Below are positions 1 through 64,000 of a DNA stretch of 64,000 bases, in pieces. How positions within the stretch are numbered: position 1 is the stretch's first letter; each line of letters begins with the position of its first letter. The translations under genes and the position numbers were made by a program. The notes beneath the pieces were generated by a model, which worked only from the letters and a program-made list of their open reading frames with translations, searched no databases and was not told where the DNA came from. The stretch comes from Candidatus Woesearchaeota archaeon (GTDB lineage: Archaea > Nanobdellota > Nanobdellia > Woesearchaeales > JABGUJ01): NCBI GenBank assembly GCA_018646625.1, contig JABGUJ010000001.1, positions 441,534 to 505,533 of the forward strand. The letters are read 5' to 3'.

Positions 1-70
1 TAGTACCTTCTGATTTAACAAGTTCAACTAGCGCATCAACGCCTGTTTGTATCACTTTACTTCTAACCAT
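1..70 (-). CDS. N-terminal fragment of an unrecognised protein, cut by the window edge
   Basis: An ATG at 70 opens a frame that runs off the left edge after about 23 codons, beginning MVRSKVIQTGVDALVELVKS. The amphipathic start, Gly-Val-Asp-x-Leu-x-x-Leu-Val-Lys, resembles the first helix of small winged-helix proteins, but too little is present to assign a family. It is not tightly joined to the upstream pilin-like operon: 73 nt with its own TATA box and a hairpin separate them. Confidence 0.5.
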   Translation of the reverse strand, partial: MVRSKVIQTGVDALVELVKSEGT

Positions 71-105
71 TGTTAAGCACTATAACCTCTGTATTTAGCT
101 AATAT

Positions 106-133
106 AGACCTTAACCGTTAGGTCTTTATAAAA
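106..133 (-). promoter_or_regulatory. TATA box and hairpin before the left-edge gene
   Basis: Read on the minus strand, a TATA-like stretch (plus 125-133) is followed at once by an inverted repeat (106-125) with arms AGACCT-AAC and GTT-AGGTCT and one bulged T. The repeat lies where transcription would begin, so it could be an operator or a 5' hairpin. The start codon is at 70. Confidence 0.35.
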
Positions 134-143
134 AGCTATTCTT

Positions 144-1118
144 TTAAATTACTAAATCATCCACATCATACTTATCTAAATGACTGTTAACTGATTCATT
201 ATCAAGTCTAAACCAGCTAGACATGTTTTGTATCTGATGTGCGGTTCTGCCAGGATATCCCCAATAAACATAATCCACCATACTTCTCCCAGATTGATAG
301 AAGTTAGGCTCAATCTCAGGATATGTTATATCCAGATCAATCAAGTCTTGTCCATAAATTATACTTTCAATACCATATTCTGATGAGTTAAGATCACCTT
401 CCAATCTCATCAGATAGCTAGGCCCTTCTTCATGTGGTGAGTAATAACTTCCATTTGTATAAATCTGCAAATTAGTTGTATCTCCATCACTAACATATGA
501 AGAGAAACTCGAAACAACAATAAAGCTTCTAAGATAACCGTTTGTTCTTATTGTGTAAACAGGATCTTCAAATCCTGAAATATAAACTCTAGCACTCACC
601 GGAACACTTCTTGTCCATCTTGCGGTGCCTTTACTATCTGTAACATTATATGTAACATTAAGATAAACTGAAACATAAAACGGACTATCATGAGATACTG
701 CCTGGCTATTGATTGTCAGATTAAACACAATATCTAATTTCGCTGCTTCCAGTTGCATCTTTTCTAACCAATCATCAAAGGTATTATTCACCATAATTGT
801 AATACTATCTCCATACAAACTTCCGTTATTAAAAAGTTCAAAGAAATCAACTGAAACGTTATCAACATATTCTCCCGCAGATGCATAATCTGCCAACCCC
901 AGTAGTGCTCTATATCCTGAAATTTCAACGCCTCTGCTAATATCTAATTCTACATCACTAGCAAACGCATCCATAGTTCTTATACGGGTATCAAGAATAA
1001 ATGATTGACTCCTAAGACTTCCTTCTTGTTCTAGTGCGACTGTCAAAATTAACAAACCCATGAAGACTACTGCAATATACGTAAAGAAAATTCCTTTTTT
1101 ACTTTTCATCATGTCCAT
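144..1118 (-). CDS. Membrane-anchored surface protein, pilin-like N terminus
   Basis: This 324-residue protein was not recognised by family. A short Lys-rich head (MKSKKG at residues 4-9) precedes one hydrophobic helix (about 10-29), matching a class III prepilin signal that would be cut after Lys-Lys-Gly. The rest is a predicted exported domain with many Asn-x-Ser/Thr sequons and no further membrane segment. It is the last gene of a five-gene minus-strand set and overlaps the preceding gene by 10 nt, which suggests translational coupling. I infer a minor pilin or pilus-associated subunit outside the membrane. Confidence 0.7.
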   Translation of the reverse strand: MDMMKSKKGIFFTYIAVVFMGLLILTVALEQEGSLRSQSFILDTRIRTMDAFASDVELDISRGVEISGYRALLGLADYASAGEYVDNVSVDFFELFNNGSLYGDSITIMVNNTFDDWLEKMQLEAAKLDIVFNLTINSQAVSHDSPFYVSVYLNVTYNVTDSKGTARWTRSVPVSARVYISGFEDPVYTIRTNGYLRSFIVVSSFSSYVSDGDTTNLQIYTNGSYYSPHEEGPSYLMRLEGDLNSSEYGIESIIYGQDLIDLDITYPEIEPNFYQSGRSMVDYVYWGYPGRTAHQIQNMSSWFRLDNESVNSHLDKYDVDDLVI

Positions 1119-3034
1119 ACTCTCACCTCAACAAGAGCCGGACCCCATAAACTTGGAACATCGCTTTGATTATTAACATCTGTATCTATGTTTGATGCGT
1201 TAAAGAATGGACCAACCAAATCTGCTAATCTTTGTTCTGCATCATCAACTGCTTCTTGTGCGGTAGAAAACACACCACCTATACCAACTCTGGAAGGTAC
1301 ATAAAAACTATAATCAATTGTAGACTCCGGTCTAATTATATTTCCTCCTAAGTCTCTTAAACGAATATAATTAGTAGCAGTCTCTGATAGTGATAGATAA
1401 TTCTCTGGAATGTAGACCGTTGTTGGAACGTCTCTTGCTGCAGGAGTTTCAAAAACTTCATTACCTGGAGGATTAGATGTGCCTGCACTAACTTCCAAAG
1501 AATATGATGTGGTTTGAACAATATTGGCTTTTACGTCGCCCATATCCGTTGCACCCGCGGGAAAAGAAAAACTAGTAGTCTTATCTGAGGAAGATCCTCC
1601 ACCAAACTCAAAAGAATCTGTGACTTTTATGCTTCCATATTCTGGAATGTTATCAGTCATGGTATAGTTTACTTCAACATAAGAAGATCCGCTTGGATCA
1701 TTAAATGGATCTGAATAAATGCTAACCTCTGTTTCACCCCAACGATAATCTCCATAATTATTGAAATAAACTATTATGGTATTTGTACCATCTATGAGAT
1801 CATTCGCAACTTGATTAGGAGAATATCTATATACCTCATTAGATGCTGGATGATTATCCGAATCAAACGGCGAGTCATCATTCAAGAACATAATATAATC
1901 ATAGTCTCGCATCCTTCTCCAGCCATTCCATGATGCGAACCGACCAAACCACCACCATCCTGAATTATAATCATAAATATCATGTCCTACTACTTGAACA
2001 GATACGCTAACGTTAGTTGCTGAAGGTGGAATGTAAAAAGGAACAACTTGCCATGCTCCACATTCATCATCTCTAACTGCTGACTCAACACTGTGTGTAT
2101 CATCAAAGTAATATTTATTTGATACAAAAGAAGAATAATCTGCAGGACTTTCAGTTAATTCATACTCGTATTGCAAAAACGTTCCAGGATGCAAATGTGC
2201 GTTATATCCTACATTTCTTAATGATAATCTGACTCGATTTATGCCATGTTGTAAACAACCATGAACATTGTATTCACAAAAAGCCCCTTCCCCTCCCGTA
2301 AAACAATTATCATTTCGGTTTATAGTACATGCGCCGTTGTTTATATCCACAGTAGTGTAACTTCTATCATCACTATGAACCGAAACATAAAACGTGGCGT
2401 TAGTAAATATAGTATCAGGGCTTATGTTAAAATATTTAGTAATATATGCCCATCCTGGGCCGCTATTTCGTCCACGCCATCCTGCGCCTTGAGGTGAGAA
2501 CGAAATTGTTTCAACATGCGTGCTAGTTATTTGATTTGCACTTGCACTTGCAACATATCCATCTACTGGGCGGTTATATTCTACACCTGAAATTATTTTT
2601 TTAGCACTGTTAATAGTTGTGGGCGTTACATTACTTCTCTGATATATCATATCGTTTACATTCGCATACACTCCAAAACCATAGTTTGAAGAAATAAGAT
2701 GTTCTGTCAGCTCTCTAGTGATGTTTTGGGCAATGGTTATATCGTCCGAAGACCAAAGTTTACCGAGCACCTCTATTACCGAACTATTACTGTCCGAACT
2801 ACTGAGAGTACCCCCCGTGAATAAACCCTCTACATATGAATTCTCAACCTCGCCCATTTCTAACTCAGATAAACAGGTTATAAGATCTTGAGAAATATGA
2901 TTAACATGCACGGTAGGACTTCTTGCAATATAATTACTTGATATTAACAACACACCTCCAAGTAAAATGGCTGCAGCCAGCAAAGCATCTAGTGAAAAGA
3001 AAAAACCAAGTTTTGATTTACTAATCAATGCCAA
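1109..3034 (-). CDS. Large membrane-anchored surface protein, pilin-like N terminus
   Basis: This 641-residue protein begins MALISKSKLG, then a hydrophobic segment (about 10-32) with the FFSLDALLA motif I associate with DPANN surface-protein operons. The long exported part is rich in Tyr, Ser, Asn and aromatic residues, with several Cys around residues 235-255, and looks like beta-rich modules. No enzyme motif was seen. It overlaps both neighbours by 10 nt within the pilin-like operon. It is far larger than an ordinary pilin, so it may be a tip adhesin or a sheath component. That role is inferred. Confidence 0.7.
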   Translation of the reverse strand: MALISKSKLGFFFSLDALLAAAILLGGVLLISSNYIARSPTVHVNHISQDLITCLSELEMGEVENSYVEGLFTGGTLSSSDSNSSVIEVLGKLWSSDDITIAQNITRELTEHLISSNYGFGVYANVNDMIYQRSNVTPTTINSAKKIISGVEYNRPVDGYVASASANQITSTHVETISFSPQGAGWRGRNSGPGWAYITKYFNISPDTIFTNATFYVSVHSDDRSYTTVDINNGACTINRNDNCFTGGEGAFCEYNVHGCLQHGINRVRLSLRNVGYNAHLHPGTFLQYEYELTESPADYSSFVSNKYYFDDTHSVESAVRDDECGAWQVVPFYIPPSATNVSVSVQVVGHDIYDYNSGWWWFGRFASWNGWRRMRDYDYIMFLNDDSPFDSDNHPASNEVYRYSPNQVANDLIDGTNTIIVYFNNYGDYRWGETEVSIYSDPFNDPSGSSYVEVNYTMTDNIPEYGSIKVTDSFEFGGGSSSDKTTSFSFPAGATDMGDVKANIVQTTSYSLEVSAGTSNPPGNEVFETPAARDVPTTVYIPENYLSLSETATNYIRLRDLGGNIIRPESTIDYSFYVPSRVGIGGVFSTAQEAVDDAEQRLADLVGPFFNASNIDTDVNNQSDVPSLWGPALVEVRVWT

Positions 3035-3528
3035 ACTTGCACCACCATATTGACTAGCGTAGAATTGTATATCACAATTCTCTTAATACTAACTAAGTTA
3101 TCATAATCTTCGGGTTCAATGCCGTGAGTATCATTCTGTCCTAAATTCATCACTCCGCCAGTTGAGTTCTCAAAGTAGAAATAGAAGTCGTACGGTGTCT
3201 CAAATGTTGTTCTAGCTTGAATGTATGTTACATTATACAAGAATTGATCTAGCTTGGTAAGATTTATTCGATTTCTTCCGTTTGTTATTCCTATCTTTTG
3301 AACATTTGATGAAGTCCAATTGGCTGGACTGCCTTGAGAGATTAACGCAGATGCAACTGCTTTAGCATCGAGCATAGTTTCTTCCAAAACTTCATCATTA
3401 TTTACAATTGTATTATTGCTATACGCATAATAGACAAAAACCACCACAAAGAAAATAATTATTCCTACAATAAAGTCGGTATACCATACTTGTCCCCGTT
3501 TATTGATTGAGATTAACCACACCTCCAC
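3025..3528 (-). CDS. Small pilin-like membrane protein
   Basis: The protein is 167 residues. Its N terminus reads SINKRGQVWYTDF followed by a strongly hydrophobic helix (about residues 18-36), which fits a class III signal with cleavage after Lys-Arg-Gly and a new N-terminal Gln. The first codon at 3528 is GTG. A GGAGG stretch overlaps this start, so a slightly internal start is possible. The small exported domain is beta-like and ends Val-Trp-His. It is coupled to neighbours on both sides by overlaps of 10 and 29 nt. Confidence 0.65.
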   Translation of the reverse strand: MEVWLISINKRGQVWYTDFIVGIIIFFVVVFVYYAYSNNTIVNNDEVLEETMLDAKAVASALISQGSPANWTSSNVQKIGITNGRNRINLTKLDQFLYNVTYIQARTTFETPYDFYFYFENSTGGVMNLGQNDTHGIEPEDYDNLVSIKRIVIYNSTLVNMVVQVWH

Positions 3529-3895
3529 TCTTATTGATGTAATTAATGCCCTTTATCAAATCTCCACTAACAGCTACAACGCCTATAGCATAATCATAAT
3601 TCTCAGAAATCGCAATTATTGTATTGCTCTGGATAGAAATGTTATAGCTATCTCCATTTTCTAACAAAACAGGAAGCGTAAATTCTCTATAGTATCCATC
3701 TAACATATCTGCCGCCAGATTAAGTTCATTATGCACCATATAGGACACATCTTCTAAAAGAAAACGTTCTTCTCTGCTAGAAAGTTCACTAAACTCGCTC
3801 CTTGTTGACGCGACAAAAACAATCAAAATAGTAAACGCGATCGCTACAAGCAGAACAAACTCGAAAGCCACTTGGGCCTTTACGTTCCTACCCAT
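3500..3895 (-). CDS. Archaellin/pilin-like protein with class III signal peptide
   Basis: This 131-residue protein starts MGRNVKAQVAFEFVLLVAIA. Lys-Ala followed by Gln-x-x-x-Glu and a hydrophobic helix is the classic archaeal prepilin (FlaK/PibD/EppA substrate) motif, so the mature protein should begin at Gln8. The remaining 100 residues form a small exported domain. Size and motif match a type IV pilin-like subunit. It overlaps the gene before it by 16 nt and the gene after it by 29 nt. Confidence 0.75.
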   Translation of the reverse strand: MGRNVKAQVAFEFVLLVAIAFTILIVFVASTRSEFSELSSREERFLLEDVSYMVHNELNLAADMLDGYYREFTLPVLLENGDSYNISIQSNTIIAISENYDYAIGVVAVSGDLIKGINYINKSGGVVNLNQ

Positions 3896-4284
3896 ACATA
3901 ACTCCCTCTAGATTCGATAATAACATTGTGTATACCAGAAGTAGTAGGTAGGCTTCCATTTATTGGAACTGAAGATAGCTTAACAACATCATCCACGCCT
4001 TTTTGTCTTCTAACTTGAAAGGTGATTTCATAGTCTCCTATTGAAATATTGTTTATCTTCTTTGGAAAGAAAACTCTAATAGTAGTTCTTGATGGCTCAC
4101 CCAAATAATAGATTGCTTCAGCAGAATCCAATACTTTGCTAGCAATTTGATCTACTTGATTAGAAATAATATCATCATTCATCTGACCAGAATGAGTTTG
4201 GAAAATCATAATCAAAGGAACCGCTATAACAAACACTAAACCAGCAATTACAAGATATTCCATGCTAATTTGTGCATTTTTCAA
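3880..4284 (-). CDS. Archaellin/pilin-like protein with class III signal peptide
   Basis: First gene of the five-gene surface operon, 134 residues. MKNAQISMEYLVIAGLVFVI contains Gln-Ile-Ser-Met-Glu directly after Asn-Ala, close to the QxSxE consensus of euryarchaeal and DPANN prepilins. The first codon at 4284 is TTG, preceded on the minus strand by a GGGGTGGTAGG ribosome-binding stretch. The charged prepilin head supports this start rather than the internal ATG at the SMEYL methionine. The exported domain is short and beta-like. Confidence 0.75.
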   Translation of the reverse strand: MKNAQISMEYLVIAGLVFVIAVPLIMIFQTHSGQMNDDIISNQVDQIASKVLDSAEAIYYLGEPSRTTIRVFFPKKINNISIGDYEITFQVRRQKGVDDVVKLSSVPINGSLPTTSGIHNVIIESRGSYVWVGT

Positions 4285-4330
4285 CCTACCACCCCTTTTA
4301 AATCAGAATTCATTTCTAGCTTTATAAACC
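4285..4330 (-). promoter_or_regulatory. Promoter and ribosome binding site of the pilin-like operon
   Basis: On the minus strand a GGTTTATAAAGC TATA box (plus 4319-4329) lies about 40 nt before the TTG start, followed by the GGGGTGG stretch near 4290-4300. The predicted start of transcription is near 4297. The rfcL promoter faces the opposite way about 50 bp further on. Confidence 0.45.
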
Positions 4331-4373
4331 TTGCTGTGGATACGTTATTCTCCGGCGTTATACGCACCAATAC

Positions 4374-4404
4374 TTTAATAAATAATTCACCTACTCTATC
4401 AACT
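4374..4404 (+). promoter_or_regulatory. Leaderless promoter of rfcL
   Basis: TTTAATAAAT at 4374-4383 sits about 25 nt before the ATG at 4405, the usual distance from an archaeal TATA box to the first transcribed base. No ribosome binding site is visible, so the mRNA probably begins at or next to the start codon. Confidence 0.5.
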
Positions 4405-5616
4405 ATGGAAGCACCATGGGTTAAGAAATACCAACCCAATTCCACAAAAGAGTTGGTTGATCAGGATTCTGCAGTTAAACAAGCATTAGACTTTGTTAGA
4501 AACTTCAAGAAACAACGAAAAAAAGCAATACTTCTTTACGGTGCGCCAGGTTGTGGTAAAACTTCTTTAGTACATGCCATTGCAAACGAATTTAATCTTG
4601 AATTAATAGAAGTAAATGCTTCCGACACTAGGAATAAAGACGCAATCCACGAAATAATCGGAAATGCCTCTAAACAAATGAGTTTATTCATGCAAGAAAA
4701 ACTTATTCTGCTTGACGAAGTAGATGGCGTATCAGGAAATAGCGACCGAGGTGGAATACCCGCAATTGCATCAATAATTGAGAGTACTCGTTTTCCTATA
4801 ATCATGACCGCAAATGATCCTTTCCATAAAAAATTCTCTTCATTAAGAAAAAAAGTTACTATGGTTCAACTAGAACCTATGATTTATACAGCATCCCTTA
4901 AAGTTCTTGAGAGCATTTGTAAAAAAGAAGGGGTCGAATATGAAGAAAATGTTCTAAAAGCTTTGGCTAGAAGGTCTGGTGGAGATCTAAGGGCTGCAAT
5001 AAACGATTTGCAAACCTTAGTAACTAAAGATAAGAAAATATTGAAAGCGGATCTTGATGAATTAAGCCAAAGAGAACAAATTGAATCTATAAATAATGCA
5101 TTACTTAAGGTTTTCAAAACTACTGATCCCAATCTTGCAATTCATGCATTTGACAACGTCAATGAAGATCTTGATAAATGTTTTATGTGGCTTGATGAAA
5201 ATATTCCTAAAGAGTACAAAAAACCAGAAGATCTTGAAAGAGCATACAACTTCATGTCTTTAGCAGATGTTTACTCTAGGCGAATACGTAGATGGCAACA
5301 TTGGAGATTCATGGTTTACATTAATGCGTTTTTATCTGCCGGTATCGCAGTATCAAAAGATGAGAAATACAAAAAAATGGTTTCTTATCAACAAAGCCAA
5401 CGTCCATTAAAGATTTGGTTAGCCAATCAAAAATACAATAAACGAAAAGCCATTGCTGAGAAGATCGCATCCCATACCCATTCTTCAACAAAACTTACAA
5501 TCAAGAATACTCTACCTTACATTAAACACATCTTTAAACACGATAAAGCTGCTGCAGAAAGTATGGCTGAACAATTCGAACTTGATAAAGATGAGATTTC
5601 TTGGTTAACTAGATAA
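4405..5616 (+). CDS. rfcL: Replication factor C large subunit
   Basis: Clamp-loader AAA+ ATPase that opens and loads the PCNA sliding clamp together with small RFC subunits. With the start at 4405 the protein is 403 residues. MEAPWVKKYQP is the typical RFC N terminus. Walker A GAPGCGKT is at 46-53 and Walker B LLDEVD at 102-107, followed by a sensor region (MTANDPF) and the helical RFC-L C-terminal domain. The frame is open upstream to 4270, but the conserved N terminus and TATA spacing support 4405. The C terminus ends DEISWLTR without an obvious PCNA-interacting box, so it is shorter than many euryarchaeal homologues. Confidence 0.93.
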   Translation: MEAPWVKKYQPNSTKELVDQDSAVKQALDFVRNFKKQRKKAILLYGAPGCGKTSLVHAIANEFNLELIEVNASDTRNKDAIHEIIGNASKQMSLFMQEKLILLDEVDGVSGNSDRGGIPAIASIIESTRFPIIMTANDPFHKKFSSLRKKVTMVQLEPMIYTASLKVLESICKKEGVEYEENVLKALARRSGGDLRAAINDLQTLVTKDKKILKADLDELSQREQIESINNALLKVFKTTDPNLAIHAFDNVNEDLDKCFMWLDENIPKEYKKPEDLERAYNFMSLADVYSRRIRRWQHWRFMVYINAFLSAGIAVSKDEKYKKMVSYQQSQRPLKIWLANQKYNKRKAIAEKIASHTHSSTKLTIKNTLPYIKHIFKHDKAAAESMAEQFELDKDEISWLTR

Positions 5617-5617
5617 T

Positions 5618-6292
5618 TTACTTAACAATAAGAGGATTGAAGTTTGTATTTTTATCATAATGGTCTTCATTCTCTGCCTTCTTTAACCAATTAATGACAA
5701 AATATGTAACTGGGGTCAATACTACTTCAAGCATAACCTTCAGGAACCACCCTGACAAAATAGAATAAAACAGTATATTGTTTGGGATTACAAAAGAGAG
5801 CGCAATAACGTAGAATAGAATTGTGTTAGCTCCTTCTCCTACAATTGTAGAACTGATTGTTCTCAACCACAAGTGCTTGCCTTTGGTCCAAACTTTCATT
5901 TTAGCCATAATATAATCATTTAGAATTCCGCCAGTCCAAACAGCAATCCACCCACCAACTAAGATTCTTGGCACCTGACCTAAAACTCTGGTGTATGCTG
6001 CATTAGCATCGAAACCTACCGCGGGAGGAAGAAATACAACAAGAGAATAAATTATACCTGCGATCACTGAACACAATAAAACTTTCCACACTACATTTCT
6101 TGCAACAGAATATCCATAGACTTCAGTTAATACATCCGCAATTATGTACGTAACCGGAAAATACAAAACAGTTACAGATACTGTAAACCACCCTAATTGC
6201 ACAATCTTCCCTGCAGTAACATCTGAAACTAGCTGGAAAGTTATATACAAGAGTGTAATCAGTCCTAAGTATTTGTAATGTTTCATCTTCAC
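5618..6292 (-). CDS. Queuosine/archaeosine precursor transporter (VUT family, YhhQ-like)
   Basis: A 224-residue integral membrane protein with about six hydrophobic helices. The family motif YIIADVLTEVYGY (49-61) and a GEGANT motif (152-157) identify the COG1738/DUF165 transporter family, which imports 7-deazaguanine precursors in bacteria. In archaea the likely cargo is preQ0 or a related base for archaeosine in tRNA. It ends 2 nt from the end of rfcL (convergent) and is followed by liv genes on the same strand after a 60-nt gap. No tgt or archaeosine synthase gene lies nearby. Confidence 0.85.
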   Translation of the reverse strand: MKMKHYKYLGLITLLYITFQLVSDVTAGKIVQLGWFTVSVTVLYFPVTYIIADVLTEVYGYSVARNVVWKVLLCSVIAGIIYSLVVFLPPAVGFDANAAYTRVLGQVPRILVGGWIAVWTGGILNDYIMAKMKVWTKGKHLWLRTISSTIVGEGANTILFYVIALSFVIPNNILFYSILSGWFLKVMLEVVLTPVTYFVINWLKKAENEDHYDKNTNFNPLIVK

Positions 6293-6352
6293 TAAGTTAT
6301 TTCATAGAATAAATATCTAATGAATATAAAGAATATGTTTTATATTGAGAAA

Positions 6353-7075
6353 TCAAACGCCACCACCAAGATAAATACTCTGAATCTTGGGATCTTTCAA
6401 AAGCTGCTTACCCGGTCCATCTAACTTATTTCTACCCAGTTCTAAAACATAAGCTCTATCAGACAAACTTAAAGAAATCTTAGCATTTTGTTCTACAATC
6501 ATAAAAGAAATTCCTTCGTTCTTATTAATATCAACAACCTTTTCAAAAATCATCTTCTTAATCTGGGGAGACAATCCTAATGAGGGTTCATCTAGAAGCA
6601 TAAGTTTAGGACGTAACATCAAGGCACGACCAATTGCGACCATTTGTTGTTCTCCGCCAGATAAAAGTCCTGCTTTTTGACTTTGTCTTTCCTTCAATCG
6701 CGGAAACTTTCTAAATATCTCCTTCATCTCTGCTTCAATGTCCCCTTTTTTGATATACGCACCAAGCTCTAAGTTTTCTCTAACAGTCATAGATGGAAAT
6801 ACGGAACGACCTTGAGGAACAAAAGTTATTCCTTTTTTTACAATATCGGAAGCTTTGTCTTTGATTATATTTTTCCCTTTATAGAAAATATGTCCTTTTC
6901 TTTTTGATATTAATCCGAATATATTTTTCAAAACAGTGGATTTACCCGCACCATTAGGACCAATAATACTTACAATCTCTCCTTCATTCAAATGCATATT
7001 TACACCATGAAGTATTTGGATTGGCCAATACCATGAATCTAAGTTCCTGATGTCCAGCAATCTTTTTTCTACCAT
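6353..7075 (-). CDS. livF: Branched-chain amino acid type ABC transporter ATPase LivF
   Basis: One of two cytoplasmic ATPases of the Liv-type importer, 240 residues. Walker A GPNGAGKS is at 39-46. The signature is LSGGEQQM, and Walker B LMLLDEPS is followed by the LGLSP motif typical of LivF. It is the last gene of the liv run. Its ATG overlaps the stop of the HAD gene by 7 nt, so the transporter and phosphatase are probably translated together. Confidence 0.93.
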   Translation of the reverse strand: MVEKRLLDIRNLDSWYWPIQILHGVNMHLNEGEIVSIIGPNGAGKSTVLKNIFGLISKRKGHIFYKGKNIIKDKASDIVKKGITFVPQGRSVFPSMTVRENLELGAYIKKGDIEAEMKEIFRKFPRLKERQSQKAGLLSGGEQQMVAIGRALMLRPKLMLLDEPSLGLSPQIKKMIFEKVVDINKNEGISFMIVEQNAKISLSLSDRAYVLELGRNKLDGPGKQLLKDPKIQSIYLGGGV

Positions 7076-7689
7076 TTTAATTCGCTTAAACTATCAATTA
7101 TAAGATCAGCATCTTTTAATTTTGATCTTGGAAATGTGTTTGTCACAGCTACGCAAAACATTTTAGCTCTTTTAGCTGCTTTGATGCCATTTAATGAATC
7201 CTCTACAACGATACATTCATTTGGTTTTACTTTAAGTTTTTTAGCTGCTGCCAAGAAAATATCTGGCGCAGGCTTACCATGCTTAATATCATCCGCAGTA
7301 ACTCTATTTCTAATATCAAATCCCCCGCACTTAAGGTTAAATGTTAGTTTTCTCTTATTACCTGCAGTAGCGACCGCGATTTTAATTTTCTTTCTGCGTA
7401 ACATTGATATGAATGTTTTTGCACCTGAAAACGGTTTTATTGTTTTCTTCCCATACTTCTCATACAAATCATATCTTGCTTTTACAAATTCATTAGCATT
7501 AATCTTTACCTTTCTTTTCTTTGAAACTATCTTTACAATTTCTCGTAGATTAACGCCAGTATAATTCTTATACTCTTTTTTAGTCATTTTTACGCCGAAT
7601 TGTTTAAACACTTCACCAGCCGTATCTAAACTAGCCCCTTCGCTATCAACCAGCACACCATCGACATCAAATATAACTGCTTTAATCAT
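7069..7689 (-). CDS. HAD-superfamily phosphatase inserted in the liv operon
   Basis: Predicted Mg-dependent phosphohydrolase or phosphomutase, 206 residues. Motif I FDVDGVLVDSEG begins near residue 7, with nucleophile Asp8 and acid/base Asp10. Motif III GKPAPDIF and motif IV VVEDSLNGIKAA are present, as in the beta-phosphoglucomutase/Gph group. The cap is the small helical type. I chose the ATG at 7689 over the TTG at 7695 because it makes an ATGA overlap with the livG stop and has GAGGG upstream. It overlaps livF by 7 nt. A phosphatase between livG and livF is unusual. Its substrate cannot be told from sequence. Confidence 0.88.
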   Translation of the reverse strand: MIKAVIFDVDGVLVDSEGASLDTAGEVFKQFGVKMTKKEYKNYTGVNLREIVKIVSKKRKVKINANEFVKARYDLYEKYGKKTIKPFSGAKTFISMLRRKKIKIAVATAGNKRKLTFNLKCGGFDIRNRVTADDIKHGKPAPDIFLAAAKKLKVKPNECIVVEDSLNGIKAAKRAKMFCVAVTNTFPRSKLKDADLIIDSLSELKW

Positions 7690-8447
7690 TCGCAACCCTC
7701 TGTTCCGCCTAAATAGGCCTCTAAAACTTTCTTATTCTTCTGAATTTGTTTAGGTGTTCCAATAGCAATCTCTTCTCCATGATCTAATACCACAACTGTA
7801 TCGCACATTTCCATAACAAACTCCATATTATGTTCTACTAACAATATAGTTTTACCTTGATCTTTCAGTTTGTTAATCAAACCTTTAATTTTCTTAAGCA
7901 TGGTGAGATTAACACCTGCTGCAGGTTCATCTAATAATAACAACTCAGGATCATTAACTAATGCTCTTGCAATTTCTAACAATTTTTGTTGTCCATAACT
8001 AAGATTTTTTGCTAGTTCATTCTTTTTAGCATGCAGATCTACAAATTCTAACATTTCTATTGCTCTTACCAATCCTTGTTTGACCTTTTTTCTCATTAAA
8101 GGATTTCTAAATATTGCCGCCTTAAAACCTTCATCTTGATTTTTCATCGCTAACAACATATTTTCTAATACAGTCATGTTAGGAAACAATCTGATCATTT
8201 GAAACGTTCTAGACATACCCATTCTAGCGATAATGTGTGGTTTCAATGAAGTAACATCTGCGCCATCAAAAATAACAGTACCTCTGTCTGGCCTAATGAA
8301 CCCAGTAACTAAATTGAACACAGTTGTTTTACCTGCGCCGTTAGGACCTATCAAACCAACTATCTCGCCCTTTTTAACATGGAAGTCACAGTCATGAACT
8401 GCTTTAATTCCTCCAAATTCCTTGTGCAAGTCTGTTACTTTAAGCAT
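7686..8447 (-). CDS. livG: Branched-chain amino acid type ABC transporter ATPase LivG
   Basis: Second ATPase of the importer, 253 residues. Walker A GPNGAGKT is at 34-41, the signature is LSYGQQKLLEI, and Walker B is ELLLLDEPAAGVN. GVN after Walker B and the C-terminal extension are characteristic of LivG. It overlaps the livM stop by 8 nt and shares an ATGA junction with the downstream HAD gene. Confidence 0.93.
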   Translation of the reverse strand: MLKVTDLHKEFGGIKAVHDCDFHVKKGEIVGLIGPNGAGKTTVFNLVTGFIRPDRGTVIFDGADVTSLKPHIIARMGMSRTFQMIRLFPNMTVLENMLLAMKNQDEGFKAAIFRNPLMRKKVKQGLVRAIEMLEFVDLHAKKNELAKNLSYGQQKLLEIARALVNDPELLLLDEPAAGVNLTMLKKIKGLINKLKDQGKTILLVEHNMEFVMEMCDTVVVLDHGEEIAIGTPKQIQKNKKVLEAYLGGTEGCE

Positions 8448-9381
8448 TCTTCTTCGTCCTCAATTTTATTTTAGGTTTTTTCATTCCTAATAATTTCCGT
8501 AAATCAAACTTCTTTGTTGTAGAAGTTTCACCAAAAATACCTTGCGGTCTAAATATCATCATAAGTATCAAAGATACACTATAAATCATCTGCCTTAGTG
8601 CTGCCGCCGCTGAACTTGGCAGGCTTATGAATCGTAATGGCTCTGGCAATATTACCAGAATGATTGCACCAACCACGGAACCAATAATTGAACCTGCTCC
8701 TCCCAAAACAACCATACACAACATCAACACAGTTTCCATCAATGTAAACGTAGATGGATCAATAAATGTAATATAATGCGCATACAAACTACCCGCAACA
8801 CCTGCAAACATTGCAGACAAAGTTAATGCTTGAAGCTTGTACTTAACAACATTTTTACCTAATGATTTCGCAGCAATCTCATCTTCTCTGATAGACTTCA
8901 ACACTCTGCCAAATGGAGACTTAACCAACCTATTCACGATAACGACAGTAATTATTGCAACCACAACAACCAACAACAAATACATATCAATACTTGCAAA
9001 TTGAACTCCGAATAACGAAGGTTTAGGTATGCCTGGTAATCCTAACGGACCTCTAGTTAATCCAGTCCAATTTTTCATTACCGCCCGAATAATTTCTCCA
9101 AAACCTAAGGTGGCAATAGCTAAATAATCTCCTCTTAATCTTAAACAAGGCACTCCCACCATAAATCCAAAAAGTCCCGCCATTATCGCCGAAGCAATTA
9201 AAGCAATCCACCAAGGAACACCTGCAAGAGTTAGCAAAGCAGAAGTGTACGCGCCAATACCATAAAATGCGGCATGACCTATGTTAAACAATCCAGTAAA
9301 ACCTACCGCTAAGTTTAAACTTATACTAAGAACTACGTATATCCCACACAAAACTGCGATGTGAAGTAAATAGTCGTACAT
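8440..9381 (-). CDS. livM: Branched-chain amino acid type ABC transporter permease LivM
   Basis: Membrane permease of 313 residues with about eight hydrophobic helices. Hallmarks of LivM are GFTGLFNIGHAAFYGIGAY near residue 28, the cytoplasmic coupling loop FGRVLKSIREDEIAAKSLG, and GGAGSIIGSVVGA. The tail is Lys-rich. It lies 3 nt after livH and overlaps livG. Confidence 0.93.
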   Translation of the reverse strand: MYDYLLHIAVLCGIYVVLSISLNLAVGFTGLFNIGHAAFYGIGAYTSALLTLAGVPWWIALIASAIMAGLFGFMVGVPCLRLRGDYLAIATLGFGEIIRAVMKNWTGLTRGPLGLPGIPKPSLFGVQFASIDMYLLLVVVVAIITVVIVNRLVKSPFGRVLKSIREDEIAAKSLGKNVVKYKLQALTLSAMFAGVAGSLYAHYITFIDPSTFTLMETVLMLCMVVLGGAGSIIGSVVGAIILVILPEPLRFISLPSSAAAALRQMIYSVSLILMMIFRPQGIFGETSTTKKFDLRKLLGMKKPKIKLRTKKNA

Positions 9382-9384
9382 TCT

Positions 9385-10275
9385 TTATTCTCCCTGTGCT
9401 CTTATATCTTCTTCTCTTCCTGAGCCAAATATTCCGCTAGGTTTGAAGATAAGCATGATAACTAATATTACAAATGCGATTGCATCTTTATATCCTGAAG
9501 GAATAAACCAAATTCCAATATTCTCTACTAGTCCAATTAACAACGCACCAACAACTGCACCCCAAATATTACCAATTCCTCCAACAACTGTTGCAGTGAA
9601 CGCTTTAATACCTATAGTCACACCCATTGTAGGTTCCAGATTTTGTTCGATACCAATTAATATACCACCTGCGGCTGCAAGCGCAGAACCAATTGCAAAA
9701 ACAGTTGCAATAACTCTGTCAGTATTAATACCAATAAGTTTAGCCACTTCAAGATTATCTGCAGTAGCTCTCATGGCTTTTCCTAATTTTGTTTTCTTGA
9801 TAAACAACCAAAGCAACAACATTAACACAATAGTTGTGGCAATAATCATTAATTGAGTATCTGTAACAATTGCTCCTAGAATATTATGTCCTTTTGATAT
9901 CTCTCCAGTTCTAAACGTTCTAATTTCTGATCCCCACACTAATAATGCGAGACTTTGTAAGAATATAGATAAAGCGATGGCTGTAATCAATGGCGCTAAC
10001 CTTGTAGATTTTCTTAAAGGCCTATACGCAACCCGTTCAATTATTACACCAACTATTGCACATAATATCATAGATATAATGAATGCAGCAACGATCGGCA
10101 CATGATACACTTTAGCTAGCACATATGCAAAATATGCACCAAGCATGTACACCTCTCCATGTGCAAAATTAATGAACTTCAGAATACCATAAACCATGGT
10201 ATAGCCTAATGCTACAAGCGCATAAATAGAACCAGCGATAATACCATTTGCTATTAATTGTGCTACAATACTCAT
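9385..10275 (-). CDS. livH: Branched-chain amino acid type ABC transporter permease LivH
   Basis: Second permease, 296 residues and about eight helices. LGYTMVYGILKFINFAHGE near the N terminus, the coupling loop KLGKAMRATADNLEVAKLIG and GGIGNIWGAVVGALLIG are LivH signatures. A GGTGG ribosome binding site lies about 10 nt before the ATG. It is the first gene of the tightly packed livHMG-HAD-livF unit. The receptor gene lies 3 kb upstream, beyond four unknown genes. Confidence 0.93.
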   Translation of the reverse strand: MSIVAQLIANGIIAGSIYALVALGYTMVYGILKFINFAHGEVYMLGAYFAYVLAKVYHVPIVAAFIISMILCAIVGVIIERVAYRPLRKSTRLAPLITAIALSIFLQSLALLVWGSEIRTFRTGEISKGHNILGAIVTDTQLMIIATTIVLMLLLWLFIKKTKLGKAMRATADNLEVAKLIGINTDRVIATVFAIGSALAAAGGILIGIEQNLEPTMGVTIGIKAFTATVVGGIGNIWGAVVGALLIGLVENIGIWFIPSGYKDAIAFVILVIMLIFKPSGIFGSGREEDIRAQGE

Positions 10276-10332
10276 TTATCTGCCACCATTTATCCTTTTA
10301 TTACTTTGTTTTTATATCTTATGTTTAAATTA
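10276..10332 (-). promoter_or_regulatory. Probable promoter of livHMG-HAD-livF
   Basis: On the minus strand two TATA-like stretches (about plus 10309-10319 and 10333-10344) precede the GGTGG ribosome binding site and the livH ATG. This would let the permease and ATPase genes be transcribed apart from the upstream unknown genes. Confidence 0.4.
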
Positions 10333-10333
10333 T

Positions 10334-11278
10334 TTATATCTCTCGCTCTGTATCCATATTCATCCTATTCCTCGCAAAGTACACCACCGTACCAACACCC
10401 GGCACAAATGATACTAAATCTACTAACATCATCTCTGCAATTCCTGATGTGTCGTTCGCTTCCAGTATTGTATACATTATAGGATACCATATGGTGCCCA
10501 TAATTGCAAATGTATTGGCTGCTGCCGTAAGTTCACTCTTAAGATCTCTTTCTTCTCTAACAACTGCTAATTTTTGTACCATCCTATTCAATGATCCTCC
10601 GATAAAAAAACTCATACCGAATCTCAATAACGCAGTACTCAGTGCAGTATACGCTAAAGTTTCATTATCTGGAACCATCCCCGCATCTATTATCTCATGA
10701 CCTTTGTGAGTAAAGTCAGCCACTCCAGTATATGTGCCATATACCATTCCCCAAAACGTACCCCAACCATAACTTATCACATTCTTAGAATCATTAAACA
10801 TATCCTTAACGCCTTTCCAAGAATTATCGTACTTCTTCGTCATACCTTTAGCGATAGAATTAGGGGAATTTTTCATTATTTTAATGAATTCATCATACTC
10901 TGCTCTAATTTTGTTCCAAAATTCTCCTTTTGTATCATATTTATTTTGTAATTCTCTACCAACATCTGTAAACACCAATTCAATACTTTTCTCAGCACCA
11001 TTTACTCTTCTATAATAATCTCTTGCGCCTCTAAACACATTTGCAACTTTACTACACAAATCAGAAGATCTTTGATACAGGCCATACGCTGCATACCATT
11101 TATTTTCCCACATATATTTTGCAACTTCAACAGTATCTTTTCCTAGTTGAGAAACGCCTTCTAATGAGTCTGGTCTGACTTTGGTAAAATACTTACACAA
11201 ACTAACTCCGTCTCCAACACATGCCAGATCTCCACCTATTCTATCCTCTAAAGTCGTCTCTGTTGTCATAGTTATCAC
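10334..11278 (-). CDS. Unrecognised membrane-associated protein in the liv cluster
   Basis: No family was recognised. The protein is 314 residues: the first 190 are hydrophilic and helical, then come three hydrophobic stretches (about 205-225, 245-268 and 275-300; the last reads LVDLVSFVPGVGTVVYFA). The predicted arrangement is a cytoplasmic N-terminal domain and a hairpin-type membrane domain near the C terminus. The GTG at 11278 overlaps the preceding stop (TAGTG). An ATG three codons on, at 11269, is equally possible. Position between livK and livH suggests a role linked to this transporter, which is inference from context only. Confidence 0.7.
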   Translation of the reverse strand: MITMTTETTLEDRIGGDLACVGDGVSLCKYFTKVRPDSLEGVSQLGKDTVEVAKYMWENKWYAAYGLYQRSSDLCSKVANVFRGARDYYRRVNGAEKSIELVFTDVGRELQNKYDTKGEFWNKIRAEYDEFIKIMKNSPNSIAKGMTKKYDNSWKGVKDMFNDSKNVISYGWGTFWGMVYGTYTGVADFTHKGHEIIDAGMVPDNETLAYTALSTALLRFGMSFFIGGSLNRMVQKLAVVREERDLKSELTAAANTFAIMGTIWYPIMYTILEANDTSGIAEMMLVDLVSFVPGVGTVVYFARNRMNMDTEREI

Positions 11279-12207
11279 TAATTCTGGCTTCCTCTGGCCG
11301 CACCAGATGGAGGGGAAACTAAATTAGAAGAAACAAAGTTTTCAGCCATAGAAAAAATATCTGCGCCATCTTCACCAGGATGTTGCATCAAAGCATATTG
11401 AGTGAGTCTAGTCACTAGTGCTTCTCTTTCTTTGGGGTTATAAACTGTAACGCCTGCATTACGAAAATACTCTCCGGCATATAACTCAGCTATACTTCGC
11501 AGAGGACCATCTACATCATATTTTGGATGACGATCTTTGGTCTTCTTAACTGTCGTATCAACCATATCTGCTTTAGATTTATCTTCGATCTCAGTTATTG
11601 TAGAATCACCTAGCAATGTATTGGCAAAGTAATTCAATAAATGTAATCCTACTGCGGGACTTAACTCACAGCCAAATCCTCCTCTATCTTCTAAACCTCT
11701 AAAGTATGCATCTCTTTTCGCAGCAACATCGTCAGGTATTGCAGAATCATACATAATATCCCAGTTAACTGCGATATGTTCATCATCAATACGATTTCCA
11801 CTCATTATTTGTACAGTAAATCTTCCCGTACCAAAGTCCTCGCCAAATGCTGCTCTAAAATATTTATCTTCCATCCGTCTTTCCAGACTAAAAGCATAGC
11901 CTTTATCATCTTGGAAATTGAATACTAATCCTCCAATTGTGCCGTCTTCATCAAGAACTAAAGGGACCATTGTAGGCATCCCGTTCATCATTCCAGGAAT
12001 TGGTGGCGGACCCATGATTTGTAATTGACCGCCAGGATAGTTTATACCGTCGATTTTAGAAAACTGTTCGAGAAAAATTGAATAAGCGGCTTGAACTGGA
12101 AAAGTTTGACAACAATGAATATTAAATCGTCTAGCATAATCTCTTGCTTTAGTTACTAGATCGTCTATAGTAATATCGTCGCTCATTCCATCTTCTATAA
12201 TTTTCAT
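11278..12207 (-). CDS. Unrecognised soluble protein in the liv cluster
   Basis: A 309-residue protein without signal peptide or membrane helix. The N terminus (MKIIED... DITIDDL) resembles that of the next upstream gene (MKILEQ... VTIDDF), so the two may be distant paralogues with the same leading element. A Gly/Pro/Met-rich patch (MGPPPIPGMMNGMP) lies near residue 85, followed by a probable beta-rich middle. No catalytic motif was seen. A GGAGTTG ribosome binding site precedes the ATG. The gene directly follows a hairpin/T-run terminator, so it may be expressed at a lower level than the gene before it. Confidence 0.7.
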   Translation of the reverse strand: MKIIEDGMSDDITIDDLVTKARDYARRFNIHCCQTFPVQAAYSIFLEQFSKIDGINYPGGQLQIMGPPPIPGMMNGMPTMVPLVLDEDGTIGGLVFNFQDDKGYAFSLERRMEDKYFRAAFGEDFGTGRFTVQIMSGNRIDDEHIAVNWDIMYDSAIPDDVAAKRDAYFRGLEDRGGFGCELSPAVGLHLLNYFANTLLGDSTITEIEDKSKADMVDTTVKKTKDRHPKYDVDGPLRSIAELYAGEYFRNAGVTVYNPKEREALVTRLTQYALMQHPGEDGADIFSMAENFVSSNLVSPPSGAARGSQN

Positions 12208-12227
12208 TTTTCAACTCCAAAAAATCA

Positions 12228-12252
12228 ATAAAAAAGAGCAGAATTACTGCTC
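12228..12252 (-). terminator. Hairpin plus T-run terminator overlapping a stop codon
   Basis: On the minus strand GAGCAG-TAATT-CTGCTC (12236-12252) is a perfect 6-bp hairpin followed directly by six T residues. The loop contains the TAA stop codon of the 196-residue gene. It looks like an intrinsic terminator or partial attenuator between two genes of the cluster. Confidence 0.6.
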
Positions 12253-12834
12253 GTAAAACATATTCAATCCATTCTGCATAAAGCCTAGAGCAGTCGCAGG
12301 GGTTAGTAAAACAACACTAGTTCCTTGCTTAGCAATTGCTTTAGCTTGCTCATCAAGATGTGGTCTGTTCAAATGGAAGTAAACCATACTCTCTAGAACT
12401 GGATCGCCCATAGGATTTTCCTGCTTACTTGTTAAACGAACGCCCGCAGGTTGAGAAGATCCAGCAACTCTAAAATTATTATTAGTCATAATTTTATTTG
12501 CAGTTTCAACTCTTATCTCAAATGCACCATGAGCTGCAGGAGCATCATCACATAAATATGAGATTGAAAGATATTTTTCTCCATCTTTAGCAATTACAAC
12601 ATCAAAACCATGTTTTGCCAAGATTCCTGTCTGATCGGGACCTGCTAATTGGGTGTGCATTACAGTATACTCGCCATCGCCTTTAACTTCTGCAAGTCGC
12701 TTAGCTAAATACTCTGCACCTTCTTCTATCGGAGTTCCTTCACGAACATCCGCATTGATCTTATCAACAACTCCTCTTACACCTGCAAGAAAGTCATCAA
12801 TAGTAACTTCTCCTTTTTGTTCTAATATTTTCAT
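12244..12834 (-). CDS. Unrecognised soluble protein in the liv cluster
   Basis: A 196-residue protein, predicted cytoplasmic and alpha/beta, without a recognised domain. Its start MKILEQKGEVTIDDF echoes the following gene. An AGGAGG ribosome binding site (12845-12850, minus strand) lies 11 nt before the ATG, among the strongest in the window. The leader upstream of it can fold and carries a CCTCC that could mask that site. The coding end is folded into a terminator hairpin. Strong translation signals around an unknown gene suggest an abundant, regulated product. Confidence 0.72.
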   Translation of the reverse strand: MKILEQKGEVTIDDFLAGVRGVVDKINADVREGTPIEEGAEYLAKRLAEVKGDGEYTVMHTQLAGPDQTGILAKHGFDVVIAKDGEKYLSISYLCDDAPAAHGAFEIRVETANKIMTNNNFRVAGSSQPAGVRLTSKQENPMGDPVLESMVYFHLNRPHLDEQAKAIAKQGTSVVLLTPATALGFMQNGLNMFYEQ

Positions 12835-12844
12835 TTTCTATTTT

Positions 12845-12928
12845 CCTCCTAATGAATATAAAATCAGCAAGGGGTGAAAGCTTTAACGGAGGTCTTAGCC
12901 GTAGAATCCTCGTTGTCCCCTCGCTGAT
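12845..12928 (-). promoter_or_regulatory. Structured leader with possible ribosome-binding-site switch
   Basis: On the minus strand a 12-bp stem joins ATCAGCGAGGGG (12928-12917) to CCCCTTGCTGAT (12874-12863), with a single G-U pair on that strand only. A second helix inside pairs AACGAGG with CCT-C-CGTT. The CCTCC of this inner helix (12892-12888) is complementary to the downstream AGGAGG ribosome binding site (12850-12845). The RNA could therefore either form the inner helix and expose the site, or pair with it and hide it. The element fills the whole gap between the two genes. Confidence 0.5.
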
Positions 12929-12935
12929 AATTTGA

Positions 12936-13298
12936 TCATGGATATTTATTCTTCCTCGCGGTATCTAAAACAACATCAAGGCTGCATAAGCCATCTCCGA
13001 AATCATTAACTGCTGCATCAACACCTGCAATTTGTTGAGTTCGCAAATCAAGTTGATCTTTTATTGCCGTAACTCGCTCACCACCTAACTTTTCAAGTGC
13101 TGCTGCATCGACTACGAGATCAAAAACTGAACTCGCCATACCATGTCCTGGAAGACCACTCATTCGCTCAATATATTTAGCAACCGCATCCGGGTCTTCA
13201 CCAACAAACGTATCTTTTTTTGCGGGATAACCAACAGATCCTCGACTAACTTTGTATTGCCCATCTTCCTCTAATTCTATGTAAAAATTAAATGTCAT
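12936..13298 (-). CDS. Small unrecognised protein downstream of livK
   Basis: A 120-residue soluble protein starting MTFNFYIELEEDGQY, with a beta-hairpin-like N terminus and a helical C-terminal half. No signal, membrane helix or known motif was seen. A GGTGGAG ribosome binding site precedes the ATG. It sits between a T-rich stretch after livK and the structured leader of the next gene, all on one strand. Confidence 0.65.
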   Translation of the reverse strand: MTFNFYIELEEDGQYKVSRGSVGYPAKKDTFVGEDPDAVAKYIERMSGLPGHGMASSVFDLVVDAAALEKLGGERVTAIKDQLDLRTQQIAGVDAAVNDFGDGLCSLDVVLDTARKNKYP

Positions 13299-13322
13299 TT
13301 CTATTCTCCACCAATCACCTGT

Positions 13323-13351
13323 AAAAAAGAAATTTTAAAAAAAGAAAAAAA
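13323..13351 (-). terminator. T-rich terminator after livK
   Basis: Directly after the livK stop the minus strand reads three runs of six or seven T residues separated by a few bases. U-rich tracts of this kind end transcription in archaea without a hairpin. It could let livK be made in excess over the genes that follow. Confidence 0.45.
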
Positions 13352-15493
13352 TTAAGCAAGAGTAATTATCTCGCCGTTTTTCTTGACTTTAATTACTGCA
13401 TCACTTTGCACAATTCCGTCAGAATCTACATAGATATCTCCTAAGTTTCCTTTAAACTTAAATGTGGAAAGTTCGTCGACAAATGCTTCTTTGTCCTTAC
13501 CAACTTTCTCGAAGATATCTATTAAGATCAAACCCCAATCATATGCGTTTGGTGAACCTAATACAGGCTCTTTACCATACTTAGCTTCGTAAGCTTTTCT
13601 ATAATCTGGAGTTCCATCGGAACCTGTTGCAAACCAAAGACCTTCGAACACGTCGTTAGGATCTTCTTCGAGCTCAAAAGTTTCAACACCTGTGATCTCT
13701 GCATCCCAACCTGCTTCTCTTATTTGGTTAACAAGCAAAGCCGTATGTCCTGGCAGAGTCATGATAAAAACAGTATCTGCTTCTGCGCCTTTTGCTTTCA
13801 GAATCATAGTTCTAAAATCTTTTTCTTCTGGTTCTACAACAAAATCTTTGATGATGAATCCAGGATTTCTATCTATGATTGCGTCTCTGATTGCGAATGC
13901 GCCTTGCTGATTTTCAGTAAAAGCAACAGCACTAGTTAGTCCTTCTTTTTTGGCTTTAGCAAGATAAGCTTCCGCTTCTGCATCGGGAGTTACCCAATGA
14001 GTAAAGGAATAACGACGATTCTTTACAATATCTGCATCACTTGCAATGTGCAAGATTGGCATTTTATTTTGCTCGCCAAGATCTGCGATTGCATGACCAG
14101 AACCTGAACTAATAGTTATTACGATATCTACATTATCAACACTTGTCAACTTGTGATATGCACTAACCGTTTTAGCTCTTTCAAGTCTGTCATCTTCTGC
14201 GATTAAAACATACTTGTTTCCAGTTTTAGCAGAAAGTTGATCAAACGCTAACTGTAGTGAGTTAACCATTCCTACTCCTAAGAATGCAGCATCTCCTGAT
14301 AGTGGTGCGATGGCTCCAACTTTGATAGTTTCGCCACTCATTGCTGCCTTTTTAGTTTCTGCTTGGCCTTCCAAACGAACAAACTCGCCATTTTCAATTT
14401 TATTCAAAGCAAATGGTTTGTCTATATCTCCGTTAGAATCGAAAGTTATTGTTCCTGAAGCGCCTCTGTAGTTTTGACCAACAACATGCAAACCGTTTTT
14501 AATTTGCTCGCCACTAGTTCCTACTAACTTCATAGATTCTACAATAAGTTTCAGTGCATCGTATGCATTATCTGCAACAATTCCTGGTTCTCTGTCAAAC
14601 TTATTTTCATAAGCAGTTGCGAAACTTGAACTTGTTTCAACCAAAGGACGAGTGTATGCAACACCTTCTACAGAATCTCCTGCAATCTCGATAACTGATG
14701 GATCTTCAAAAATCTCTGGACCGAATACTGGAACATTCCAACCCATTTCTCTAGCTTGTTTAACACCGTGAGCGGCATCTACAGGATAACCTGGGAAAAA
14801 CAAAGCATCTGGATTAGTTGCTTTAAGCTTTGATAACTCTGATCTTTGATCAGTTGCATCTTGCTCATGTGATTCAACACCAACAATTTTTCCGCCTAGT
14901 GCTTCGAATGAATTAGTAAATGCATCCTTTACACCGACACCATAATCATTGTTTACATAAGAAATTGCAACAGTTCTATAACTTGCAGTTTTGTATGCAT
15001 AGTCTGCCAACTTTACACCTTGAAGTGCATCTGATGGCCAATCTCTAAATACATACTCTCCTGCTTCACTAACTCTTGGGTTAGATGAACCTGGACTCAG
15101 CAGAACAACTTTACTAACTTCTGCCATAGGTGCAATAGCTAAAGTACATGAACTTGCAATTGCTCCAACAATGGCTTGAACTTTGTCAACATTGACTAAT
15201 TTGTTCATGGCATTAGTTGCTTCTTTAGGCTCTGCCTTAGAATCTTCAAATATTAATTCGATAGGTCTTCCGTGTACGCCACCTTCTGCATTAATTTCTT
15301 CAGCAGCTAACAAAACACCTTCTCTTGCATTAGTGCCCCACATTGAGGCTCCACCTGTAAGTGGACCAATGAATCCAATTTTAATTGCATCCATTTTCTT
15401 TGATTTAACAACCTCTCCAGTTGGGCTTGAACCACAACCAACAAGACTGATAACTAAAAGCATAACAAGCAACACGCTACATAGCTTTTTCAT
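13352..15493 (-). CDS. livK: Substrate-binding lipoprotein LivK with two fused receptor domains
   Basis: Extracytoplasmic receptor for the Liv-type importer. The 713 residues begin with a lipoprotein signal (hydrophobic 5-19, lipobox LVGC, Cys20). Two Peripla_BP_6-type domains follow in tandem. The first (about 36-375) starts IKIGFIGPLTGGASMWG. The second (about 388-713) starts IKVGAIAPLSGDAAFLG. Both have the family layout, including an Asn/Asp-Tyr-x-x-Gly/Ala-Leu element near their ends. Ordinary LivK proteins have about 370-400 residues and one domain. The copies are strongly diverged, so each may bind a different ligand. A GGAGG ribosome binding site and a leader hairpin precede the start. 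Confidence 0.88.
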   Translation of the reverse strand: MKKLCSVLLVMLLVISLVGCGSSPTGEVVKSKKMDAIKIGFIGPLTGGASMWGTNAREGVLLAAEEINAEGGVHGRPIELIFEDSKAEPKEATNAMNKLVNVDKVQAIVGAIASSCTLAIAPMAEVSKVVLLSPGSSNPRVSEAGEYVFRDWPSDALQGVKLADYAYKTASYRTVAISYVNNDYGVGVKDAFTNSFEALGGKIVGVESHEQDATDQRSELSKLKATNPDALFFPGYPVDAAHGVKQAREMGWNVPVFGPEIFEDPSVIEIAGDSVEGVAYTRPLVETSSSFATAYENKFDREPGIVADNAYDALKLIVESMKLVGTSGEQIKNGLHVVGQNYRGASGTITFDSNGDIDKPFALNKIENGEFVRLEGQAETKKAAMSGETIKVGAIAPLSGDAAFLGVGMVNSLQLAFDQLSAKTGNKYVLIAEDDRLERAKTVSAYHKLTSVDNVDIVITISSGSGHAIADLGEQNKMPILHIASDADIVKNRRYSFTHWVTPDAEAEAYLAKAKKEGLTSAVAFTENQQGAFAIRDAIIDRNPGFIIKDFVVEPEEKDFRTMILKAKGAEADTVFIMTLPGHTALLVNQIREAGWDAEITGVETFELEEDPNDVFEGLWFATGSDGTPDYRKAYEAKYGKEPVLGSPNAYDWGLILIDIFEKVGKDKEAFVDELSTFKFKGNLGDIYVDSDGIVQSDAVIKVKKNGEIITLA

Positions 15494-15500
15494 TTTAAAC

Positions 15501-15600
15501 TAACCTCCGTAAGTTTAACCAAACCACCCCTGGTTTAGTCACTTCGAGGTAGGGAATCTGAAAAAGCCTATTTATAAATTCTTATTATAATTTATATATA
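15501..15600 (-). promoter_or_regulatory. livK promoter region with leader hairpin
   Basis: On the minus strand the leader contains an 8-bp hairpin (15519-15538, arms CTAAACCA and TGGTTTGG, loop GGGG), then GGAGG about 10 nt before the livK ATG. AT-rich TATA-like sequence lies around 15575-15600. The intergenic stretch to 15681 is shared with the divergent AbrB-PhoU gene. Confidence 0.45.
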
Positions 15601-15681
15601 TCTTTATAATTATAAATATTTACAAAAGTTTTAAATATTAAGACATTTCGTAAGCTATAGGGGTTGTTATACTAGAATACG

Positions 15682-16593
15682 ATGAAAAGAAGAGTTGTAG
15701 AACAAGGTGGATTAACACTTATGGTCAGTTTACCTAGAAAATGGGCTAAAAAACACAATCTCAAAAAAGGCGATGAAATAGACCTCAAAGAAGAAGAAGA
15801 AAAAATTGTCATATATGCTGAAGAAAAAGAATCTCCAGTTATGAAGGCAACATTAAACATAACTGACCTAAGACCTATGACTTTCAATTATTGTTTACTT
15901 GGTCTTTACGTTAAAGGTGTAGATGAAATTGAAGTAAGATCTGATGATCTAGACAAATTAAATAAACTTGATTTTCCTGTTAATCAATTAATTGGATACG
16001 AGATCGTTTCTCAAAACCAAAGTTCTGTTCTAATAAAAGATGTATCCACTCTTGCCGAAGGTGAGTTTGATATTATGTTGCGCAGATCATTTCTTATCAT
16101 AACTCAAATGGCTGAAGGACTGTTAGAACTCATGAAAAATAAAGAATGCAATACATCCAGAATCGAACAAATGGATCTAAGCGTAAACAAATTCATGTTT
16201 CTTTGTATGAGGATTGTTCACAAGCTGGGTTGTTCTGAAGAAAGCAAATCAAAAGTATTGTTTTACACTTTACTAACTCTAGAACAACTATCTGATAACT
16301 TAGATGATTTGGCGCAGTACATTAGAGAGAACAAAGTACTATTTCATAAAAAAGCAATTGATTTGTTTGGAATTATTACTGATTTACTTAATCAATATCA
16401 AAAACTATTCTACAAATTTGATCTTCTTAAGTCTGCGGACGTTGAGAATTCTTATAGAGAACTAAAAACCGATTTTGATAAGTATATGGACAAAATTGAA
16501 GACAAAAAACAACTACGCTGTTTAATGTACATGCATACAATTGCCGACCAAATAGTGGAGCTTATTAGAAATCAAAGAATTACAGAACTATAA
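15682..16593 (+). CDS. AbrB/PhoU-domain regulator
   Basis: A 303-residue protein with an N-terminal AbrB/SpoVT swapped-hairpin DNA-binding domain (about 1-45, containing LMVSLPRKWAKKHNLKKGDEI). A mostly helical PhoU-like region (about 110-300) follows. Archaeal proteins of this build are annotated as phosphate-uptake regulators, but no pst genes are here. The gene diverges from livK across a 188-nt AT-rich region, so control of the liv cluster is a reasonable inference. A TATA-like GTTTTAAATATT lies at 15629-15640. It ends 1 nt from the convergent large gene. Confidence 0.85.
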   Translation: MKRRVVEQGGLTLMVSLPRKWAKKHNLKKGDEIDLKEEEEKIVIYAEEKESPVMKATLNITDLRPMTFNYCLLGLYVKGVDEIEVRSDDLDKLNKLDFPVNQLIGYEIVSQNQSSVLIKDVSTLAEGEFDIMLRRSFLIITQMAEGLLELMKNKECNTSRIEQMDLSVNKFMFLCMRIVHKLGCSEESKSKVLFYTLLTLEQLSDNLDDLAQYIRENKVLFHKKAIDLFGIITDLLNQYQKLFYKFDLLKSADVENSYRELKTDFDKYMDKIEDKKQLRCLMYMHTIADQIVELIRNQRITEL

Positions 16594-19500
16594 TTATTCT
16601 CTCTGCTTAACTTCGTATTTGCAGACAGCATTAATTATCTTCAAAGACACTCTACCAACATCTGTGTTAGATAAAAATTCACCAGGATTAACGCCTCCGG
16701 CTTTAGCTAAAGAAACGGCTTGTTCATAATAATGTCCGCCTGACAAGTATCTAACCAATGCATTATACAATCCAGTTCTAGAAACATCAAGATCTCTATA
16801 ACTAACACTTTCATCCGCACAATGATTTAGATCCATGCCTGCGGTTGGATTCAAAGGATTAATACCTTCATCTTCTAACATACGAACTAACTTAGTAAGA
16901 GGACGCTGCGTTCTATCTTGAGTTGTTAGTTCTTCTTCTGATGGATGCGTTCTATCTATTCTCAGATCTGGATCTAAAACAACAAAATCTCCAAACTTCG
17001 GAATCGACTCCGCGGATAGTTCGCCATGACTCATCAATCTTTCATAGCACCCTTGTAAGTTTGGAACAGCCTCTCCTTGTGCATGATAAATTCTTCCAAT
17101 TCTTAGATCTGGATCCAAAACAGCAAAACCTTCAAAACCTTCAATCGCAATTTCATTCATTTCACCATGACTCATATGCATTCTATATCCTTCGAAAGGA
17201 TTATGTCTTTCGTTCTGATCAATAATCGCTTTGACTAATTCGGAATGAACTAAACCTTCTGCCGCTTTAACATATGCATCTCTGGTTACTCCAGGCTTAA
17301 CAACTTGTTCCCCTCTTGAAAGACCAAGATGCCAGAATCCTCTTTCTCGTCCAAGCTCTCTATAGCGTTGTCTAGTTTGTACAGTGTAATCATCATCAAC
17401 TTTCATTCCCAATATAATTCTATCCTGATCAGATAATTGATTAATTTGTCTAAGATGAATTGCAGTAGGATCAGATTTTGCAATGGCTTCAATTGCATCT
17501 AGCTGTCTAGTTCTCCAGCTTCTACCATCTTCCATAGGCAGTAATGCCCAATTATCTGGATTTATCTGGGATGCAATAGATGCTGCTACAGTTTGAGGAA
17601 GATAAGGTGCATATCCCTCACCAGGGTTGGGATTCCAAAAGTACTTTTCTCCTGATAATTCCCAAAGCAATTGTACGACTTCTAAACCTTCACCAATGGT
17701 GCGGCCCATTCGATATACAACAATTGCGTTTTGAGGTGAAGTGCACGCATTGTAAACTCTTTGTCTTTGAGGCTCAGAAAACTGACCGGCATTTGTATCG
17801 TCTCTTTTTGTTTTGCAAACCTTAGCCAGGGCTGCCTCAACGTTTTCCATTCGATCATGATCGATATCAACTCGCCAAACACTTGTTGGATCAAAAGTTT
17901 CATAATGTCCTGATAATTGTTCAACAATTTCATCCTGCCTTAATTGATCATATTCTCTGCTTCCTAAGAATGCGACAGCACCAAGTAACGTCAAACCTGC
18001 GAGCGCAATTCCTGTGTTTACTAGCCAACTTTTCCGCCTTTTCTTACGATCCTTTTCCGCCATTTTATAGATCATATCTTCTAACTGGGATTCAGGATCG
18101 AACATATCTTCAGGATCGAAGAAACTAACAGTAGAGTGATGAGGGTGAAGTTCTGCATGAATCCTCATCATCTTATCTTTATCTTTCGCAAGATCGTACG
18201 GAGTTCCAAAAATTTTATTAGTATATTCTAAAGCGTTACATGTTTTCCAATCTTCAAACATTCCTAGTTTTTTCATCTCTTCAACTGCAAGAGTATAGTA
18301 ATAACGAGACATCTCCATAGATTGTGCTTCATTTCTAAGAGCCACAACTTTTGGTAACTGGTGATACCGTGTTGCCCAAGCCATATAATTCTCAACTTTC
18401 AACCTTGCATATGTATCTCTAAATGAATCATAATCTTCTTCTTTAATCTTCAAACCAGCATCTCTAGCAAATATGCCTAGCCTAGAATGATCAACTTCCA
18501 ATAACGCATCTTCGATACTTCCACCAGATGCACCAGCATAAGAACTACCGTCCCAATCAAAAATTCCCGCCTTGGCATAAAGTTGAACAAATTGATTTTG
18601 AATATAATCTCTTCCTGCAAATTCCATATCGACCAAACTATATTTTCTATCCGTTCCATGTTTGGCTTCCAAGTTCTTATCATGTTGAACCATTACATTT
18701 GTAGGTAATGCATCACCATGAGAAAATATTAAAGGAGATTTGTCCATTGGTCTAACAACATTCTCCATCCAAAAATCATGAAAAGTTTTAACATCTACAT
18801 ATCTCTTAGCAACTTCGGGGAGTTTAGTCTCAAAATCAGGAGATGACATATGGTGGCGCAACAAACCAAGATCAAACTGTCCTGATTCTCCTCTGAATCT
18901 ATCGTCAACCAAACCATACAATTTTTCAACAATGTGTTGTTCGTGATCTTTATCGCCAAGCCAACTTCTTCGCATTGCTCCAGAAGTGCATCTGCTTTTG
19001 TTAGCTTCTCCATAAATGCTAACTCCCAACAAAAGATCGCTTACTTCTCTAACATATTCTGCTCTTTCTCCAGGATTTGCAATTTCTGTAAGTTCGTCAT
19101 GCAAATCTTTTGCATCCACAAAACTAGTTGCAAGAATTAGGTCTTTTGTTGCTGCTCTAACATGCACAGGATCAAAACGTGCAAATGCGCTTGCCAAAAT
19201 AGGATTGTCTGCGCCCTTAGATGGATCTAACGCAGCTTGCTGTAAATACGTTAAATATTCGCTCGCCTTGTATGCTCTATCAAACTTTTTCTGGTCTGCA
19301 AATTTTGAAACAAAAGTTCTAGCAAGAGTATCGCGATCAAGAGCAGAAACAACTTCTGCGAGCCAACCTTGACCGCGTACAGTTTTGCTAGTTAATTTGT
19401 CCAGTTTGAACCATGAGAATGTAGGAATTTCTTCGGGCTTATCCGCGTGTAGCGCAATCAAAGCGCCAGGAATCTTACCCCCTCTTACCAAATCTTGTAA

Positions 19501-19737
19501 ACTGCCAACTATGTGCTTTCTATAAAATTGATCATAATCTAAAGAATAACCACTCTGACCCATAATAACTCGTAGAACTTGTCTTTCTGCAACTGTCTTA
19601 ATTTCACTAGGATCTCTACTTTCGAAGGCTCTTCTGTCTGCCTCACTCAGTAATTTTCTTTCAGAATAAGATGCACCTATACGTTCCTCTAAGGGTGTGC
19701 TTTTTACTATAGTTATTGCTGGTGTTGAACTGGACAT
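16594..19737 (-). CDS. Large membrane protein with aminoglycoside-phosphotransferase-like domain
   Basis: Unrecognised as a whole, 1047 residues. Residues about 335-375 carry FSHGDALPTNVMV and then YSLVDMEFAG. The HGDxxxxN catalytic loop and Asp-x-Glu metal site match the APH/choline-kinase group of phosphotransferases. One membrane helix follows (about 571-592). The C-terminal 450 residues, presumably on the other side, contain a 47-residue tandem duplication (851-940). I chose the ATG at 19737 over the GTG at 19782 because an AAGGAG site precedes it and the GTG lies at or before the predicted transcription start. The kinase substrate is unknown. Confidence 0.75.
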   Translation of the reverse strand: MSSSTPAITIVKSTPLEERIGASYSERKLLSEADRRAFESRDPSEIKTVAERQVLRVIMGQSGYSLDYDQFYRKHIVGSLQDLVRGGKIPGALIALHADKPEEIPTFSWFKLDKLTSKTVRGQGWLAEVVSALDRDTLARTFVSKFADQKKFDRAYKASEYLTYLQQAALDPSKGADNPILASAFARFDPVHVRAATKDLILATSFVDAKDLHDELTEIANPGERAEYVREVSDLLLGVSIYGEANKSRCTSGAMRRSWLGDKDHEQHIVEKLYGLVDDRFRGESGQFDLGLLRHHMSSPDFETKLPEVAKRYVDVKTFHDFWMENVVRPMDKSPLIFSHGDALPTNVMVQHDKNLEAKHGTDRKYSLVDMEFAGRDYIQNQFVQLYAKAGIFDWDGSSYAGASGGSIEDALLEVDHSRLGIFARDAGLKIKEEDYDSFRDTYARLKVENYMAWATRYHQLPKVVALRNEAQSMEMSRYYYTLAVEEMKKLGMFEDWKTCNALEYTNKIFGTPYDLAKDKDKMMRIHAELHPHHSTVSFFDPEDMFDPESQLEDMIYKMAEKDRKKRRKSWLVNTGIALAGLTLLGAVAFLGSREYDQLRQDEIVEQLSGHYETFDPTSVWRVDIDHDRMENVEAALAKVCKTKRDDTNAGQFSEPQRQRVYNACTSPQNAIVVYRMGRTIGEGLEVVQLLWELSGEKYFWNPNPGEGYAPYLPQTVAASIASQINPDNWALLPMEDGRSWRTRQLDAIEAIAKSDPTAIHLRQINQLSDQDRIILGMKVDDDYTVQTRQRYRELGRERGFWHLGLSRGEQVVKPGVTRDAYVKAAEGLVHSELVKAIIDQNERHNPFEGYRMHMSHGEMNEIAIEGFEGFAVLDPDLRIGRIYHAQGEAVPNLQGCYERLMSHGELSAESIPKFGDFVVLDPDLRIDRTHPSEEELTTQDRTQRPLTKLVRMLEDEGINPLNPTAGMDLNHCADESVSYRDLDVSRTGLYNALVRYLSGGHYYEQAVSLAKAGGVNPGEFLSNTDVGRVSLKIINAVCKYEVKQRE
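16949..17190 (-). repeat. Tandem 141-bp duplication inside the large membrane protein gene
   Basis: Two coding copies 141 bp apart share motifs such as MSHGE and VLDPDLRI. They remain similar at DNA level, for example AGATCTGGAT at both 16964-16973 and 17105-17114. That points to a fairly recent in-frame duplication of 47 codons. Confidence 0.75.
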
Positions 19738-19752
19738 TTTAAACGAAATTGG

Positions 19753-19802
19753 CTCCTTCGTTAAGCTTTCACGATATTTCACCCTCTCACACTATATAAA
19801 TC
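19753..19802 (-). promoter_or_regulatory. Promoter and ribosome binding site of the large membrane protein gene
   Basis: On the minus strand GATTTATATAG (about plus 19793-19803) is a TATA box. The predicted transcription start is near 19772, and AAGGAG lies at 19758-19753, 15 nt before the ATG at 19737. Confidence 0.5.
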
Positions 19803-19840
19803 TTTCTTTTTTCGCCACTGTGCGGTAGTAATATATACAA

Positions 19841-19873
19841 ATATTTAAATAGGAGTCTCCGCTACCTTAATTC
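19841..19873 (+). promoter_or_regulatory. Leaderless promoter of the IMPase/CysQ gene
   Basis: ATATTTAAAT at 19841-19850 is a TATA box whose expected start of transcription, about 25 nt on, coincides with the ATG at 19874. Confidence 0.5.
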
Positions 19874-20755
19874 ATGGTACACGAGCATCTAGAACTGGCA
19901 ATAAAAGCTGCATTGGCTGCTGGAGACAAGATCATGGAGATTAGAGACTCCGGAGACCTTGGAACTAGAGAAAAAAGCGACAGAACGCTTGTAACCCTTG
20001 CAGACACAGAAGCTCAAAGAATCATTCTAAACATCCTTTCAGAATCAAATATTCCTATTCAAGGAGAAGAATATGATCCGGAATTAGCAGAATACAATGC
20101 AAGACTTCTAACTGTTGGAGAAAATCCAACTACATTTTGGTCGGTTGATCCGGTTGATGGAACAAGAGATCTCGCAGAAGGTATTGATGATTTTGTTGTA
20201 AGTATTGCGCTAGTAAGTGATCATCATTCAAGACTTGGTGTATTGTACGCGCCTGCAAGAAAACAACTTTGGTTTGCGGATCAAGATACGCCAACACATT
20301 ACAGTGAAGATGTCGACATAGTTAAGGGCGTGCATAAAAAAGTTAAATGGCCCAATAACATGGCTTCATTCGACGACGCAATTATGCTTGCCAGTCCCTC
20401 GGAAATGAAAAAAGATTACTTTAAAGCATTCTTAAGAGAAATAAACAAAGAACAACAAGTTAAAGAAATAGGAAGTACTGCATTAAAGTGTGCACTTCTT
20501 ACTCTGGGAGAAGGAGATGTTTATGCTTCATTGCATAACTTAAACCCTAAAAACCCAGGATTAATCAGAGACTGGGACATAGCAGCAGCAGATATTATTC
20601 TACAAAAAGCAGGAGGCTGCCTAGTAACTCTAACTGGCTACTCTCCAAGATATCACTTCGACGCACCAAAACAAAGAAATGGCGCAATAGGCTACAGGAA
20701 CGTTGTAAACCATCCAGATTACTTAAGAAAAATGCAACCACATCTGCCTAAGTAA
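19874..20755 (+). CDS. Inositol monophosphatase/CysQ-family phosphatase
   Basis: Metal-dependent, lithium-sensitive-type phosphatase of 293 residues. Family motifs are in order: IQGEEYD (62-68), WSVDPVDGTRDL (89-100) and RDWDIAAADIILQKAGG in the last third. Together they bind the catalytic metals. The substrate could be inositol-1-phosphate, fructose-1,6-bisphosphate or 3'-phosphoadenosine-5'-phosphate; a CysQ-like role is my best guess. It diverges from the large membrane protein gene and lies just before the uS2 promoter. Confidence 0.88.
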   Translation: MVHEHLELAIKAALAAGDKIMEIRDSGDLGTREKSDRTLVTLADTEAQRIILNILSESNIPIQGEEYDPELAEYNARLLTVGENPTTFWSVDPVDGTRDLAEGIDDFVVSIALVSDHHSRLGVLYAPARKQLWFADQDTPTHYSEDVDIVKGVHKKVKWPNNMASFDDAIMLASPSEMKKDYFKAFLREINKEQQVKEIGSTALKCALLTLGEGDVYASLHNLNPKNPGLIRDWDIAAADIILQKAGGCLVTLTGYSPRYHFDAPKQRNGAIGYRNVVNHPDYLRKMQPHLPK

Positions 20756-20756
20756 G

Positions 20757-20891
20757 CTTTATATATCATCAATTTAAAATTAAACATAAATGCCTAGTAT
20801 GGGTCAAAGCACGAAAGTGGGGCGCATACACACTGCAGAGGCGATAAAAATGCAGTACAGAGAATCTAATTCTGTGCTGGGAGAACATAAA
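20757..20891 (+). promoter_or_regulatory. uS2 promoter and about 100-nt leader
   Basis: A CTTTATATAT TATA box (20757-20766) predicts a transcription start near 20790. An in-frame ATG exists at 20790. However, the conserved uS2 N terminus begins at the ATG at 20892, preceded by GGGAG about 9 nt upstream. The interval is either a leader that could serve feedback control or a 34-residue N-terminal extension. Confidence 0.45.
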
Positions 20892-21476
20892 ATGAGTGAA
20901 GAAATGTTAGTACCAATTGACCAGTATCTAAAGTCTGGTATACACATAGGTACAAAGTTCAAGACTAAGTACATGAGTAATTTCATTTACAAGTCAAGAC
21001 CTGACGGACTATATGTATTAAATCTGCAAAAGATTGATGAAAGAATCAGAACAGCGGCAAAATTCTTATCACAATATTCACCCGATGAAATTGTTGTAGT
21101 AAGTAGAAGAGAAAATGGTTGGAGACCTGCTAAAATGTTTGGTAAGGTAACTGGCACAAAAATCTTCGCAGGAAGATATCCTCCTGGAGTTATGACTAAC
21201 CCAGAACTTAAAACTTACTTTGAGCCAAAGGTAATTGTAGTAACTGATCCTTGGCCTGACAGAAACGCAATCTTAGATGCTGCTAAAGCAGGAGTAACTG
21301 TTATTAGCTTGTGTGATACAAACAACCAAACAAACAACATTGATTTAGTTCTTCCTTGTAATAATAAAGGAAAGAAATCTTTAGGTTTGTTATTCTGGAT
21401 TCTTGCAAGAGAATACATGAAAGCTAAAAAAGCTGGCGACATCACGCAAACAGCAGAAGATTTTACAGAAGAATAA
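20892..21476 (+). CDS. rps2: Small ribosomal subunit protein uS2
   Basis: Ribosomal protein of the small-subunit body, 194 residues from the chosen start. MSEEMLVPIDQYLKSGIHIG and NFIYKSRPDGLYVLNLQKID are typical of archaeal/eukaryal uS2. GRYPPGVMTNP and VVVTDPWPDRNAI also fit. The length agrees with archaeal homologues, whereas starting at 20790 would add 34 unconserved residues. It ends 12 nt from the convergent radB, with a T-rich spacer that can end both transcripts. Confidence 0.93.
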   Translation: MSEEMLVPIDQYLKSGIHIGTKFKTKYMSNFIYKSRPDGLYVLNLQKIDERIRTAAKFLSQYSPDEIVVVSRRENGWRPAKMFGKVTGTKIFAGRYPPGVMTNPELKTYFEPKVIVVTDPWPDRNAILDAAKAGVTVISLCDTNNQTNNIDLVLPCNNKGKKSLGLLFWILAREYMKAKKAGDITQTAEDFTEE

Positions 21477-21488
21477 ATTTCTTCTTTT

Positions 21489-22169
21489 TTATTCTATTTT
21501 CTCAAATCCTTCGTCTATCACGCCGAACATTACTTCTCGACCTTCAGGTAACGATCTATGCTTCTTCAGGATAGCTTTTCTTTTACCTTTGTGACCTTTC
21601 TGTAATTCAATTAAGCATTTACTGCCATATTTTAGAATATCTCCACCAACCATGTTGACTTTTTCCTTATTGTCAAAGTCAGAATATACTTGATTGGTGA
21701 TTATTACAGGGATTTTTCTCGTTCTTGCAATTTCCGTTAAATATGCAAGCTGCTGGCCTAGCGCTCTGTTCACAGTATAAACATCATCCGTTTTACCCAT
21801 TTCTAATCTATACTGCATTGCAACAGAATCAATAACAATTATCCCTATGCTATCATTAATAACATCTCTTATCTTATCAAATGCAGTTCTTTGTTCATCA
21901 AAATTGATTGGCTTCAAGAAAACAATATTTTTCAAGATATCATCTGGTTCTGAACTTAATTGCTTCAATCTTGCAATAGAAAAACCACCTTCAGTATCAA
22001 CATATATCACTCTTTTACCTGAAGCTGCAAAAGCAACCGCACTAATCATGCAAAGATTAGTTTTACCAGAACCCGCAGGACCATAAATTGTCGTAACTAT
22101 ATCATTCTCATATCCGCCTTTGAGAAGTTCATCAATCACATCTGAACCTGAACTAATTCTGTCTTCCAT
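21489..22169 (-). CDS. radB: DNA repair and recombination protein RadB
   Basis: RecA-fold paralogue of RadA, 226 residues. It begins MEDRISSGSDVIDELLKGG, with Walker A GPAGSGKT (30-37) and Walker B GIIVIDSV. The long N-terminal domain of RadA is absent, which marks it as RadB. An upstream in-frame ATG exists at 22214. A minus-strand TTTATATA (about 22195-22202) about 25-30 nt before the ATG at 22169 supports the shorter, leaderless form. RadB helps load RadA during homologous recombination. Confidence 0.88.
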   Translation of the reverse strand: MEDRISSGSDVIDELLKGGYENDIVTTIYGPAGSGKTNLCMISAVAFAASGKRVIYVDTEGGFSIARLKQLSSEPDDILKNIVFLKPINFDEQRTAFDKIRDVINDSIGIIVIDSVAMQYRLEMGKTDDVYTVNRALGQQLAYLTEIARTRKIPVIITNQVYSDFDNKEKVNMVGGDILKYGSKCLIELQKGHKGKRKAILKKHRSLPEGREVMFGVIDEGFEKIE

Positions 22170-22189
22170 ATCCCTCAAACAATCGATAT

Positions 22190-22280
22190 CGACTATATAA
22201 AACATTTCATCCACGCCATTTATAAATACTTATAAACTATATCTAAAGTAATATAAACAGAGAAATAAGGTTATAATTCA
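22190..22280. promoter_or_regulatory. Divergent promoter region, radB and glycosylation operon
   Basis: AT-rich interval with a minus-strand TATA box for radB (about 22190-22202). TATA-like TTTATAAATACTTATAAAC lies around 22220-22240 and serves the plus-strand glycosyltransferase genes. AAATAAGG lies upstream of the ATG at 22281. Confidence 0.4.
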
Positions 22281-23783
22281 ATGCGATGGAACAAAAACAT
22301 GTGGCTTTTGCTACTAATTTTTGCGATTACTTTAGGTGTTAGATTATTTTTTGCGTTCAACACACCTGACTTCACAGGAGATTCTGCATATTTTAATCTT
22401 AGGCAAATAGAACATATAACTGAACATGGTGTTCCACAATTTGATGATCCATTAAGTTATGGCGGGAGGTACTATATCTTTCCCCCTATGTTTCATTACA
22501 TCTTAGCATTCTTCAATCTATTTTTACCAATATCAATAGTTTGTAAAGTTATTCCCAACATATTCGCATCGTTGTTAATTTTTGTAGCATATCTGATAGC
22601 GTACAAGATGACTGAGAAATACACATCTGCAAACTTTACCGCGGCCATCTCAGGATTTATTCCTATCTTCATGGGTTTCACAATAAATAGCATCTCTGTT
22701 TATTCATTACTCATTCCTTTAGCATTTTTAACAGTATATTGTTTTATGAAACTTCCACAGAAAAAGTATCTTTACTTGTTTATTGCATTGGCTTTCATTC
22801 TTCCACTGATACACGCATCTGCTTTGCTAATTGCATCTGGTCTAGTTATCTATCTTCTATTCCTTAAATTAGAAGAACTAAATATGAAACGTATAGAGAT
22901 TGAAGCTATACTCTTCTTGTTGTTTGTAATGCTGTGGGTAGATTTTTTAATATTCAAAAAAGCATTCTTATTCAACGGACCAGGTATTATCTGGCACAAT
23001 ATCCCTCAACAACTTCTTAATATTGGAGCCATAAAATGGTTTATACTTGATGTGATGTCCAAAGTAGGATACATCCCTCTAGTATACGGTATCTTTTCTA
23101 TTTATGAACACATCTTTAAGGTGAAGAACAGAAACATCTATTTGCTTATCAGTTTTGCATTTTCAACATTTTGTTTAATACTTTTCAAATTAATTAGTTT
23201 AGAATTAGGATTACTATTCTTGGGAGTAATAATGACGCTTCTGTTTAGCAAAGGTTTCTTGGATTATTTCGAGTGGCTTGGAAAACTCAAATGGCCTAAA
23301 ATACGTCCTGCGTTTGTAATATTCTTTTTCATATCATTCTTAATCAACTCATTTGTTCCATCTGTGGCTTTTGCAAGAGCAGATGTTACAGAAACACCAT
23401 CTATTGATATCATTGAAGCACTTGAATGGGCCAAAGAAAATACTTTTGAGGGCTCAACAATATTGGCATCAATTGACAACGGTCATTTGATATCCACTAT
23501 TGCCAAAAGAAAAAACGTAATAGATTCCAACTTCTTATTGGTGGATGAAACAACCAAACGTTTAGAGGATGTGGAGATAATATACACTTCAAAATTAGAG
23601 ACCGAAGCACAAAGACATCTTGATGAATACAACATAGGTTATATTTTTCTGTCTCAAAAAGAAAAAGAGATTTTCAACATAGAGTCTATAGGTTACACTT
23701 CGGATAGCAGATGTTTCAAGAAAGTTTTTGAACAAAATAACGTAACAATATTTAGAGCAAGATGCTCACTCAAGGTGAAATAG
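22281..23783 (+). CDS. GT-C type membrane glycosyltransferase-like protein
   Basis: 500 residues with about eleven hydrophobic helices and a C-terminal soluble domain (from about 360). After the first helix comes DFTGDSAYFNLRQIEHI with DDPLSYGGR, an acidic first loop like that of STT3/PMT-type enzymes using lipid-linked sugars. The C-terminal region (ALEWAKENTFEGSTILAS) resembles the STT3-like tail domain and is shared with the next gene, so the pair are paralogues. The likely role is surface glycan or protein glycosylation. The exact donor and acceptor cannot be told. The next gene starts 4 nt later. Confidence 0.75.
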   Translation: MRWNKNMWLLLLIFAITLGVRLFFAFNTPDFTGDSAYFNLRQIEHITEHGVPQFDDPLSYGGRYYIFPPMFHYILAFFNLFLPISIVCKVIPNIFASLLIFVAYLIAYKMTEKYTSANFTAAISGFIPIFMGFTINSISVYSLLIPLAFLTVYCFMKLPQKKYLYLFIALAFILPLIHASALLIASGLVIYLLFLKLEELNMKRIEIEAILFLLFVMLWVDFLIFKKAFLFNGPGIIWHNIPQQLLNIGAIKWFILDVMSKVGYIPLVYGIFSIYEHIFKVKNRNIYLLISFAFSTFCLILFKLISLELGLLFLGVIMTLLFSKGFLDYFEWLGKLKWPKIRPAFVIFFFISFLINSFVPSVAFARADVTETPSIDIIEALEWAKENTFEGSTILASIDNGHLISTIAKRKNVIDSNFLLVDETTKRLEDVEIIYTSKLETEAQRHLDEYNIGYIFLSQKEKEIFNIESIGYTSDSRCFKKVFEQNNVTIFRARCSLKVK

Positions 23784-23787
23784 AAAG

Positions 23788-25245
23788 ATGTTTTTTTCAA
23801 AAAAGATATACTACGTATCGAATAGAAAACTAATAACTCTTCTACTTGCTTTTGCACTACTAGTGTTACTAATTCCATTAATCATAAATTCATTCCACGA
23901 CATGAACATTATTACCAACAATCCCTCATTATATCATATTAGAATCGCAGAAGACATTCTTGAGGGCGATTTTTTAGGTGGCACAGATGAGTTAACATAC
24001 TTCAAACGCCCCATGTACGTTTCTTTCTTCCATTACTTTTTATCAGGAAGCATCTGGTTTCTTGGTAATACCTTTACACTAATAGTTTTCCCGATACTTA
24101 TGGGGTTATTTTCTATAATCGCTCTGTATCTTCTTTTAGAGCGATTACACGTAGATAAAAAAATACTGGTACTCACAATTTCACTCTTGATAGCATCTCC
24201 AGTTTTTGTATTCACTTTTTCCACATTAAACGCATATGCATTCATAGCAACATTTTTGCTTTGGGGATTATATTTCTACAGTCGAGATGAATTATGGGGA
24301 TTAATAACTTCACTAGTCTTGTTTGTGCTAGTATCGTTCTTCTCTAGATTCAGCATAATACTTTTACTAGCATTCTTACTTTCTTATTCATTAATAACTT
24401 CAAAGAAACAGAAATGGTTTTTAGTGGTGCTTTTCACATTATTATTGGTGGGTTTCAAGTTTGTACCACAAATGTTCTTTGAATTTGATACCATACAAGA
24501 AACAAACGCATTAGTAGACTTTGTGTCTGACTTTGGCGGAGTTGTCGGATTTAGCATCTTTGCTTTAGTTCTTGGAACTATTGGATTATTTACCAGCTGG
24601 GCTCAGAAAAGACAAAAGTATCCACTCTATCTACTATTGATTATATTAATTTACATGGCTATTGATGTAAACAAAAGTTTCAACATCTATTTGTTATTTC
24701 TGGCATCCTATCTTGCAGCTATTGGATTGCTGAGAATATTAAAGATAAAATGGCATTTCACAATCTTAAGAGATCTAACACTCATCATCATACTGTGCGG
24801 ATTATTGTTCTCAACAGTATCATATTATGATAGATTAGCACAGAATGATTATTCTGATGAAGCTGCTGTATTAAATTGGCTCTCAACCAACACTCCCGAA
24901 GATAGCTCGGTGTTATCTCATTATCAAAACGGATTCCTTATACAAACATTAGGAAAAAGGAAGGCAGTTTTAGATCCATTATCTGCTTACAACATTGGAT
25001 TTGATCAAACAAACGATGAAATGAACCAAATATTTGATTCTAGAAATCTTAGGGATACAAAGGCTTTACTTAAAAAATACAAAATAGATTATATATTCAT
25101 AAATGAACAAATGAGGCGCGGGAGCGTCTGGGATGAAGACGATCAAGGGTTATTATTTTTACTTCAGAATAACGAAACCTTTAAAAAGGCCCACTCAGTC
25201 TCTGGAGTTAACTTATACAGAGTAGTTATAAGGCCCAAAATATAG
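23788..25245 (+). CDS. GT-C type membrane glycosyltransferase-like protein, paralogue
   Basis: 485 residues with multiple membrane helices and a C-terminal soluble domain (about 370-485, LNWLSTNTPEDSSVLSHYQN). The first outward loop has SLYHIRIAEDILEGD, which corresponds to the acidic loop of the preceding gene. The residues differ, so one of the two may be less active or have another specificity. It sits in the same operon, 4 nt after its paralogue. Confidence 0.75.
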   Translation: MFFSKKIYYVSNRKLITLLLAFALLVLLIPLIINSFHDMNIITNNPSLYHIRIAEDILEGDFLGGTDELTYFKRPMYVSFFHYFLSGSIWFLGNTFTLIVFPILMGLFSIIALYLLLERLHVDKKILVLTISLLIASPVFVFTFSTLNAYAFIATFLLWGLYFYSRDELWGLITSLVLFVLVSFFSRFSIILLLAFLLSYSLITSKKQKWFLVVLFTLLLVGFKFVPQMFFEFDTIQETNALVDFVSDFGGVVGFSIFALVLGTIGLFTSWAQKRQKYPLYLLLIILIYMAIDVNKSFNIYLLFLASYLAAIGLLRILKIKWHFTILRDLTLIIILCGLLFSTVSYYDRLAQNDYSDEAAVLNWLSTNTPEDSSVLSHYQNGFLIQTLGKRKAVLDPLSAYNIGFDQTNDEMNQIFDSRNLRDTKALLKKYKIDYIFINEQMRRGSVWDEDDQGLLFLLQNNETFKKAHSVSGVNLYRVVIRPKI

Positions 25246-25260
25246 AAATGGTGGAAAATA

Positions 25261-26496
25261 GTGAACATATGGTTTAATGTATTAATGTATCTGGTTTGGT
25301 TCCTGGCAACCTTCTATTCAGTATACTTCTTTCTAACTATTGCGGTTTACAGAAAAGATTTGTTTGAAAAAAGAAAACTACCAAGATCGTTTAGGCCAAG
25401 AGTAACTTTTCTCATTCCTGCTTACAATGAAGCAAAATCTATTGCAGATTCATTAAAATCTATGAAGAAGGTAACCTACAAAAACATAGAATTCATAGTA
25501 TTAAATGACGGAAGCAAAGATGATACTTCCAAAATCGTCAGAGAGAATATCAAGGGCGATGACAGGTTTAGTTTTATAGACAATAAAGAAAACAAAGGAA
25601 AAGCAGGAGTACTTAATCAAGGAATAAAAATATGCACTGGAGATTTTGTTGCTTGTATGGATGCAGATTCTGTTGTAGAACCAAATATAGTGCAGAAAGT
25701 GATTCCTTATTTCCTAGATGAGAAAACCGGAGCAGTAACTGTTAGCGTCGAGGTCAAGAATCCTAAATCTTTTCTTCAAAAAGCAATGGCTGTAGAGTTT
25801 GCAATAGGACTATCATTGTTCCTAAAAATATTTTCATATTTGAAATGTGTATTTGTAACTCCAGGGCCTTTCTCAATGTATAGAAAAAGCATGCTTAATG
25901 AGATAGGCGGCTACGATGAAACTAATATCACTGAAGATCACGAGATCGCATTCCGAGTTAATAAATCAAAGTATAATATAGAGAACTGTATCGATGCGAG
26001 AGTCTACACAATCCTTCCAAGAACCTTTAAACAACTATACGTTCAAAGAAGAAGATGGTACTCCGGAGCTATACAAACCTTCATGAAACACAGGAAAATG
26101 ATGTTTAAGAAAGAATCTGGCTTTTTCGGAGTATATATCCCATTTCACTACACACTAATCATTTTAGGATTATTCACGTTCTTGGCTTCGATATATCTAA
26201 GTATATCTAGATTTATCAGGGAGATTCTTTATTATCAATACACTGGATTTAATTTCTTTGATCATTTTTCATTATCTCTTGATCCGTTGATGTATGGAAG
26301 AGTTAATTTACTAGGGACTAGCTTAGTGGCTGCAGCTATGATCTTGATGATCGTTGGGATAATTGTTACCAGAAGAAAATTTAGAAACTATAATCTGGGC
26401 CTTATAGGATTCCCTCTGCTCTTCATTCTTTATCAGGTCTATTGGGGTAGCGCAATCTGGAACGCAATAAACAATAAGAAAGTTAAATGGCGATAG
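25261..26496 (+). CDS. Processive family 2 glycosyltransferase
   Basis: 411-residue membrane glycosyltransferase: N-terminal helix (about 5-28), GT2 catalytic domain (48-290), and three or four C-terminal helices. Key motifs are IPAYNEAKS (52-60), LNDGSKDD, CMDADS (132-137), TEDHE (about 222) and QRRRW (about 260). The QxxRW motif is typical of cellulose/hyaluronan/PNAG-type synthases that also extrude the polymer. The start is GTG at 25261, with GGTGG about 6 nt upstream. An exopolysaccharide or glycolipid product is inferred. Confidence 0.9.
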   Translation: MNIWFNVLMYLVWFLATFYSVYFFLTIAVYRKDLFEKRKLPRSFRPRVTFLIPAYNEAKSIADSLKSMKKVTYKNIEFIVLNDGSKDDTSKIVRENIKGDDRFSFIDNKENKGKAGVLNQGIKICTGDFVACMDADSVVEPNIVQKVIPYFLDEKTGAVTVSVEVKNPKSFLQKAMAVEFAIGLSLFLKIFSYLKCVFVTPGPFSMYRKSMLNEIGGYDETNITEDHEIAFRVNKSKYNIENCIDARVYTILPRTFKQLYVQRRRWYSGAIQTFMKHRKMMFKKESGFFGVYIPFHYTLIILGLFTFLASIYLSISRFIREILYYQYTGFNFFDHFSLSLDPLMYGRVNLLGTSLVAAAMILMIVGIIVTRRKFRNYNLGLIGFPLLFILYQVYWGSAIWNAINNKKVKWR

Positions 26497-26528
26497 TACT
26501 TTTATAATTCAATTAAGAGGTAACAAAA

Positions 26529-27236
26529 ATGACAAAACAAAAGAGTGTTAGAAATTATCTTCCTGTGATTGCTTTTGCAATAACTTTATTCTTATTCTTG
26601 TCTGTAATAATAATAGGAAACATATTGAATAATGAGAGGCAGGATTTTGTGGCAGAAGAAATGCAGAAGATGTACTCTGATTTTAACAGTATGCAGACAC
26701 TCTCTTTGATTATGGGCGACTATGATGACGAAATGGTTTGTATTGCCTTTGAAAGTAAATTACAAGAACTTGACAGCTACATATGGACTTTAGCAGAAAA
26801 GATAGATAAATATAGAATAGTAACTGAAGAGTTTCAGGAAGATGAATTTTACTTGAAACAGAAAAAAACATTTAACGAAAACGAAATATTCTACTATCTT
26901 ATGATGAGGAAGATGAACCGACAGTGTAACATGTCTAAAGAACCACTACTTTTCTTCTACCAGAACTCATTTGATTGTAAAAAATGTGACGATCAATCAT
27001 TTGTACTTACTGATATTAATGAAGATGATGATGATTTGGAGAACGAAGTTGCAATATTCTCTCTAGATGTTGATCTTAACATATCTGCAGTAGATATGAT
27101 GACAAAATATTATGAACTGGAAGAATACCCTTGCCTTATATTTTCTGATGGGACAAGAATGTGTGGTATGATGGATAAATTCATAATTGAAAGAAAATTA
27201 TGTGAAATCAATCCTAAGTTAATGATTTGTGAATAA
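26529..27236 (+). CDS. Membrane-anchored thioredoxin-like protein
   Basis: 235 residues with one N-terminal membrane helix (about 11-31). A helical segment follows, then a C-terminal thioredoxin-like fold: LFFYQNSFDCKKC (CxxC, Cys150 and Cys153) and EEYPCLIF with the expected cis-Pro (Pro201). The domain should face outside and could form or shuffle disulfides in secreted Cys-rich proteins such as the one at 35021-37333. A GAGGT ribosome binding site precedes the ATG. It is the last gene of the glycosylation operon and is followed by two T-runs. Confidence 0.75.
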   Translation: MTKQKSVRNYLPVIAFAITLFLFLSVIIIGNILNNERQDFVAEEMQKMYSDFNSMQTLSLIMGDYDDEMVCIAFESKLQELDSYIWTLAEKIDKYRIVTEEFQEDEFYLKQKKTFNENEIFYYLMMRKMNRQCNMSKEPLLFFYQNSFDCKKCDDQSFVLTDINEDDDDLENEVAIFSLDVDLNISAVDMMTKYYELEEYPCLIFSDGTRMCGMMDKFIIERKLCEINPKLMICE

Positions 27237-27264
27237 CTAGATCAAGAAACATAAAACTATTTTT

Positions 27265-27729
27265 TCATTTTTTTTTAAGAAGATCTCCAATAGTTAGTAC
27301 ACCACTATTGTTTCTAGCAGATTTAACATCTACTTTCTTTGCTTCATCTTTCTCTATCAACTTAACTGTTAATAGTTTCTGAAGCTTTCTAGCAAGTCTT
27401 ATAGATGGTTTGAAGTGACCTGACTCCATCTTAGTAACGATAGATTCTTTCTCAAATACTTTTTTAGCAAGCTGTTCTTGGGTTATGTCCATCTTCTCTC
27501 GCTTACTCTTTATTACTTCTGCATAATTTTCAACGATCTTAAGATTCTCTTGATCTCTTGGAATTGGAGATCTAACTCTTGGCTTGTTGTGAAATTTAGG
27601 TTTGAATTTTGCCTTAGGTGCGGGTGACTTGCCAAACTTAGCACAACCTTGGCACACTTCCATTTCTGTGCCTTCGACTATGGATTTAGTAATGTTGCCT
27701 TCCTTTCCACACATATCACAACTTGGCAT
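27265..27729 (-). CDS. mbf1: Multiprotein bridging factor 1 (aMBF1)
   Basis: Archaeal MBF1 homologue, 154 residues. It has an N-terminal zinc ribbon (Cys4, Cys7, Cys26, Cys29), a basic linker (about 35-65) and a cro/C1-type helix-turn-helix (about 68-125, ITQEQLAKKVFEKESIVTKMESG). Archaeal aMBF1 associates with the translation machinery. The start lies 26 nt after the tRNA-Cys, leaving little room for a separate promoter, so it may be transcribed with the tRNAs and released by processing. Confidence 0.9.
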   Translation of the reverse strand: MPSCDMCGKEGNITKSIVEGTEMEVCQGCAKFGKSPAPKAKFKPKFHNKPRVRSPIPRDQENLKIVENYAEVIKSKREKMDITQEQLAKKVFEKESIVTKMESGHFKPSIRLARKLQKLLTVKLIEKDEAKKVDVKSARNNSGVLTIGDLLKKK

Positions 27730-27755
27730 ATCTAATCACTTTACTTAAGATAAAA

Positions 27756-27873
27756 GGCGGTGCAGGGATTTGAACCCTGGAATCACCGGGATCTACTATT
27801 CATCGGAAAATGAGACTTCCTCATCATCCCGTTGTTTGCAGCCGATTGCCTTACCAGACTTGGCCACACCGCC
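27756..27873 (-). tRNA. tRNA-Cys (GCA) with a 45-nt intron
   Basis: Acceptor stem GGCGGTG/CACCGCC, D arm, anticodon loop CTGCAA-C with anticodon GCA, variable loop GATTC and T arm CAGGG-TTCAAAT-CCCTG are all present once an intron is removed. The base after the acceptor stem is T, the U73 discriminator expected of tRNA-Cys. Exons are 27873-27836 and 27790-27756. The anticodon stem is ATCGG/CCGGT with one G-U pair. Confidence 0.88.
27791..27835 (-). other. Archaeal tRNA intron with bulge-helix-bulge motif
   Basis: The intron is inserted at the canonical 37/38 position. CTGC of the anticodon loop pairs with GTAG near the intron 3' end to form the 4-bp central helix. The flanking 3-nt bulges AA|A and AT|C hold the cleavage sites. 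The inside can form GATGAG/CTCATT. The tRNA-splicing endonuclease should remove it. Confidence 0.8.
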
Positions 27874-27884
27874 AATACTAAAAC

Positions 27885-27958
27885 GGACCTAGAGGGATTC
27901 GAACCCTCGGTCTACGGCTTAGAAGGCCGTCGCCCTATCCAGGCTAGGCTATAGGTCC
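27885..27958 (-). tRNA. tRNA-Arg (UCU)
   Basis: Standard 74-nt cloverleaf: acceptor GGACCTA/TAGGTCC, D arm GCCT...GGGC, anticodon stem ACGGC/GCCGT with loop CTTCTAA (anticodon TCT), variable loop AGACC, T arm GAGGG-TTCGAAT-CCCTC and G73. No intron. A TATA box on the minus strand (about 27981-27991) lies the right distance upstream, and tRNA-Cys follows 11 nt later. Confidence 0.95.
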
Positions 27959-27975
27959 TTTAAGGCCAAGATTCT

Positions 27976-27994
27976 GATATCTATTTATAAATAT
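27976..27994 (-). promoter_or_regulatory. Promoter of the tRNA-Arg/tRNA-Cys unit
   Basis: ATTTATAAAT on the minus strand is centred about 28 nt before the 5' end of tRNA-Arg. No other TATA box separates tRNA-Arg, tRNA-Cys and mbf1. Confidence 0.45.
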
Positions 27995-28017
27995 TATGCT
28001 TACCTAGATATAATGTC

Positions 28018-28590
28018 TTATTCTAGATGAATCTTCTCTATAACCACTTCATTCTTCGGAGCATCTGAAGAGTCAGTATCTAGATTACTTATCTTTGTAA
28101 CAACATCCAAGCCCTCTACTACTTTCCCGAATACCGGGTGCTTACTGCTCATAGGGGGCTTATTGTGATCCAAAAACGAGTTATCCTTCACGTTAATGAA
28201 GAATTGGCTGCCGCCAGTGTCTGGTCCACTATTTGCCATAGCGATTGTACCTACAACATTACTCAAAGAATCATGAAATTCATCCTTTATTTCGTAACCA
28301 GGTCCACCTGTCCCCCATCCGCTCTTTTTAGAAACATCTTTACTTAACGGATCTCCGCCTTGTATCATAAAATTCTCAATAACTCGATGGAATCTTGTTC
28401 CATCATAATATTTTTCTTCTACAAGTTTAATGAAGTTACCTGTAGTAACCGGCATTTTGTCTTCAAATAATTCAATCTTGAAAACACCTTGATTAGTTTC
28501 GAATACTGCAACTTTATTACTCATCGTATTACCTCCGCACGATACTAGAAAAACAACAATTAACAACAAAAAGAATAATTTTATCTTCAT
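28018..28590 (-). CDS. Cyclophilin-type peptidyl-prolyl isomerase, lipoprotein
   Basis: 190 residues from the ATG at 28590. A lipoprotein signal (hydrophobic 5-16, VSCGG with Cys18) is followed by a cyclophilin domain: FHRVIENFMIQGGDP with the active-site Arg, then GSQFFINVKDNSFLD. It should act on the outer face of the membrane, folding exported proteins. The frame is open upstream to 28620. The signal peptide and the 1-nt spacing from the top6A stop favour 28590. Confidence 0.88.
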   Translation of the reverse strand: MKIKLFFLLLIVVFLVSCGGNTMSNKVAVFETNQGVFKIELFEDKMPVTTGNFIKLVEEKYYDGTRFHRVIENFMIQGGDPLSKDVSKKSGWGTGGPGYEIKDEFHDSLSNVVGTIAMANSGPDTGGSQFFINVKDNSFLDHNKPPMSSKHPVFGKVVEGLDVVTKISNLDTDSSDAPKNEVVIEKIHLE

Positions 28591-28591
28591 T

Positions 28592-29683
28592 TTAAGGAAG
28601 CCAAGTTTTCTTATTTCCAATCTTATCTGGCAAGTACTTCTCTATCACATAGTTAAGTCCCCACTTTGCAAGTGCCTGCTGCTCTGCTCTTACCTTCATT
28701 TTATGCATTTGCTGAAGTGCTTTTTGCCACTCTTTATGATGTTTAATGAATGGGTCATTTTTAATCAAATCTTTGATCTTCTTAAGATCTACATCTTTCA
28801 ACGGATGACTTGGCAATTTGTAATCTACAACATCCTGCGGAGTTATTCCTATAAACTGCGCTTGCGGTACACAAAAATACTCATTAATGTGTGCGGAATT
28901 ACCAGACCCTACTTTCAATGTTCTATATATTGAACCATATCCGTATGGGTCGCCGTCAGTAAACACATAAACGGGAAGTTTTTTATCATCGCTTAATCGT
29001 CTGATAAATCTACGACATGCTCTCGTAGGTACGCCGCCCATGCTTACTAAAATACAATTGGCATTTTTCCAATATTTGTGTTTTACTAATCTTTGAAACA
29101 TACCCGCAGTCTCTATAGCTAGTATGAACTTTGCTTTTGTTTCGAATTGTAAATGTTCTACGCTAATCGGAATAGAATATGCGCCAGTACCCATTTTAGT
29201 ACAATCAATCTTTAATGGCTTACCAGTATCAGGATCTTTATCCACTACAACTAGTTCACCTGCAATATCTCCGCCTTTTTCTTCTGGAATAAAACCAATC
29301 TGTTCTCTGTTAACTCCCATCATCGCTTCAATATCATCCATGATACTGTCCGACTCTGGTTGTTCTTTGAATTTGGCATCTCCCCAGTTTTTAGAAATAT
29401 AATACATCTCTCTTTTAGTTGCGATGTCGTCAGCTTCAATCAGGGTCTTTGACTCATTCATCATAAGTAAACTCTGAGCAAAAGATTTTATTGTAGAGGC
29501 GGTCATCGTCCTCTCCTTCATCTTACCTAAAATCTTAAAGTACCCTTCTTTATCATTGTATTCTACATTACTTAGTGATCTTATAGGAGTTTCAAGTCTT
29601 GGAGTATCTTTTTTACCAATAGAGTCAAACACTTCTTTAGCAAGACTTCTTATTTTCTCAGGAACGCTTAGTTTCTTACTCAT
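28592..29683 (-). CDS. top6A: DNA topoisomerase VI subunit A
   Basis: Spo11-like DNA-cleaving subunit, 363 residues. The catalytic tyrosine lies in KREMYYISKNW (Tyr94 or Tyr95). The metal-binding Toprim domain shows Glu191 in ETAGMFQRL and DGDPYGYGSIYR (243-254). It makes the double-strand passage enzyme with subunit B, whose stop it overlaps by 8 nt. Confidence 0.95.
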   Translation of the reverse strand: MSKKLSVPEKIRSLAKEVFDSIGKKDTPRLETPIRSLSNVEYNDKEGYFKILGKMKERTMTASTIKSFAQSLLMMNESKTLIEADDIATKREMYYISKNWGDAKFKEQPESDSIMDDIEAMMGVNREQIGFIPEEKGGDIAGELVVVDKDPDTGKPLKIDCTKMGTGAYSIPISVEHLQFETKAKFILAIETAGMFQRLVKHKYWKNANCILVSMGGVPTRACRRFIRRLSDDKKLPVYVFTDGDPYGYGSIYRTLKVGSGNSAHINEYFCVPQAQFIGITPQDVVDYKLPSHPLKDVDLKKIKDLIKNDPFIKHHKEWQKALQQMHKMKVRAEQQALAKWGLNYVIEKYLPDKIGNKKTWLP

Positions 29684-31358
29684 CTTTTTCTTCCTCCTGA
29701 GGCTCTTCCTCGCCTATTTTCGCAAAATCTTCATCATACTCTTGGTTATCCGCTTTGATATCTTTTAATTTACCCCTACTTTGTTCTAGTAAATCTTTAA
29801 GATTCTCCTCAATCATTTTTTCGTCTGTTTCTTTAAGGCTTAATATCTTTTTCAAAGCGTCTGCAACATGCGGTATGTATTTTTCAATGTAACCTCTTTT
29901 CTTCATCTCATCTTTCATCCTTCTCTTCTTAGAAGTGTACTTTGCTAATTTTCTACCACACTCTTGCAATGCTAATTTCATCTCTTTAATTATCTCAGGA
30001 TAATGTGCTAATGCCTCCTTAGCTTCACTAGTAAATGGAACCCACACAGAAGACATGTGAACAAGTATAATTGCGGGCCCTACAGGAATAGATCTTCTAC
30101 TTTGCTGCAATCCATAATTTTTCCAAGCTGTACCCATAACAGAATCTGTGCACGCACACGCTCCTTGCTGAAGCTGCAGTGGAACTCTGTTCGCAAATCT
30201 CATTATTTTAACTTGTTTATCTCCTTCTATATCTCCACCGTATGCTATTGCGCATTCAATCACAAATGGATTACCTCTATAAACTGAAGGCGGTCTTGTT
30301 GTTGCACAATAAAACTCTGCTTTGATTTCTTTCTTTAGGCCTCTTTCAAGATCATTTGAACCAATTGGAGTTATACAATCCGTTGGTGGCGCCATAATTT
30401 TAGTATTTTGAATTGCCTTGAGAATTCTCTCAGACATGTCTCTGTTAATTTCAGATGGTTTTGTGTTCGGCAAAATCTTTGCTTTTTCACAAACTTCTTT
30501 TGCAACCGCAGAACTAACTCTGGAAAATTCACCATGTAAGAAACTTTGAATAGATCTGGAATCAGTGCTCTCAATCATTTTGATAAGCATTCCTAACTCA
30601 ACACCATGAGGGTGAGGCTTGATGCTTTTTGCTTCTTTTGGAAGCACGTCTGTAGCTCTAGGAAATATAATTTGATTAGCTTTAGGATCTGTATATATTA
30701 TGGTGCAGTGCGGATTAACAATGGCGGTTTGTTTGATGTATGTATCAACTGACTGTTGGCCTTTTTGATAAATCGCATCCATATCTAATTCAATTCTTGT
30801 TCCCGTTTCCGCAGACCAATGCACAACTTCTTCTTTTATTATTTTTGGAGTATTAGTTTTGGTGTCGATAAACAATTCGTAATAGTGCGCGGGTTCATCT
30901 TTGTGAATTTTAGATGTGATCCTTATAGGTTTTCCAGTAGTTAATTGTCCGTACAATGCTGCTGCGCTTATACCTATACCTTGTTGACCTCTTGATTGTT
31001 TAAGAGAATGGAACTTACTTCCATACAGAAGCTTTGCAAAAATCATAGGAATCTGTTTCTTTACAATCCCTGGACCATTATCTTCAACAATAATCCTAAA
31101 TCTCTCATTGTTCATATCTATTATTTCAACAGAAATTTCAGGAAGAATTCTTGCTTCTTCACAAGCATCTAATGAATTATCTACTGCTTCTTTTATTGTT
31201 GTCAATAAAGCCTTTCTTTTATTATCGAAACCTAATAGGTGTCTATTCTTCTCAAAGAACTCGGCTACAGAGATAGATCTCTGCTTCTTCGCCATTTCGT
31301 GTGCTTTAGAAGTTTTTTTCCCTTTTGAATTGCCTTCTGCAAGAGTTTTTTGAACCAT
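29676..31358 (-). CDS. top6B: DNA topoisomerase VI subunit B
   Basis: GHKL-type ATPase subunit, 560 residues. The N box EAVDNSLDACEEA is at 58-70, DNGPGI at 93-98 and GQQGIGISA at 125-133. An H2TH insert and transducer domain follow, and the C terminus is acidic. ATP-driven dimerisation opens and closes the enzyme around the crossing DNA. It heads the top6B-top6A-cyclophilin unit. A TATA-like stretch lies near 31395-31405. Confidence 0.95.
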   Translation of the reverse strand: MVQKTLAEGNSKGKKTSKAHEMAKKQRSISVAEFFEKNRHLLGFDNKRKALLTTIKEAVDNSLDACEEARILPEISVEIIDMNNERFRIIVEDNGPGIVKKQIPMIFAKLLYGSKFHSLKQSRGQQGIGISAAALYGQLTTGKPIRITSKIHKDEPAHYYELFIDTKTNTPKIIKEEVVHWSAETGTRIELDMDAIYQKGQQSVDTYIKQTAIVNPHCTIIYTDPKANQIIFPRATDVLPKEAKSIKPHPHGVELGMLIKMIESTDSRSIQSFLHGEFSRVSSAVAKEVCEKAKILPNTKPSEINRDMSERILKAIQNTKIMAPPTDCITPIGSNDLERGLKKEIKAEFYCATTRPPSVYRGNPFVIECAIAYGGDIEGDKQVKIMRFANRVPLQLQQGACACTDSVMGTAWKNYGLQQSRRSIPVGPAIILVHMSSVWVPFTSEAKEALAHYPEIIKEMKLALQECGRKLAKYTSKKRRMKDEMKKRGYIEKYIPHVADALKKILSLKETDEKMIEENLKDLLEQSRGKLKDIKADNQEYDEDFAKIGEEEPQEEEKDE

Positions 31359-31430
31359 TAATAAATCAACCTCTTTACTTTTTCAATCTCTGATAGATTA
31401 TTAATAAATCTTTCTGATGAATAACTAAAC

Positions 31431-31982
31431 TCAAAACGGAGATCTTTCTTCAATCTTCATTTGAGTTCGTCGTTTTTCTAACCATTTGTAAACATGAGAG
31501 TGAGGTGCGCCACCCAACAGACTTTCTATTGCTCGTCTAGCCGCACTTACATTTTCAGGCATACCGATAATTCCTACGGTTTTACCATAAACTGAAATAT
31601 ATGTCTCTGACAATTCTTCGATAACTTGTCTTGATTTACCTTCTTTACCTATAATTCGCCCCTTAAATCTAATTGTTTTATTAGTAGACTTTCCAACATA
31701 ATCTGAAATATTTAATAGTTCTAAAGAATAATCTGATTTTAACAATAAAAGTGCGATGTCTGGATTAAATCCTCTACCTATTGCTCTAACAACGTTTAAT
31801 GCCGTAAATATCTTTAAACTATCCGGGCCTTTGATAATAACATCGCCTTCTTTAGAATCAACATCAATGTAAGAATCAGTACTTTCTTCAATATCTTTCT
31901 TTGCTTCGCCGCCCTTACCTATAAGGACTGCAACTCTTTCTTTAGGGATTTTGATTTCATAGGAAAATTCTTCGGAGGTCAT
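31431..31982 (-). CDS. KH-domain RNA-binding protein, Pno1/Dim2-like
   Basis: 183 residues with two KH folds. The first has VLIGKGGEAKKDIEE (about 18-32). The second has GRIIGKEGKSRQVIEELSE (about 107-125), followed by the conserved ARRAIESLLGGAPHSHVYKWLE tail elements. This matches the archaeal Dim2/Pno1 homologue that works in 3' maturation of small-subunit rRNA. In many archaea it lies next to rio1. Here rio1 is 5.3 kb away, across four plus-strand genes. Confidence 0.88.
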   Translation of the reverse strand: MTSEEFSYEIKIPKERVAVLIGKGGEAKKDIEESTDSYIDVDSKEGDVIIKGPDSLKIFTALNVVRAIGRGFNPDIALLLLKSDYSLELLNISDYVGKSTNKTIRFKGRIIGKEGKSRQVIEELSETYISVYGKTVGIIGMPENVSAARRAIESLLGGAPHSHVYKWLEKRRTQMKIEERSPF

Positions 31983-32110
31983 ATTTCATCAATTTAATCA
32001 TTCATTTTTAAACCTTTTTAAAATGAAGCACTATCTTCAAATTCTCGATCTGTTAGGGCTCTCGACGTGGTATTCTCTCTTTTTGCTTTATCTATAAATG
32101 CTTTGGAAAG

Positions 32111-32142
32111 GCTTATAAATTGGTCCATATTTAAATGGACCA
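32111..32142 (+). promoter_or_regulatory. Promoter with perfect 8-bp inverted repeat over the start site
   Basis: TATA box GCTTATAAAT (32111-32120) is followed directly by TGGTCCAT (32121-32128), a 6-nt AT spacer and ATGGACCA (32135-32142). The last A is the first base of the ATG. A protein bound here would block the start of transcription. The gene's product carries a cytoplasmic winged helix, so this is a likely autoregulatory operator. Confidence 0.6.
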
Positions 32143-33275
32143 TGTTTGATAAAGCATACAAGTTAGCTGGAGCGGTTATAGTGCTCTCTTTGCTACTATT
32201 ATCTTGCTCTGTTTATGCTCAAGATGTTATGCACGTTTCTGAGAAAGTTACACTGAAAAGACCGGGAGACTCTTTTGTTAACGTCGATTTCCTAGTCAAA
32301 GATGCTCAATCTAATCAACCTATTGTCGATGTTCCTATAAAGATTACTCTTCTCGATATAAGGGATGGCGGCGAAGTTTCATTTGTAAAATATTTAGACA
32401 ACTCAGGAATATTCAATTACAAAATAGCTGATGGTCCTTGGTTGTTAACTGCTGAGGTGGATGACTCTGAAACATCGGAAGTTGATTTCTTTGGAGAACA
32501 AGTACTTTCGATTTCTGAAGATTCTGTCGAAAACGTAGTTTTCCTTATTCCTGTTGGTGCTATTGAGGGGCGAGTTGTTGACGATGATACGAATCTTGTT
32601 AATGGTGCAGATCTTCAATTCATTTGTAAATCTAACATAGAGACCGATTATCCTGATAAAACAAATCTTTTTGGTACATTCACAAAGAAGGTTGTTCCTG
32701 TTGGTGTGTGTAAAATATCTGCAGCTTTTGGTAGTAAGACGGGATCTTCTACTGTTGAAATATTGCAAGGGCAAGAAGCTAGTGTTGATATTGTGTTGGA
32801 CCAATCCATTGAAAACGGCGGAACTTCCACTTCGAAGGTGCTTTATGTGGTTGGTGTTATAGTCCTTATAGCTTTAATTGCTGCTTTAGTTACTTTTTTC
32901 ATTATTAGAAAACCTAAGAAAGATCGTGGCTCGGTAACTGAGGTTCAAAATATTGAGTTTGATACTTCTTCATCCGGTGATGATAATTCTGATTCCTCTA
33001 CTGTTGTTAATGTAGTTAGCGGTAATGATGCTCTTAACTTAAGAGCTAAAGATATCTTAAATACGCTTAATGAACGTGAAAGACAAATTGTTGAGTTTCT
33101 CCTTGAAAGCGATAACAAAAGCACCCAAGCCAAGATAAGAAACTCCACAGGCATTCCTAAAACCTCTTTGGCTCGTATATTCTTGTCTCTTGAGAAGAAG
33201 AAGGTCTTAAACATTGAGACCATAGGAAAACTCAAGAAAATATATCTTACTAACTGGTTTTTGGGAAAAGAATAA
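32142..33275 (+). CDS. Membrane-tethered winged-helix regulator with exported sensor domain
   Basis: 377 residues. The signal peptide (about 1-26, ending SVYAQ) is followed by an exported beta-rich region that resembles carboxypeptidase-regulatory/PEGA-type repeats (30-240). One membrane helix (about 247-269) precedes an acidic linker. A C-terminal winged helix (about 305-377, RERQIVEFLLESDNKSTQAK with GIPKTSLARIF) ends the protein. This is a one-component transmembrane regulator. The start at 32142 gives a clean signal peptide and a leaderless transcript; the open frame extends back to 32067. Its ligand is unknown. Confidence 0.78.
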   Translation: MFDKAYKLAGAVIVLSLLLLSCSVYAQDVMHVSEKVTLKRPGDSFVNVDFLVKDAQSNQPIVDVPIKITLLDIRDGGEVSFVKYLDNSGIFNYKIADGPWLLTAEVDDSETSEVDFFGEQVLSISEDSVENVVFLIPVGAIEGRVVDDDTNLVNGADLQFICKSNIETDYPDKTNLFGTFTKKVVPVGVCKISAAFGSKTGSSTVEILQGQEASVDIVLDQSIENGGTSTSKVLYVVGVIVLIALIAALVTFFIIRKPKKDRGSVTEVQNIEFDTSSSGDDNSDSSTVVNVVSGNDALNLRAKDILNTLNERERQIVEFLLESDNKSTQAKIRNSTGIPKTSLARIFLSLEKKKVLNIETIGKLKKIYLTNWFLGKE

Positions 33276-33350
33276 AAGGTCTTCTTAGAATTCTCTTCTA
33301 CGTGAACGGACCATTAAACGATCTTGTTTCTTCTTATTTGCCTGAGTAAG

Positions 33351-33377
33351 ATTTAAATATAGGAACCCTCCCTTCCT
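33351..33377 (+). promoter_or_regulatory. TATA box with adjacent inverted repeat
   Basis: ATTTAAATAT (33351-33360) is followed at once by AGGAA-CCCTCCC-TTCCT (33361-33377), a perfect 5-bp inverted repeat in the position of an operator. It drives a short gene-free stretch that ends in a hairpin and T-run. Confidence 0.45.
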
Positions 33378-33440
33378 GTATGGGCTATTTTATTTAACAA
33401 AGATGTGCGCGGACATCGCGTTCCGCACTTTCTTTTTTTT
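33378..33440 (+). ncRNA. Candidate short RNA ending in a terminator hairpin
   Basis: Between the TATA box at 33351 and the T-run at 33429-33440 lies about 60 nt without a credible protein gene. The 3' part folds as GTGC-(GC)-GGA with TCC-GCAC (33405-33428), directly followed by TTTCTTTTTTTT. Its own promoter and terminator suggest a small RNA, or an attenuated leader for the gene at 33505. Confidence 0.35.
33405..33440 (+). terminator. Hairpin plus T-run
   Basis: A 7-bp stem with a 2-nt bulge, followed by ten T residues interrupted by one C. It is clearly of the intrinsic terminator type. It would end both the regulator transcript and any RNA begun at 33378. Confidence 0.6.
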
Positions 33441-33462
33441 CTAAATCTACTATTACATAACT

Positions 33463-33504
33463 TTTATATAGTCTGAAAGCCAATAATTCATCGGGGGACG
33501 CGAA
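33463..33504 (+). promoter_or_regulatory. Promoter and unusual CGGGGGACG start-site motif
   Basis: TTTATATA (33463-33470) predicts transcription from about 33495. CGGGGGACG (33492-33500) lies 4 nt before the ATG. The same nine bases occur 3 nt before the ATG at 40172. This is closer and G-richer than a normal ribosome binding site. Confidence 0.45.
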
Positions 33505-34101
33505 ATGAACATTAATAGAATTTCATTGCTAGTTGTTGTATTAGCGATCGCTATACTTGCGTCTCACTCGGTTTTTGCAGGTGCTAAGTTTACTGGCGGC
33601 GCAGGATCCTTTACAGATATTAATTTTTTTGGAAAACAATACACTGTTACAGTTCTTAAAATCGATAATGATCGTTATACTAACATGCGAGACAGATCTT
33701 GTTCTTTTAGTGTTGGCAGATTTAGAGAAGATATTGAGCTTTATCAAAATAAGCGAGTTGACGAGGTAGGAATCACAGTAAGTGACATTTATCGAGAGGA
33801 CAACATGAATCTTTGTGAATTTACTATTGCTGGTGAGATTTTATATTCTAAAATGATTTTACCTGGTGATGAAATTCTTCCACCCACTCCTGTTGAAGTG
33901 ATAAACAAAACTCCGTCAGTTGAAACAATTCCTAACGAATCTTCTCAAGAGGTTATTAAATCTGTTGAAGAACCATTGGAAAACGATTCTGAATTAGAAC
34001 CTGTGACTGAACCTACTGAAGGTAAATCTACTCGTGTGGTTCAAGTGAAAAAGCATTCTTTTGTTGCCTGGATAAAGAGTATTTATGGGAAATTATTCTA
34101 A
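33505..34101 (+). CDS. Secreted protein, unrecognised
   Basis: 198 residues with a clear signal peptide (about 1-25, ending SVFAG). An exported domain (26-120) contains two or three Cys and a beta-rich pattern (FFGKQYTVTVLKIDND). A long Pro/Glu/Thr-rich linker follows (about 128-178), then a basic amphipathic tail (VKKHSFVAWIKSIYGKLF). No enzyme motif was seen. It lies in the insert that splits rio1 from pno1, next to two surface/regulatory genes. Confidence 0.7.
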   Translation: MNINRISLLVVVLAIAILASHSVFAGAKFTGGAGSFTDINFFGKQYTVTVLKIDNDRYTNMRDRSCSFSVGRFREDIELYQNKRVDEVGITVSDIYREDNMNLCEFTIAGEILYSKMILPGDEILPPTPVEVINKTPSVETIPNESSQEVIKSVEEPLENDSELEPVTEPTEGKSTRVVQVKKHSFVAWIKSIYGKLF

Positions 34102-34526
34102 TTCTTGGTTTGCATTTTTATCTTAATTATTTTGGTTGTTTTCTCATATTATTTGATTTAGGCACTATTTAATTATGTGGTGCGAATACTTCTATATATG
34201 TTATTATGATCTTATATGCTTGATATTGCTTCCCGCATTATTGGTATTTCTCTTAGTTTGTAGTTCGCGCCATATCTATTATTTTCTTTAATATTCTATT
34301 ATCTTCCTATTTTGTTGGGTTTTATCTCGTATACTGTGTTTAATTACGTTTGTTTTCCCTTATTATTGGTTTATATCTTATATGATGGATAATCTTCTTA
34401 TAATATCTGTTTTATTCTCGTGTATTGTATATTTAATTGTGGTTTTATACAATTAAATAAGAAAATTATCTTGTATAATTGGTTTTATTCGCAATATTTA
34501 TATACTATTTTTGTGATTATTTGCTT
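34102..34526 (+). other. T-rich gene-free stretch with diverged repeats and a promoter
   Basis: No credible gene was seen. The plus strand is strikingly T-rich. An imperfect direct repeat of about 30 nt (34313-34348 and 34406-34442, sharing GTTTTAT-CTCGT and TTTAATT blocks) is followed by a shorter third copy near 34481. Inverted arms TTATACAA (34445-34452) and TTGTATAA (34471-34478) stand just before the TATA box ATATTTATATA (about 34494-34504). Its expected start coincides with the ATG at 34527. Confidence 0.45.
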
Positions 34527-35024
34527 ATGCGCAGAGATTCAGACCATTCTGAGATGGAAAAATCAGATCTAGATCTTATGCTGAATTTCTTTGATCACTT
34601 TAAGAAAAAATATAATATGAGCTCTCAAGACATTGCACAACTTATCACGCAACAATCTAATGAATTCATTCCACTCTGCATCTTTAACAATAAGTCTCTT
34701 AGTGTTTTCGAAGCTATTGTAAAATATCTTGTTGATAGTAGAGAGCTAAGCCTGAAGAAGGTTTCAACACTTCTAAATCGAAATTACAGTACGATTTGGA
34801 CTACACATTCTAATGCAAAGAAAAAACTTAAGGCAAGTTTCAAGATAGAATCGTGCAAACAAATTCCAATTTCCATCTTTTCTGATTCCAAATACACTAT
34901 TTTCGAATCTCTTGTTAAATTTCTCAAAGAAGAAGAAGAACTTCCTAATTATGAAATTGCTAAGTTGTTGAATCGTAACAACAAAACCATTTGGACAATT
35001 TACAATAATACTAAGAAAAAATGA
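34527..35024 (+). CDS. Tandem helix-turn-helix protein
   Basis: 165 residues, small and basic. Two copies of a 50-odd-residue unit are clear: IFNNKSLSVFEAIVKYLVDS with STLLNRNYSTIW, then IFSDSKYTIFESLVKFLKEE with AKLLNRNNKTIW. Each unit looks like a sigma-region-4/HTH fold with LLNRNxxTIW as recognition helix. A transcription regulator is likely. The ATG at 34527 fits a leaderless start. Its last codons overlap the next gene by 4 nt (ATGA), tying it to the surface protein that follows. Confidence 0.72.
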   Translation: MRRDSDHSEMEKSDLDLMLNFFDHFKKKYNMSSQDIAQLITQQSNEFIPLCIFNNKSLSVFEAIVKYLVDSRELSLKKVSTLLNRNYSTIWTTHSNAKKKLKASFKIESCKQIPISIFSDSKYTIFESLVKFLKEEEELPNYEIAKLLNRNNKTIWTIYNNTKKK

Positions 35025-37333
35025 ACTGCATAACAAAAGCAACGAAGTTGGCCATTATGCTAATTTTAGCTATGCTTTTGTTATTATCATTTACTTACGC
35101 TCAAGGGTATGGTGAGTTCTTAGAAAGTGAAAGCGGAGTTCCTGTAACTATTACTGAAGAGGATGATGCTTGTACTGATGGAGTGTTTGATATCTTTAAT
35201 GGAGAAACGGACACCGACTGTGGTGGTAAGACTTGCGACAGATGTGAAGTAGAACAAAAATGTTTTGTACATGCTGACTGCGACTCTAGATTGTGTAAAT
35301 GTGTTGAAGAACCAGTTTGTGAAGATGAAAACGGGTGTCCTAACTTAATTTGTACTAAAAGAGAATGCTTTGATCGTTTTGCAGATCTATTATGTACTAA
35401 TGCGAGACTAGATGAAGATAATGAAGAGACTGATGTTGATTGCGGCGGTACTCTCTGTAGTAAATGTAGAATGGGTGATGAGTGTAAAGAAGACTCAGAT
35501 TGTAAAGAAGGTCTTTGTGAAGGAGATGTTTGCGTCTCTGATCAGGTTTCTGAACTATGTAACAATGATCAATTAGACAATGAAACATTAGAAACTGATG
35601 TAGATTGTGGTGGTGAGTGTAAATTGTGTGGTATTGGTTCATTCTGTCTTGATAACTCTGACTGTGATTCAAATAACTGTGCTGAATCAATCTGTCAAGA
35701 AGCAGAAGAAGAATCTGAAGAAGAACAAGAACCTGTAACTGAGACACCTGCAGAAATATTTGAAAGCCAGTCCGAAGAACCTGAAGAAAATGCTACTGCT
35801 GGTTATGATTTTGTGGAAGAAGAGGTTGATGTATTCTTAGATGAGGGCGAAGTTAAAGTAGTCATCAACGAGAAAGAGTATACTATGTTGCTAAAAGATG
35901 TTATGTTTTCGTCAAGACATGAAACAGATGTTTGTGCAATCGAAGTAAACGAAGAATTATTCATTGTACCTAAAGATGAGTATGTTCTTGCAAATGGTAT
36001 ATTCATTAATCCTGTGCTGGTTAGCACAAAAGGTGCGTTAGGTTGTAGAGTCAACGTATATTCAAGCAATTATGGTGTGTATAAATACAATAAAGAAAGC
36101 TTTACTGAAAAAACTAGAGAAGAATTATTGGAACTATTCTGGCAAGATAAAACATCAACAAAAGAAGTTGATAAAGAATACCACATAACTTTATTGGATG
36201 CAATAAAAACTGAAGATCCTTCAAAATCTAGTTGCAAGTTCACAATTGGAGATGAAAGTCATGATGTAAAACTTGGAAGCCTAATTAGTTTCTCCAATAG
36301 ATATCTTGGCGTTGCTGATGTATTAACATCTTATCGTCCTGAACAAGATTCAGATGCTTGTGAATTAGGGTACATCTGGGAAGATCAAGAAGTAACTCTT
36401 CCTAGACACGAATTCCTTAAAACGGAGCCAAAACCTAAACAAGAAGCTGATGATTTATCTTGCGATGACACAACAGACAATAATTTTTACACGAAGAATG
36501 AGATAAAACTAAACACTAAAACATATACTGATATGTGCGCAAAGAAAATACTAAAAGATTTTTTCTGCTCAAATGGGGAACTAAGATCTGTATACTTTGA
36601 GTGTCCAAAAAGTTGTAGTCAAGGAGCCTGCGAAGAGATCACTCTTGGTAATACGTTATCATCTTCTTCATATGTTACACACACAACATCAAATATTGTG
36701 CGGATGAAATGGTTAAAATCTAGATTACTAATAGAGTTGGAGGGTGAATCTAATATCGATGGTATCCTGACTATGAAAACTAAAGAATCTCCTGAGGGTA
36801 TTAGAATAGATAATAAAGTAATAGAACAAAATACTGACTGGATCTGGAACAATATTGATTCTGAATTAACGATATACTATACACACTCAAAACACACTAT
36901 AATAATATCATTTGAAGAAGAACAAGCACCGGTTGTGGAAAGGCCTCAACCTCCCAAAACAGAACCTGAACCGGTCCAACCTCAACCAGAACCAGTTGAA
37001 GCTGGATTTGATATGAGTTTATTGAAATGGATCATAGCGGGAGTTTTAGCAATCTTCTTACTCATGGGCTTCGTATTAGTTAAGGCATATCATCCTGGTG
37101 CATCTGCTAACGCGCAACAAACCATGCAGAAAATGGCACAACAACATCAAGTGCACGAGTTTAATCCTCAAATTGAAAAGTTAAAAGACTTCATTAGATC
37201 GTCATTAGCCAAAGGATTTAATCCTCAACAAATCAATGATGCGTTGTTTAAAATGGGTTGGAGTAACGATCTTATTGCTGAAGCATTCAATGAAATAAGA
37301 GAAGAATCTCAACTCAATCAACAGAGAAGATAG
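35021..37333 (+). CDS. Cys-rich surface protein with cytoplasmic helical tail
   Basis: 770 residues. A signal peptide (about 1-27) precedes three Cys-rich repeats (about 49-95, 125-172 and 180-225), each with ETDxDCGG, CxxC and a later DC. An acidic linker and a large exported region (about 265-640) follow. After a Pro/Glu linker there is one membrane helix (667-684) and a cytoplasmic tail. The tail ends in a small helical domain (ROUGH pattern LxxFI-ALxKMGW-LIxEAF) that recurs in DPANN membrane proteins. It is translated in coupling with the tandem-HTH gene. A receptor or adhesin role is inferred. Confidence 0.75.
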   Translation: MNCITKATKLAIMLILAMLLLLSFTYAQGYGEFLESESGVPVTITEEDDACTDGVFDIFNGETDTDCGGKTCDRCEVEQKCFVHADCDSRLCKCVEEPVCEDENGCPNLICTKRECFDRFADLLCTNARLDEDNEETDVDCGGTLCSKCRMGDECKEDSDCKEGLCEGDVCVSDQVSELCNNDQLDNETLETDVDCGGECKLCGIGSFCLDNSDCDSNNCAESICQEAEEESEEEQEPVTETPAEIFESQSEEPEENATAGYDFVEEEVDVFLDEGEVKVVINEKEYTMLLKDVMFSSRHETDVCAIEVNEELFIVPKDEYVLANGIFINPVLVSTKGALGCRVNVYSSNYGVYKYNKESFTEKTREELLELFWQDKTSTKEVDKEYHITLLDAIKTEDPSKSSCKFTIGDESHDVKLGSLISFSNRYLGVADVLTSYRPEQDSDACELGYIWEDQEVTLPRHEFLKTEPKPKQEADDLSCDDTTDNNFYTKNEIKLNTKTYTDMCAKKILKDFFCSNGELRSVYFECPKSCSQGACEEITLGNTLSSSSYVTHTTSNIVRMKWLKSRLLIELEGESNIDGILTMKTKESPEGIRIDNKVIEQNTDWIWNNIDSELTIYYTHSKHTIIISFEEEQAPVVERPQPPKTEPEPVQPQPEPVEAGFDMSLLKWIIAGVLAIFLLMGFVLVKAYHPGASANAQQTMQKMAQQHQVHEFNPQIEKLKDFIRSSLAKGFNPQQINDALFKMGWSNDLIAEAFNEIREESQLNQQRR

Positions 37334-37335
37334 TT

Positions 37336-38052
37336 CTAAACATGCTCTTTACCAGTTATCTTTTTCCAAATAGTTTCCATTTCTATTTCTGTTCCTATTT
37401 TGGTAAAAAACCTTGCAATGTTTTTACAGTCTCTTTCCAACAACTCTTTTGCTGTAGAACTTTCTATAGATGATGATTGTGAAAAATCAATAAAGTATGG
37501 GTTATCGTCTTTTATCAATATGTTAAACTCACTAAGATCTCCATGAACTAACCCTAGTTGATGTAATTTTTTCATGTATTCAATAATTTTATCAAGCACC
37601 TTTCTTCTTGCCTTTGGAACATAGTCTTTTAATTTTGGAGCAGGCACATCATCGCCAATATATTCTAAGATCAATATGTTATCTCTGATTGCCATGGGTG
37701 TTGGAACTCTTATTCCTTTTTCTCTGGCCTTCATTAAGTTTCTATATTCTCTCTGAGCCCATGTGAATATGATACTCCTTCTTGAATGCTTTACGCTAGA
37801 ATATCTTACATCTAATCGAAGGTAATCGTACATTCTGTTAAAGTCGCACGTCTCCAACCTATATATTTTGATAATAACTATTGTGCCGTCTTTTTTCTCT
37901 GCAGTAAATACGTTCGCTTCTTTACCTAATGCAATGGGACTAAGAATTTCATTGAAGTGTCCTTGAGCCATTAGCTTTGCTATATTTCTCTCGGTCCATT
38001 CATCAAAGACGGTTTTGTATGTCTTGAATTTCTCCTTAGTTATTTTTCCCAT
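37336..38052 (-). CDS. rio1: RIO1-type serine/threonine protein kinase
   Basis: Atypical kinase/ATPase acting in small-subunit ribosome maturation, 238 residues. KEANVFTAEKKDG replaces the glycine loop, Lys62 in VIIKIY is the probable ATP lysine, and LVHGDLSEFNILI (168-180) is the catalytic loop. FIDFSQSS (187-194) is the metal-binding segment. The N-terminal winged helix of RIO2 is absent, so it is RIO1. GAGAGGA lies about 14 nt before the ATG. It ends 2 nt from the convergent surface-protein gene. Confidence 0.93.
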   Translation of the reverse strand: MGKITKEKFKTYKTVFDEWTERNIAKLMAQGHFNEILSPIALGKEANVFTAEKKDGTIVIIKIYRLETCDFNRMYDYLRLDVRYSSVKHSRRSIIFTWAQREYRNLMKAREKGIRVPTPMAIRDNILILEYIGDDVPAPKLKDYVPKARRKVLDKIIEYMKKLHQLGLVHGDLSEFNILIKDDNPYFIDFSQSSSIESSTAKELLERDCKNIARFFTKIGTEIEMETIWKKITGKEHV

Positions 38053-38135
38053 AGTTTTCTGTTGTCCTCTCTACTTTTTAAATGGTTTCAAAAGCAAACA
38101 ATTAACTACTCGCTAGTAACGATGAAGCGAAACCT

Positions 38136-38170
38136 TTATATATATCGTGTGCCTACCACATAGTAACAAA
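38136..38170 (+). promoter_or_regulatory. TATA box before the RNA-like region
   Basis: CTTTATATATATC (about 38134-38146) predicts transcription from about 38165 on the plus strand. It may also serve rio1 on the minus strand. No protein gene follows for over 600 nt. Confidence 0.45.
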
Positions 38171-38191
38171 TTGATTAATTAAATTAATCAA
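38171..38191. repeat. 21-bp perfect palindrome
   Basis: TTGATTAATT and AATTAATCAA are exact complements around a single central A. The palindrome lies a few bases after the predicted transcription start and could be a homodimer binding site or an RNA hairpin. Confidence 0.7.
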
Positions 38192-38204
38192 TATGCCTAA
38201 ACAC

Positions 38205-38386
38205 CCCTTAAAGCGCCCAAACAGATGCTTTCCGGCATTTGGTGGGCACTTTTTTTCATTATCCTTTTTCATAATCAATCACCTCTTTTCCCCCGCAGGG
38301 CACTTCGGTGTTTTGCAGGGGTTTTATACTCACCTCTTTTTCCCAGCAGAGCATTCTTTAGGAGTGTTCTGCCCGGGTTTTTCATG
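38205..38386 (+). ncRNA. Three tandem hairpin/T-run units
   Basis: Three related units each have a C-rich 5' arm, a G-rich 3' arm and a T-run. Unit 1 (38213-38256) pairs GCCC/GGGC and ATGC/GCAT, then seven T. Unit 2 (38288-38325) pairs CCCC/GGGG, GCA/TGC and CAC/GTG around TTCG, then TTTT. Unit 3 (38341-38382) pairs CCC/GGG and GCAGAGCA/TGTTCTGC, then TTTTT. Units 2 and 3 begin with the same TCACCTCTTTT and are 51 bp apart. Pairing is kept while the bases differ, which points to RNA structure, either serial terminators or a structured RNA. Confidence 0.5.
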
Positions 38387-38438
38387 TTCTCAAGACTTCT
38401 ACAGCCTTATTTCTCGAAAAAAAACTCAATAACGGAAG

Positions 38439-38793
38439 ATTTATAAATTCTAATATACCTTTAGTCTCCATTGTGTAAATGGGTCCTTTCAAGAGTATGG
38501 GAAGTTCCTTAACTGTGATTGAGAGCCACTCTTACGCAATCCAGCCCGTCGCGAGAGTACTCAATGGAGCTTACGGCAAAGTCGCGCTATGAACTTGAGA
38601 GTTAGTGTTTCGGGCAACAACCTTTTCATATTTACAGAAAAGATCATAGAACAGTTCAAAGAACTTATCGCATTCATTTAATCATTATTTGGCGTTAAAA
38701 CAGCTATAGGGGCCAAAGTTAGCCTCCGTATTCGCTAGTTCTATGAGCTTTTCGAGTAATAACAATAGACGATAGAAAATAGGAGGCGACAAA
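38439..38793 (+). ncRNA. Candidate structured RNA or dnaG leader
   Basis: A TATA box (ATTTATAAAT, about 38440-38449) is followed by 320 nt without a gene but with raised GC, unlike other gaps here. CTCCATTG (about 38466-38473) pairs with CAATGGAG (about 38562-38569), enclosing AAGAGT-GG/CC-ACTCTT. Further on, TCATAGAAC (about 38644) pairs with GTTCTATGA (about 38737), and GGGGC/GCCTC lies inside. It ends at the AGGAGG site of dnaG. I could not match it to RNase P, SRP or 5S RNA. Confidence 0.45.
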
Positions 38794-40119
38794 ATGGCAA
38801 AGATAAGCCCAGTATCAGCAAAATATATTGTTCATTCAGTAATTGACATCGAAGGTATCGTAGACCGACCTGATGTTGTTGGAGCAATTTTTGGTCAAAC
38901 AGAAGGACTTCTTGGTACAGAACTTGAATTAAGAGAACTTCAAAGATCTGGAAGAATAGGAAGAATAGAAGTAACTCTAGAGACTAAAGGCGGCAAGACA
39001 CATGGAACAATAATTATTCCTTCTAGCCTAGATAAAGCAGAAACTTGTATCATGGGAGCAGCTTTGGAAATAATCCAAAGGATTGGGCCATGTAATTCTA
39101 AGCTAAAAGTTGGAAAAATTGAAGACGTAAGAATCTCTAAGAGAAAATACGTTGTAGAAAGAGCAAAAGAACTACTAAAAGAATTTGTAGATACATCATC
39201 ACCTGATTCTCAAGAACTTGCAGACGAAGTTGCATATTCTGTAAGAGTTATGGAGATCCAAGAGTTTGGTAAAGATAGACTAGCTGCAGGTCCAGCAATT
39301 GAAGAAAGCGAAGAAGTAATCGTTGTTGAAGGAAGAGCAGATGTTGTAACACTAATCAAACACGGATTTAAAAATGTAATTTCTATGAATGGTTCAGGAG
39401 TTCCACAAACAATTATCGACTTAAGTAAAGAAAAGTCAATTATTGTATTTGTAGACGGAGACAGAGGAGGAGATCTTAACATTCAAGAACTTCTTGAAGT
39501 TGCAGAGATAGACTTTGTAACTAGAGCACCTGATGGAAAGGAAGTTGAAGAACTTACTAAAAAAGAACTCCACAAGTGTTTGAGAAGTAAAATTGCTGCA
39601 GAACAAGCAAAACTTGATGTTGTTGAGAAGAAAGCTTCTGACTCTGAAAGGTTAAGAAAACCATTCGCTTCACGGAGCGCAAGGGCTAGTCCTGCAAGAG
39701 CCAGTTCTACTAGAACTACTACAAGAACAGATTCCAGATCAAGCGACAGAAGATCTGCTCCTAGAGCACGACCTGATGATCGTGAGAGACGGCCTGCTCC
39801 TAGACAGTATGCAAAGAAAACTCTTAAGGCAGACGAAACCGAGAAGATAAAAGGAATTGCAGAAGAGCTTGTAGGTACAAGAGGTGCTTACATCTTAGAT
39901 CAATCTTTGAATATACTTGGTAAAGTTCCAACTTCTGAACTTGAATCGACAGTATCCAGTTTATCTAGTGGTGTATACGCTGTTGTGTTTGATGGTTCGG
40001 TTGAGAGTTCACTTGTTCAAGCAAGCCAAAAGATTGGAGTTAAGCATCTAATTGCAATGGATAGCAAAGTTGACCCAAAAGCAACTAGCATCAACATTGT
40101 AAAGATCGACAAACTTTAA
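38794..40119 (+). CDS. dnaG: Archaeal DnaG-like primase
   Basis: 441 residues. It starts MAKISPVSAKYIVHSVIDIEG, which is invariant in archaeal DnaG. The Toprim domain has VVEGRADVV (177-185) and VFVDGDRGG (218-226). A basic Arg/Ser/Pro-rich linker (about 285-345) is longer and more repetitive than usual, and the conserved C-terminal domain follows. Archaeal DnaG binds the RNA exosome and has weak primase activity. A strong AGGAGG site lies 8 nt before the ATG, after an unusually long leader. Confidence 0.94.
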   Translation: MAKISPVSAKYIVHSVIDIEGIVDRPDVVGAIFGQTEGLLGTELELRELQRSGRIGRIEVTLETKGGKTHGTIIIPSSLDKAETCIMGAALEIIQRIGPCNSKLKVGKIEDVRISKRKYVVERAKELLKEFVDTSSPDSQELADEVAYSVRVMEIQEFGKDRLAAGPAIEESEEVIVVEGRADVVTLIKHGFKNVISMNGSGVPQTIIDLSKEKSIIVFVDGDRGGDLNIQELLEVAEIDFVTRAPDGKEVEELTKKELHKCLRSKIAAEQAKLDVVEKKASDSERLRKPFASRSARASPARASSTRTTTRTDSRSSDRRSAPRARPDDRERRPAPRQYAKKTLKADETEKIKGIAEELVGTRGAYILDQSLNILGKVPTSELESTVSSLSSGVYAVVFDGSVESSLVQASQKIGVKHLIAMDSKVDPKATSINIVKIDKL

Positions 40120-40159
40120 TTTTTTATTTTTTTATTTCTTATTTTTTAATCAACAGCAA

Positions 40160-40171
40160 CGGGGGACGTAC
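40160..40171 (+). promoter_or_regulatory. CGGGGGACG start-site motif, second copy
   Basis: CGGGGGACG (40160-40168) ends 3 nt before the ATG at 40172 and repeats the motif at 33492-33500. The T-rich stretch before it (about 40120-40148) probably ends the dnaG transcript. Confidence 0.4.
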
Positions 40172-40999
40172 ATGACGCAGATTACAGTACCAACTAGTCA
40201 GGAGATTGAAGAATTTACACGTTCTACTTTTGATTCTTCCGAAAACATAAGTTTCTCAACGTCACGCGCAGATAGAATATATGATGCTTTACGTACCATA
40301 TCTGAACAGGACCTATTTAGATCTTTTTTCGGTCACATTTTAGACTTCTATGAAGTGACTGCATCACATTGTGCAAGGGGTGGAATGATTGCAACAGATC
40401 TATTTCTTGAAGATTTTGCAATGACTGAAATTGAAGTACCGAAGGAAGTATTAAATCCATTAGAGACTATGTTGGCTGCGGGATTTTTACATGATTTTGG
40501 TAAAATAAATCTATCTCTCGCATTAGTATCGAGAACGGATGGATACTCTGCTCAAGAACGAGCGCTAATGAGGACACACACTCAATTAACTTACGTTGCA
40601 TTAGAAAGGTTAGATCGAATCTACCCTTTAGCAAGAAACATTGCAGCACATCATCACGATAATGGCGGAAACGGATATGCTACACACCAAAAAAGAGCAC
40701 ACACTCCACCTAAAACTGACTTGATTAGAAGACGTAGTCCCGAAGTTGTTGATCCATGGGTAATAAGGGGAAGACAAATATTGGAGCTTGCAGATAAGTT
40801 AGATGCTTCTGCTTCGAAAAGGCCATATCGTAAGACACCTCTAACAAATGCCGAAGTAGTTAGCTACATTCAAGGAAAGTTTACTGATGAAGTAGATTTA
40901 GTGGATTATGTTGTAAGAACATATCTTTCAGGAGATGAGAGAACACTTGCTGAAGCGCCACAACAAGATGGAACCGGACAATTAAAGCTTAAGTTTTAA
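40172..40999 (+). CDS. HD-GYP-like phosphohydrolase
   Basis: 275 residues. The metal-site HD is in GFLHDFGKI (about 106). Later come HHHDNGGNGY and ILELADKLDASASKRPYRK. Spacing and wording follow the bacterial HD-GYP group (HDxGK, HHxxxxGxGY, AD-x-DA, RPYR), which cleaves cyclic di-nucleotides. No GGDEF or other signalling gene is nearby, and such pathways are rare in archaea, so the substrate is open. Its 3' end overlaps the convergent AK6 gene by 18 nt. Confidence 0.78.
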   Translation: MTQITVPTSQEIEEFTRSTFDSSENISFSTSRADRIYDALRTISEQDLFRSFFGHILDFYEVTASHCARGGMIATDLFLEDFAMTEIEVPKEVLNPLETMLAAGFLHDFGKINLSLALVSRTDGYSAQERALMRTHTQLTYVALERLDRIYPLARNIAAHHHDNGGNGYATHQKRAHTPPKTDLIRRRSPEVVDPWVIRGRQILELADKLDASASKRPYRKTPLTNAEVVSYIQGKFTDEVDLVDYVVRTYLSGDERTLAEAPQQDGTGQLKLKF

Positions 41000-41464
41000 T
41001 TTTTCAATTTGAGAACTAAGTTCTTTACTAGTATCAATCGTGAATACACTATGTTCAGCTTCTCTTACTTCTTCACCAACAATATCCATTATCTCACACA
41101 TCATATTCTCTTTTATCTTTTTGTAAGCATAATTTCTCTCTTCTAGACGGTTCTTCAAATCATCTAGCTCACAAGTAGTCAAGACACAAACATCAACATT
41201 CTCTTTAGAAATGAAATGAGATAAATGAGAATCAATCACAACATCTCTGTTGTACGATTTAATCACATTATCTACAATAAATTTACTCAATTTATCTTCA
41301 TCAATGATATCGCAATCTCTCTCTTCATCAAAGCCATCAGAAAGATTGTTCTCTTTTATTAGTTTTTTAATATCAACATAATGAAAGTCTAGTTGTTTAG
41401 CTATAGCTTTAGCTACTGTTGTTTTTCCTGTCGCAGGCGTGCCAGTTACTATAATTACCTTCAT
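40982..41464 (-). CDS. Adenylate kinase 6 / Fap7-like NMP kinase
   Basis: 160 residues with P-loop GTPATGKT (7-14) and VVIDSHLSHFI. The LEERNYAYKKIKENMMCEIMD segment is characteristic of the Fap7/hCINAP (AK6) group. The enzyme has adenylate kinase/ATPase activity and helps late small-subunit maturation through uS11. It shares an 18-nt tail overlap with the HD-GYP gene. Confidence 0.9.
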   Translation of the reverse strand: MKVIIVTGTPATGKTTVAKAIAKQLDFHYVDIKKLIKENNLSDGFDEERDCDIIDEDKLSKFIVDNVIKSYNRDVVIDSHLSHFISKENVDVCVLTTCELDDLKNRLEERNYAYKKIKENMMCEIMDIVGEEVREAEHSVFTIDTSKELSSQIEKLKLKL

Positions 41465-41495
41465 ACTATAATCTTAGAACTTCGCATTTATTAAT

Positions 41496-42371
41496 TTATG
41501 CAGGTTTTATTGCCAGCTTAGCACCTTTATCAATAATTATACTCAAAGTGGATGTACCGCTACTAAAAAAGAAATTTCCTAACAGTTTCAAGGGGGCCAT
41601 ACCTTTGGAGACACCAAACAGTGCACGCAATACAGTTCCACCACCCAGCAATCCAGCAATACCATAGCCTAATGTGATAAACACACCTAGATAGCCCATA
41701 ACCGTAAAGCACATACACAACGCTCCAACAACCGTGGTAGGGTTATTTGATTTGAACTTTTCTAGTGAACCCAGTTTTCCACGATCAAGACTTTGGACCG
41801 CAGCAAATAAATCTTTAACCACAACTTTATGTCTCTTAAAAAAGTGATGTAGCTTTCTTGACATCTCCTTCTCTCTTTCTTCAAGAACAGTTAATGCTTT
41901 GATAGCTTCATGAACTTGCCTAGATGGAAAAGTTTGATTCTTTGACGCATCTTCAAAGACCTTGAAAGGGATATGATCTCGAAACCTCTCACACATTATC
42001 ACATAGTTTCTGAAATCATCCATAATATGATGATCAATATCATGTATAACTGCCTTCAGTTCATCATTAGGAGAGTATTTGTAAAAATCTTTGGCCAAGT
42101 ACATTCCACTAAGAACAATTCTATTAAGTAAATTCATAGAAATAGACATTTTTCTTATGGCTATGGCAATATTCCTAAGATGTTCACCAATCTTTGGATA
42201 AACTTTATCAGGATCAAGAAACAAATCTGGACCCAGATCTTTTTTAAGTAAAGCGAAATGGCGATGTAGGGCTTTATGAGATCTTTTTTTAATACCGATT
42301 AAATAGTCACGCTTTCCATGCAAATCTGCAGATACATAATTGCTAATTTGAACTGCGTTAAGAGTACCCAT
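41496..42371 (-). CDS. Unrecognised protein with C-terminal membrane domain
   Basis: 291 residues. The first 205 are helical, basic and His-rich (HRHFALLKKD, HDIDHHIMDDF, KLHHFFKRHK). Two hydrophobic stretches follow (about 215-240 and 250-285), Gly-rich and like a membrane hairpin. The pattern of a helical bundle plus a C-terminal hydrophobic pair is also seen in the unknown gene at 10334. No known domain was seen. It is a single gene between AK6 and the exonuclease on the same strand. Confidence 0.65.
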   Translation of the reverse strand: MGTLNAVQISNYVSADLHGKRDYLIGIKKRSHKALHRHFALLKKDLGPDLFLDPDKVYPKIGEHLRNIAIAIRKMSISMNLLNRIVLSGMYLAKDFYKYSPNDELKAVIHDIDHHIMDDFRNYVIMCERFRDHIPFKVFEDASKNQTFPSRQVHEAIKALTVLEEREKEMSRKLHHFFKRHKVVVKDLFAAVQSLDRGKLGSLEKFKSNNPTTVVGALCMCFTVMGYLGVFITLGYGIAGLLGGGTVLRALFGVSKGMAPLKLLGNFFFSSGTSTLSIIIDKGAKLAIKPA

Positions 42372-42410
42372 ATCTTAGGATATACAAAATTCTCTTATAA
42401 AATTTTCCAA

Positions 42411-42998
42411 TTAATTCAACAAAGAACGAGCTTTATAGCAAGGCATGCCTTCAAATTTCTCAATCTTATCAAAGTTATCGATTTCATTCTCCCGCAACGT
42501 CTCACACATTTTAAAGAAGATTTCTAGTGTTGCATTAACATCGCCCATTGCTCTGTGAGCGCTTTCATTCTCAACATCATAATGTTCACAAACAGAACTT
42601 AGCTTTTTAGAGGGTAACTCGGAAAGAATTCTGCTGGCTAGTTTTCGGGTACATAATCGTGAGTTGTTAAGTCCCTCTCCTAGATGAACTTCTGCATTAT
42701 GAGATAAAAACTTAAAATCAAATGTTGCATTATGTGCAATAAACACATCTTCTCCCACAAAGTCAACAAAAGAACCTATTACTTCAGATATCTTAGGAGC
42801 GTCTTTAACCATTTCATCATCTATTCCGGTTAAACGAGTAATAAATCTAGGAATCTTCACACCAGGATTAACCAGACTTTGAAATCTATCAACTACTTCC
42901 CCATCTTTTACTTTAACTGCACCAATTTCAGTAATTTTATGCATATAAGCAGATAAACCAGTAGTTTCAATATCAACTACAACAAAACCCTCTTTCAT
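42411..42998 (-). CDS. DnaQ-like 3'-5' exonuclease (DEDDh)
   Basis: 195 residues. ExoI VVDIETTG (Asp9, Glu11), ExoII AHNATFDFKFL and ExoIII AHRAMGDVNAT with the DEDDh histidine are complete. The closest known groups are the proofreading subunit of bacterial Pol III and stand-alone exonucleases. With no polymerase gene nearby, a general DNA/RNA trimming or repair role is likely. Confidence 0.88.
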   Translation of the reverse strand: MKEGFVVVDIETTGLSAYMHKITEIGAVKVKDGEVVDRFQSLVNPGVKIPRFITRLTGIDDEMVKDAPKISEVIGSFVDFVGEDVFIAHNATFDFKFLSHNAEVHLGEGLNNSRLCTRKLASRILSELPSKKLSSVCEHYDVENESAHRAMGDVNATLEIFFKMCETLRENEIDNFDKIEKFEGMPCYKARSLLN

Positions 42999-43081
42999 AA
43001 TTTGAAACCAACTTACTTTTTCTTTTAAACTTTTTTGTTTTTTGAGATAAAACTGTTATAATTAAACACCTAAACAGAAAT

Positions 43082-44062
43082 TCACGCCCTATATAGCTTC
43101 TTAATGATCTCACTGATAGGGGGATTTGATATCTCTATGTCTTCAACTTTCTGGCCATTATCAAATACTTTTATGATTTCATTCAATGACATCTTTGAAG
43201 TATCAATCTCAAGCCTCACACTATAGTCTGAGAGCTTTTTAACAACCTTGAAATTTTTCATCTTTTTAATCTTAGTAAGATTAACTTTATCGTAGAATTT
43301 TATTGTTACATATTTTTTATTATTTACCTTCAATTTAGTGGTTTTATCATTAAAAACAATTCTACCTTCATTAATCACAATAATTCTATCGCATAGATGT
43401 TCAATATCTTCAAGATCATGACTTGTTACAATAAAAGTAGTCTTTTCTTTATTGTTAATTTTTTTTATGAATTTACGAATTATTTCCTTTGCAAATATAT
43501 CTAGACCGATAGTTGGTTCATCTAAGAAGACGATTTTTGGTTTATGCAGCATCGCCATAACAAACTCACAGCGCATTCTCTCACCCAGAGATAATTGCCT
43601 GGTTGGTTTTTTCATTATTTCTTTAATACTCAATAGCTTTGTAAGTTTATCAAGTTCTGTTTTAAACGATTTTTCATCAATAGAGAATATGCTTTTATGC
43701 ATGTAAAAAGCATCTATAGGCGGCAAATCCCAGAATAGCTGACTCTTCTGTCCAAATACGACCCCTATATTTGCAACATATTTCCTGCGGTCAATCCAGG
43801 GCGTATAATTCATAATATTTACAGAGCCACCATCGGGGTGCATTACACCTGATAAAATCTTTATGGTGGTCGACTTACCAGCACCATTTGGTCCGAGAAA
43901 ACCAACCACTTCACCTTTTTCAATTGCGAAGTCAATATCATTAACTGCTTTTGATATTTTTACATTTCTCTTAAATAATGATAGTACCGCTTCAGTAAAT
44001 CCTTCTCCTCTTTCATAAGATTTGAATTCTTTTCTAAGTTTATTGACTCTGATTATCTTCAT
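43082..44062 (-). CDS. ABC-2 exporter ATPase (COG4586-like)
   Basis: 326 residues from the ATG at 44062. Walker A GPNGAGKST is at 57-65. A KSQLFWDLPPIDAF Q-loop, signature LSLGERMRCE, and Walker B PKIVFLDEPTIGLDIFA are present. A leading insert and the Q-loop wording match the group that works with two DUF990-type permeases. I chose 44062 over 44077 because it starts 1 nt after the preceding stop and gives the conserved N terminus MKIIRVNKL. The transported substrate is unknown. Confidence 0.9.
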   Translation of the reverse strand: MKIIRVNKLRKEFKSYERGEGFTEAVLSLFKRNVKISKAVNDIDFAIEKGEVVGFLGPNGAGKSTTIKILSGVMHPDGGSVNIMNYTPWIDRRKYVANIGVVFGQKSQLFWDLPPIDAFYMHKSIFSIDEKSFKTELDKLTKLLSIKEIMKKPTRQLSLGERMRCEFVMAMLHKPKIVFLDEPTIGLDIFAKEIIRKFIKKINNKEKTTFIVTSHDLEDIEHLCDRIIVINEGRIVFNDKTTKLKVNNKKYVTIKFYDKVNLTKIKKMKNFKVVKKLSDYSVRLEIDTSKMSLNEIIKVFDNGQKVEDIEISNPPISEIIKKLYRA

Positions 44063-44063
44063 T

Positions 44064-44846
44064 CTATCCGCCCGCACTTGAATATTTTTTTATTGTTGAA
44101 AACCACGTATAAAGTCCAAGAGCAATCAATACTATCACCGAAACTGCACTTATTAATATATCTATATCTACTTCTCCAAATATTGCTTTTGCAGGAATTG
44201 CAGCCACAATAAAAATAGGAAGTATTGCTGTGAACAGTGTACCTGCGAACCTTGGATATATTGACTTAGGATAATAACCCACCATAGCAATCGCTTCGAG
44301 AACATCATAAACTCTCATCGACCTTATGAATCTGAAAATAAAACTTGAGAAGAACAGAGCGAGACTAAAGAAAAAACCCACACCAAAGATCATAGCCACT
44401 ATTCCAATAAGCAAACCACTTAAACTTACTGCGGGTATGTGAAGAATTGCATACAACGACAACAACAATCCTCCGATAAATTTGGCGGTATCTTCAGCAT
44501 CAAATGATTGACATATAAACATAAACAAAGGATTTCTTGGCTTGATAAGTGTTAAATCAAATTCTCCTCTTTGTAATGTGATATTTGAGTGCCATACGAT
44601 GCCCATAAACGACATAAAACTAAAACCTTTAACCGTAAGAAAAATTCCTTGAAGTAACAAAACTTGGTAAAAGGTCCATCCGGCAAAGCCAGGACTATTA
44701 TAATAAATAATATACGTAAAAATTGGACCAACAAGTTCAAGCACAAACATAGACACCAAAGAGATAAAATATTCACCCCTATACGCCATTCTAAATGCAA
44801 TATGGATTAGAGCTGATTTAATCCACAATTTTATTGCCGAAGTCAT
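44064..44846 (-). CDS. ABC-2 exporter permease (COG3694-like)
   Basis: 260 residues with six predicted membrane helices. GEFDLTLIKPRNPLFMFICQ is the conserved element of this ABC-2 permease group. It overlaps the preceding permease gene by 4 nt and is followed by the ATPase, so the three form one exporter operon. Confidence 0.85.
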   Translation of the reverse strand: MTSAIKLWIKSALIHIAFRMAYRGEYFISLVSMFVLELVGPIFTYIIYYNSPGFAGWTFYQVLLLQGIFLTVKGFSFMSFMGIVWHSNITLQRGEFDLTLIKPRNPLFMFICQSFDAEDTAKFIGGLLLSLYAILHIPAVSLSGLLIGIVAMIFGVGFFFSLALFFSSFIFRFIRSMRVYDVLEAIAMVGYYPKSIYPRFAGTLFTAILPIFIVAAIPAKAIFGEVDIDILISAVSVIVLIALGLYTWFSTIKKYSSAGG

Positions 44847-45658
44847 GCCCCTACCCCGCTAAATCGTTTCTTCGCTCTATTCCATACGATAATAGTCAGC
44901 ACAAATAACCCGAAAATCCACATGATTTGTATGAGCAGCGGAAAAAATACGCTAGACACAAATCCAGCAGACAAATCCGCACTATACTTTCCAAGATAGA
45001 TACTTGTTGGAACGAAAGTAATGTATTGAAAAGGTAAGAAGTTAAAAAAACTACGAATCACAGGGGGAAACAAATCTATTGGAACATAAAGGCCGGCACT
45101 TAACTGTATTCCAAAGCTCATCAACCAAGCAAGAGATCTGATGTTTATCAACCAAAAAGCAATCATACCTATAAGCAAATAAATAAAGTATGAGATAACA
45201 AATGAAAACAAGACTGAGATGGTGAAAAAACCAATTTCGCCCATAACAAAGTATTTTCTAAAAAAAAGAAGAAACAATAAGAGAATTGGTATTACTTCGA
45301 TAATCACTGAAAAAGATCTATTTGCGATTTTTTTAAGAAAACCAAGTTTAACATAACTAAATGGCTTTAATAGAAATACTAGAAAGTTTCCTTTTTTAAT
45401 TTCCTTCTCAAGCTCTTCAGCAATAGTATCGTAGATAAACGTAAACACTAATGAAGAAATAAGAAAGTAAGTTATCATACTAGACAACGAATATCCACCG
45501 ATGGAATCAGATGCTGAGTTGGAGTATACCGCAGACCAGATAATTATTAATATGAAAAATCTAAATGGGACAATCAATACACTCATTAGAAACTCAGATC
45601 TATAAGCGACAGATTCTTTCCAATACCCTTTGATAATCCCGCAATAACTCATAGCCAA
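44843..45658 (-). CDS. ABC-2 exporter permease (COG4587-like)
   Basis: 271 residues with six predicted helices. IKKGNFLVFLLKPFSYVKLGF is the partner element to that of the next gene. It is the first gene of the exporter operon and is divergent from the TctA-family gene across about 100 nt. Proteins of this type export lipids, peptides or drugs in bacteria; the cargo here is unknown. Confidence 0.85.
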   Translation of the reverse strand: MAMSYCGIIKGYWKESVAYRSEFLMSVLIVPFRFFILIIIWSAVYSNSASDSIGGYSLSSMITYFLISSLVFTFIYDTIAEELEKEIKKGNFLVFLLKPFSYVKLGFLKKIANRSFSVIIEVIPILLLFLLFFRKYFVMGEIGFFTISVLFSFVISYFIYLLIGMIAFWLINIRSLAWLMSFGIQLSAGLYVPIDLFPPVIRSFFNFLPFQYITFVPTSIYLGKYSADLSAGFVSSVFFPLLIQIMWIFGLFVLTIIVWNRAKKRFSGVGA

Positions 45659-45759
45659 TCACGCCACGACACCTAAAATAAATTTAACTTATAAACTCAT
45701 CGTAAGATTTTCGAAAGAGCGGCGGTGAAACTTATTAAGAAATAAAGGTGATTTAACGC

Positions 45760-46959
45760 ATGTTCTTACAACTGATAACCGCAACCTTGGCAGGGGCATC
45801 ATTAGGCATTATAACGGGTCTAATTCCAGGAATACATGTGAACCTTATATCCATTATACTCCTCTCTCTTAGCTCATTATTGCTAAACCTAGCATCTCCA
45901 TTAACTATCGCAACAGTAATTATATCAATGGCGGTAACCCATTCATTCTTAGATTCCATACCCTCAATTTACTTGGGAGCTCCCGATTCTGACATGTCTG
46001 TATCTGTCCTACCTGGACATAAAATGTTATTAGAAGGAAAAGGACATCAAGCAGTTTTATTAACAGTTATAGGATCATTGCTCGCATTAATATTATCTAT
46101 TATTATATCACCACTACTATTCGTAGCGATAAAAAATCTTTATCCTTTTCTAAACAACATAATAGCGTACCTTCTAATCATAATAGTCCTTTACATGTTA
46201 TTAAAAGATAAAAACAGACTCTTTAACATTTTTATTTTTTTAACATCGGGAATATTAGGATTAATCGTACTAAACATATTTTCTCTAAAAAGTCCATTAT
46301 TCCCATTACTCTCAGGGTTATTTGGAACTAGCACATTAATATTAAGTTTAACTCAGAATTCTAGTTTACCATTACAATCTATAAAACAAGAAGTAGACAT
46401 AAACAAAACTACAATAACCAAAGCAATCACAGGGAGCACATTAGCGGGAAGTTTAACTTCATTATTTCCCGGGTTAGGTCCAGCTCAAGGTGCAGTTCTA
46501 GCAACACAAATAGTGAGAAACATAGGGGACAAAGGATTTTTAATACTTGTAGGAGGAATAAACACAGTAAACTTTGTAATGTCCTTATTAACTTTACATC
46601 TTCTAAGTAAAACAAGAAACGGTGCGGTTGTCGTCGTAAAACAACTAGTAGAAATTCTTAACATAAACAAATTAGTACTACTAATAACAGTAGCACTGAT
46701 AACTGGAGGACTGGCAACATTATTAGCAATAAACATCTCCAAAATATTCTCAAAATTGATAACAAAAGTAAACTATAGAACGCTTTGCATATCAATAATT
46801 ATTCTCATAGCGGGTACAGTAACAGCAATCTCAGGAATAGAAGGAATACTAGTACTAATAATAGCAACAGCAGTAGGCCTTTTAGCTCCACTACTAAACG
46901 TAGCTAGAAATCATTCAATGGGTTGTTTACTTCTGCCAGTTATACTATTTCTAGTGTAA
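45760..46959 (+). CDS. TctA-family membrane permease (archaeal COG1784-like)
   Basis: 399 residues, about ten helices. The two inverted halves carry the family glycine/proline motifs GLIPGIHVN (about 20-28) and SLFPGLGPAQGA (about 233-244). In bacteria TctA is the large permease of tripartite carboxylate transporters. Here no TctB or TctC gene is present, as is usual for the archaeal stand-alone group. AGGTGAT lies 8 nt before the ATG. The 3' end overlaps the convergent DUF106 gene by 9 nt. Confidence 0.85.
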   Translation: MFLQLITATLAGASLGIITGLIPGIHVNLISIILLSLSSLLLNLASPLTIATVIISMAVTHSFLDSIPSIYLGAPDSDMSVSVLPGHKMLLEGKGHQAVLLTVIGSLLALILSIIISPLLFVAIKNLYPFLNNIIAYLLIIIVLYMLLKDKNRLFNIFIFLTSGILGLIVLNIFSLKSPLFPLLSGLFGTSTLILSLTQNSSLPLQSIKQEVDINKTTITKAITGSTLAGSLTSLFPGLGPAQGAVLATQIVRNIGDKGFLILVGGINTVNFVMSLLTLHLLSKTRNGAVVVVKQLVEILNINKLVLLITVALITGGLATLLAINISKIFSKLITKVNYRTLCISIIILIAGTVTAISGIEGILVLIIATAVGLLAPLLNVARNHSMGCLLLPVILFLV

Positions 46960-47706
46960 TTTCATAAGCTTTCTCATACCCATACTAAACACAATTGAGA
47001 ATATGATATATGCTCCCAACCAACCCATTTGCCAACCAAATAAGTCTAAGACAACCAATTTCTCATGATCAATTCTGATCTCTTTAATTCGACTATTTTT
47101 AATAGGTTTCAGCGGAGTTTCATACTTCTTTTCATTGGTAACAAGAACTTCTATTCCATAACGTTCATCGCCGTATTCAAATTCAAGATTATGTAATCCT
47201 TCTTCTGCCTTCAACTTCCAGACAGTTTCACCATTGACGATCTCTTGTGTCGAATCGCTCATTAACTCAACATACTCTGGAGGCAGCATAGTAATACTTC
47301 CTTGAGTTCCTTCATGGAACACAACTGTAGTACCAAACTCTTGGCCCGGCGCTATTGGAATAAATGCAAAGTTTGCATGTAACCAACCAAATATGATGAT
47401 GATTGGTAAGAATGTGATAAGCGTAGGTTTCATAGATCTTTTCATGTACTCCATGTTTTTAGACATGGTTTTCTTCTGCATAGCCATGAACTTATCTGGT
47501 TTATCTTTAAGAGTCTTCATCTCTTTCTGCATTGCTTTCATTTCTGCTTTAAGTTGTTTCATTACAGTTTGATCTGTGAAGAACTTATAGCAAATAGTTA
47601 TGATTAAAGAAATAATAAAAGAAATTAATAATATTCCCCAAAACGGAGGAAGATTAAGTAATGGTCTAAAAATCGGATCAAATAATGCTTCTAAAATTTC
47701 AAACAC
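46951..47706 (-). CDS. DUF106 membrane insertase-like protein (Oxa1/EMC3 superfamily)
   Basis: 251 residues. An N-terminal helix (about 20-42) precedes a charged coiled coil rich in Met/Lys (45-90). A second helix lies at about 94-112, an exported beta insert at 115-225, and a final helix at about 228-246. This is the archaeal YidC-like layout. It lies directly after secY at the end of the ribosomal operon, its usual place, and should help insert membrane proteins. The exported insert is larger than usual. Confidence 0.88.
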   Translation of the reverse strand: MFEILEALFDPIFRPLLNLPPFWGILLISFIISLIITICYKFFTDQTVMKQLKAEMKAMQKEMKTLKDKPDKFMAMQKKTMSKNMEYMKRSMKPTLITFLPIIIIFGWLHANFAFIPIAPGQEFGTTVVFHEGTQGSITMLPPEYVELMSDSTQEIVNGETVWKLKAEEGLHNLEFEYGDERYGIEVLVTNEKKYETPLKPIKNSRIKEIRIDHEKLVVLDLFGWQMGWLGAYIIFSIVFSMGMRKLMKLH

Positions 47707-47723
47707 CCCTCTCTAGAGTATAT

Positions 47724-49118
47724 CTACTCCATAAACTTTCGCATCATAGGATGCATATCCATCATATGTTGCTTTGCAATTTGTTCATACATTTGATAAA
47801 TAATCATAACCGCCAACAACAAACCGGTTCCACTAGATAGTGTACCCATCAAGTCTGCAGCTGCAGATAAAAATCCAATTGCCAATCCACCCATAACTGT
47901 AAGTGGTGTGATGTATCTTTTCAATAATCGTTCCATTACTCTTCCATCTTTTCTAAAACCAGGAATTTGTAATCCTGACTTCATCATGTTCTGTGCTTGA
48001 CTTCTAGCATCCATACCAGATGTTTGAACCCAGAAAACACTAAATAAAACACAACCGCCCATCATAACCAGTAGATAGACTAATCCTTTTCCTATATCTG
48101 CAAACACAATACTTCCAGTCAAAGCCTTATACACCAGATTAGATGGTTGTAACCATGAAACAAATCCACTGATCGCTTCTGTACCTGAGAATCCTCCAAA
48201 CCATGTTGGATGACCTACCCATCCTTGTATCAATCTTGCCCAAAGTTGCATGTTAGCGACCAATGCGGATACAAGAATAACAGGAATAACGTTAGCATAA
48301 CAAAAGTTCAAAGGCCATCTTACACCATGTCCTCTTATTCTTCCATAGGATAAAGGTATCTCTACTTTCATAGATTGTAAAAATACCGCTAAACAGAATA
48401 TGAATATAGTTGTAATTACCGAAGCAAGCATAATACCCGCTCCAATTGGATTACCTTGTGATAATGACGCAAACAGTGCAGGAATTGCACCAGTAGGAAT
48501 ATTAGGTTGATTAGGTGAAGGCATTGGACTCAATGCTCTAATAAAAATACTTTCTGCAACACCTGCAACAATAAACAATCCCGTTCCAGAACCAAAGCCC
48601 CATTTAGATACAACTTCGTCAAGGAATACAATAATTATTCCTCCCAAAATCATTTGGAACACTATCATGAATTCTAACTGCACATATAATGCAGTACCTG
48701 CCAATGCAGGATCAGGTGCCAAACCACCCATGAATACATAGATGATAGACTCAAAGATTATGAAACCCAAAGTTAAGATTTTTTGTACTGCTTGAAACTT
48801 TGCTTTACCTGAATGACTATTTAGATCAAATTTAACTAATCCCGAACCATTCAATAATTGTAGAACAATAGATGCAGTAACTATAGGACCAATACCTAAA
48901 GATATGATAGCACCAAACTTAGCGCCCAGAACAACACTTAGAAACTCAAACTGAGCCAATGCATTATGTCCTAATCCAAATAAAGGTATTAAACCTAAGA
49001 AGAAAAATAATCCTAATATGATTAACGTCCACTTCAACTTTTCCTTAAAAGAAAGTCTCTTTTGACTAGGAGCTCTTACCTCTGGTAGATTCCTTAGTAT
49101 TACATCCCAAACAGACAT
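47724..49118 (-). CDS. secY: Protein translocase subunit SecY
   Basis: 464 residues with ten helices, the channel of the Sec61/SecY translocon. The N terminus RNLPEVRAPSQKRLSFKEKL, the plug region after helix 1 (LGHNALAQFEF), and SYGRIRGHGVRWPLNF in the cytosolic loop are as in archaeal SecY. The C terminus ends MDMHPMMRKFME. It lies 21 nt after uL15 in the ribosomal operon. Confidence 0.95.
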   Translation of the reverse strand: MSVWDVILRNLPEVRAPSQKRLSFKEKLKWTLIILGLFFFLGLIPLFGLGHNALAQFEFLSVVLGAKFGAIISLGIGPIVTASIVLQLLNGSGLVKFDLNSHSGKAKFQAVQKILTLGFIIFESIIYVFMGGLAPDPALAGTALYVQLEFMIVFQMILGGIIIVFLDEVVSKWGFGSGTGLFIVAGVAESIFIRALSPMPSPNQPNIPTGAIPALFASLSQGNPIGAGIMLASVITTIFIFCLAVFLQSMKVEIPLSYGRIRGHGVRWPLNFCYANVIPVILVSALVANMQLWARLIQGWVGHPTWFGGFSGTEAISGFVSWLQPSNLVYKALTGSIVFADIGKGLVYLLVMMGGCVLFSVFWVQTSGMDARSQAQNMMKSGLQIPGFRKDGRVMERLLKRYITPLTVMGGLAIGFLSAAADLMGTLSSGTGLLLAVMIIYQMYEQIAKQHMMDMHPMMRKFME

Positions 49119-49139
49119 TTTTAAAAAACCCTAAAGCGC

Positions 49140-49622
49140 TTATTCTTTAGCTTCAGTAACTTCTTCTTGCTCAGCTGGTTTAGTTACTTCAACCTTTCCA
49201 CCTGCAGCCTGAACCTTATCTATAGCTCTGCTGCTTGCGTAGGGTGTAACAATTTCAAGCTTCTTAGTTACTTTACCTGAACCAAGCAATTTGTTATAGC
49301 CTATCTTCTTCAGATCAACTTTATAAACGTTATTGTTTAATTCAACTAGTTTCTCTTTAGCTAGAATATCAACCAACTCACATAGTTGACTTACATTAAT
49401 AGGAACCATCTCATCCTTGAGACCGTGATATCTAAAGCCGTAGCTACCAAAGTACTTACCGTTTTTCCAGATACAAGGTTTCTTCTGATCTCCTCGTTTA
49501 CCAGAGCCAGCCATACCTCTACCACCTCTGTGACCAGCTCCTCTTCTCTTCTTTTTAGAGCCACCACCGTGAGTGTGAGATCCACGATATTTTACTACTT
49601 TTTTTCTTTTGTGAACGACCAT
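49140..49622 (-). CDS. rpl15: Large ribosomal subunit protein uL15
   Basis: 160 residues. The basic start KKVVKYRGSHTHGGGSKKKR with repeated Gly/Arg and the later YKVDLKKIGYNKLLGSGKVT fit archaeal uL15. The tail is acidic. It follows uL30 by 1 nt and precedes secY. Confidence 0.92.
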   Translation of the reverse strand: MVVHKRKKVVKYRGSHTHGGGSKKKRRGAGHRGGRGMAGSGKRGDQKKPCIWKNGKYFGSYGFRYHGLKDEMVPINVSQLCELVDILAKEKLVELNNNVYKVDLKKIGYNKLLGSGKVTKKLEIVTPYASSRAIDKVQAAGGKVEVTKPAEQEEVTEAKE

Positions 49623-49623
49623 T

Positions 49624-50028
49624 TTAGAGCATTTTTTTGATTAATTCATTAATTTTATCATTTCTATCACCAAGCACTCCACCCATTGTAAACGGAGTCT
49701 TGATTCCCTTTCTCTCAAATCCACCTCTAGGAGGATGTAAGTTAAAGAAAGGCTTTGTTCTATTCTTATCATCAGGGTTTACTTTACCCCTTTTTTCAAC
49801 AAGAAGTTTAAGTGTTTCTTCATTAATTCTTCCCCAAGTAATGTAATCCTTTGCTTTTTTAACCATACCAAGGATTGCTGGAGTTTCTTCAATAACTACA
49901 CAAGCATGTTTTTTTCTTAATCTTAACATGTTAATTGTGTCTTTAATTTGAGGTCCTACATTGATTAGTCCTCTAACAAGTATAATTGCGACTAATTTGT
50001 TTCCAGTTTTAGGCTTTTCTTCACTCAT
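49624..50028 (-). CDS. rpl30: Large ribosomal subunit protein uL30
   Basis: 134 residues from the ATG at 50028. LVAIILVRGLINVGPQIKDT is the ferredoxin-like uL30 core. YITWGRINEETLKLL and FNLHPPRGGFERKGIK are the archaeal/eukaryal extension. An upstream in-frame start at 50052 lies inside uS5 and would add eight unconserved residues. The chosen start overlaps uS5 by 8 nt. Confidence 0.92.
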   Translation of the reverse strand: MSEEKPKTGNKLVAIILVRGLINVGPQIKDTINMLRLRKKHACVVIEETPAILGMVKKAKDYITWGRINEETLKLLVEKRGKVNPDDKNRTKPFFNLHPPRGGFERKGIKTPFTMGGVLGDRNDKINELIKKML

Positions 50029-50854
50029 TGGAATCTCCTTTAACCAGGCCACCTTGAACCATACCTAGTCTTTCAACATGAGTAGGTTGAACCTTTGTTT
50101 TTGTTAATTGATTAAGAGCTTCAAAGCAAGCTTTTACAACATTAGCTTTAGTTGAACTGTGTCCTTTGATCTTTGCCCATACGTCTTTAACGCCTGCAAG
50201 CTTTAAGATCTTTGCACATTCTCCTTCTGCACATAATCCAGTACCTTTAGGTGCCGGCATAAGTTTAACAGTAATACTTCCACATTTTCCTTTTACTTCA
50301 AAAGGAATCGAATGAGGTGTAGCACATCCGCATGCCCATGATCCACATCCCCGTGAAATCTTTATTAAATTTAATTTACCTTTTCTAAACGCTTTTTCTC
50401 TTGCAGGAACAGTTTCTTTTGCTTTACCACAGCCCATACCTATGTGACCGTTTCTGTCTCCTACAATTGCGATAGTTGAAAATGATGGTTTATTACCTTC
50501 CATAGTTTTCTTTTGAGTTTGTTTAAACACTCTTCTTTGACCGCCACCAAACTTACCTTTAGACTGACCTATTAACAACAAGTCATTCTCAACATCTGGA
50601 AGCAACATGTCAACAATTTCTGGTTCTCTAATGCTTAATCCGGCATCTAGTATAACATCAATATTGTAAATTTCACCGCTCTTAACTTTTCGTCCAACTC
50701 CTGTTTTTGGAGCCCATCCTTCCATCTCAGCTGCAACCTTAGTTACTTTTTTCTCAGGAACTTTTTCAACGTCCTCTACAACTTCTTCCACAGTAGGTTC
50801 TTTCTCTTCTTTAACTTCTACGTCTGGTTTTGGTTGCTTATCTTCTTCACTCAT
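50021..50854 (-). CDS. rps5: Small ribosomal subunit protein uS5
   Basis: 277 residues, longer than usual because of a Glu/Lys-rich N-terminal tail (1-40). VVGDRNGHIGMGCGKAKE, GCGSWACGCATPHSIPF and PAPKGTGLCAEGECAKIL identify uS5. Start and stop overlap both neighbours (4 and 8 nt). Confidence 0.95.
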   Translation of the reverse strand: MSEEDKQPKPDVEVKEEKEPTVEEVVEDVEKVPEKKVTKVAAEMEGWAPKTGVGRKVKSGEIYNIDVILDAGLSIREPEIVDMLLPDVENDLLLIGQSKGKFGGGQRRVFKQTQKKTMEGNKPSFSTIAIVGDRNGHIGMGCGKAKETVPAREKAFRKGKLNLIKISRGCGSWACGCATPHSIPFEVKGKCGSITVKLMPAPKGTGLCAEGECAKILKLAGVKDVWAKIKGHSSTKANVVKACFEALNQLTKTKVQPTHVERLGMVQGGLVKGDSNE

Positions 50855-51438
50855 TTTGCACCTTTGATTTTATTCTTCAGTTCTTCAAACTGTGATGTGA
50901 TATTATCAGGATTTATACTAGTCTTAGCATAACCTGAAAATTGTTTTTTGAAAGCAGCTTCGTCCTTTGACTTAAGCTCTTTTGCATAATTAGCAATATG
51001 TGCTCCTTTAATTCTCTCTTCGCTAGGCAAGATTGTATCATCGTGTGGAACAGTTATTCCACCATCCAATACTCCCTTCAAAAAAGCGTACAATTTTCCG
51101 CCTTTAGGCGTACTTTGTAATCCGAGATCTAAGATTGCGTCTGATACATTCTTAGCTGCAGCTTTAACTCCAAGCATATATCCTGTTAAATATGAGGCAC
51201 TCATGTTATTATTAGAGAAAGACCATCCCATTTTTGATAGTTCCTTTGAGCTTACGGATGCAATTATTTTGTCTCCTTTAGCATCAAATGCAACAATCTG
51301 ACCTAAAATGTTCTTAAGGCTCTTTCTAATTACAAGTCTGTTTCTTCCAGACTTCAAATAAGCCACTCTCTTCTTATAATCAGTCTTCATTTCCCTTTTT
51401 CTTCTGTAGGGAACCGTGTATCTTTTTGGATTTTTCAT
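50851..51438 (-). CDS. rpl18: Large ribosomal subunit protein uL18
   Basis: 195 residues. TVPYRRKREMKTDYKKRVAY, SGRNRLVIRKS and KGVLDGGITVPHDD are typical of archaeal/eukaryal uL18, which binds 5S rRNA. It joins uS5 and eL19 by 4-nt overlaps. Confidence 0.93.
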   Translation of the reverse strand: MKNPKRYTVPYRRKREMKTDYKKRVAYLKSGRNRLVIRKSLKNILGQIVAFDAKGDKIIASVSSKELSKMGWSFSNNNMSASYLTGYMLGVKAAAKNVSDAILDLGLQSTPKGGKLYAFLKGVLDGGITVPHDDTILPSEERIKGAHIANYAKELKSKDEAAFKKQFSGYAKTSINPDNITSQFEELKNKIKGAK

Positions 51439-51887
51439 TTTTTCTGATTTAGCTTATGCTCGTCAATATAAAGTTTAATGTGTCTCTTGCTTCTAAAAAA
51501 TCCACCTTTGGATTTACAATACAAGTTACGATAAGTAGGAACAGTAATTATTTCCTTAGTCTTCAACTCTTTAAGGAATTCTCTTTGTACTCTCATTCTT
51601 ACAATCCATCTTTCTTTATCAGATAGTCTTGCAGTCTTTTTACCTTTTCTAGTACCTGGACCTTTTTGTCGACCTTTCCTTCTTTGTTCAAGTCTTTTTC
51701 TAGCTCGTACTCTTGATTGTCCGTTAGCTCTGATTAGGCCGATAAGTCCTTTATTGATGAGAGTTTTAACGTCAGCTTTAGTTATAGCTTCCTTTACCTC
51801 ATCCAGCCTTTCATCATCTAGCCAAACCTTTTTCTCTGAACACTTCAACAGTTGTGAAGCCAGCCTTTTTTGTGGTCCTATTTTCAT
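51435..51887 (-). CDS. rpl19e: Large ribosomal subunit protein eL19
   Basis: 150 residues, basic. GPQKRLASQLLKCSEKKVWL, RKRLEQRRKGRQKGPGTRKG and KGGFFRSKRHIKLYI are eL19 signatures. This protein exists only in archaea and eukaryotes. Confidence 0.95.
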   Translation of the reverse strand: MKIGPQKRLASQLLKCSEKKVWLDDERLDEVKEAITKADVKTLINKGLIGLIRANGQSRVRARKRLEQRRKGRQKGPGTRKGKKTARLSDKERWIVRMRVQREFLKELKTKEIITVPTYRNLYCKSKGGFFRSKRHIKLYIDEHKLNQKK

Positions 51888-51899
51888 TTTTAATCAGTA

Positions 51900-52514
51900 T
51901 TAATCTTTAGTCGTGAGGACTTTGTCTTTTTCTTTTTTCTCTTCGGCTTTCTTTTCTTTTTCTTCGTCCTCGCCGCCTTCTTTTTCTACAGTCTTTTCTA
52001 AATCCTTTTCTTCTTTCTCTTTAGCTTCTTTTTCTCTCTTCTTCTTCCTTTCTTCTTTGTCAGTCTCTTTCTTCTTCTTTGAAGCTTTTTTGTCATCTAA
52101 GGATTTTTTAGTTTCATCAAGATATTTTTTAACATCTTTGATATTTGCAACTTTAATGTTCATCTCAACAGCTTTTGCTAAGATATCAAGCTGTTTCTTA
52201 AGGCCGACTGTGTGCGCAACCATAATAGCTTGAGTTTTAGTATCAATTTTTTGTAAATCTGAAATAGTTCTTACAACAACATGTTCCATGCCGTCATTTA
52301 CACAAACATCTCTAAGTTCAACAGGAGTTCTATAACCAAAGTCTACACATCTCCTGTATCCTCTCTTGTTATCGCCCATTTTGTTATGTAGTCCCTTAGG
52401 CTTTCTCCATTTATCGGAGCCTTTAAACTTGAGTTTATGAGAGTCAGTTCTAACAAAGGTTGGCCTCTTCTTCTTCATCAGCTTCTTTGCATCTAGTAGT
52501 TTGTTTTCTGCCAT
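51900..52514 (-). CDS. rpl32e: Large ribosomal subunit protein eL32 with charged tail
   Basis: 204 residues. The first 130 are eL32 (FVRTDSHKLKFKGSDKWRKP, RGYRRCVDFGYRTP, IMVAHTVGLKKQLDI). The remaining 70 are almost entirely Lys and Glu and form a low-complexity tail not usual for the family. The tail may be a disordered or coiled extension at the ribosome surface. It is separated from uL6 by 4 nt. Confidence 0.92.
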   Translation of the reverse strand: MAENKLLDAKKLMKKKRPTFVRTDSHKLKFKGSDKWRKPKGLHNKMGDNKRGYRRCVDFGYRTPVELRDVCVNDGMEHVVVRTISDLQKIDTKTQAIMVAHTVGLKKQLDILAKAVEMNIKVANIKDVKKYLDETKKSLDDKKASKKKKETDKEERKKKREKEAKEKEEKDLEKTVEKEGGEDEEKEKKAEEKKEKDKVLTTKD

Positions 52515-52518
52515 TTTC

Positions 52519-53064
52519 TTAAATTGCCTTTCCGTTCTTATTTATGACGTATATACCGTCTTGGAAAATTCTTCGATCTCTATTTGTGATTCTCATTAGT
52601 TGTTCAATACCTGCTGCAGTGTTTCCACATTTCTCAATGTCGATTCCTTCTACATTTATTTTGTCACCGTCAACTTTAACTGTAACACCAGGCTTAATCT
52701 TTAATGTTCTAGGGATCTTTTCTCCCAAGAAGTTTTTAACAGTAAACATGTCTCCATTAACGCTAACATTCATAGGGAAATGCCCTGAACAGATCTTAAG
52801 AGTATACGCTACACCATTTGTTGCACCATCAAACATGTTTCTAATGTGTGCTCTAAATGTTTTAATCTGTTTGTTTTCCCTCTTTGAAGGTTTAATTGCG
52901 TTTAATACGACTTTATTATCTTTAGCTTCAATCGTGATTTTAGGATCTCTTAGTGACCTAACTAGTTCTCCCTTTGCGCCCTTTACTGTAAGAGTGCCAG
53001 CTTCAAAAGTAGCTGTAACCCCTTCGGGAACATCCATTATTTCTTCGTAGTTATCAGGTCTCAT
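52519..53064 (-). CDS. rpl6: Large ribosomal subunit protein uL6
   Basis: 181 residues with the two-domain uL6 fold. VPEGVTATFEAGTLTVKGAK at the start and KNFLGEKIPRTLKIKPG in the second half are typical. It follows uS8 by 1 nt. Confidence 0.94.
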   Translation of the reverse strand: MRPDNYEEIMDVPEGVTATFEAGTLTVKGAKGELVRSLRDPKITIEAKDNKVVLNAIKPSKRENKQIKTFRAHIRNMFDGATNGVAYTLKICSGHFPMNVSVNGDMFTVKNFLGEKIPRTLKIKPGVTVKVDGDKINVEGIDIEKCGNTAAGIEQLMRITNRDRRIFQDGIYVINKNGKAI

Positions 53065-53065
53065 T

Positions 53066-53458
53066 TTAGTAACAGTATGCTATTAGTCTTCCACCAATAT
53101 TTTTTTCTTTTGCCTCATCATGAGTCATCATACCTTTTGAAGTTGATACGATAAGGATTCCAAAACCTTTTGCAGGTAAGTACCTTTTCTCAAACTTCTC
53201 GAAGTTATCTTTTGTAACCGCGTGTCTAGGCTTAACAACACCACAATTGTTGACTTTTCCAATTAAATTGATTATAAGATGATCTCCTCTACCATCTGCT
53301 ACAACAGTAGATTCACCAACATAATGATGATCATTCATGATCTCTAGTATTTTCAATATAACTTTTGAATACGGCTTTACAACTATCTCTTTCTTGCTAA
53401 CTTTCTCAGCGTTCATTATTTTTGATAGCGTATTTGCCAATGGGTCATTTAGTACCAC
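53066..53458 (-). CDS. rps8: Small ribosomal subunit protein uS8
   Basis: 130 residues. VLNDPLANTLSKIMNAE at the N terminus and GFGILIVSTSKGMMTHDEA near the end are conserved uS8 features. It binds the central domain of 16S rRNA. It lies between uS14 and uL6. Confidence 0.95.
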   Translation of the reverse strand: MVLNDPLANTLSKIMNAEKVSKKEIVVKPYSKVILKILEIMNDHHYVGESTVVADGRGDHLIINLIGKVNNCGVVKPRHAVTKDNFEKFEKRYLPAKGFGILIVSTSKGMMTHDEAKEKNIGGRLIAYCY

Positions 53459-53469
53459 TTTAGTTCACC

Positions 53470-53700
53470 TTAATCATATTTCTTGAATCCAATTTCTGTT
53501 GCGATATCCCTAAAACATTTTCTGCACAAGTTCAAACCATAAGATTTGATGAATCCTCGTCGGGCACCACAGATCTTACAACAAAACTTAGCAATGCCGT
53601 GTTTTCTTTCTTTAGGAGCATTGTGTTTGATAAACTTACCATGCTTAGGTTTCTTAACCTTAAGCTGCGCAAGCATTTTTTTATGATCGCTTTGAGTCAT
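53470..53700 (-). CDS. rps14: Small ribosomal subunit protein uS14, zinc form
   Basis: 76 residues. CKICGARRGFIKSYGLNLCRKC provides the four zinc cysteines. The N terminus has an extra basic segment of about 20 residues. It overlaps uL5 by 4 nt. Confidence 0.94.
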   Translation of the reverse strand: MTQSDHKKMLAQLKVKKPKHGKFIKHNAPKERKHGIAKFCCKICGARRGFIKSYGLNLCRKCFRDIATEIGFKKYD

Positions 53701-54212
53701 TTTTCAACCTCGGTAGTAATACCGAACTCTTTTGTCATGAATTCGATTGCTTCTTTTTTTGTTATTTTATGATGTGCAGGTAGTTTAGTAGGTTTTATCT
53801 TTCTACTTTTAACCCTGTAACCAGGTCTACACAATGTAACTGAGACTTCAAAACCCATGATTCCTAATTCAGGATCATATTCTGCGCCAGGAATATCGAT
53901 ATACTCAGGTATTCCAAAAGAGAAAGTACCGCTCTCGCAAAATTGTTTTGAAAGTATAGTATCATCCTTTGCTTTTACAAGTCTAACAAGTAAAGCTTTA
54001 GCTTCTTCGCCTCTTAATGTAATCTTACATCCAATAGGCAAACCAGGTCTCAAACTCCATGCAGCAATTCTCTTGTTAGTTATTGTTTTAACCGGAGGAA
54101 TTCCTGATATGTTTTTCAAAAGTTTTTGACCTTTCTCTAGCTTATTGGCATCTTTACCAGCGCCAAAGTTAAGCGTCACTTTCTCTATCCGTATTTCTTG
54201 CATAGGATTCAT
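53697..54212 (-). CDS. rpl5: Large ribosomal subunit protein uL5
   Basis: 171 residues from the ATG at 54212. IRIEKVTLNFGAGKDANKLE and PEYIDIPGAEYDPELGIMGF are archaeal uL5. I reject the upstream start at 54245 because the chosen one begins 1 nt after the eS4 stop and the extra residues are not conserved. Confidence 0.93.
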   Translation of the reverse strand: MNPMQEIRIEKVTLNFGAGKDANKLEKGQKLLKNISGIPPVKTITNKRIAAWSLRPGLPIGCKITLRGEEAKALLVRLVKAKDDTILSKQFCESGTFSFGIPEYIDIPGAEYDPELGIMGFEVSVTLCRPGYRVKSRKIKPTKLPAHHKITKKEAIEFMTKEFGITTEVEK

Positions 54213-54213
54213 T

Positions 54214-54900
54214 TTAAATCTCAATAAGTGGTTTATCCTTTCCAACTACGAAGGCATATCTCCGAGCTGTTTCGAATATTTTATCTTCTGTTTTAATGTG
54301 AATTTTTTTCGTGCCCAAATCTTCTACAGTACCCACAAAACCAATATGTGCGCCACCTGTAAGATATACTAGTGCACCTTTCTCTAGCTTAAGAGCGCTA
54401 GTGATTTTTTTATCTTTGATGTCATACATAACTGTATCTCCAACCTTATACTCGTCTTTATCGACTTTCAAGTTGTGTCCATCAAAGAATTGTAATTGTG
54501 TAGCGCCTTTTGCGATCTTACCTTTACCAGTAATTCTTTTAGGCTTCAAGTTTGATTCTGCAGCTTTAACACTTTTAGCAAAAAGCTGACCGTTTTTGTT
54601 AAGTAGTAACCTATAGTTTTCCTTAGTTTTTGGAATTGATACTACATCCATTAAACCAATGCTATATCTATAATTTTTAACTTGTTTACCATCAACCAAA
54701 ATCTCAGATTTGTTAAGAATGTTCTTAACTTCCTTAGTTGTTTTAGCAAACTTCAGTTCTTCTTTGAACAGAGTGTTAATACTAATACTGTGGAGCAGTG
54801 GTTGTCCACCAGGCGAAGGTCTGGAGATAAATGTCTCTGCCTTTCTACCAATCTTCCACGTCTTTGGTGTGCTGATTCTTTTAAGATGATTTTTTACCAT
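54214..54900 (-). CDS. rps4e: Small ribosomal subunit protein eS4
   Basis: 228 residues. KNHLKRISTPKTWKIGRKA, FISRPSPGGQPLLHSIS and an S4 RNA-binding segment are followed by a KOW-like part (VYLTGGAHIGFVGTVEDL). It is archaeal/eukaryal-specific and lies 2 nt after uL24. Confidence 0.95.
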   Translation of the reverse strand: MVKNHLKRISTPKTWKIGRKAETFISRPSPGGQPLLHSISINTLFKEELKFAKTTKEVKNILNKSEILVDGKQVKNYRYSIGLMDVVSIPKTKENYRLLLNKNGQLFAKSVKAAESNLKPKRITGKGKIAKGATQLQFFDGHNLKVDKDEYKVGDTVMYDIKDKKITSALKLEKGALVYLTGGAHIGFVGTVEDLGTKKIHIKTEDKIFETARRYAFVVGKDKPLIEI

Positions 54901-54902
54901 TT

Positions 54903-55310
54903 TTACTTCTCTTTCTTATCCTCAGTTTTTGTACCTTTCTCCAATTTAGCAATTCTTGCTTTATCTTCGAGATGTAATTCAGTTATCATAAGATTTGATG
55001 GTTCGAAGGATACTAGCTTTTTGCTTCCTTCTTTTCTAGTGACTTCCAAACCTTCTAAGTATACCTTAGTTCTTTTTGTGCTAACCATTTGAACCTTAGC
55101 AACTTTTTTCTTGTAAGATCCTTTTAGTATTGTAACTTTGTCGCCTTTTCTAACCCTGACAGATCTACAACCGTACTTCTTTCTAAGTTCTGCAGACAAA
55201 TGTACTTTCAGGAAACTTCCCTTTAAGTGCAAAGGAGCATTCTTTCTATACTTTCTCTGCTTTCTTGGTTGTGTACTGCTTATCCATTTGGTTGAAAATT
55301 TTTGTTTCAT
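54903..55310 (-). CDS. rpl24: Large ribosomal subunit protein uL24
   Basis: 135 residues. STQPRKQRKYRKNAPLHL and the KOW motif VRKGDKVTILKGSYKKKVAK identify uL24. The C terminus is Lys-rich. It follows uL14 by 4 nt. Confidence 0.94.
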   Translation of the reverse strand: MKQKFSTKWISSTQPRKQRKYRKNAPLHLKGSFLKVHLSAELRKKYGCRSVRVRKGDKVTILKGSYKKKVAKVQMVSTKRTKVYLEGLEVTRKEGSKKLVSFEPSNLMITELHLEDKARIAKLEKGTKTEDKKEK

Positions 55311-55314
55311 TTTC

Positions 55315-55716
55315 TTAAATTAGTGTGTTTGCAATTTTTGCAACAGCAGGCCATCTTGATGCTGCTTCTTTAGCAACAGGACCTTTGAATATAGTTCCTT
55401 TTGGGTTACCTTTGTCGTCTTTCAGAACAACTGCTGCGTTATCCTCAAATTTAACCCTGGTTCCATCAGGTCTTTTGTATTCTTTTTTTTGTCTAACTAT
55501 GATCGCGAAAACAACTTTTTTTCTCATGTCTGGCTTACCTGACTTTACAGATGCCATAACCAAATCACCAACACCACATCCAGGAGTTCTTCTCTTAACA
55601 GTTTTGGCCCTTTTTACTGCGAATACTTTCAAGATTTTAGCTCCTGAATTATCGCAAGTAGGAACCCAACTACCAACTTGAAGTCCTTTTGTTACGTTAG
55701 CTTTTATTGCTTTCAT
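55315..55716 (-). CDS. rpl14: Large ribosomal subunit protein uL14
   Basis: 133 residues. VPTCDNSGAKILKVFAVK and GVGDLVMASVKSGKPDMRKK are conserved uL14 blocks. It overlaps the uS17 stop by 4 nt (ATGA). Confidence 0.95.
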   Translation of the reverse strand: MKAIKANVTKGLQVGSWVPTCDNSGAKILKVFAVKRAKTVKRRTPGCGVGDLVMASVKSGKPDMRKKVVFAIIVRQKKEYKRPDGTRVKFEDNAAVVLKDDKGNPKGTIFKGPVAKEAASRWPAVAKIANTLI

Positions 55717-56060
55717 TTTTCAGTATTATCTTTCTGTATTACACAGAAACATTTCGTTTTACTTATTGGTCTGCATTCTTTAACTGTAACTACATCACCA
55801 ATAACTGCAGATACGCAATCAGGATTATGAGCAACAATTTTAGTTCTTGCTTTAATGTATCTTTCATACTTCGGAACGTATTTTCTCCTTTCGATAACTA
55901 TTCTAACCGTCCTAGTCATCTTATCAGAAACTACTTCTCCAGTAAACGCTCTACCTCTAAGCTTAAGACTACCATGAAAGGGGCAGTGACCATCTTCGCA
56001 CTTCTCCTTAGGTGCCTCGACTCCCAGGCCGACGTTTTTAATTTCGTTCTTTTTTGCCAT
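55713..56060 (-). CDS. rps17: Small ribosomal subunit protein uS17
   Basis: 115 residues. An archaeal N-terminal segment with CEDGHCPFHGSLKLRG precedes the OB-fold core (MTRTVRIVIERRKYVPKYER, GDVVTVKECRPISKTK). Its start overlaps the end of the Rpp29 gene by 23 nt. Confidence 0.94.
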   Translation of the reverse strand: MAKKNEIKNVGLGVEAPKEKCEDGHCPFHGSLKLRGRAFTGEVVSDKMTRTVRIVIERRKYVPKYERYIKARTKIVAHNPDCVSAVIGDVVTVKECRPISKTKCFCVIQKDNTEK

Positions 56061-56328
56061 TTTTGATTTTCAGTTTTGGTTTATCTTCAATTCTTTTTGT
56101 GATTTTATTTCCTGTGATTGTGATGTTATCCACAACAAAGGTTACGCTTGCTTTCATCAAAGTTTTTTGTCCTTGTTCACCATCAACAACAATTGTGTTT
56201 TTGGTTTCTCTAAGGACCTTTCCCTCAATTCCCACGCAATCTTTGTTCTTCGACTCAACAACTTTAATACTCTTACCAATCAAAGGCGCCTTCCACGCTT
56301 GTTCAATATCGTCTTTTCTTAAAGTCAT
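56038..56328 (-). CDS. rnp1: RNase P protein component Rpp29/Pop4
   Basis: 96 residues with an Sm-like fold: APLIGKSIKVVESKNKDCVG, then GIEGKVLRETKNTIVVDG. It is one of the protein partners of archaeal RNase P RNA. Position between aIF1 and uS17 is the usual archaeal one. Its start overlaps the aIF1 end by 26 nt. Confidence 0.9.
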   Translation of the reverse strand: MTLRKDDIEQAWKAPLIGKSIKVVESKNKDCVGIEGKVLRETKNTIVVDGEQGQKTLMKASVTFVVDNITITGNKITKRIEDKPKLKIKNGKKERN

Positions 56329-56638
56329 CTTTCCGGATTTCGATCGTCTCTGGACTAAAACCCAAGGTCACCAAGACCTCTTTTACTTTTTGAGTGTGAT
56401 TTCCTTGAAGTTCAATTCTGCCATCTTTTGCTGTGCCACCGCAAGCAAACTTGTCCTTAAGTTTCTTTGACAAATCCTTAAGGTCGATGTCCTTTGAATC
56501 AATACCTTCAACAACAGTGTACTTTTTGCCAAATTTTCTGGCAACTTGACTTACTGTAATCTTTTGACTCTCCTTTGCGATTGATTCACAAACACAAAGT
56601 TCTTTGGGCAAACCGCACGTAGTGCATATCTCGCTCAT
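56303..56638 (-). CDS. Translation initiation factor aIF1 (SUI1)
   Basis: 111 residues. An N-terminal CxxCGLPxELCxC motif probably binds zinc. The SUI1 core is KKLKDKFACGGTAKDGRIEL and GNHTQKVKEVLVTLGF. aIF1 monitors start-codon choice on the small subunit. It sits within the ribosomal operon between uL29 and Rpp29, overlapping the latter. Confidence 0.93.
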   Translation of the reverse strand: MSEICTTCGLPKELCVCESIAKESQKITVSQVARKFGKKYTVVEGIDSKDIDLKDLSKKLKDKFACGGTAKDGRIELQGNHTQKVKEVLVTLGFSPETIEIRKDDFKKRRY

Positions 56639-56839
56639 TTATTTACTAACCCTCCCTTTCTCGTTAAGAGTGGTTTTAATCCTTGCAATTGTTTTCTTCA
56701 ACTGCTTGATTTGCCCAGGTTTTTTTGGAGTAGTTCCTGTAGCAACTTGAGCATTAAGCTTGATTAGCTCCAGCCTCATTTCTTCCATTTTGCCGGTTAG
56801 CTCTTCTTCACCTTTTGATCGAATATCTTTATTTTTCAT
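56639..56839 (-). CDS. rpl29: Large ribosomal subunit protein uL29
   Basis: 66 residues, two long helices. LTGKMEEMRLELIKLNAQ and KPGQIKQLKKTIARIKT are typical. It overlaps uS3 by 11 nt and ends directly before aIF1. Confidence 0.92.
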   Translation of the reverse strand: MKNKDIRSKGEEELTGKMEEMRLELIKLNAQVATGTTPKKPGQIKQLKKTIARIKTTLNEKGRVSK

Positions 56840-57605
56840 TTTCTTTTTTGTCTTTAGGAGTATCTTCTTTCTTCACTTTCTCTAGGTTTTTCTTTAACTC
56901 TTTTTGAGCCTCAGATTCCTTTGAGCTTTTCTTAGCAGTTGTTTTCTTTTTAGCAGCAGGCTTTTTCTTTTTGTCTACTGGCTTTGCTTCTTTAATCTCT
57001 TCTTCAATACGTCCTGTAACTTTGATATCATCAGGCATTTTAGTAGTTGGTGGCATGATTGATACCTTTACACCTACAACTCCTGATTTTAATCTTGCAG
57101 TAGTGTGTCCTCTGTATACGCCAACAAGAGCAGTATCTCCACACTTCTTCAAATATCCTGAATATACTCGCCAAGTTCTTGATCTTGCACTAGGAACCTT
57201 TCCTGAGATCAAAACCTCAATTCCTTTAGCACCTGCAGCCATTACATCGCTAACAGATTTATGCATGATTCCCTTGAATCTTTGAGATCCAAATCTTTCC
57301 ATACTTGATGCAATCCTTTCTGCAACAACTTGTGCGTCTAAGTTTACATTTGGAACTTCAGTAATTTCAATTTGAGGATTTTCCAAACCAAATTCTCTTT
57401 TCAGTTCGATAGTTAATCTCTTTATGTTTTGACCGTGGCTACCTACAATCAAACCAGGTCTTGAAACAGTAATTACGATTTTATCACCCATAGGTGTTTT
57501 TTGCAACTTAGTTGCTGAATGACCAACGTTTCTCATTTGTTCCTTGATATATCTCTGGATGAGATACTCCTTCTTGTTTTGGTCAACAAATTTTCGTTCA
57601 ATCAT
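56829..57605 (-). CDS. rps3: Small ribosomal subunit protein uS3 with Lys-rich tail
   Basis: 258 residues. A KH domain (ISRPGLIVGSHGQNIKRL, with R for V at the start of the motif) precedes the uS3 C-terminal domain (GIEVLISGKVPSARSRTWR). The last 60 residues are a Lys/Glu/Ala-rich tail. Overlaps with uL22 (ATGA) and uL29 (11 nt) indicate coupled translation. Confidence 0.93.
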   Translation of the reverse strand: MIERKFVDQNKKEYLIQRYIKEQMRNVGHSATKLQKTPMGDKIVITVSRPGLIVGSHGQNIKRLTIELKREFGLENPQIEITEVPNVNLDAQVVAERIASSMERFGSQRFKGIMHKSVSDVMAAGAKGIEVLISGKVPSARSRTWRVYSGYLKKCGDTALVGVYRGHTTARLKSGVVGVKVSIMPPTTKMPDDIKVTGRIEEEIKEAKPVDKKKKPAAKKKTTAKKSSKESEAQKELKKNLEKVKKEDTPKDKKENEK

Positions 57606-58183
57606 TCTTTACTTTCCTCTTTGGGTTTTTTAGTAGTATCAGTTTTAGGTTTTTCTTCAACTTTTTTTGCCTCAACAGGCTTTGTTTCTTTAGCTTTAGG
57701 TGCTGTTTTCTTTGCAGGCTTAGCTTCCTTTTTAGGGGCTTCTTTACCTTCTTCAACAACAATTTCAACATGAGTACTCTTCATTTGTCTTCTTGACTGT
57801 CTACCATGTCTGTATGGTCGTGATGCCAAGTTAGCACTTGCATGCCTTATGACTAAGTTTGATGTGTTTAATCCTTTGTAACCTGCATTAGCTTCTACAG
57901 ATTCCAATAGTTTCAAGAATCTCTCGGAACTTTTAATTGGATATCTTCCTGATGCAATCTTACCTTTTCTGTGACCTACACCGTCAGTGTATCTTTTGAA
58001 TGGAACTGCTCTTTTCTTTTCCATAACTTCTCTCAAGTATAGTTTAGCTTTTTCAACATTCAAACCTCTAATCCAGTTGCATATTTCTATGCTCTGCTTA
58101 GTTGAGATATTATAACTAACACCAAGACCTCTAGCCATGTGTTGGTCGTCATATCCCTGGAATGAATAGTTCATATTTGCCAT
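57602..58183 (-). CDS. rpl22: Large ribosomal subunit protein uL22 with charged tail
   Basis: 193 residues from the ATG at 58183. GYDDQHMARGLGVSYNISTK and GHRKGKIASGRYPIKSSERF are archaeal uL22. After about residue 150 comes a Lys/Pro/Glu-rich low-complexity tail. The start is 1 nt after the uS19 stop; the frame open to 58210 would add nine residues. Confidence 0.93.
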   Translation of the reverse strand: MANMNYSFQGYDDQHMARGLGVSYNISTKQSIEICNWIRGLNVEKAKLYLREVMEKKRAVPFKRYTDGVGHRKGKIASGRYPIKSSERFLKLLESVEANAGYKGLNTSNLVIRHASANLASRPYRHGRQSRRQMKSTHVEIVVEEGKEAPKKEAKPAKKTAPKAKETKPVEAKKVEEKPKTDTTKKPKEESKE

Positions 58184-58184
58184 T

Positions 58185-58550
58185 TTACTTTCTCTTAGTA
58201 GTTTGTCCAACTCCTGGTGAGCTGTGTATTAATCTTTTTCTAGTTAGTGAAAACTCTCCTAGTCTTCTGCCAACCATTTTATCTTGAATAAGGATTTCTT
58301 CGTATTTTTTACCGTTATGTATTAAGATGGTTTTATCAATCATTTCTGGAAGGATTACCATATCTCTACAATGAGTTTTGATTCTGTCTTTTGTCTTAAG
58401 GTTCTTTAACAAAACTTTCTCAGGATCAGTAAAGCCTCTAGTGATCTTTCTTCTTATGCTCGAAGGAGCAAGCTCTGCAAATTGATTAAGGCTTAGTTCT
58501 TTAAGCTCTTCAACCTTTTTTCCGTGAAATTTGAATTCTTTTTTTGCCAT
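58185..58550 (-). CDS. rps19: Small ribosomal subunit protein uS19
   Basis: 121 residues. KTHCRDMVILPEMIDKTI and MVGRRLGEFSLTRKRL identify uS19 of the archaeal/eukaryal type. It lies between uL2 (9-nt gap) and uL22. Confidence 0.95.
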   Translation of the reverse strand: MAKKEFKFHGKKVEELKELSLNQFAELAPSSIRRKITRGFTDPEKVLLKNLKTKDRIKTHCRDMVILPEMIDKTILIHNGKKYEEILIQDKMVGRRLGEFSLTRKRLIHSSPGVGQTTKRK

Positions 58551-58559
58551 TTTGGATCT

Positions 58560-59357
58560 TTATTTTTTACCTTTAAGACTCTTACCAGTTTTGTTTTCTT
58601 TCTTTCTCTTTCCTGCTCCACCTTTGGAAATCTTTGTGCTTCTGCCTTTTCTTTGACCTGTTTGTCTTGCACCAATCTTTCCTACTTTTCTTCCTTTAGG
58701 AGCATCTTTTGAAGTACAATGTGATCGTCCTTTAGTATGTGAACTTGCCTTACCGAATGGGTGATCTACTGCGTTCATAGATGTACCGCTTACGATTGGC
58801 CATAATTTGTTCTTTGCTTTGTATTTGTAATATGCATTACCTGCTTTCATCAAAGGTTTCTCTAATCTTCCACCACCTGCAACAACACCAATGTTTGCTC
58901 TGCATTTTGGAGAAAATTGTTTCTTTTTCTTTGATGGTAACTGTACAATAACTTTTCCTTTAACTTTAGTTAGCACTTTAGCAAAAACACCAGAACCCCT
59001 AGCGAACTTACCGCCATCTCCTGGCTGTGCTTCAATATTGAATATTGCAGTTCCTTCAGGAATCTTATCTAATTCCAAAGTACTTCCAACAGTTAAATTT
59101 TCAGGATCTTGATTGCTTACCTTATCACCAACACAAATACCCTCTGCAGCCACAAGGAACAATTCTTGACCGTCCTCATATCTTACTTTCGCAAGAGGTG
59201 CTGAATGACCTGCGCAATGAATAATATCTAGTACAATACCAAATGTACTCTCTGATTGAATAGTTAGATGTTTAGCAACTCCTTTATACCTAAAGCTAGG
59301 CGCTCTATAAGTAGGTCCGCCCTTTCCTCTTGCTTGTTGTATTAGTCGCTTTCCCAT
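58560..59357 (-). CDS. rpl2: Large ribosomal subunit protein uL2
   Basis: 265 residues. GKRLIQQARGKGGPTYRAPS at the start, and VSGTSMNAVDHPFGKASSHT containing the conserved His near the peptidyl-transferase centre, identify uL2. The C terminus is a basic Lys/Gly tail. It follows uL23 by 1 nt. Confidence 0.96.
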   Translation of the reverse strand: MGKRLIQQARGKGGPTYRAPSFRYKGVAKHLTIQSESTFGIVLDIIHCAGHSAPLAKVRYEDGQELFLVAAEGICVGDKVSNQDPENLTVGSTLELDKIPEGTAIFNIEAQPGDGGKFARGSGVFAKVLTKVKGKVIVQLPSKKKKQFSPKCRANIGVVAGGGRLEKPLMKAGNAYYKYKAKNKLWPIVSGTSMNAVDHPFGKASSHTKGRSHCTSKDAPKGRKVGKIGARQTGQRKGRSTKISKGGAGKRKKENKTGKSLKGKK

Positions 59358-59358
59358 T

Positions 59359-59628
59359 TTACATTAATCCCATTTGAGTTGCGATATCGATTGCAGGTGT
59401 TTCACTGCCAAATTTAACGTAAGCTCTTTTTTTACCTTGAGGGGTTATTAACGTGTTAACCTTCTCAACTGTAGTTTTAAACATCTTTTCAACAGCTTCT
59501 TTTATTTCTGTTTTTGATGCTTTTTTATCTACTTCGAATATGAGTTTATTTTCTGCTTCCATCAATCTTATAGACTTCTCAGTCGATAAAGGAAACTTAA
59601 TAATTCTGTATGGATCTGCGCTTTCCAT
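59359..59628 (-). CDS. rpl23: Large ribosomal subunit protein uL23
   Basis: 89 residues. IIKFPLSTEKSIRLMEAENK and VEKVNTLITPQGKKRAYVKF are typical. uL23 lines the exit of the nascent-chain tunnel, where SRP and SecY dock. It lies 2 nt after uL4. Confidence 0.95.
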   Translation of the reverse strand: MESADPYRIIKFPLSTEKSIRLMEAENKLIFEVDKKASKTEIKEAVEKMFKTTVEKVNTLITPQGKKRAYVKFGSETPAIDIATQMGLM

Positions 59629-59630
59629 CT

Positions 59631-60575
59631 TTACTTCTTAGCTGCCTCCTTTTTTACTGGCTTTTTTTTTGCAGCTTTTTTCTTTTTCTTCTCTTCTGCC
59701 TTCTTCTTCTTTTCTTCCAAAGCTTGTTTTTTTACTACCTTTCTGTCTACTTTCTCTACAACAACTTCGTCAGTAAAAAGTTTTTCAGCATCTAATTTCT
59801 TGATGCTATCTTCAGTATAAAGTGTAAGTCTTCCTACGGCAGCTCCAGGAGCTAAAAGTTCCGCATTAACTTCATTAACTTTAACAACTTCTACACCAGG
59901 AATATTAATTCCAGATTTAAGCAAAGGACAGTCTTTTGAAACTACAAGAAGAGGACCTTTCTTAGTTATGTATTTTCTTCCTCTTAACTTACCTTTTCCT
60001 GCTCTTATCTTTTTTTCACTTGTTCTTTCAATCTCATCTTTCAAACCAAGCTTCTCCAATGATTGGATTACGTCTTTAGTCTTTGAAAGAGATTCAAAAG
60101 AGTTATCAAGTACGAATGGGAAATCTTTAGGAACTTTATGACCTCTTTCTTCTACTGCTTCTTTGATTACAGTAGCAGCCAGTGCGCTCCTTATTGCTTT
60201 TCTTCTTTCTTTAATGTTAATTTTCTTGTCCCAAATCTTTTCTGCTTTAGGTGCGTGAGCTCTTCTTCCACCAACTGTACCAGGAGCAATTGCGCCAGTC
60301 CAGTTCATTTGAGTTCCTCGCCTAGTCATAACTTTTCTAGGGACTCTGGATATACCTTTACCGTAGCAGCCTCTGTATTTTCTTCTTCTTTTAGATACAT
60401 TAGCACTATGTCTCATACCTGCTTCAGGATCTGCACCATATGCCTGCCTCTTGTGACTTTGTATTGCCTCTACTGCCCTCTTTACTAAATCGGGTCTAAC
60501 AGGTTCTACAAATTGAGCAGGCAGCTCAATGCTTCCCTTTTGCACGTTTGCTTGGGTATGTATGTTTAATTTCAT
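59631..60575 (-). CDS. rpl4: Large ribosomal subunit protein uL4 with Lys-rich tail
   Basis: 314 residues, longer than most because of a Lys/Glu/Ala tail (about 270-314). RRKYRGCYGKGISRVPRKVM, GGRRAHAPKAEKIWDKKIN and IKEAVEERGHKVPKDFP fit archaeal uL4. The gap before it holds the box C/D-like element. A run of seven T residues precedes the start on the plus strand (A-run in the mRNA). Confidence 0.93.
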   Translation of the reverse strand: MKLNIHTQANVQKGSIELPAQFVEPVRPDLVKRAVEAIQSHKRQAYGADPEAGMRHSANVSKRRRKYRGCYGKGISRVPRKVMTRRGTQMNWTGAIAPGTVGGRRAHAPKAEKIWDKKINIKERRKAIRSALAATVIKEAVEERGHKVPKDFPFVLDNSFESLSKTKDVIQSLEKLGLKDEIERTSEKKIRAGKGKLRGRKYITKKGPLLVVSKDCPLLKSGINIPGVEVVKVNEVNAELLAPGAAVGRLTLYTEDSIKKLDAEKLFTDEVVVEKVDRKVVKKQALEEKKKKAEEKKKKKAAKKKPVKKEAAKK

Positions 60576-60597
60576 TTTTTTGTTATTGTGATATTCT

Positions 60598-60650
60598 TCA
60601 GCAGTTACTCCTTCTCATCAGTTGTTCAGCCGGGAATAACTTCATCATCA
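60598..60650 (-). ncRNA. Box C/D sRNA-like element between uL3 and uL4
   Basis: Read on the minus strand: box C TGATGA (60647-60642), 12-nt guide (60641-60630), box D' CTGA (60629-60626), 5-nt spacer, box C' TGATGA (60620-60615), 13-nt guide (60614-60602) and box D CTGA (60601-60598). Order, spacing and guide length match archaeal 2'-O-methylation guide RNAs. Box C follows the uL3 stop codon without a gap, so the RNA would be cut from, or overlap, the ribosomal-protein mRNA. Rule-based targets are a G in CCGGGAATAACT and a U in CAGTTACTCC; I could not place them in rRNA. Confidence 0.65.
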
Positions 60651-61655
60651 GCGTGATTTTACTCTGTTACCTTGCTTTGATGCAAGACTTATTTCTTGTA
60701 TTGTTGGTGCTTCTGTTGGGACTTTTGCATTTGGCCTTATTGCTTTAACCAATCTTACAATTCTTTTCTTCGATCCGCCAACAGATCCTTTTACGAGGAT
60801 GAATGGATTTTTAACTTCTCCATATCTTAAGAAGCCACCTCTAGGAGTAACTTCTTTTCCTTCTTCACCAATCTTCATTAACCATTTGTTATATTCAACA
60901 CGAGTATGAAATCCAGTCTGACCTGCGTGTGCAACTCTATACATAACGTGGCCTTGACCTTTCCAAGGACCCAAACTTCCTGGGTTTCTCTTAGCTTTCT
61001 CTTTTTTTCTGCCTTGAACAGTAATTCCAAATCTCTTTACAGGACCTTGGAATCCTTTTCCAATTGTTACAGCGTGAATGTCAATTTGTTCTCCTTCTTT
61101 GAAAACATCTTTAACAGAAACTTCCTTACCTAAATTGTCTTTAGCATAAGCAAACTGTTCTGCGACATTTCCACCAAGTCCCAATTCAAACAGTTCTGGT
61201 TTTTTACTTCCAATACCTGTTAGCTTTGGTTGCGTATATGCAAGAACTCTAATTTCGGTATAATCTTCAGGTTTGATCTCAGTTATTTTTTTCTCATCAA
61301 CCTTTTTGGGCATGATAGTTTTTCTTTCAAGTTCTTTATCCCATTTAGGTGCATTAATTTGAGTTTTCAACTTAAGACCGTAAATTGATTTTTTGTAGAA
61401 TTTGATTGCTGCGATTTTGATTGGAGGACATTCGATAACGGTTACTGGAGAAGCGATGTCATCTCCTTTTGTTGTAGATGCCTTTCGATTATCTGTGTAT
61501 ACAACGTGAGTCATACCGGCTTTAAACCCTGCAAAGCCTAATAGAGATGGTTCTTTGCCTTCGGGCCAAGATCTAACTCTAGGACATATCTTCTTAGCTC
61601 TCTTTCGAGGCCAGAATTGCATGGATCCTTTCCTTGGTTGACCAGTTTTTCCCAT
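60648..61655 (-). CDS. rpl3: Large ribosomal subunit protein uL3
   Basis: 335 residues. RKGSMQFWPRKRAKKICPRV, GFAGFKAGMTHVVYTDNR and GKGFQGPVKRFGITVQGRKK are archaeal uL3. It is the first gene of the operon in this window. It has a long leader and no strong ribosome binding site. Its stop codon abuts the box C of the sRNA-like element. Confidence 0.95.
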   Translation of the reverse strand: MGKTGQPRKGSMQFWPRKRAKKICPRVRSWPEGKEPSLLGFAGFKAGMTHVVYTDNRKASTTKGDDIASPVTVIECPPIKIAAIKFYKKSIYGLKLKTQINAPKWDKELERKTIMPKKVDEKKITEIKPEDYTEIRVLAYTQPKLTGIGSKKPELFELGLGGNVAEQFAYAKDNLGKEVSVKDVFKEGEQIDIHAVTIGKGFQGPVKRFGITVQGRKKEKAKRNPGSLGPWKGQGHVMYRVAHAGQTGFHTRVEYNKWLMKIGEEGKEVTPRGGFLRYGEVKNPFILVKGSVGGSKKRIVRLVKAIRPNAKVPTEAPTIQEISLASKQGNRVKSR

Positions 61656-61925
61656 TTTCGTCTTTTCATGTCAAATCATACAAGACAAAGCTACCTAGAA
61701 ACCAACAAGACTTTCTCAAAATCCCCCCACGAGACTCTTAAAATCCTATTATTAAGTCATTCACCAGAACAAGTTGCTTTTCACAAACTTTGTACTGAAA
61801 GACTTTTTTTCAGGCTGTGTTCGCTTGTTTACATGCATTCTGAGATGTTCTCCGAATGCTGTTTGATCGATTTGATCAATTTAATTGTGATTACTTTCGC
61901 AGGAAAAGACAACTCTTTATAAAGT
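61656..61925 (-). promoter_or_regulatory. Long leader and promoter region of the uL3 operon
   Basis: No gene was seen. On the minus strand a palindromic TATA box CTTTATAAAG (about 61914-61923) lies 260 nt before the uL3 start. Between them is a strong hairpin (61831-61862): GCATTC-GAGA with TCTC-GAATGC, plus ACA/TGT with a bulge. A feedback-control leader is possible. A weaker TATA-like site near 61750 could give a shorter leader. Confidence 0.4.
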
Positions 61926-62003
61926 TTGTTGTTATGGTGTGGTTGTAGCAAAATTAACGGTTTGAGGCTGTTGCCTACAAGCATTTTGTGAACTTTCTTC
62001 AAA

Positions 62004-62040
62004 ACCTTTATATACTTATCTGGGCGTCTAAACGATCACT
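62004..62040 (+). promoter_or_regulatory. Leaderless promoter of the 390-residue gene
   Basis: CCTTTATATAC (about 62003-62013) lies about 28 nt before the ATG at 62041, with no ribosome binding site between. The 80 nt before it (61926-62003) hold nothing I recognise. Confidence 0.5.
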
Positions 62041-63213
62041 ATGGGATTATGGAATGTGTTAACTGCGCCAGCCAGATTTGCTGCACACGTAGCAGGTGGA
62101 GCTGCAAGCAGGGCAGGAAATCACATGACTGGTAACATAGCTGCCAACGCCGCATTAAGTAAAGCCCGATTTCAATTAAGGTCTTACGAGGGTAAAGAGC
62201 TATTTGATTCTAAACAACTTGCAGCACACGTAAGGCAATTCAAGAAAGTTCTTCACATCATGATGAAACACTATGGTGGTGTTAATAAACATGGTGAGTC
62301 TGATTATGTTCACAGTTTAATTGCTAAAGCTAAAGGAAATAGTGCTCTCTTAGAGAAACTTCAAGCTGAAGCAGTTGCAACATTCACTGGTTATTATCAT
62401 AAACTATTAGAGATTATGTCTCAAGTAGAGATAGATCAAGCAGATTTAACACTTCAAGAGAATGCTGCATTGATTAAAGACGAGAAAGGGATGGGCAAAT
62501 TAATTGCAGATTTAGATGGTGTAAGAAAGGGCGAACATTTGACGTTTAATGTGGCTGAATTCAGTGAAGTTTTAGACGCTCTGAAAAAAAAGGTTGGCGG
62601 TCAAGAAGTTAAAGACGCCCGTGTTGAAATAAAAGAAAGAACCAGGTTTGAAAAAGGTAAAGATGCTGTTCGTGGTTGGGCCAGATTTGTCGGGCACGTT
62701 AGAGGAATTAATTTTGTAGCTCACAAGGCACGCAAGTTAAGTAAACAAGTAATGACTCACGATTATAGAAAATTTCATCAACATTTTAACGAATTACAAT
62801 CCGAGATAGGGGCTAAACAGGTTACCCCTGCAACTCTTACCAAATTAAAATTTTTATTGAAGAATTATGAAGGTGTGAGAAAATATTACCATGAAATTGA
62901 TCAAGATATGATCTTAATCATGCAGCTCGTTTTTGAAGGATTTGATGAGCTCTCGAAAGAATGCGTTGTACCTCTATACACTGCTTTGAGGAGCGTTAAA
63001 GGCGCGGATAAGCTCCTTGAAGTTCATAAACAAGTACTTGCGCTTCACCAAAAATACAATACGGAACTAGCGAGAGAAGAATTTGAAATAAAGGCAGTAT
63101 ACAAAGCTTTGCAGGAACTAGTTGCCGAGTGTGAAACGGTTGTCACAAATGCGAGAAATGAGAATGCTGGTATTATTAAACAGGTTCAACAGCAAATGGC
63201 TGGCGCAACTTAA
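62041..63213 (+). CDS. Unrecognised helical protein
   Basis: 390 residues, almost wholly alpha-helical and basic, no signal peptide. An amphipathic N terminus (MGLWNVLTAPARFAAHVAGG) might touch the membrane. The body contains long helices rich in His, Lys and Glu (FKKVLHIMMKHYGG, FHQHFNELQSEIG) with coiled-coil character towards the end. No domain was recognised. Its last four bases overlap the end of the convergent primase gene. Confidence 0.7.
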   Translation: MGLWNVLTAPARFAAHVAGGAASRAGNHMTGNIAANAALSKARFQLRSYEGKELFDSKQLAAHVRQFKKVLHIMMKHYGGVNKHGESDYVHSLIAKAKGNSALLEKLQAEAVATFTGYYHKLLEIMSQVEIDQADLTLQENAALIKDEKGMGKLIADLDGVRKGEHLTFNVAEFSEVLDALKKKVGGQEVKDARVEIKERTRFEKGKDAVRGWARFVGHVRGINFVAHKARKLSKQVMTHDYRKFHQHFNELQSEIGAKQVTPATLTKLKFLLKNYEGVRKYYHEIDQDMILIMQLVFEGFDELSKECVVPLYTALRSVKGADKLLEVHKQVLALHQKYNTELAREEFEIKAVYKALQELVAECETVVTNARNENAGIIKQVQQQMAGAT

Positions 63214-64000
63214 CTCTTTTCTTCTTCTCGTTTCTTTAACATATCTTCTTTAAACTTCTTATGTTTTTCTCGAGTTTGTCGTCTTTGTTCTTTCTCTTCG
63301 TCAGTTAACTTACGTCCTTTTGTACTTCCTTCTTCTCTAGGATTATTGGCGATTAATACTCTCAATTTAGAATACTGTGCTGGGTTCTTTATCTTCTTAC
63401 AAAGACCATCTGGTTTACAGAGTCCCAGATCAACATAATACATTTTATTATCGCAGTTAGGGGGCAAGATCTTTTTCTTCATTTGTTTATGATATCTTAT
63501 TTGCCCTTTCAACATAACTTCTCTTAGCTGATCGTCGTTCTTAGCATTCCATTTTTTCAGCATCTCATCAATTTGATCATACTCCCAACCTAAAGAAACT
63601 AAGAAGTTAACAAAAATGAACAAGAACCTTTTCTTACCATCAGGCATTCCTTGCATTGCGTGTTTAATGCATGGAGGAAAGAAATCTTCCGGAACTGCCG
63701 TCGAGGGAACAGAATACTCCTTCTCGTGGGTTATCTTATATTCTTCATCTTCTATTGCTGGTTTGAAGTCAAATGCTTGCTGAAACATTTTAGATGCTTC
63801 GCCTAGCTCAGCTACGCTTCTGTCTAAGTAGTCAAAGCTCGACGACGTTATAGTTCCAATCTTAGCTGTGGCTGTGTCGAACTCTAATATTTTACTTGGA
63901 TCAACAGGGATGGAAATCCATCCTGATTTTTCGTTTACAGAATAAACCATTCTACACAAATGTCTTGGTGAAATTAGTATTGTATCTATTTCAAGGAACA
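63210..64000 (-). CDS. DNA primase, C-terminal part with PriL-type Fe-S domain; runs off the window
   Basis: The frame is open to the right edge, so the TTG at 63959 is not a real start. The first visible part (EIDTILISPRHLCRMVYSVN, then EKSGWISIPVDP) resembles the end of the PriS catalytic domain. The later part matches the PriL C-terminal Fe-S domain: FFPPCIKHAM, FVNFLVSLGWEYDQIDEML, ILPPNCDNKMYY and GLCKPDGLC supply the four cluster cysteines. Together they suggest a single-chain PriS-PriL primase like that of Nanoarchaeum. A basic Lys/Glu/Arg tail follows. Confidence 0.78.
   Translation of the reverse strand, partial: FLEIDTILISPRHLCRMVYSVNEKSGWISIPVDPSKILEFDTATAKIGTITSSSFDYLDRSVAELGEASKMFQQAFDFKPAIEDEEYKITHEKEYSVPSTAVPEDFFPPCIKHAMQGMPDGKKRFLFIFVNFLVSLGWEYDQIDEMLKKWNAKNDDQLREVMLKGQIRYHKQMKKKILPPNCDNKMYYVDLGLCKPDGLCKKIKNPAQYSKLRVLIANNPREEGSTKGRKLTDEEKEQRRQTREKHKKFKEDMLKKREEEKS

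Follow-up and report, generated by a model that had tools for sequence, protein, structure and literature searches.

Directly downstream of a gene for a membrane-tethered winged-helix protein, the 64,000-nucleotide stretch of Candidatus Woesearchaeota DNA analysed here (the window) carries a promoter with phased half-sites, and this promoter precedes a predicted small RNA (sRNA). We consider it likely that the protein is a membrane one-component regulator that controls this adjacent sRNA or surface promoter, with a negative autoregulation specific to the window's species. With less assurance, we lean towards a recurring Woesearchaeota surface-to-RNA circuit, in which a conserved sRNA of about 60 nt (GGCUAUC and a hairpin) lies under an adjacent membrane winged-helix regulator. 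Two regulator types, one with GGWCC arrays (-61/-31/0) and one with AAAGYTTTA pairs (20 bp), would be wired to the same RNA, and the window's species would add autorepression through a palindrome. To our knowledge, hardly anything is known of how DPANN archaea, which are small and for the most part uncultured, sense their surface and adjust it. Here sequence alone allows one to read a regulator and its likely DNA code as well as the geometry of the promoter and the RNA output.

Layout of the regulator and related proteins

Homologues of the regulator were sought in two sets of genomes. Of 281 genomes searched across the class, 69 had a match, which in many cases covered the winged helix alone, and when 352 genomes of the order were searched with a profile, 89 matched at E<=1e-15. 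The fragment L029 was dropped from 77 profile matches, and the remaining 76 Woesearchaeota homologues were analysed. The nearest homologues with named records came from Candidatus Woesearchaeota and from other DPANN/Nanoarchaeota metagenome genomes. The regulator gene and its own promoter comprise the following features.

32113-32119, + strand: TATA box TTATAAA of the regulator promoter (sequence; TATAAA enrichment before homologues)
32121-32142, no strand assigned: palindrome TGGTCCAT-N6-ATGGACCA, a proposed autoregulatory operator with two GGWCC half-sites (half-site is that of the family operator)
32142-33275, + strand: regulator gene, 377 aa (homologues start at the matching signal peptide)
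32142-32219, + strand: signal peptide, residues 1-26 (alignment; helix 3-26 in the AlphaFold2 model)
32274-32513, + strand: exported beta-sandwich 1, residues 45-124 (AlphaFold2, VIA)
32529-32795, + strand: exported beta-sandwich 2, residues 130-218, transthyretin-/CarboxypepD_reg-like, with C162 and C190 (Pfam below cut-off; VIA Z 11.9)
32820-32906, + strand: single transmembrane helix, residues 227-255 (AlphaFold2)
33039-33263, + strand: cytoplasmic winged helix, residues 300-374, in which K340 (33159-33161) starts the recognition helix (AlphaFold2, VIA)

The first-pass annotation had proposed an exported sensor-like domain, one membrane helix and a cytoplasmic winged helix, and the AlphaFold2 model bore this out (input, the window protein and ten named homologues; mean pLDDT 79.9). 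Structure prediction of the exported part, which had been put forward there as a check, gave two beta-sandwiches at residues 45-124 and 130-218. In the model, a disordered linker (258-296) lies between the transmembrane helix and the winged helix, and the winged helix modelled alone reached a pLDDT of 93.4. The homologue alignment rows carry a hydrophobic stretch at the position of the transmembrane helix. A longer reading of the gene from GTG at 32067, which would place the TATA box and the palindrome inside the gene, was rejected because the homologues begin at the signal peptide.

The folds were compared with known structures by VIA-align. Residues 139-222 resembled transthyretin-like carboxypeptidase domains (Z range 10-12, up to 11.9) and, at Z 10.0, one domain of SlaB, an S-layer protein, and residues 299-376 resembled the winged helices of TFIIE and MarR (Z 10-11), with MarR-DNA complexes among the best matches. 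Foldseek on the whole regulator model returned mostly Ig-like pilin domains with low TM-scores. The Pfam family CarboxypepD_reg (PF13620) matched the second exported domain with 28 bits (E 2.7e-6), under its curated cut-off of 32.3. In this domain C162 is present in 76/76 and C190 in 74/76 homologues, and this conservation suggests a disulphide. The DUF7343 winged-helix domain (PF24034) is common in archaeal regulators and is used in membrane proteins. Its match to the C-terminal domain was weak (14.8 bits), and we did not adopt the label because this score is below the curated cut-off of 27.6. The predicted fold supports a one-component regulator that is tethered to the membrane, with one part exported and the winged helix in the cytoplasm.

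Transmembrane transcription regulators (TTRs) combine a DNA-binding domain and a transmembrane region in one protein, are mostly single-pass and occur in archaea (PMC10269533). The window protein has a winged helix and at least one transmembrane region (227-255) in the same polypeptide and, as modelled, would be a transmembrane transcription regulator in kind. It differs from the TTRs of that account in that the winged helix stands at the C-terminus, preceded by a signal peptide and an exported sensor. The words 'DPANN' and 'Woesearch' have no occurrence in the main text of that report, and the parts of it drawn on here give no operator, sRNA partner or DPANN case. The window protein also resembles ArnR and ArnR1 of Sulfolobus acidocaldarius, which are archaeal membrane-bound one-component regulators of surface-structure genes that bind repeated boxes upstream of the BRE (PMC6396743). 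Unlike the window protein, however, ArnR and ArnR1 are described as having an N-terminal HTH, a HAMP-like part and two C-terminal transmembrane helices; the ArnR boxes read TCGAC-N5-GTCGA, and the parts of that report drawn on here give no sRNA output (PMC6396743). The ArnR label was rejected, since the window protein has its winged helix at the C-terminus and one transmembrane helix besides the signal peptide.

The downstream promoter and residue 340

The conserved feature of the family was the promoter directly 3' of the regulator gene, with half-sites at -61, -31 and 0 bp abutting the BRE/TATA. Several k-mers were enriched 3' of the stop codon in the 76 homologues, namely GGACC (24/76 vs 7.0 in shuffles), CGGTCC (11/76 vs 0.7), CGCCCAA (11/76 vs 0.45) and TATATA (34/76 vs 6.1). 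Expectation maximisation (EM) gave the motif TtggtCCgCccAAg-TTATATATT, which lies mostly 50-80 nt after the stop and scored >9 in 62/76 homologues. The 14 homologues without a scored element were dropped from the operator statistics; L016, L023, L089 and L099 are among them, with a high posterior and a score <9. A leave-one-out PWM placed 57/62 elements above 10 bits, compared with 18 matches in 550,486 strand-bases elsewhere in the loci. The corresponding features of the window are given below.

33278-33282, no strand assigned: target-promoter site at -61, GGTCT (phasing count)
33308-33312, no strand assigned: target-promoter site at -31, GGACC (phasing count)
33339-33343, no strand assigned: proximal site TGCCT, which abuts the BRE/TATA and is divergent from the family consensus (motif search)
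33351-33361, + strand: TATA region of the sRNA promoter, ATTTAAATATA (sequence)
33381-33442, + strand: predicted small RNA with GGCUAU, a hairpin and a U-tract terminator (covariance model R1; fold)
33505-34101, + strand: next gene, an exported 198-aa protein with its own TATA and a Shine-Dalgarno-like sequence (no Pfam family)

The spacing of the sites was determined by counting GG-sites from the proximal core. Such sites lay within one base of -61 in 40/62 loci, of -31 in 28/62 and of -20 in 15/62, compared with 0-3 loci at each of nine control offsets. In addition, a second exact copy of the locus's own core 5-mer was found in 22/62 loci, vs 9.0 in permutations (p 5e-4). Nearly all of these copies were at 9-10, 20, 31 or 59-61 bp, and these distances would place the sites on one face of the DNA helix. 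Three loci (L017, L022 and L084) have GTTCC half-sites 9-10 bp apart around the TATA, replacing the -61/-31 layout, and Phe at residue 344. Elsewhere in the window, the most similar promoter-like match, at 20740, stands before a gene that resembles ribosomal protein uS2, as judged from its sequence. This element, TGCCTAAGTAAG-TATA at 20745-20767, is nearly identical to the proximal element of the sRNA, TGCCTGAGTAAG, and may be a plain core promoter.

We compared the operator bases with the columns of the protein alignment. The recognition helix begins with residue 340, and it was here that mutual information peaked (z 13.3, vs 6.5 for the next column). Regulators with Arg340 had T at operator column 9 in 15/20 scored loci, and those with Lys340 had other bases in 39/42; the 3 Lys340 loci that depart from this include that of the window, through its proximal site TGCCT. 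A GGWCC downstream of the regulator gene was found in 22/55 Lys340 loci vs 0/20 Arg340 loci, one locus with His at 340 being left out of the K/R counts. Paralogues in one genome are of particular value here, in that the recognition-helix residue and the operators differ together. The residue-operator rule held in all three genomes that have a K and an R paralogue, each with a scored site. In the window's genome the Lys340 regulator has GGWCC sites, whereas the paralogue L006 has Arg340 and TTCCC, and the same operator pairing was seen with the Lys340/Arg340 paralogues of G249 and G525. Because the tree contains no more than about three changes between K and R at residue 340, shared descent may account for part of the residue-operator link; an independent-pair test, which is without power here, gave 1 supported pair. 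The Arg340 paralogue of the window's genome (L006, G000:C4:271905-272867) has a Cys-rich exported protein downstream of its TTCCC-type promoter.

The predicted small RNA and a second regulator type

Most of the scored promoters appear to serve an exported protein. An ORF with a Shine-Dalgarno-like sequence lay within 420 nt of the scored site in 54/62 loci, 3 of these being sRNA loci where the ORF is either doubtful or follows the RNA. At the start of 50 of the 54 ORFs there is a hydrophobic stretch of the kind seen in exported proteins, as judged by a simple hydrophobicity threshold. Pfam searches with four target proteins gave one with CARDB above the cut-off and one with Big_1 below it; the L052 target protein, when scanned, had no Pfam match. 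Repeats such as DNAPASDVVAAVDIA were seen in the targets of L022, L052, L081 and L084, and we take repeats of this kind to be reminiscent of archaeal S-layer proteins.

In the window and eight relatives, the promoter does not directly precede an exported protein but a predicted RNA of about 60 nt, made of GGCUAU and a hairpin with a U-tract. The covariance model R1, which was built from the eight relatives with the window left out, recovered the RNA copy in the window at E 7.1e-4 and, in the whole genome, at E 0.017 as the sole match. Across 19 sRNA sequences, 98.8% of cells were paired and 2 pairs (6 cells) had changed on both sides; none of 500 shuffles reached these values, the 19-sequence alignment being one fitted to the model. 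An eight-sequence MAFFT alignment gave 100% pairing and 4 cells with two-sided changes. Rfam gave no match at E<=1 over the sRNA (window 31000-36000), and on five loci it gave one weak match (E 0.58), far under the gathering score. A literature search, at the level of result entries, found no report of the regulator family, the operator or the RNA. The sRNA family is apparently undescribed and is absent from the Rfam copy searched.

Possible targets of the sRNA were sought through GATAGCC upstream of ATG codons. Among 33 such ATGs that were examined in the loci, 2 were start-like and neither was convincing. The pattern GATAGCCNA-N0-22-ATG in 9 genomes was above its reversed pattern, a control that holds CpG and has no composition match. 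Other putative transcript starts were noted under the same kind of promoter. Downstream of the regulator, L013, L018 and L115 share a conserved start of another kind, ACTCAACCTAAACC, with a hairpin-like stretch after it, and L097 and L099 have a third kind, GCGTTTGGTT. These are possibly other small RNAs or leaders.

The sRNA model matched in 22/352 genomes, made up of the 8 training genomes, that of the window and 13 more. In 10 of these 13 (L126, L127, L130-L134, L136, L137 and L140, with the sRNA at position 1501 of each) the sRNA is divergent to a second type of membrane winged-helix gene. As read from the sequences, this protein has a signal peptide, one beta domain, a transmembrane region and a winged helix. 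In 10/10 cases the neighbour of the sRNA was the genome's best match to this second type. The promoter in these loci contains AAAGYTTTA in 10/10, with two copies exactly 20 bp apart in 7/10, and the count was 0 in 29,352 bases elsewhere in the loci. No membrane winged-helix gene was found by profile in the 1.5-kb flanks of L135 and L138, and the match in L139 is inside an apparent coding stretch and was set aside as probably false. A regulator of the second type is present in the window's genome as well (L142, G000:C1:77459-78151).

The palindrome, the proposed mechanism and its rivals

The first-pass annotation had centred on an exact 8-bp inverted repeat between the TATA box and the start codon. 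We found the repeat exact at 32121-32142 (TGGTCCAT-ATTTAA-ATGGACCA, 8-bp arms and a 6-bp spacer), its last base being the A of the ATG at 32142. About 26 nt lie between the TATA and the ATG, as for a leaderless archaeal transcript. TATAAA was the top k-mer upstream of the homologues (58/76 vs 20.9 in shuffles), and the k-mer search upstream of all 76 returned TATA types, plus tRNA-tail-like k-mers in one family. Bare palindromes of this kind are at chance level. The window contains 26 perfect repeats, where Markov simulations give 25; repeats having 4 or more G/C in each arm number 2 vs 2.35 expected, so the palindrome requires further support. A scan of the genome for the repeat, which the annotation had advised near TATA boxes, was unrewarding: the exact palindrome is a single copy in the 1.57-Mb genome, and with <=3 mismatches it occurred at 4 places genome-wide vs 6 for the reversed-pattern control. 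On these counts it was rejected as a genome-wide regulon marker. Among 75 homologues with K or R at 340, GGWCC at -45..+8 was found before the window's gene only. This is the absence before orthologues that the annotation had named as telling against its proposal, and the palindrome was rejected as a conserved autoregulatory site. A role as an RNA hairpin is unlikely, because the predicted transcript start is at or beyond the palindrome's end.

What raises the palindrome above chance is its position together with its half-site GGWCC, which was found independently at the family's target promoters. Lying between the TATA and a leaderless start, it fits negative autoregulation, in the window's species only. 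The reading of the first-pass annotation holds in part, for the layout of the membrane-tethered regulator and for a palindrome, which carries the family's own half-site; the 'self-contained, autoregulated' switch missed the main, conserved output, which is the downstream promoter array.

What was computed is the layout of domains, the phased array, the sRNA family and the palindrome; from these we infer the binding, the sign of regulation, the signal and the action of the sRNA. The exported beta-sandwiches, with their probable disulphide, would sense the state of the cell surface or envelope, and the one transmembrane helix would relay the signal to the cytoplasmic winged helix, which would bind GGWCC half-sites. 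At the downstream promoter, a regulator on the -61/-31/0 sites would most likely recruit or hold TFB/TBP and so activate transcription. In the window's species the promoter would then yield the ~60-nt sRNA, with its GGCUAU free and a hairpin as terminator, and in most relatives an exported protein. The sRNA may act on other RNAs. Finally, in the window's species only, the two half-sites between the TATA and the leaderless start would allow the regulator to block its own promoter.

It is quite possible, though short of an even chance, that the regulator represses the sRNA or surface promoter and that a surface signal brings de-repression, since a protein bound at the proximal site, which reaches into the BRE side of the core promoter, could exclude TFB. 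However, phased distal sites upstream of the BRE are also the layout described for the boxes of the activator ArnR (PMC6396743), a likeness that is not decisive. For the palindrome, the alternative is that the repeat arose by chance or serves another factor as operator, the regulator then acting on the downstream promoter only. Perfect repeats of its kind are as frequent as in simulations, and it is present in no homologue and has no second copy in the genome. We nevertheless think this somewhat unlikely, because both arms hold GGWCC, the half-site of the target promoters of the K340 relatives and of the site at 33308, and because the sole GGWCC upstream among 75 homologues falls exactly between TATA and start.

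Two further explanations concern the downstream promoter and its product. The element could be recognised by TFB or some other factor and left unbound by the regulator, as a core promoter of unusual type for highly expressed surface genes; the proximal core abuts the BRE, exported genes follow the element in most loci, and the K/R-operator link is confounded by ancestry. This is improbable, given that the -61 and -31 sites are out of TFB's reach, that the core varies jointly across the sites of one locus, that the element is rare elsewhere in the loci, and that cores differ between paralogues of a single genome, which share their basal machinery. The hairpin with its U-tract could be merely a terminator or leader and no functional sRNA. 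Any hairpin with a U-run is able to end transcription, the hairpins of the window and the homologues sit 3' of the regulator gene, and the GATAGCC search gave no target. We hold this to be rather unlikely, however, as the unpaired GGCUAU is conserved as well as the hairpin and the sRNA has its own TATA upstream. Moreover, in the second-type loci the RNA is divergent and so cannot end the transcript of that regulator gene.

The preferred reading, an activating membrane regulator next to an sRNA promoter, follows the same logic as the TfoS/ChiS regulators and the tfoR sRNA of Vibrio cholerae, in which membrane-anchored regulators are described as turning on a small RNA promoter (PMC11856585). 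That system is bacterial and has two cooperating regulators (PMC11856585), and the likeness drawn here is one of logic. By this analogy, drawn from the adjacency and the phased sites, the window protein may work like a TfoS-type sRNA regulator, and the circuit would give archaea a testable equivalent of the TfoS/tfoR switch, in which a bacterial membrane regulator controls an sRNA.

Several genes beyond the sRNA were noted in the window. An ORF at 34479-35024, between exported-protein genes, has two sigma-70-region-4/HTH-like repeats (Pfam Sigma70_r4_2 at the cut-off). The Cys-rich product of 35021-37333 (770 aa) is an exported protein that has a hydrophobic helix at its C-terminus and matched no Pfam family above the cut-off. 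At 37336-38052 the opposite strand carries a gene that its sequence marks as RIO-kinase-like. By eye, such a gene adjoins the sRNA in L010 and L011 too, a possible conserved synteny.

Follow-up and report, generated by a model that had tools for sequence, protein, structure and literature searches.

The gap between the genes for ribosomal proteins uL3 and uL4 in the 64,000-nt stretch of DNA analysed here (the window), which comes from a Woesearchaeota-type (DPANN) archaeon, very probably holds the gene of a double-guide archaeal C/D box sRNA, derived from the ribosomal-protein operon, that would guide methylation of 23S rRNA at G2446 (E. coli numbering). We base this reading on the boxes, on complementarity to the genome's own rRNA, on conservation, on covariation of a stem and on the presence of fibrillarin and Nop5; transcription, processing and methylation are deduced from these. 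On the minus strand, the element runs (A)TGATGA - AGTTATTCCCGG - CTGA - ACAAC - TGATGA - GAAGGAGTAACTG - CTGA (Table 1). Boxes C (RUGAUGA), D', C' and D (CUGA) are thus present in the order found in archaeal C/D box sRNAs, with guides within 10–13 nt. The sequence-only reading had described four exact boxes, guides of 12 and 13 nt and a 5-nt spacer on the operon strand, and the boxes, the lengths and the strand were all confirmed. It had also placed the first box directly after the uL3 stop codon, which proved correct: the stop TGA (60650-60648, minus strand) abuts TGATGA and shares its last base with box C as the R of RTGATGA. The sequence TGATGATGA is readable in two registers, and we take box C to be the second TGATGA, right after the stop, because homologues fix the register. 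Beyond uL3 and uL4, the operon contains uL23, uL2, uS19 and uL22.

Table 1. Features of the C/D box sRNA locus and its flanking genes (window positions).
Feature	Position	Strand	Basis or remark
Box C, ATGATGA	60642..60648	-	Sequence; begins with the A that ends the uL3 stop TGA
D' guide AGTTATTCCCGG, 12 nt	60630..60641	-	Pairs with 23S CCGGGGAUAAC; predicted N+5 is G2446 (E. coli numbering)
Box D', CTGA	60626..60629	-	Sequence
D'-C' spacer ACAAC, 5 nt	60621..60625	-	Sequence
Box C', TGATGA	60615..60620	-	Sequence
D guide GAAGGAGTAACTG, 13 nt	60602..60614	-	Pairs 9/9 with 23S AGUUACUCC; predicted N+5 is U2438 (E. coli numbering)
Box D, CTGA	60598..60601	-	Sequence
External k-turn stem, two-pair remnant U60650-A60597 and C60651-G60596	60596..60651	-	Stem covariation in 25 homologues
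uL3 (ribosomal protein L3) gene	60648..61655	-	Pfam PF00297, 1.3e-77; box C and the stem extend into its stop codon
uL4 (ribosomal protein L4) gene	59631..60575	-	Pfam PF00573, 2.2e-37; ATG at 60575, 22 nt after box D

Could an ordinary spacer have come to carry TGATGA and CTGA motifs next to a TGA stop by chance? TGA stop codons already provide part of a box. Against chance, the four-box pattern never appeared when the window was simulated 300 times with an order-2 Markov model, and the 1.57-Mb genome contains a single exact C-D'-C' match, namely the sRNA locus; a reversed control pattern likewise has one match. The fold of the element alone is unremarkable in stability (z = -0.47), which fits a C/D sRNA.

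The sequence-only reading had proposed searching the genome's rRNA for complements of the two guides, and its single 23S gene provided them, with a sensible nucleotide at the N+5 position. This 23S rRNA contains AAGUUACUCCGGGGAUAACA, which covers both guide sites. The D' guide forms 11 bp with CCGGGGAUAAC (10 Watson-Crick and one G-U), and the D guide pairs at 9 of 9 positions with AGUUACUCC, immediately upstream of the D' site, the two sites sharing two bases. The predicted N+5 of the D' guide falls on the second G of GGGAUAAC and that of the D guide on the second U of AGUUACUCC, corresponding to G2446 in the peptidyl-transferase region and to U2438, eight nucleotides upstream. The annotated E. 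coli 23S gene used here falls one base short of the standard 2904-nt numbering and gave values one lower, which were corrected accordingly. Assuming a constant offset of 369 between E. coli and yeast 25S numbering (Um2921 = U2552), G2446 would be Gm2815 of yeast, so the predicted N+5 of the D' guide is the own-23S equivalent of yeast G2815, an snR38-type target. When guide pairs were shuffled, only 1 in 2000 (0.05%) reached both matches within 30 nt, which argues further against a chance arrangement, even though 16% of shuffles reach the D match by itself, which is thus not rare, compared with 1.8% for the D' match alone. Neither the partly assembled 16S gene, as far as its fragment extends, nor the window's two tRNAs offered a target better than the 23S site.

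The 22-nt block from box C through the first guide to D' was found with at most three mismatches in 40 of the 353 genomes of the order, as against two for the reversed control, and the majority of these matches run on into C', the second guide and D. A covariance model built from 25 homologues matched 75 of the 353 genomes; phylum-wide, it matched 51 of 371, nine of them outside the order. Beside boxes C and D, 82% of the cells of the external stem are paired in the 25 homologues, as opposed to 33–51% in slid controls, and all five pairs show changes on both sides. Covariation of this kind speaks for selection acting on the structure of the RNA; of this k-turn stem, the window copy retains only two pairs. 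The sequence-only reading had named conservation of the boxes in relatives as a check; boxes and guide are kept in relatives, and in other families they occupy the same place between uL3 and uL4. The reading by chance arrangement is thus already contradicted by conservation and covariation, and we give it practically no weight. Second, weaker matches to the model were also seen elsewhere in four genomes (G018:C1:428192-428255, G062:C18:50254-50318, G048:C70:149198-149266 and G265:C33:13704-13774); these loci are possibly paralogous guides.

The two guides differ in how they are kept: among homologues, the D' guide is well conserved and the D guide much less so. In five further genomes, the D' guide fits the genome's own 23S at the same N+5 nucleotide with 9–11 bp. 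The D guide fits fully only in G107 among these five; in G048 and G259, it retains 7 contiguous bp at the same 23S site, and in G018 and G276 no convincing match was found there. A search for an alternative rRNA target of the D guide in G048, G259 and G018 returned nothing convincing. Because the D' guide fits the 23S of five relatives and the D guide fits fully in one, we regard the predicted assignment of the D' guide to G2446 as firm and that of the D guide to U2438 as likely for the window genome and less general across homologues.

Is methylation the main task of these guides? The 23S target strand (L001:3072-3089) is nearly self-complementary: its halves GUUA.UCC/GGGGAUAAC can pair with each other, and the two guides are therefore mutually complementary. 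By binding adjacent sites on both halves of this strand, the sRNA might act mainly as a folding chaperone that blocks a local hairpin, with methylation being secondary, and such a role has been discussed for double guides (PMC7994747). We consider this unlikely: taken by itself, the 23S hairpin has little stability (-1.0 kcal/mol), the D' guide is the only one well conserved among homologues, and the N+5 nucleotide is a known methylated site in eukaryotes. In yeast, snR38 directs the formation of Gm2815 to about 95% (PMC5199042); the corresponding nucleotides are Gm4362 in humans and Gm2805 in plants (PMC8817022).

How would the sRNA be made? Most archaeal C/D sRNAs have no promoter of their own, and their box motifs are all that processing out of a longer transcript requires (PMC7994747). 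By eye, no obvious archaeal promoter was found for the sRNA; a scan for bacterial-type promoters, which does not cover archaeal ones, also found none. The sRNA would thus most likely be transcribed within the mRNA of the ribosomal-protein operon and processed out of it. The genome encodes fibrillarin and Nop5 as single, adjacent genes. The D' guide would then direct 2'-O-methylation at 23S G2446, beside the catalytic centre, and the D guide would probably direct modification of U2438 or help to keep the 23S strand open during folding.

The overlap with the end of uL3 is no special device: 25% of archaeal C/D sRNAs overlap a gene 3' end including the stop codon, nearly half of these in box C (PMC7994747). 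An sRNA meeting a gene end with the stop in box C is thus an ordinary and already documented archaeal arrangement. In four families (the window genome, G048, G018 and G107), the uL3 stop either lies inside box C or precedes it by no more than 4 nt, and excision would therefore probably remove it, so that each sRNA made from an mRNA would cost that mRNA. In G020, 3 nt separate the stop from the first TGATGA, and in G276 the distance is 115 nt. Together, these make at least six families with the sRNA in the uL3-uL4 gap, G020 carrying a divergent copy (L083:978-1039) with an off-consensus D' guide, GTAATCCCCGT.

Such a placement raises the possibility that a genuine sRNA also controls the output of uL3 and uL4, through its excision or through binding of L7Ae to its k-turn, and so couples rRNA modification to ribosomal protein synthesis. 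The probable removal of the uL3 stop and the retention of the sRNA in this gap by at least six families speak for such coupling, as does work on Sulfolobus, where translation is repressed when L7Ae binds k-turns of mRNAs (PMC5539422). However, among the carriers of the order that were checked (a check that left out about 25 weaker covariance-model matches), most have the sRNA elsewhere, with uL3 and uL4 not near and with varying neighbours, and a variable location lends coupling no support. In many families uL3 and uL4 leave no gap between them, and in many carriers the two genes overlap; a few families have a gap that lacks boxes. In addition, 3'-overlapping sRNAs were reportedly neutral or slightly negative for a reporter (Tripp 2017, as reviewed in PMC7994747), and placement in a highly expressed transcript would account for the position without any regulation. 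Coupling therefore appears improbable to us, and we retain the reading of an ordinary guide RNA derived from the operon.

The history of the position can be read in two ways. G011, the sister in the uL3 tree, and G049, with the highest uL3 identity, were the nearest relatives looked at; both lack a gap between uL3 and uL4 as well as any match to the covariance model, which counts against the guide-RNA reading. A quick uL3 tree of low support leaves the six carriers ungrouped, with six changes, at least three of them forced. Either the sRNA would have sat in the uL3-uL4 gap ancestrally, with frequent losses, or it would have arrived there repeatedly. A search of viral contigs with uL3 found no relative.

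At gathering thresholds, Rfam recognises only two tRNAs in the window, the sRNA scoring below every family, and it finds nothing at six homologous loci. One window tRNA gene contains an intron (27755-27873, minus strand; Rfam 49 bits) and was missed by ARAGORN; the intron carries ATGATGA and GATGA motifs resembling C boxes. Below threshold, nearly all matches of the sRNA are to C/D families, including sR1 (E = 1.6e-4), snoPyro_CD (0.003) and snoR38 (0.17). With archaeal C/D box sRNAs such as sR1 (RF01152) and snoPyro_CD (RF00095), the window sRNA shares the four boxes, guides of 12–13 nt, the short D'-C' spacer, double guiding to nearby rRNA sites and overlap with a gene 3' end with the stop at box C. 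It differs from these two in its guides and, in this lineage, in its location inside the uL3-uL4 operon.

The likeness to the eukaryotic snR38/snoR38 RNAs (RF00213) lies in the guide, which aligns with the snoR38 D' guide and sits in the D' slot with a AGUUAUCCC core before D', and in the predicted N+5 target nucleotide; the eukaryotic RNAs are longer. As a candidate member of RF00213, the window sRNA scored 21.5 bits against a gathering score of 45 bits and was rejected. C/D sRNAs with the same D' guide were also seen in Methanothermococcus (L116:3593-3657, L121:3198-3262, L118:5160-5219 and L128:1698-1769). The two that were scored reached 38.3 and 36.4 bits against RF00213, below the 45-bit gathering score, and for one of them snoR38 had the top score and the lowest E-value of all Rfam matches. 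A comparative study places snR38 in the last eukaryotic ancestor and finds few eukaryotic guides with archaeal counterparts, snR38 not being among those named (PMC3511168). At 21.5 bits, common descent with snR38 is a possibility; as the target is universal, convergence on it has to be weighed seriously against common descent. G2446 may already be on record as a target in some archaeon (target tables of Dennis 2015, PMC4644070).

A scan of 257 Gb returned single matches in Pyrolobus, Marsarchaeota and Hodarchaeota, which is near the chance level, estimated at about one match, and we place no weight on them. The Hodarchaeota contig (L133:2421-2498) has the same block from box C through the guide to D', a D box and an external stem, with a hairpin GTTGG...CCAAC replacing the short D'-C' spacer; this match could be due to chance.

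A further parallel is with snoRNAs in the introns of eukaryotic ribosomal-protein genes, which likewise place a guide of rRNA modification within a ribosomal-protein transcript, and whose location moves between host genes over evolution (PMC3511168). Unlike these, the window sRNA is flanked by two reading frames of one operon and involves neither intron nor splicing. Its position is an example of guide genes riding on highly expressed transcripts, and we find the target more interesting than the genomic location. The literature searched yielded no papers on C/D sRNAs of Woesearchaeota and relatives, and our analysis adds for them a well-supported guide RNA with a precise predicted methylation site. 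Because a guide predicted to target the snR38 nucleotide is widespread in archaea, deep conservation can now be tested against convergence.
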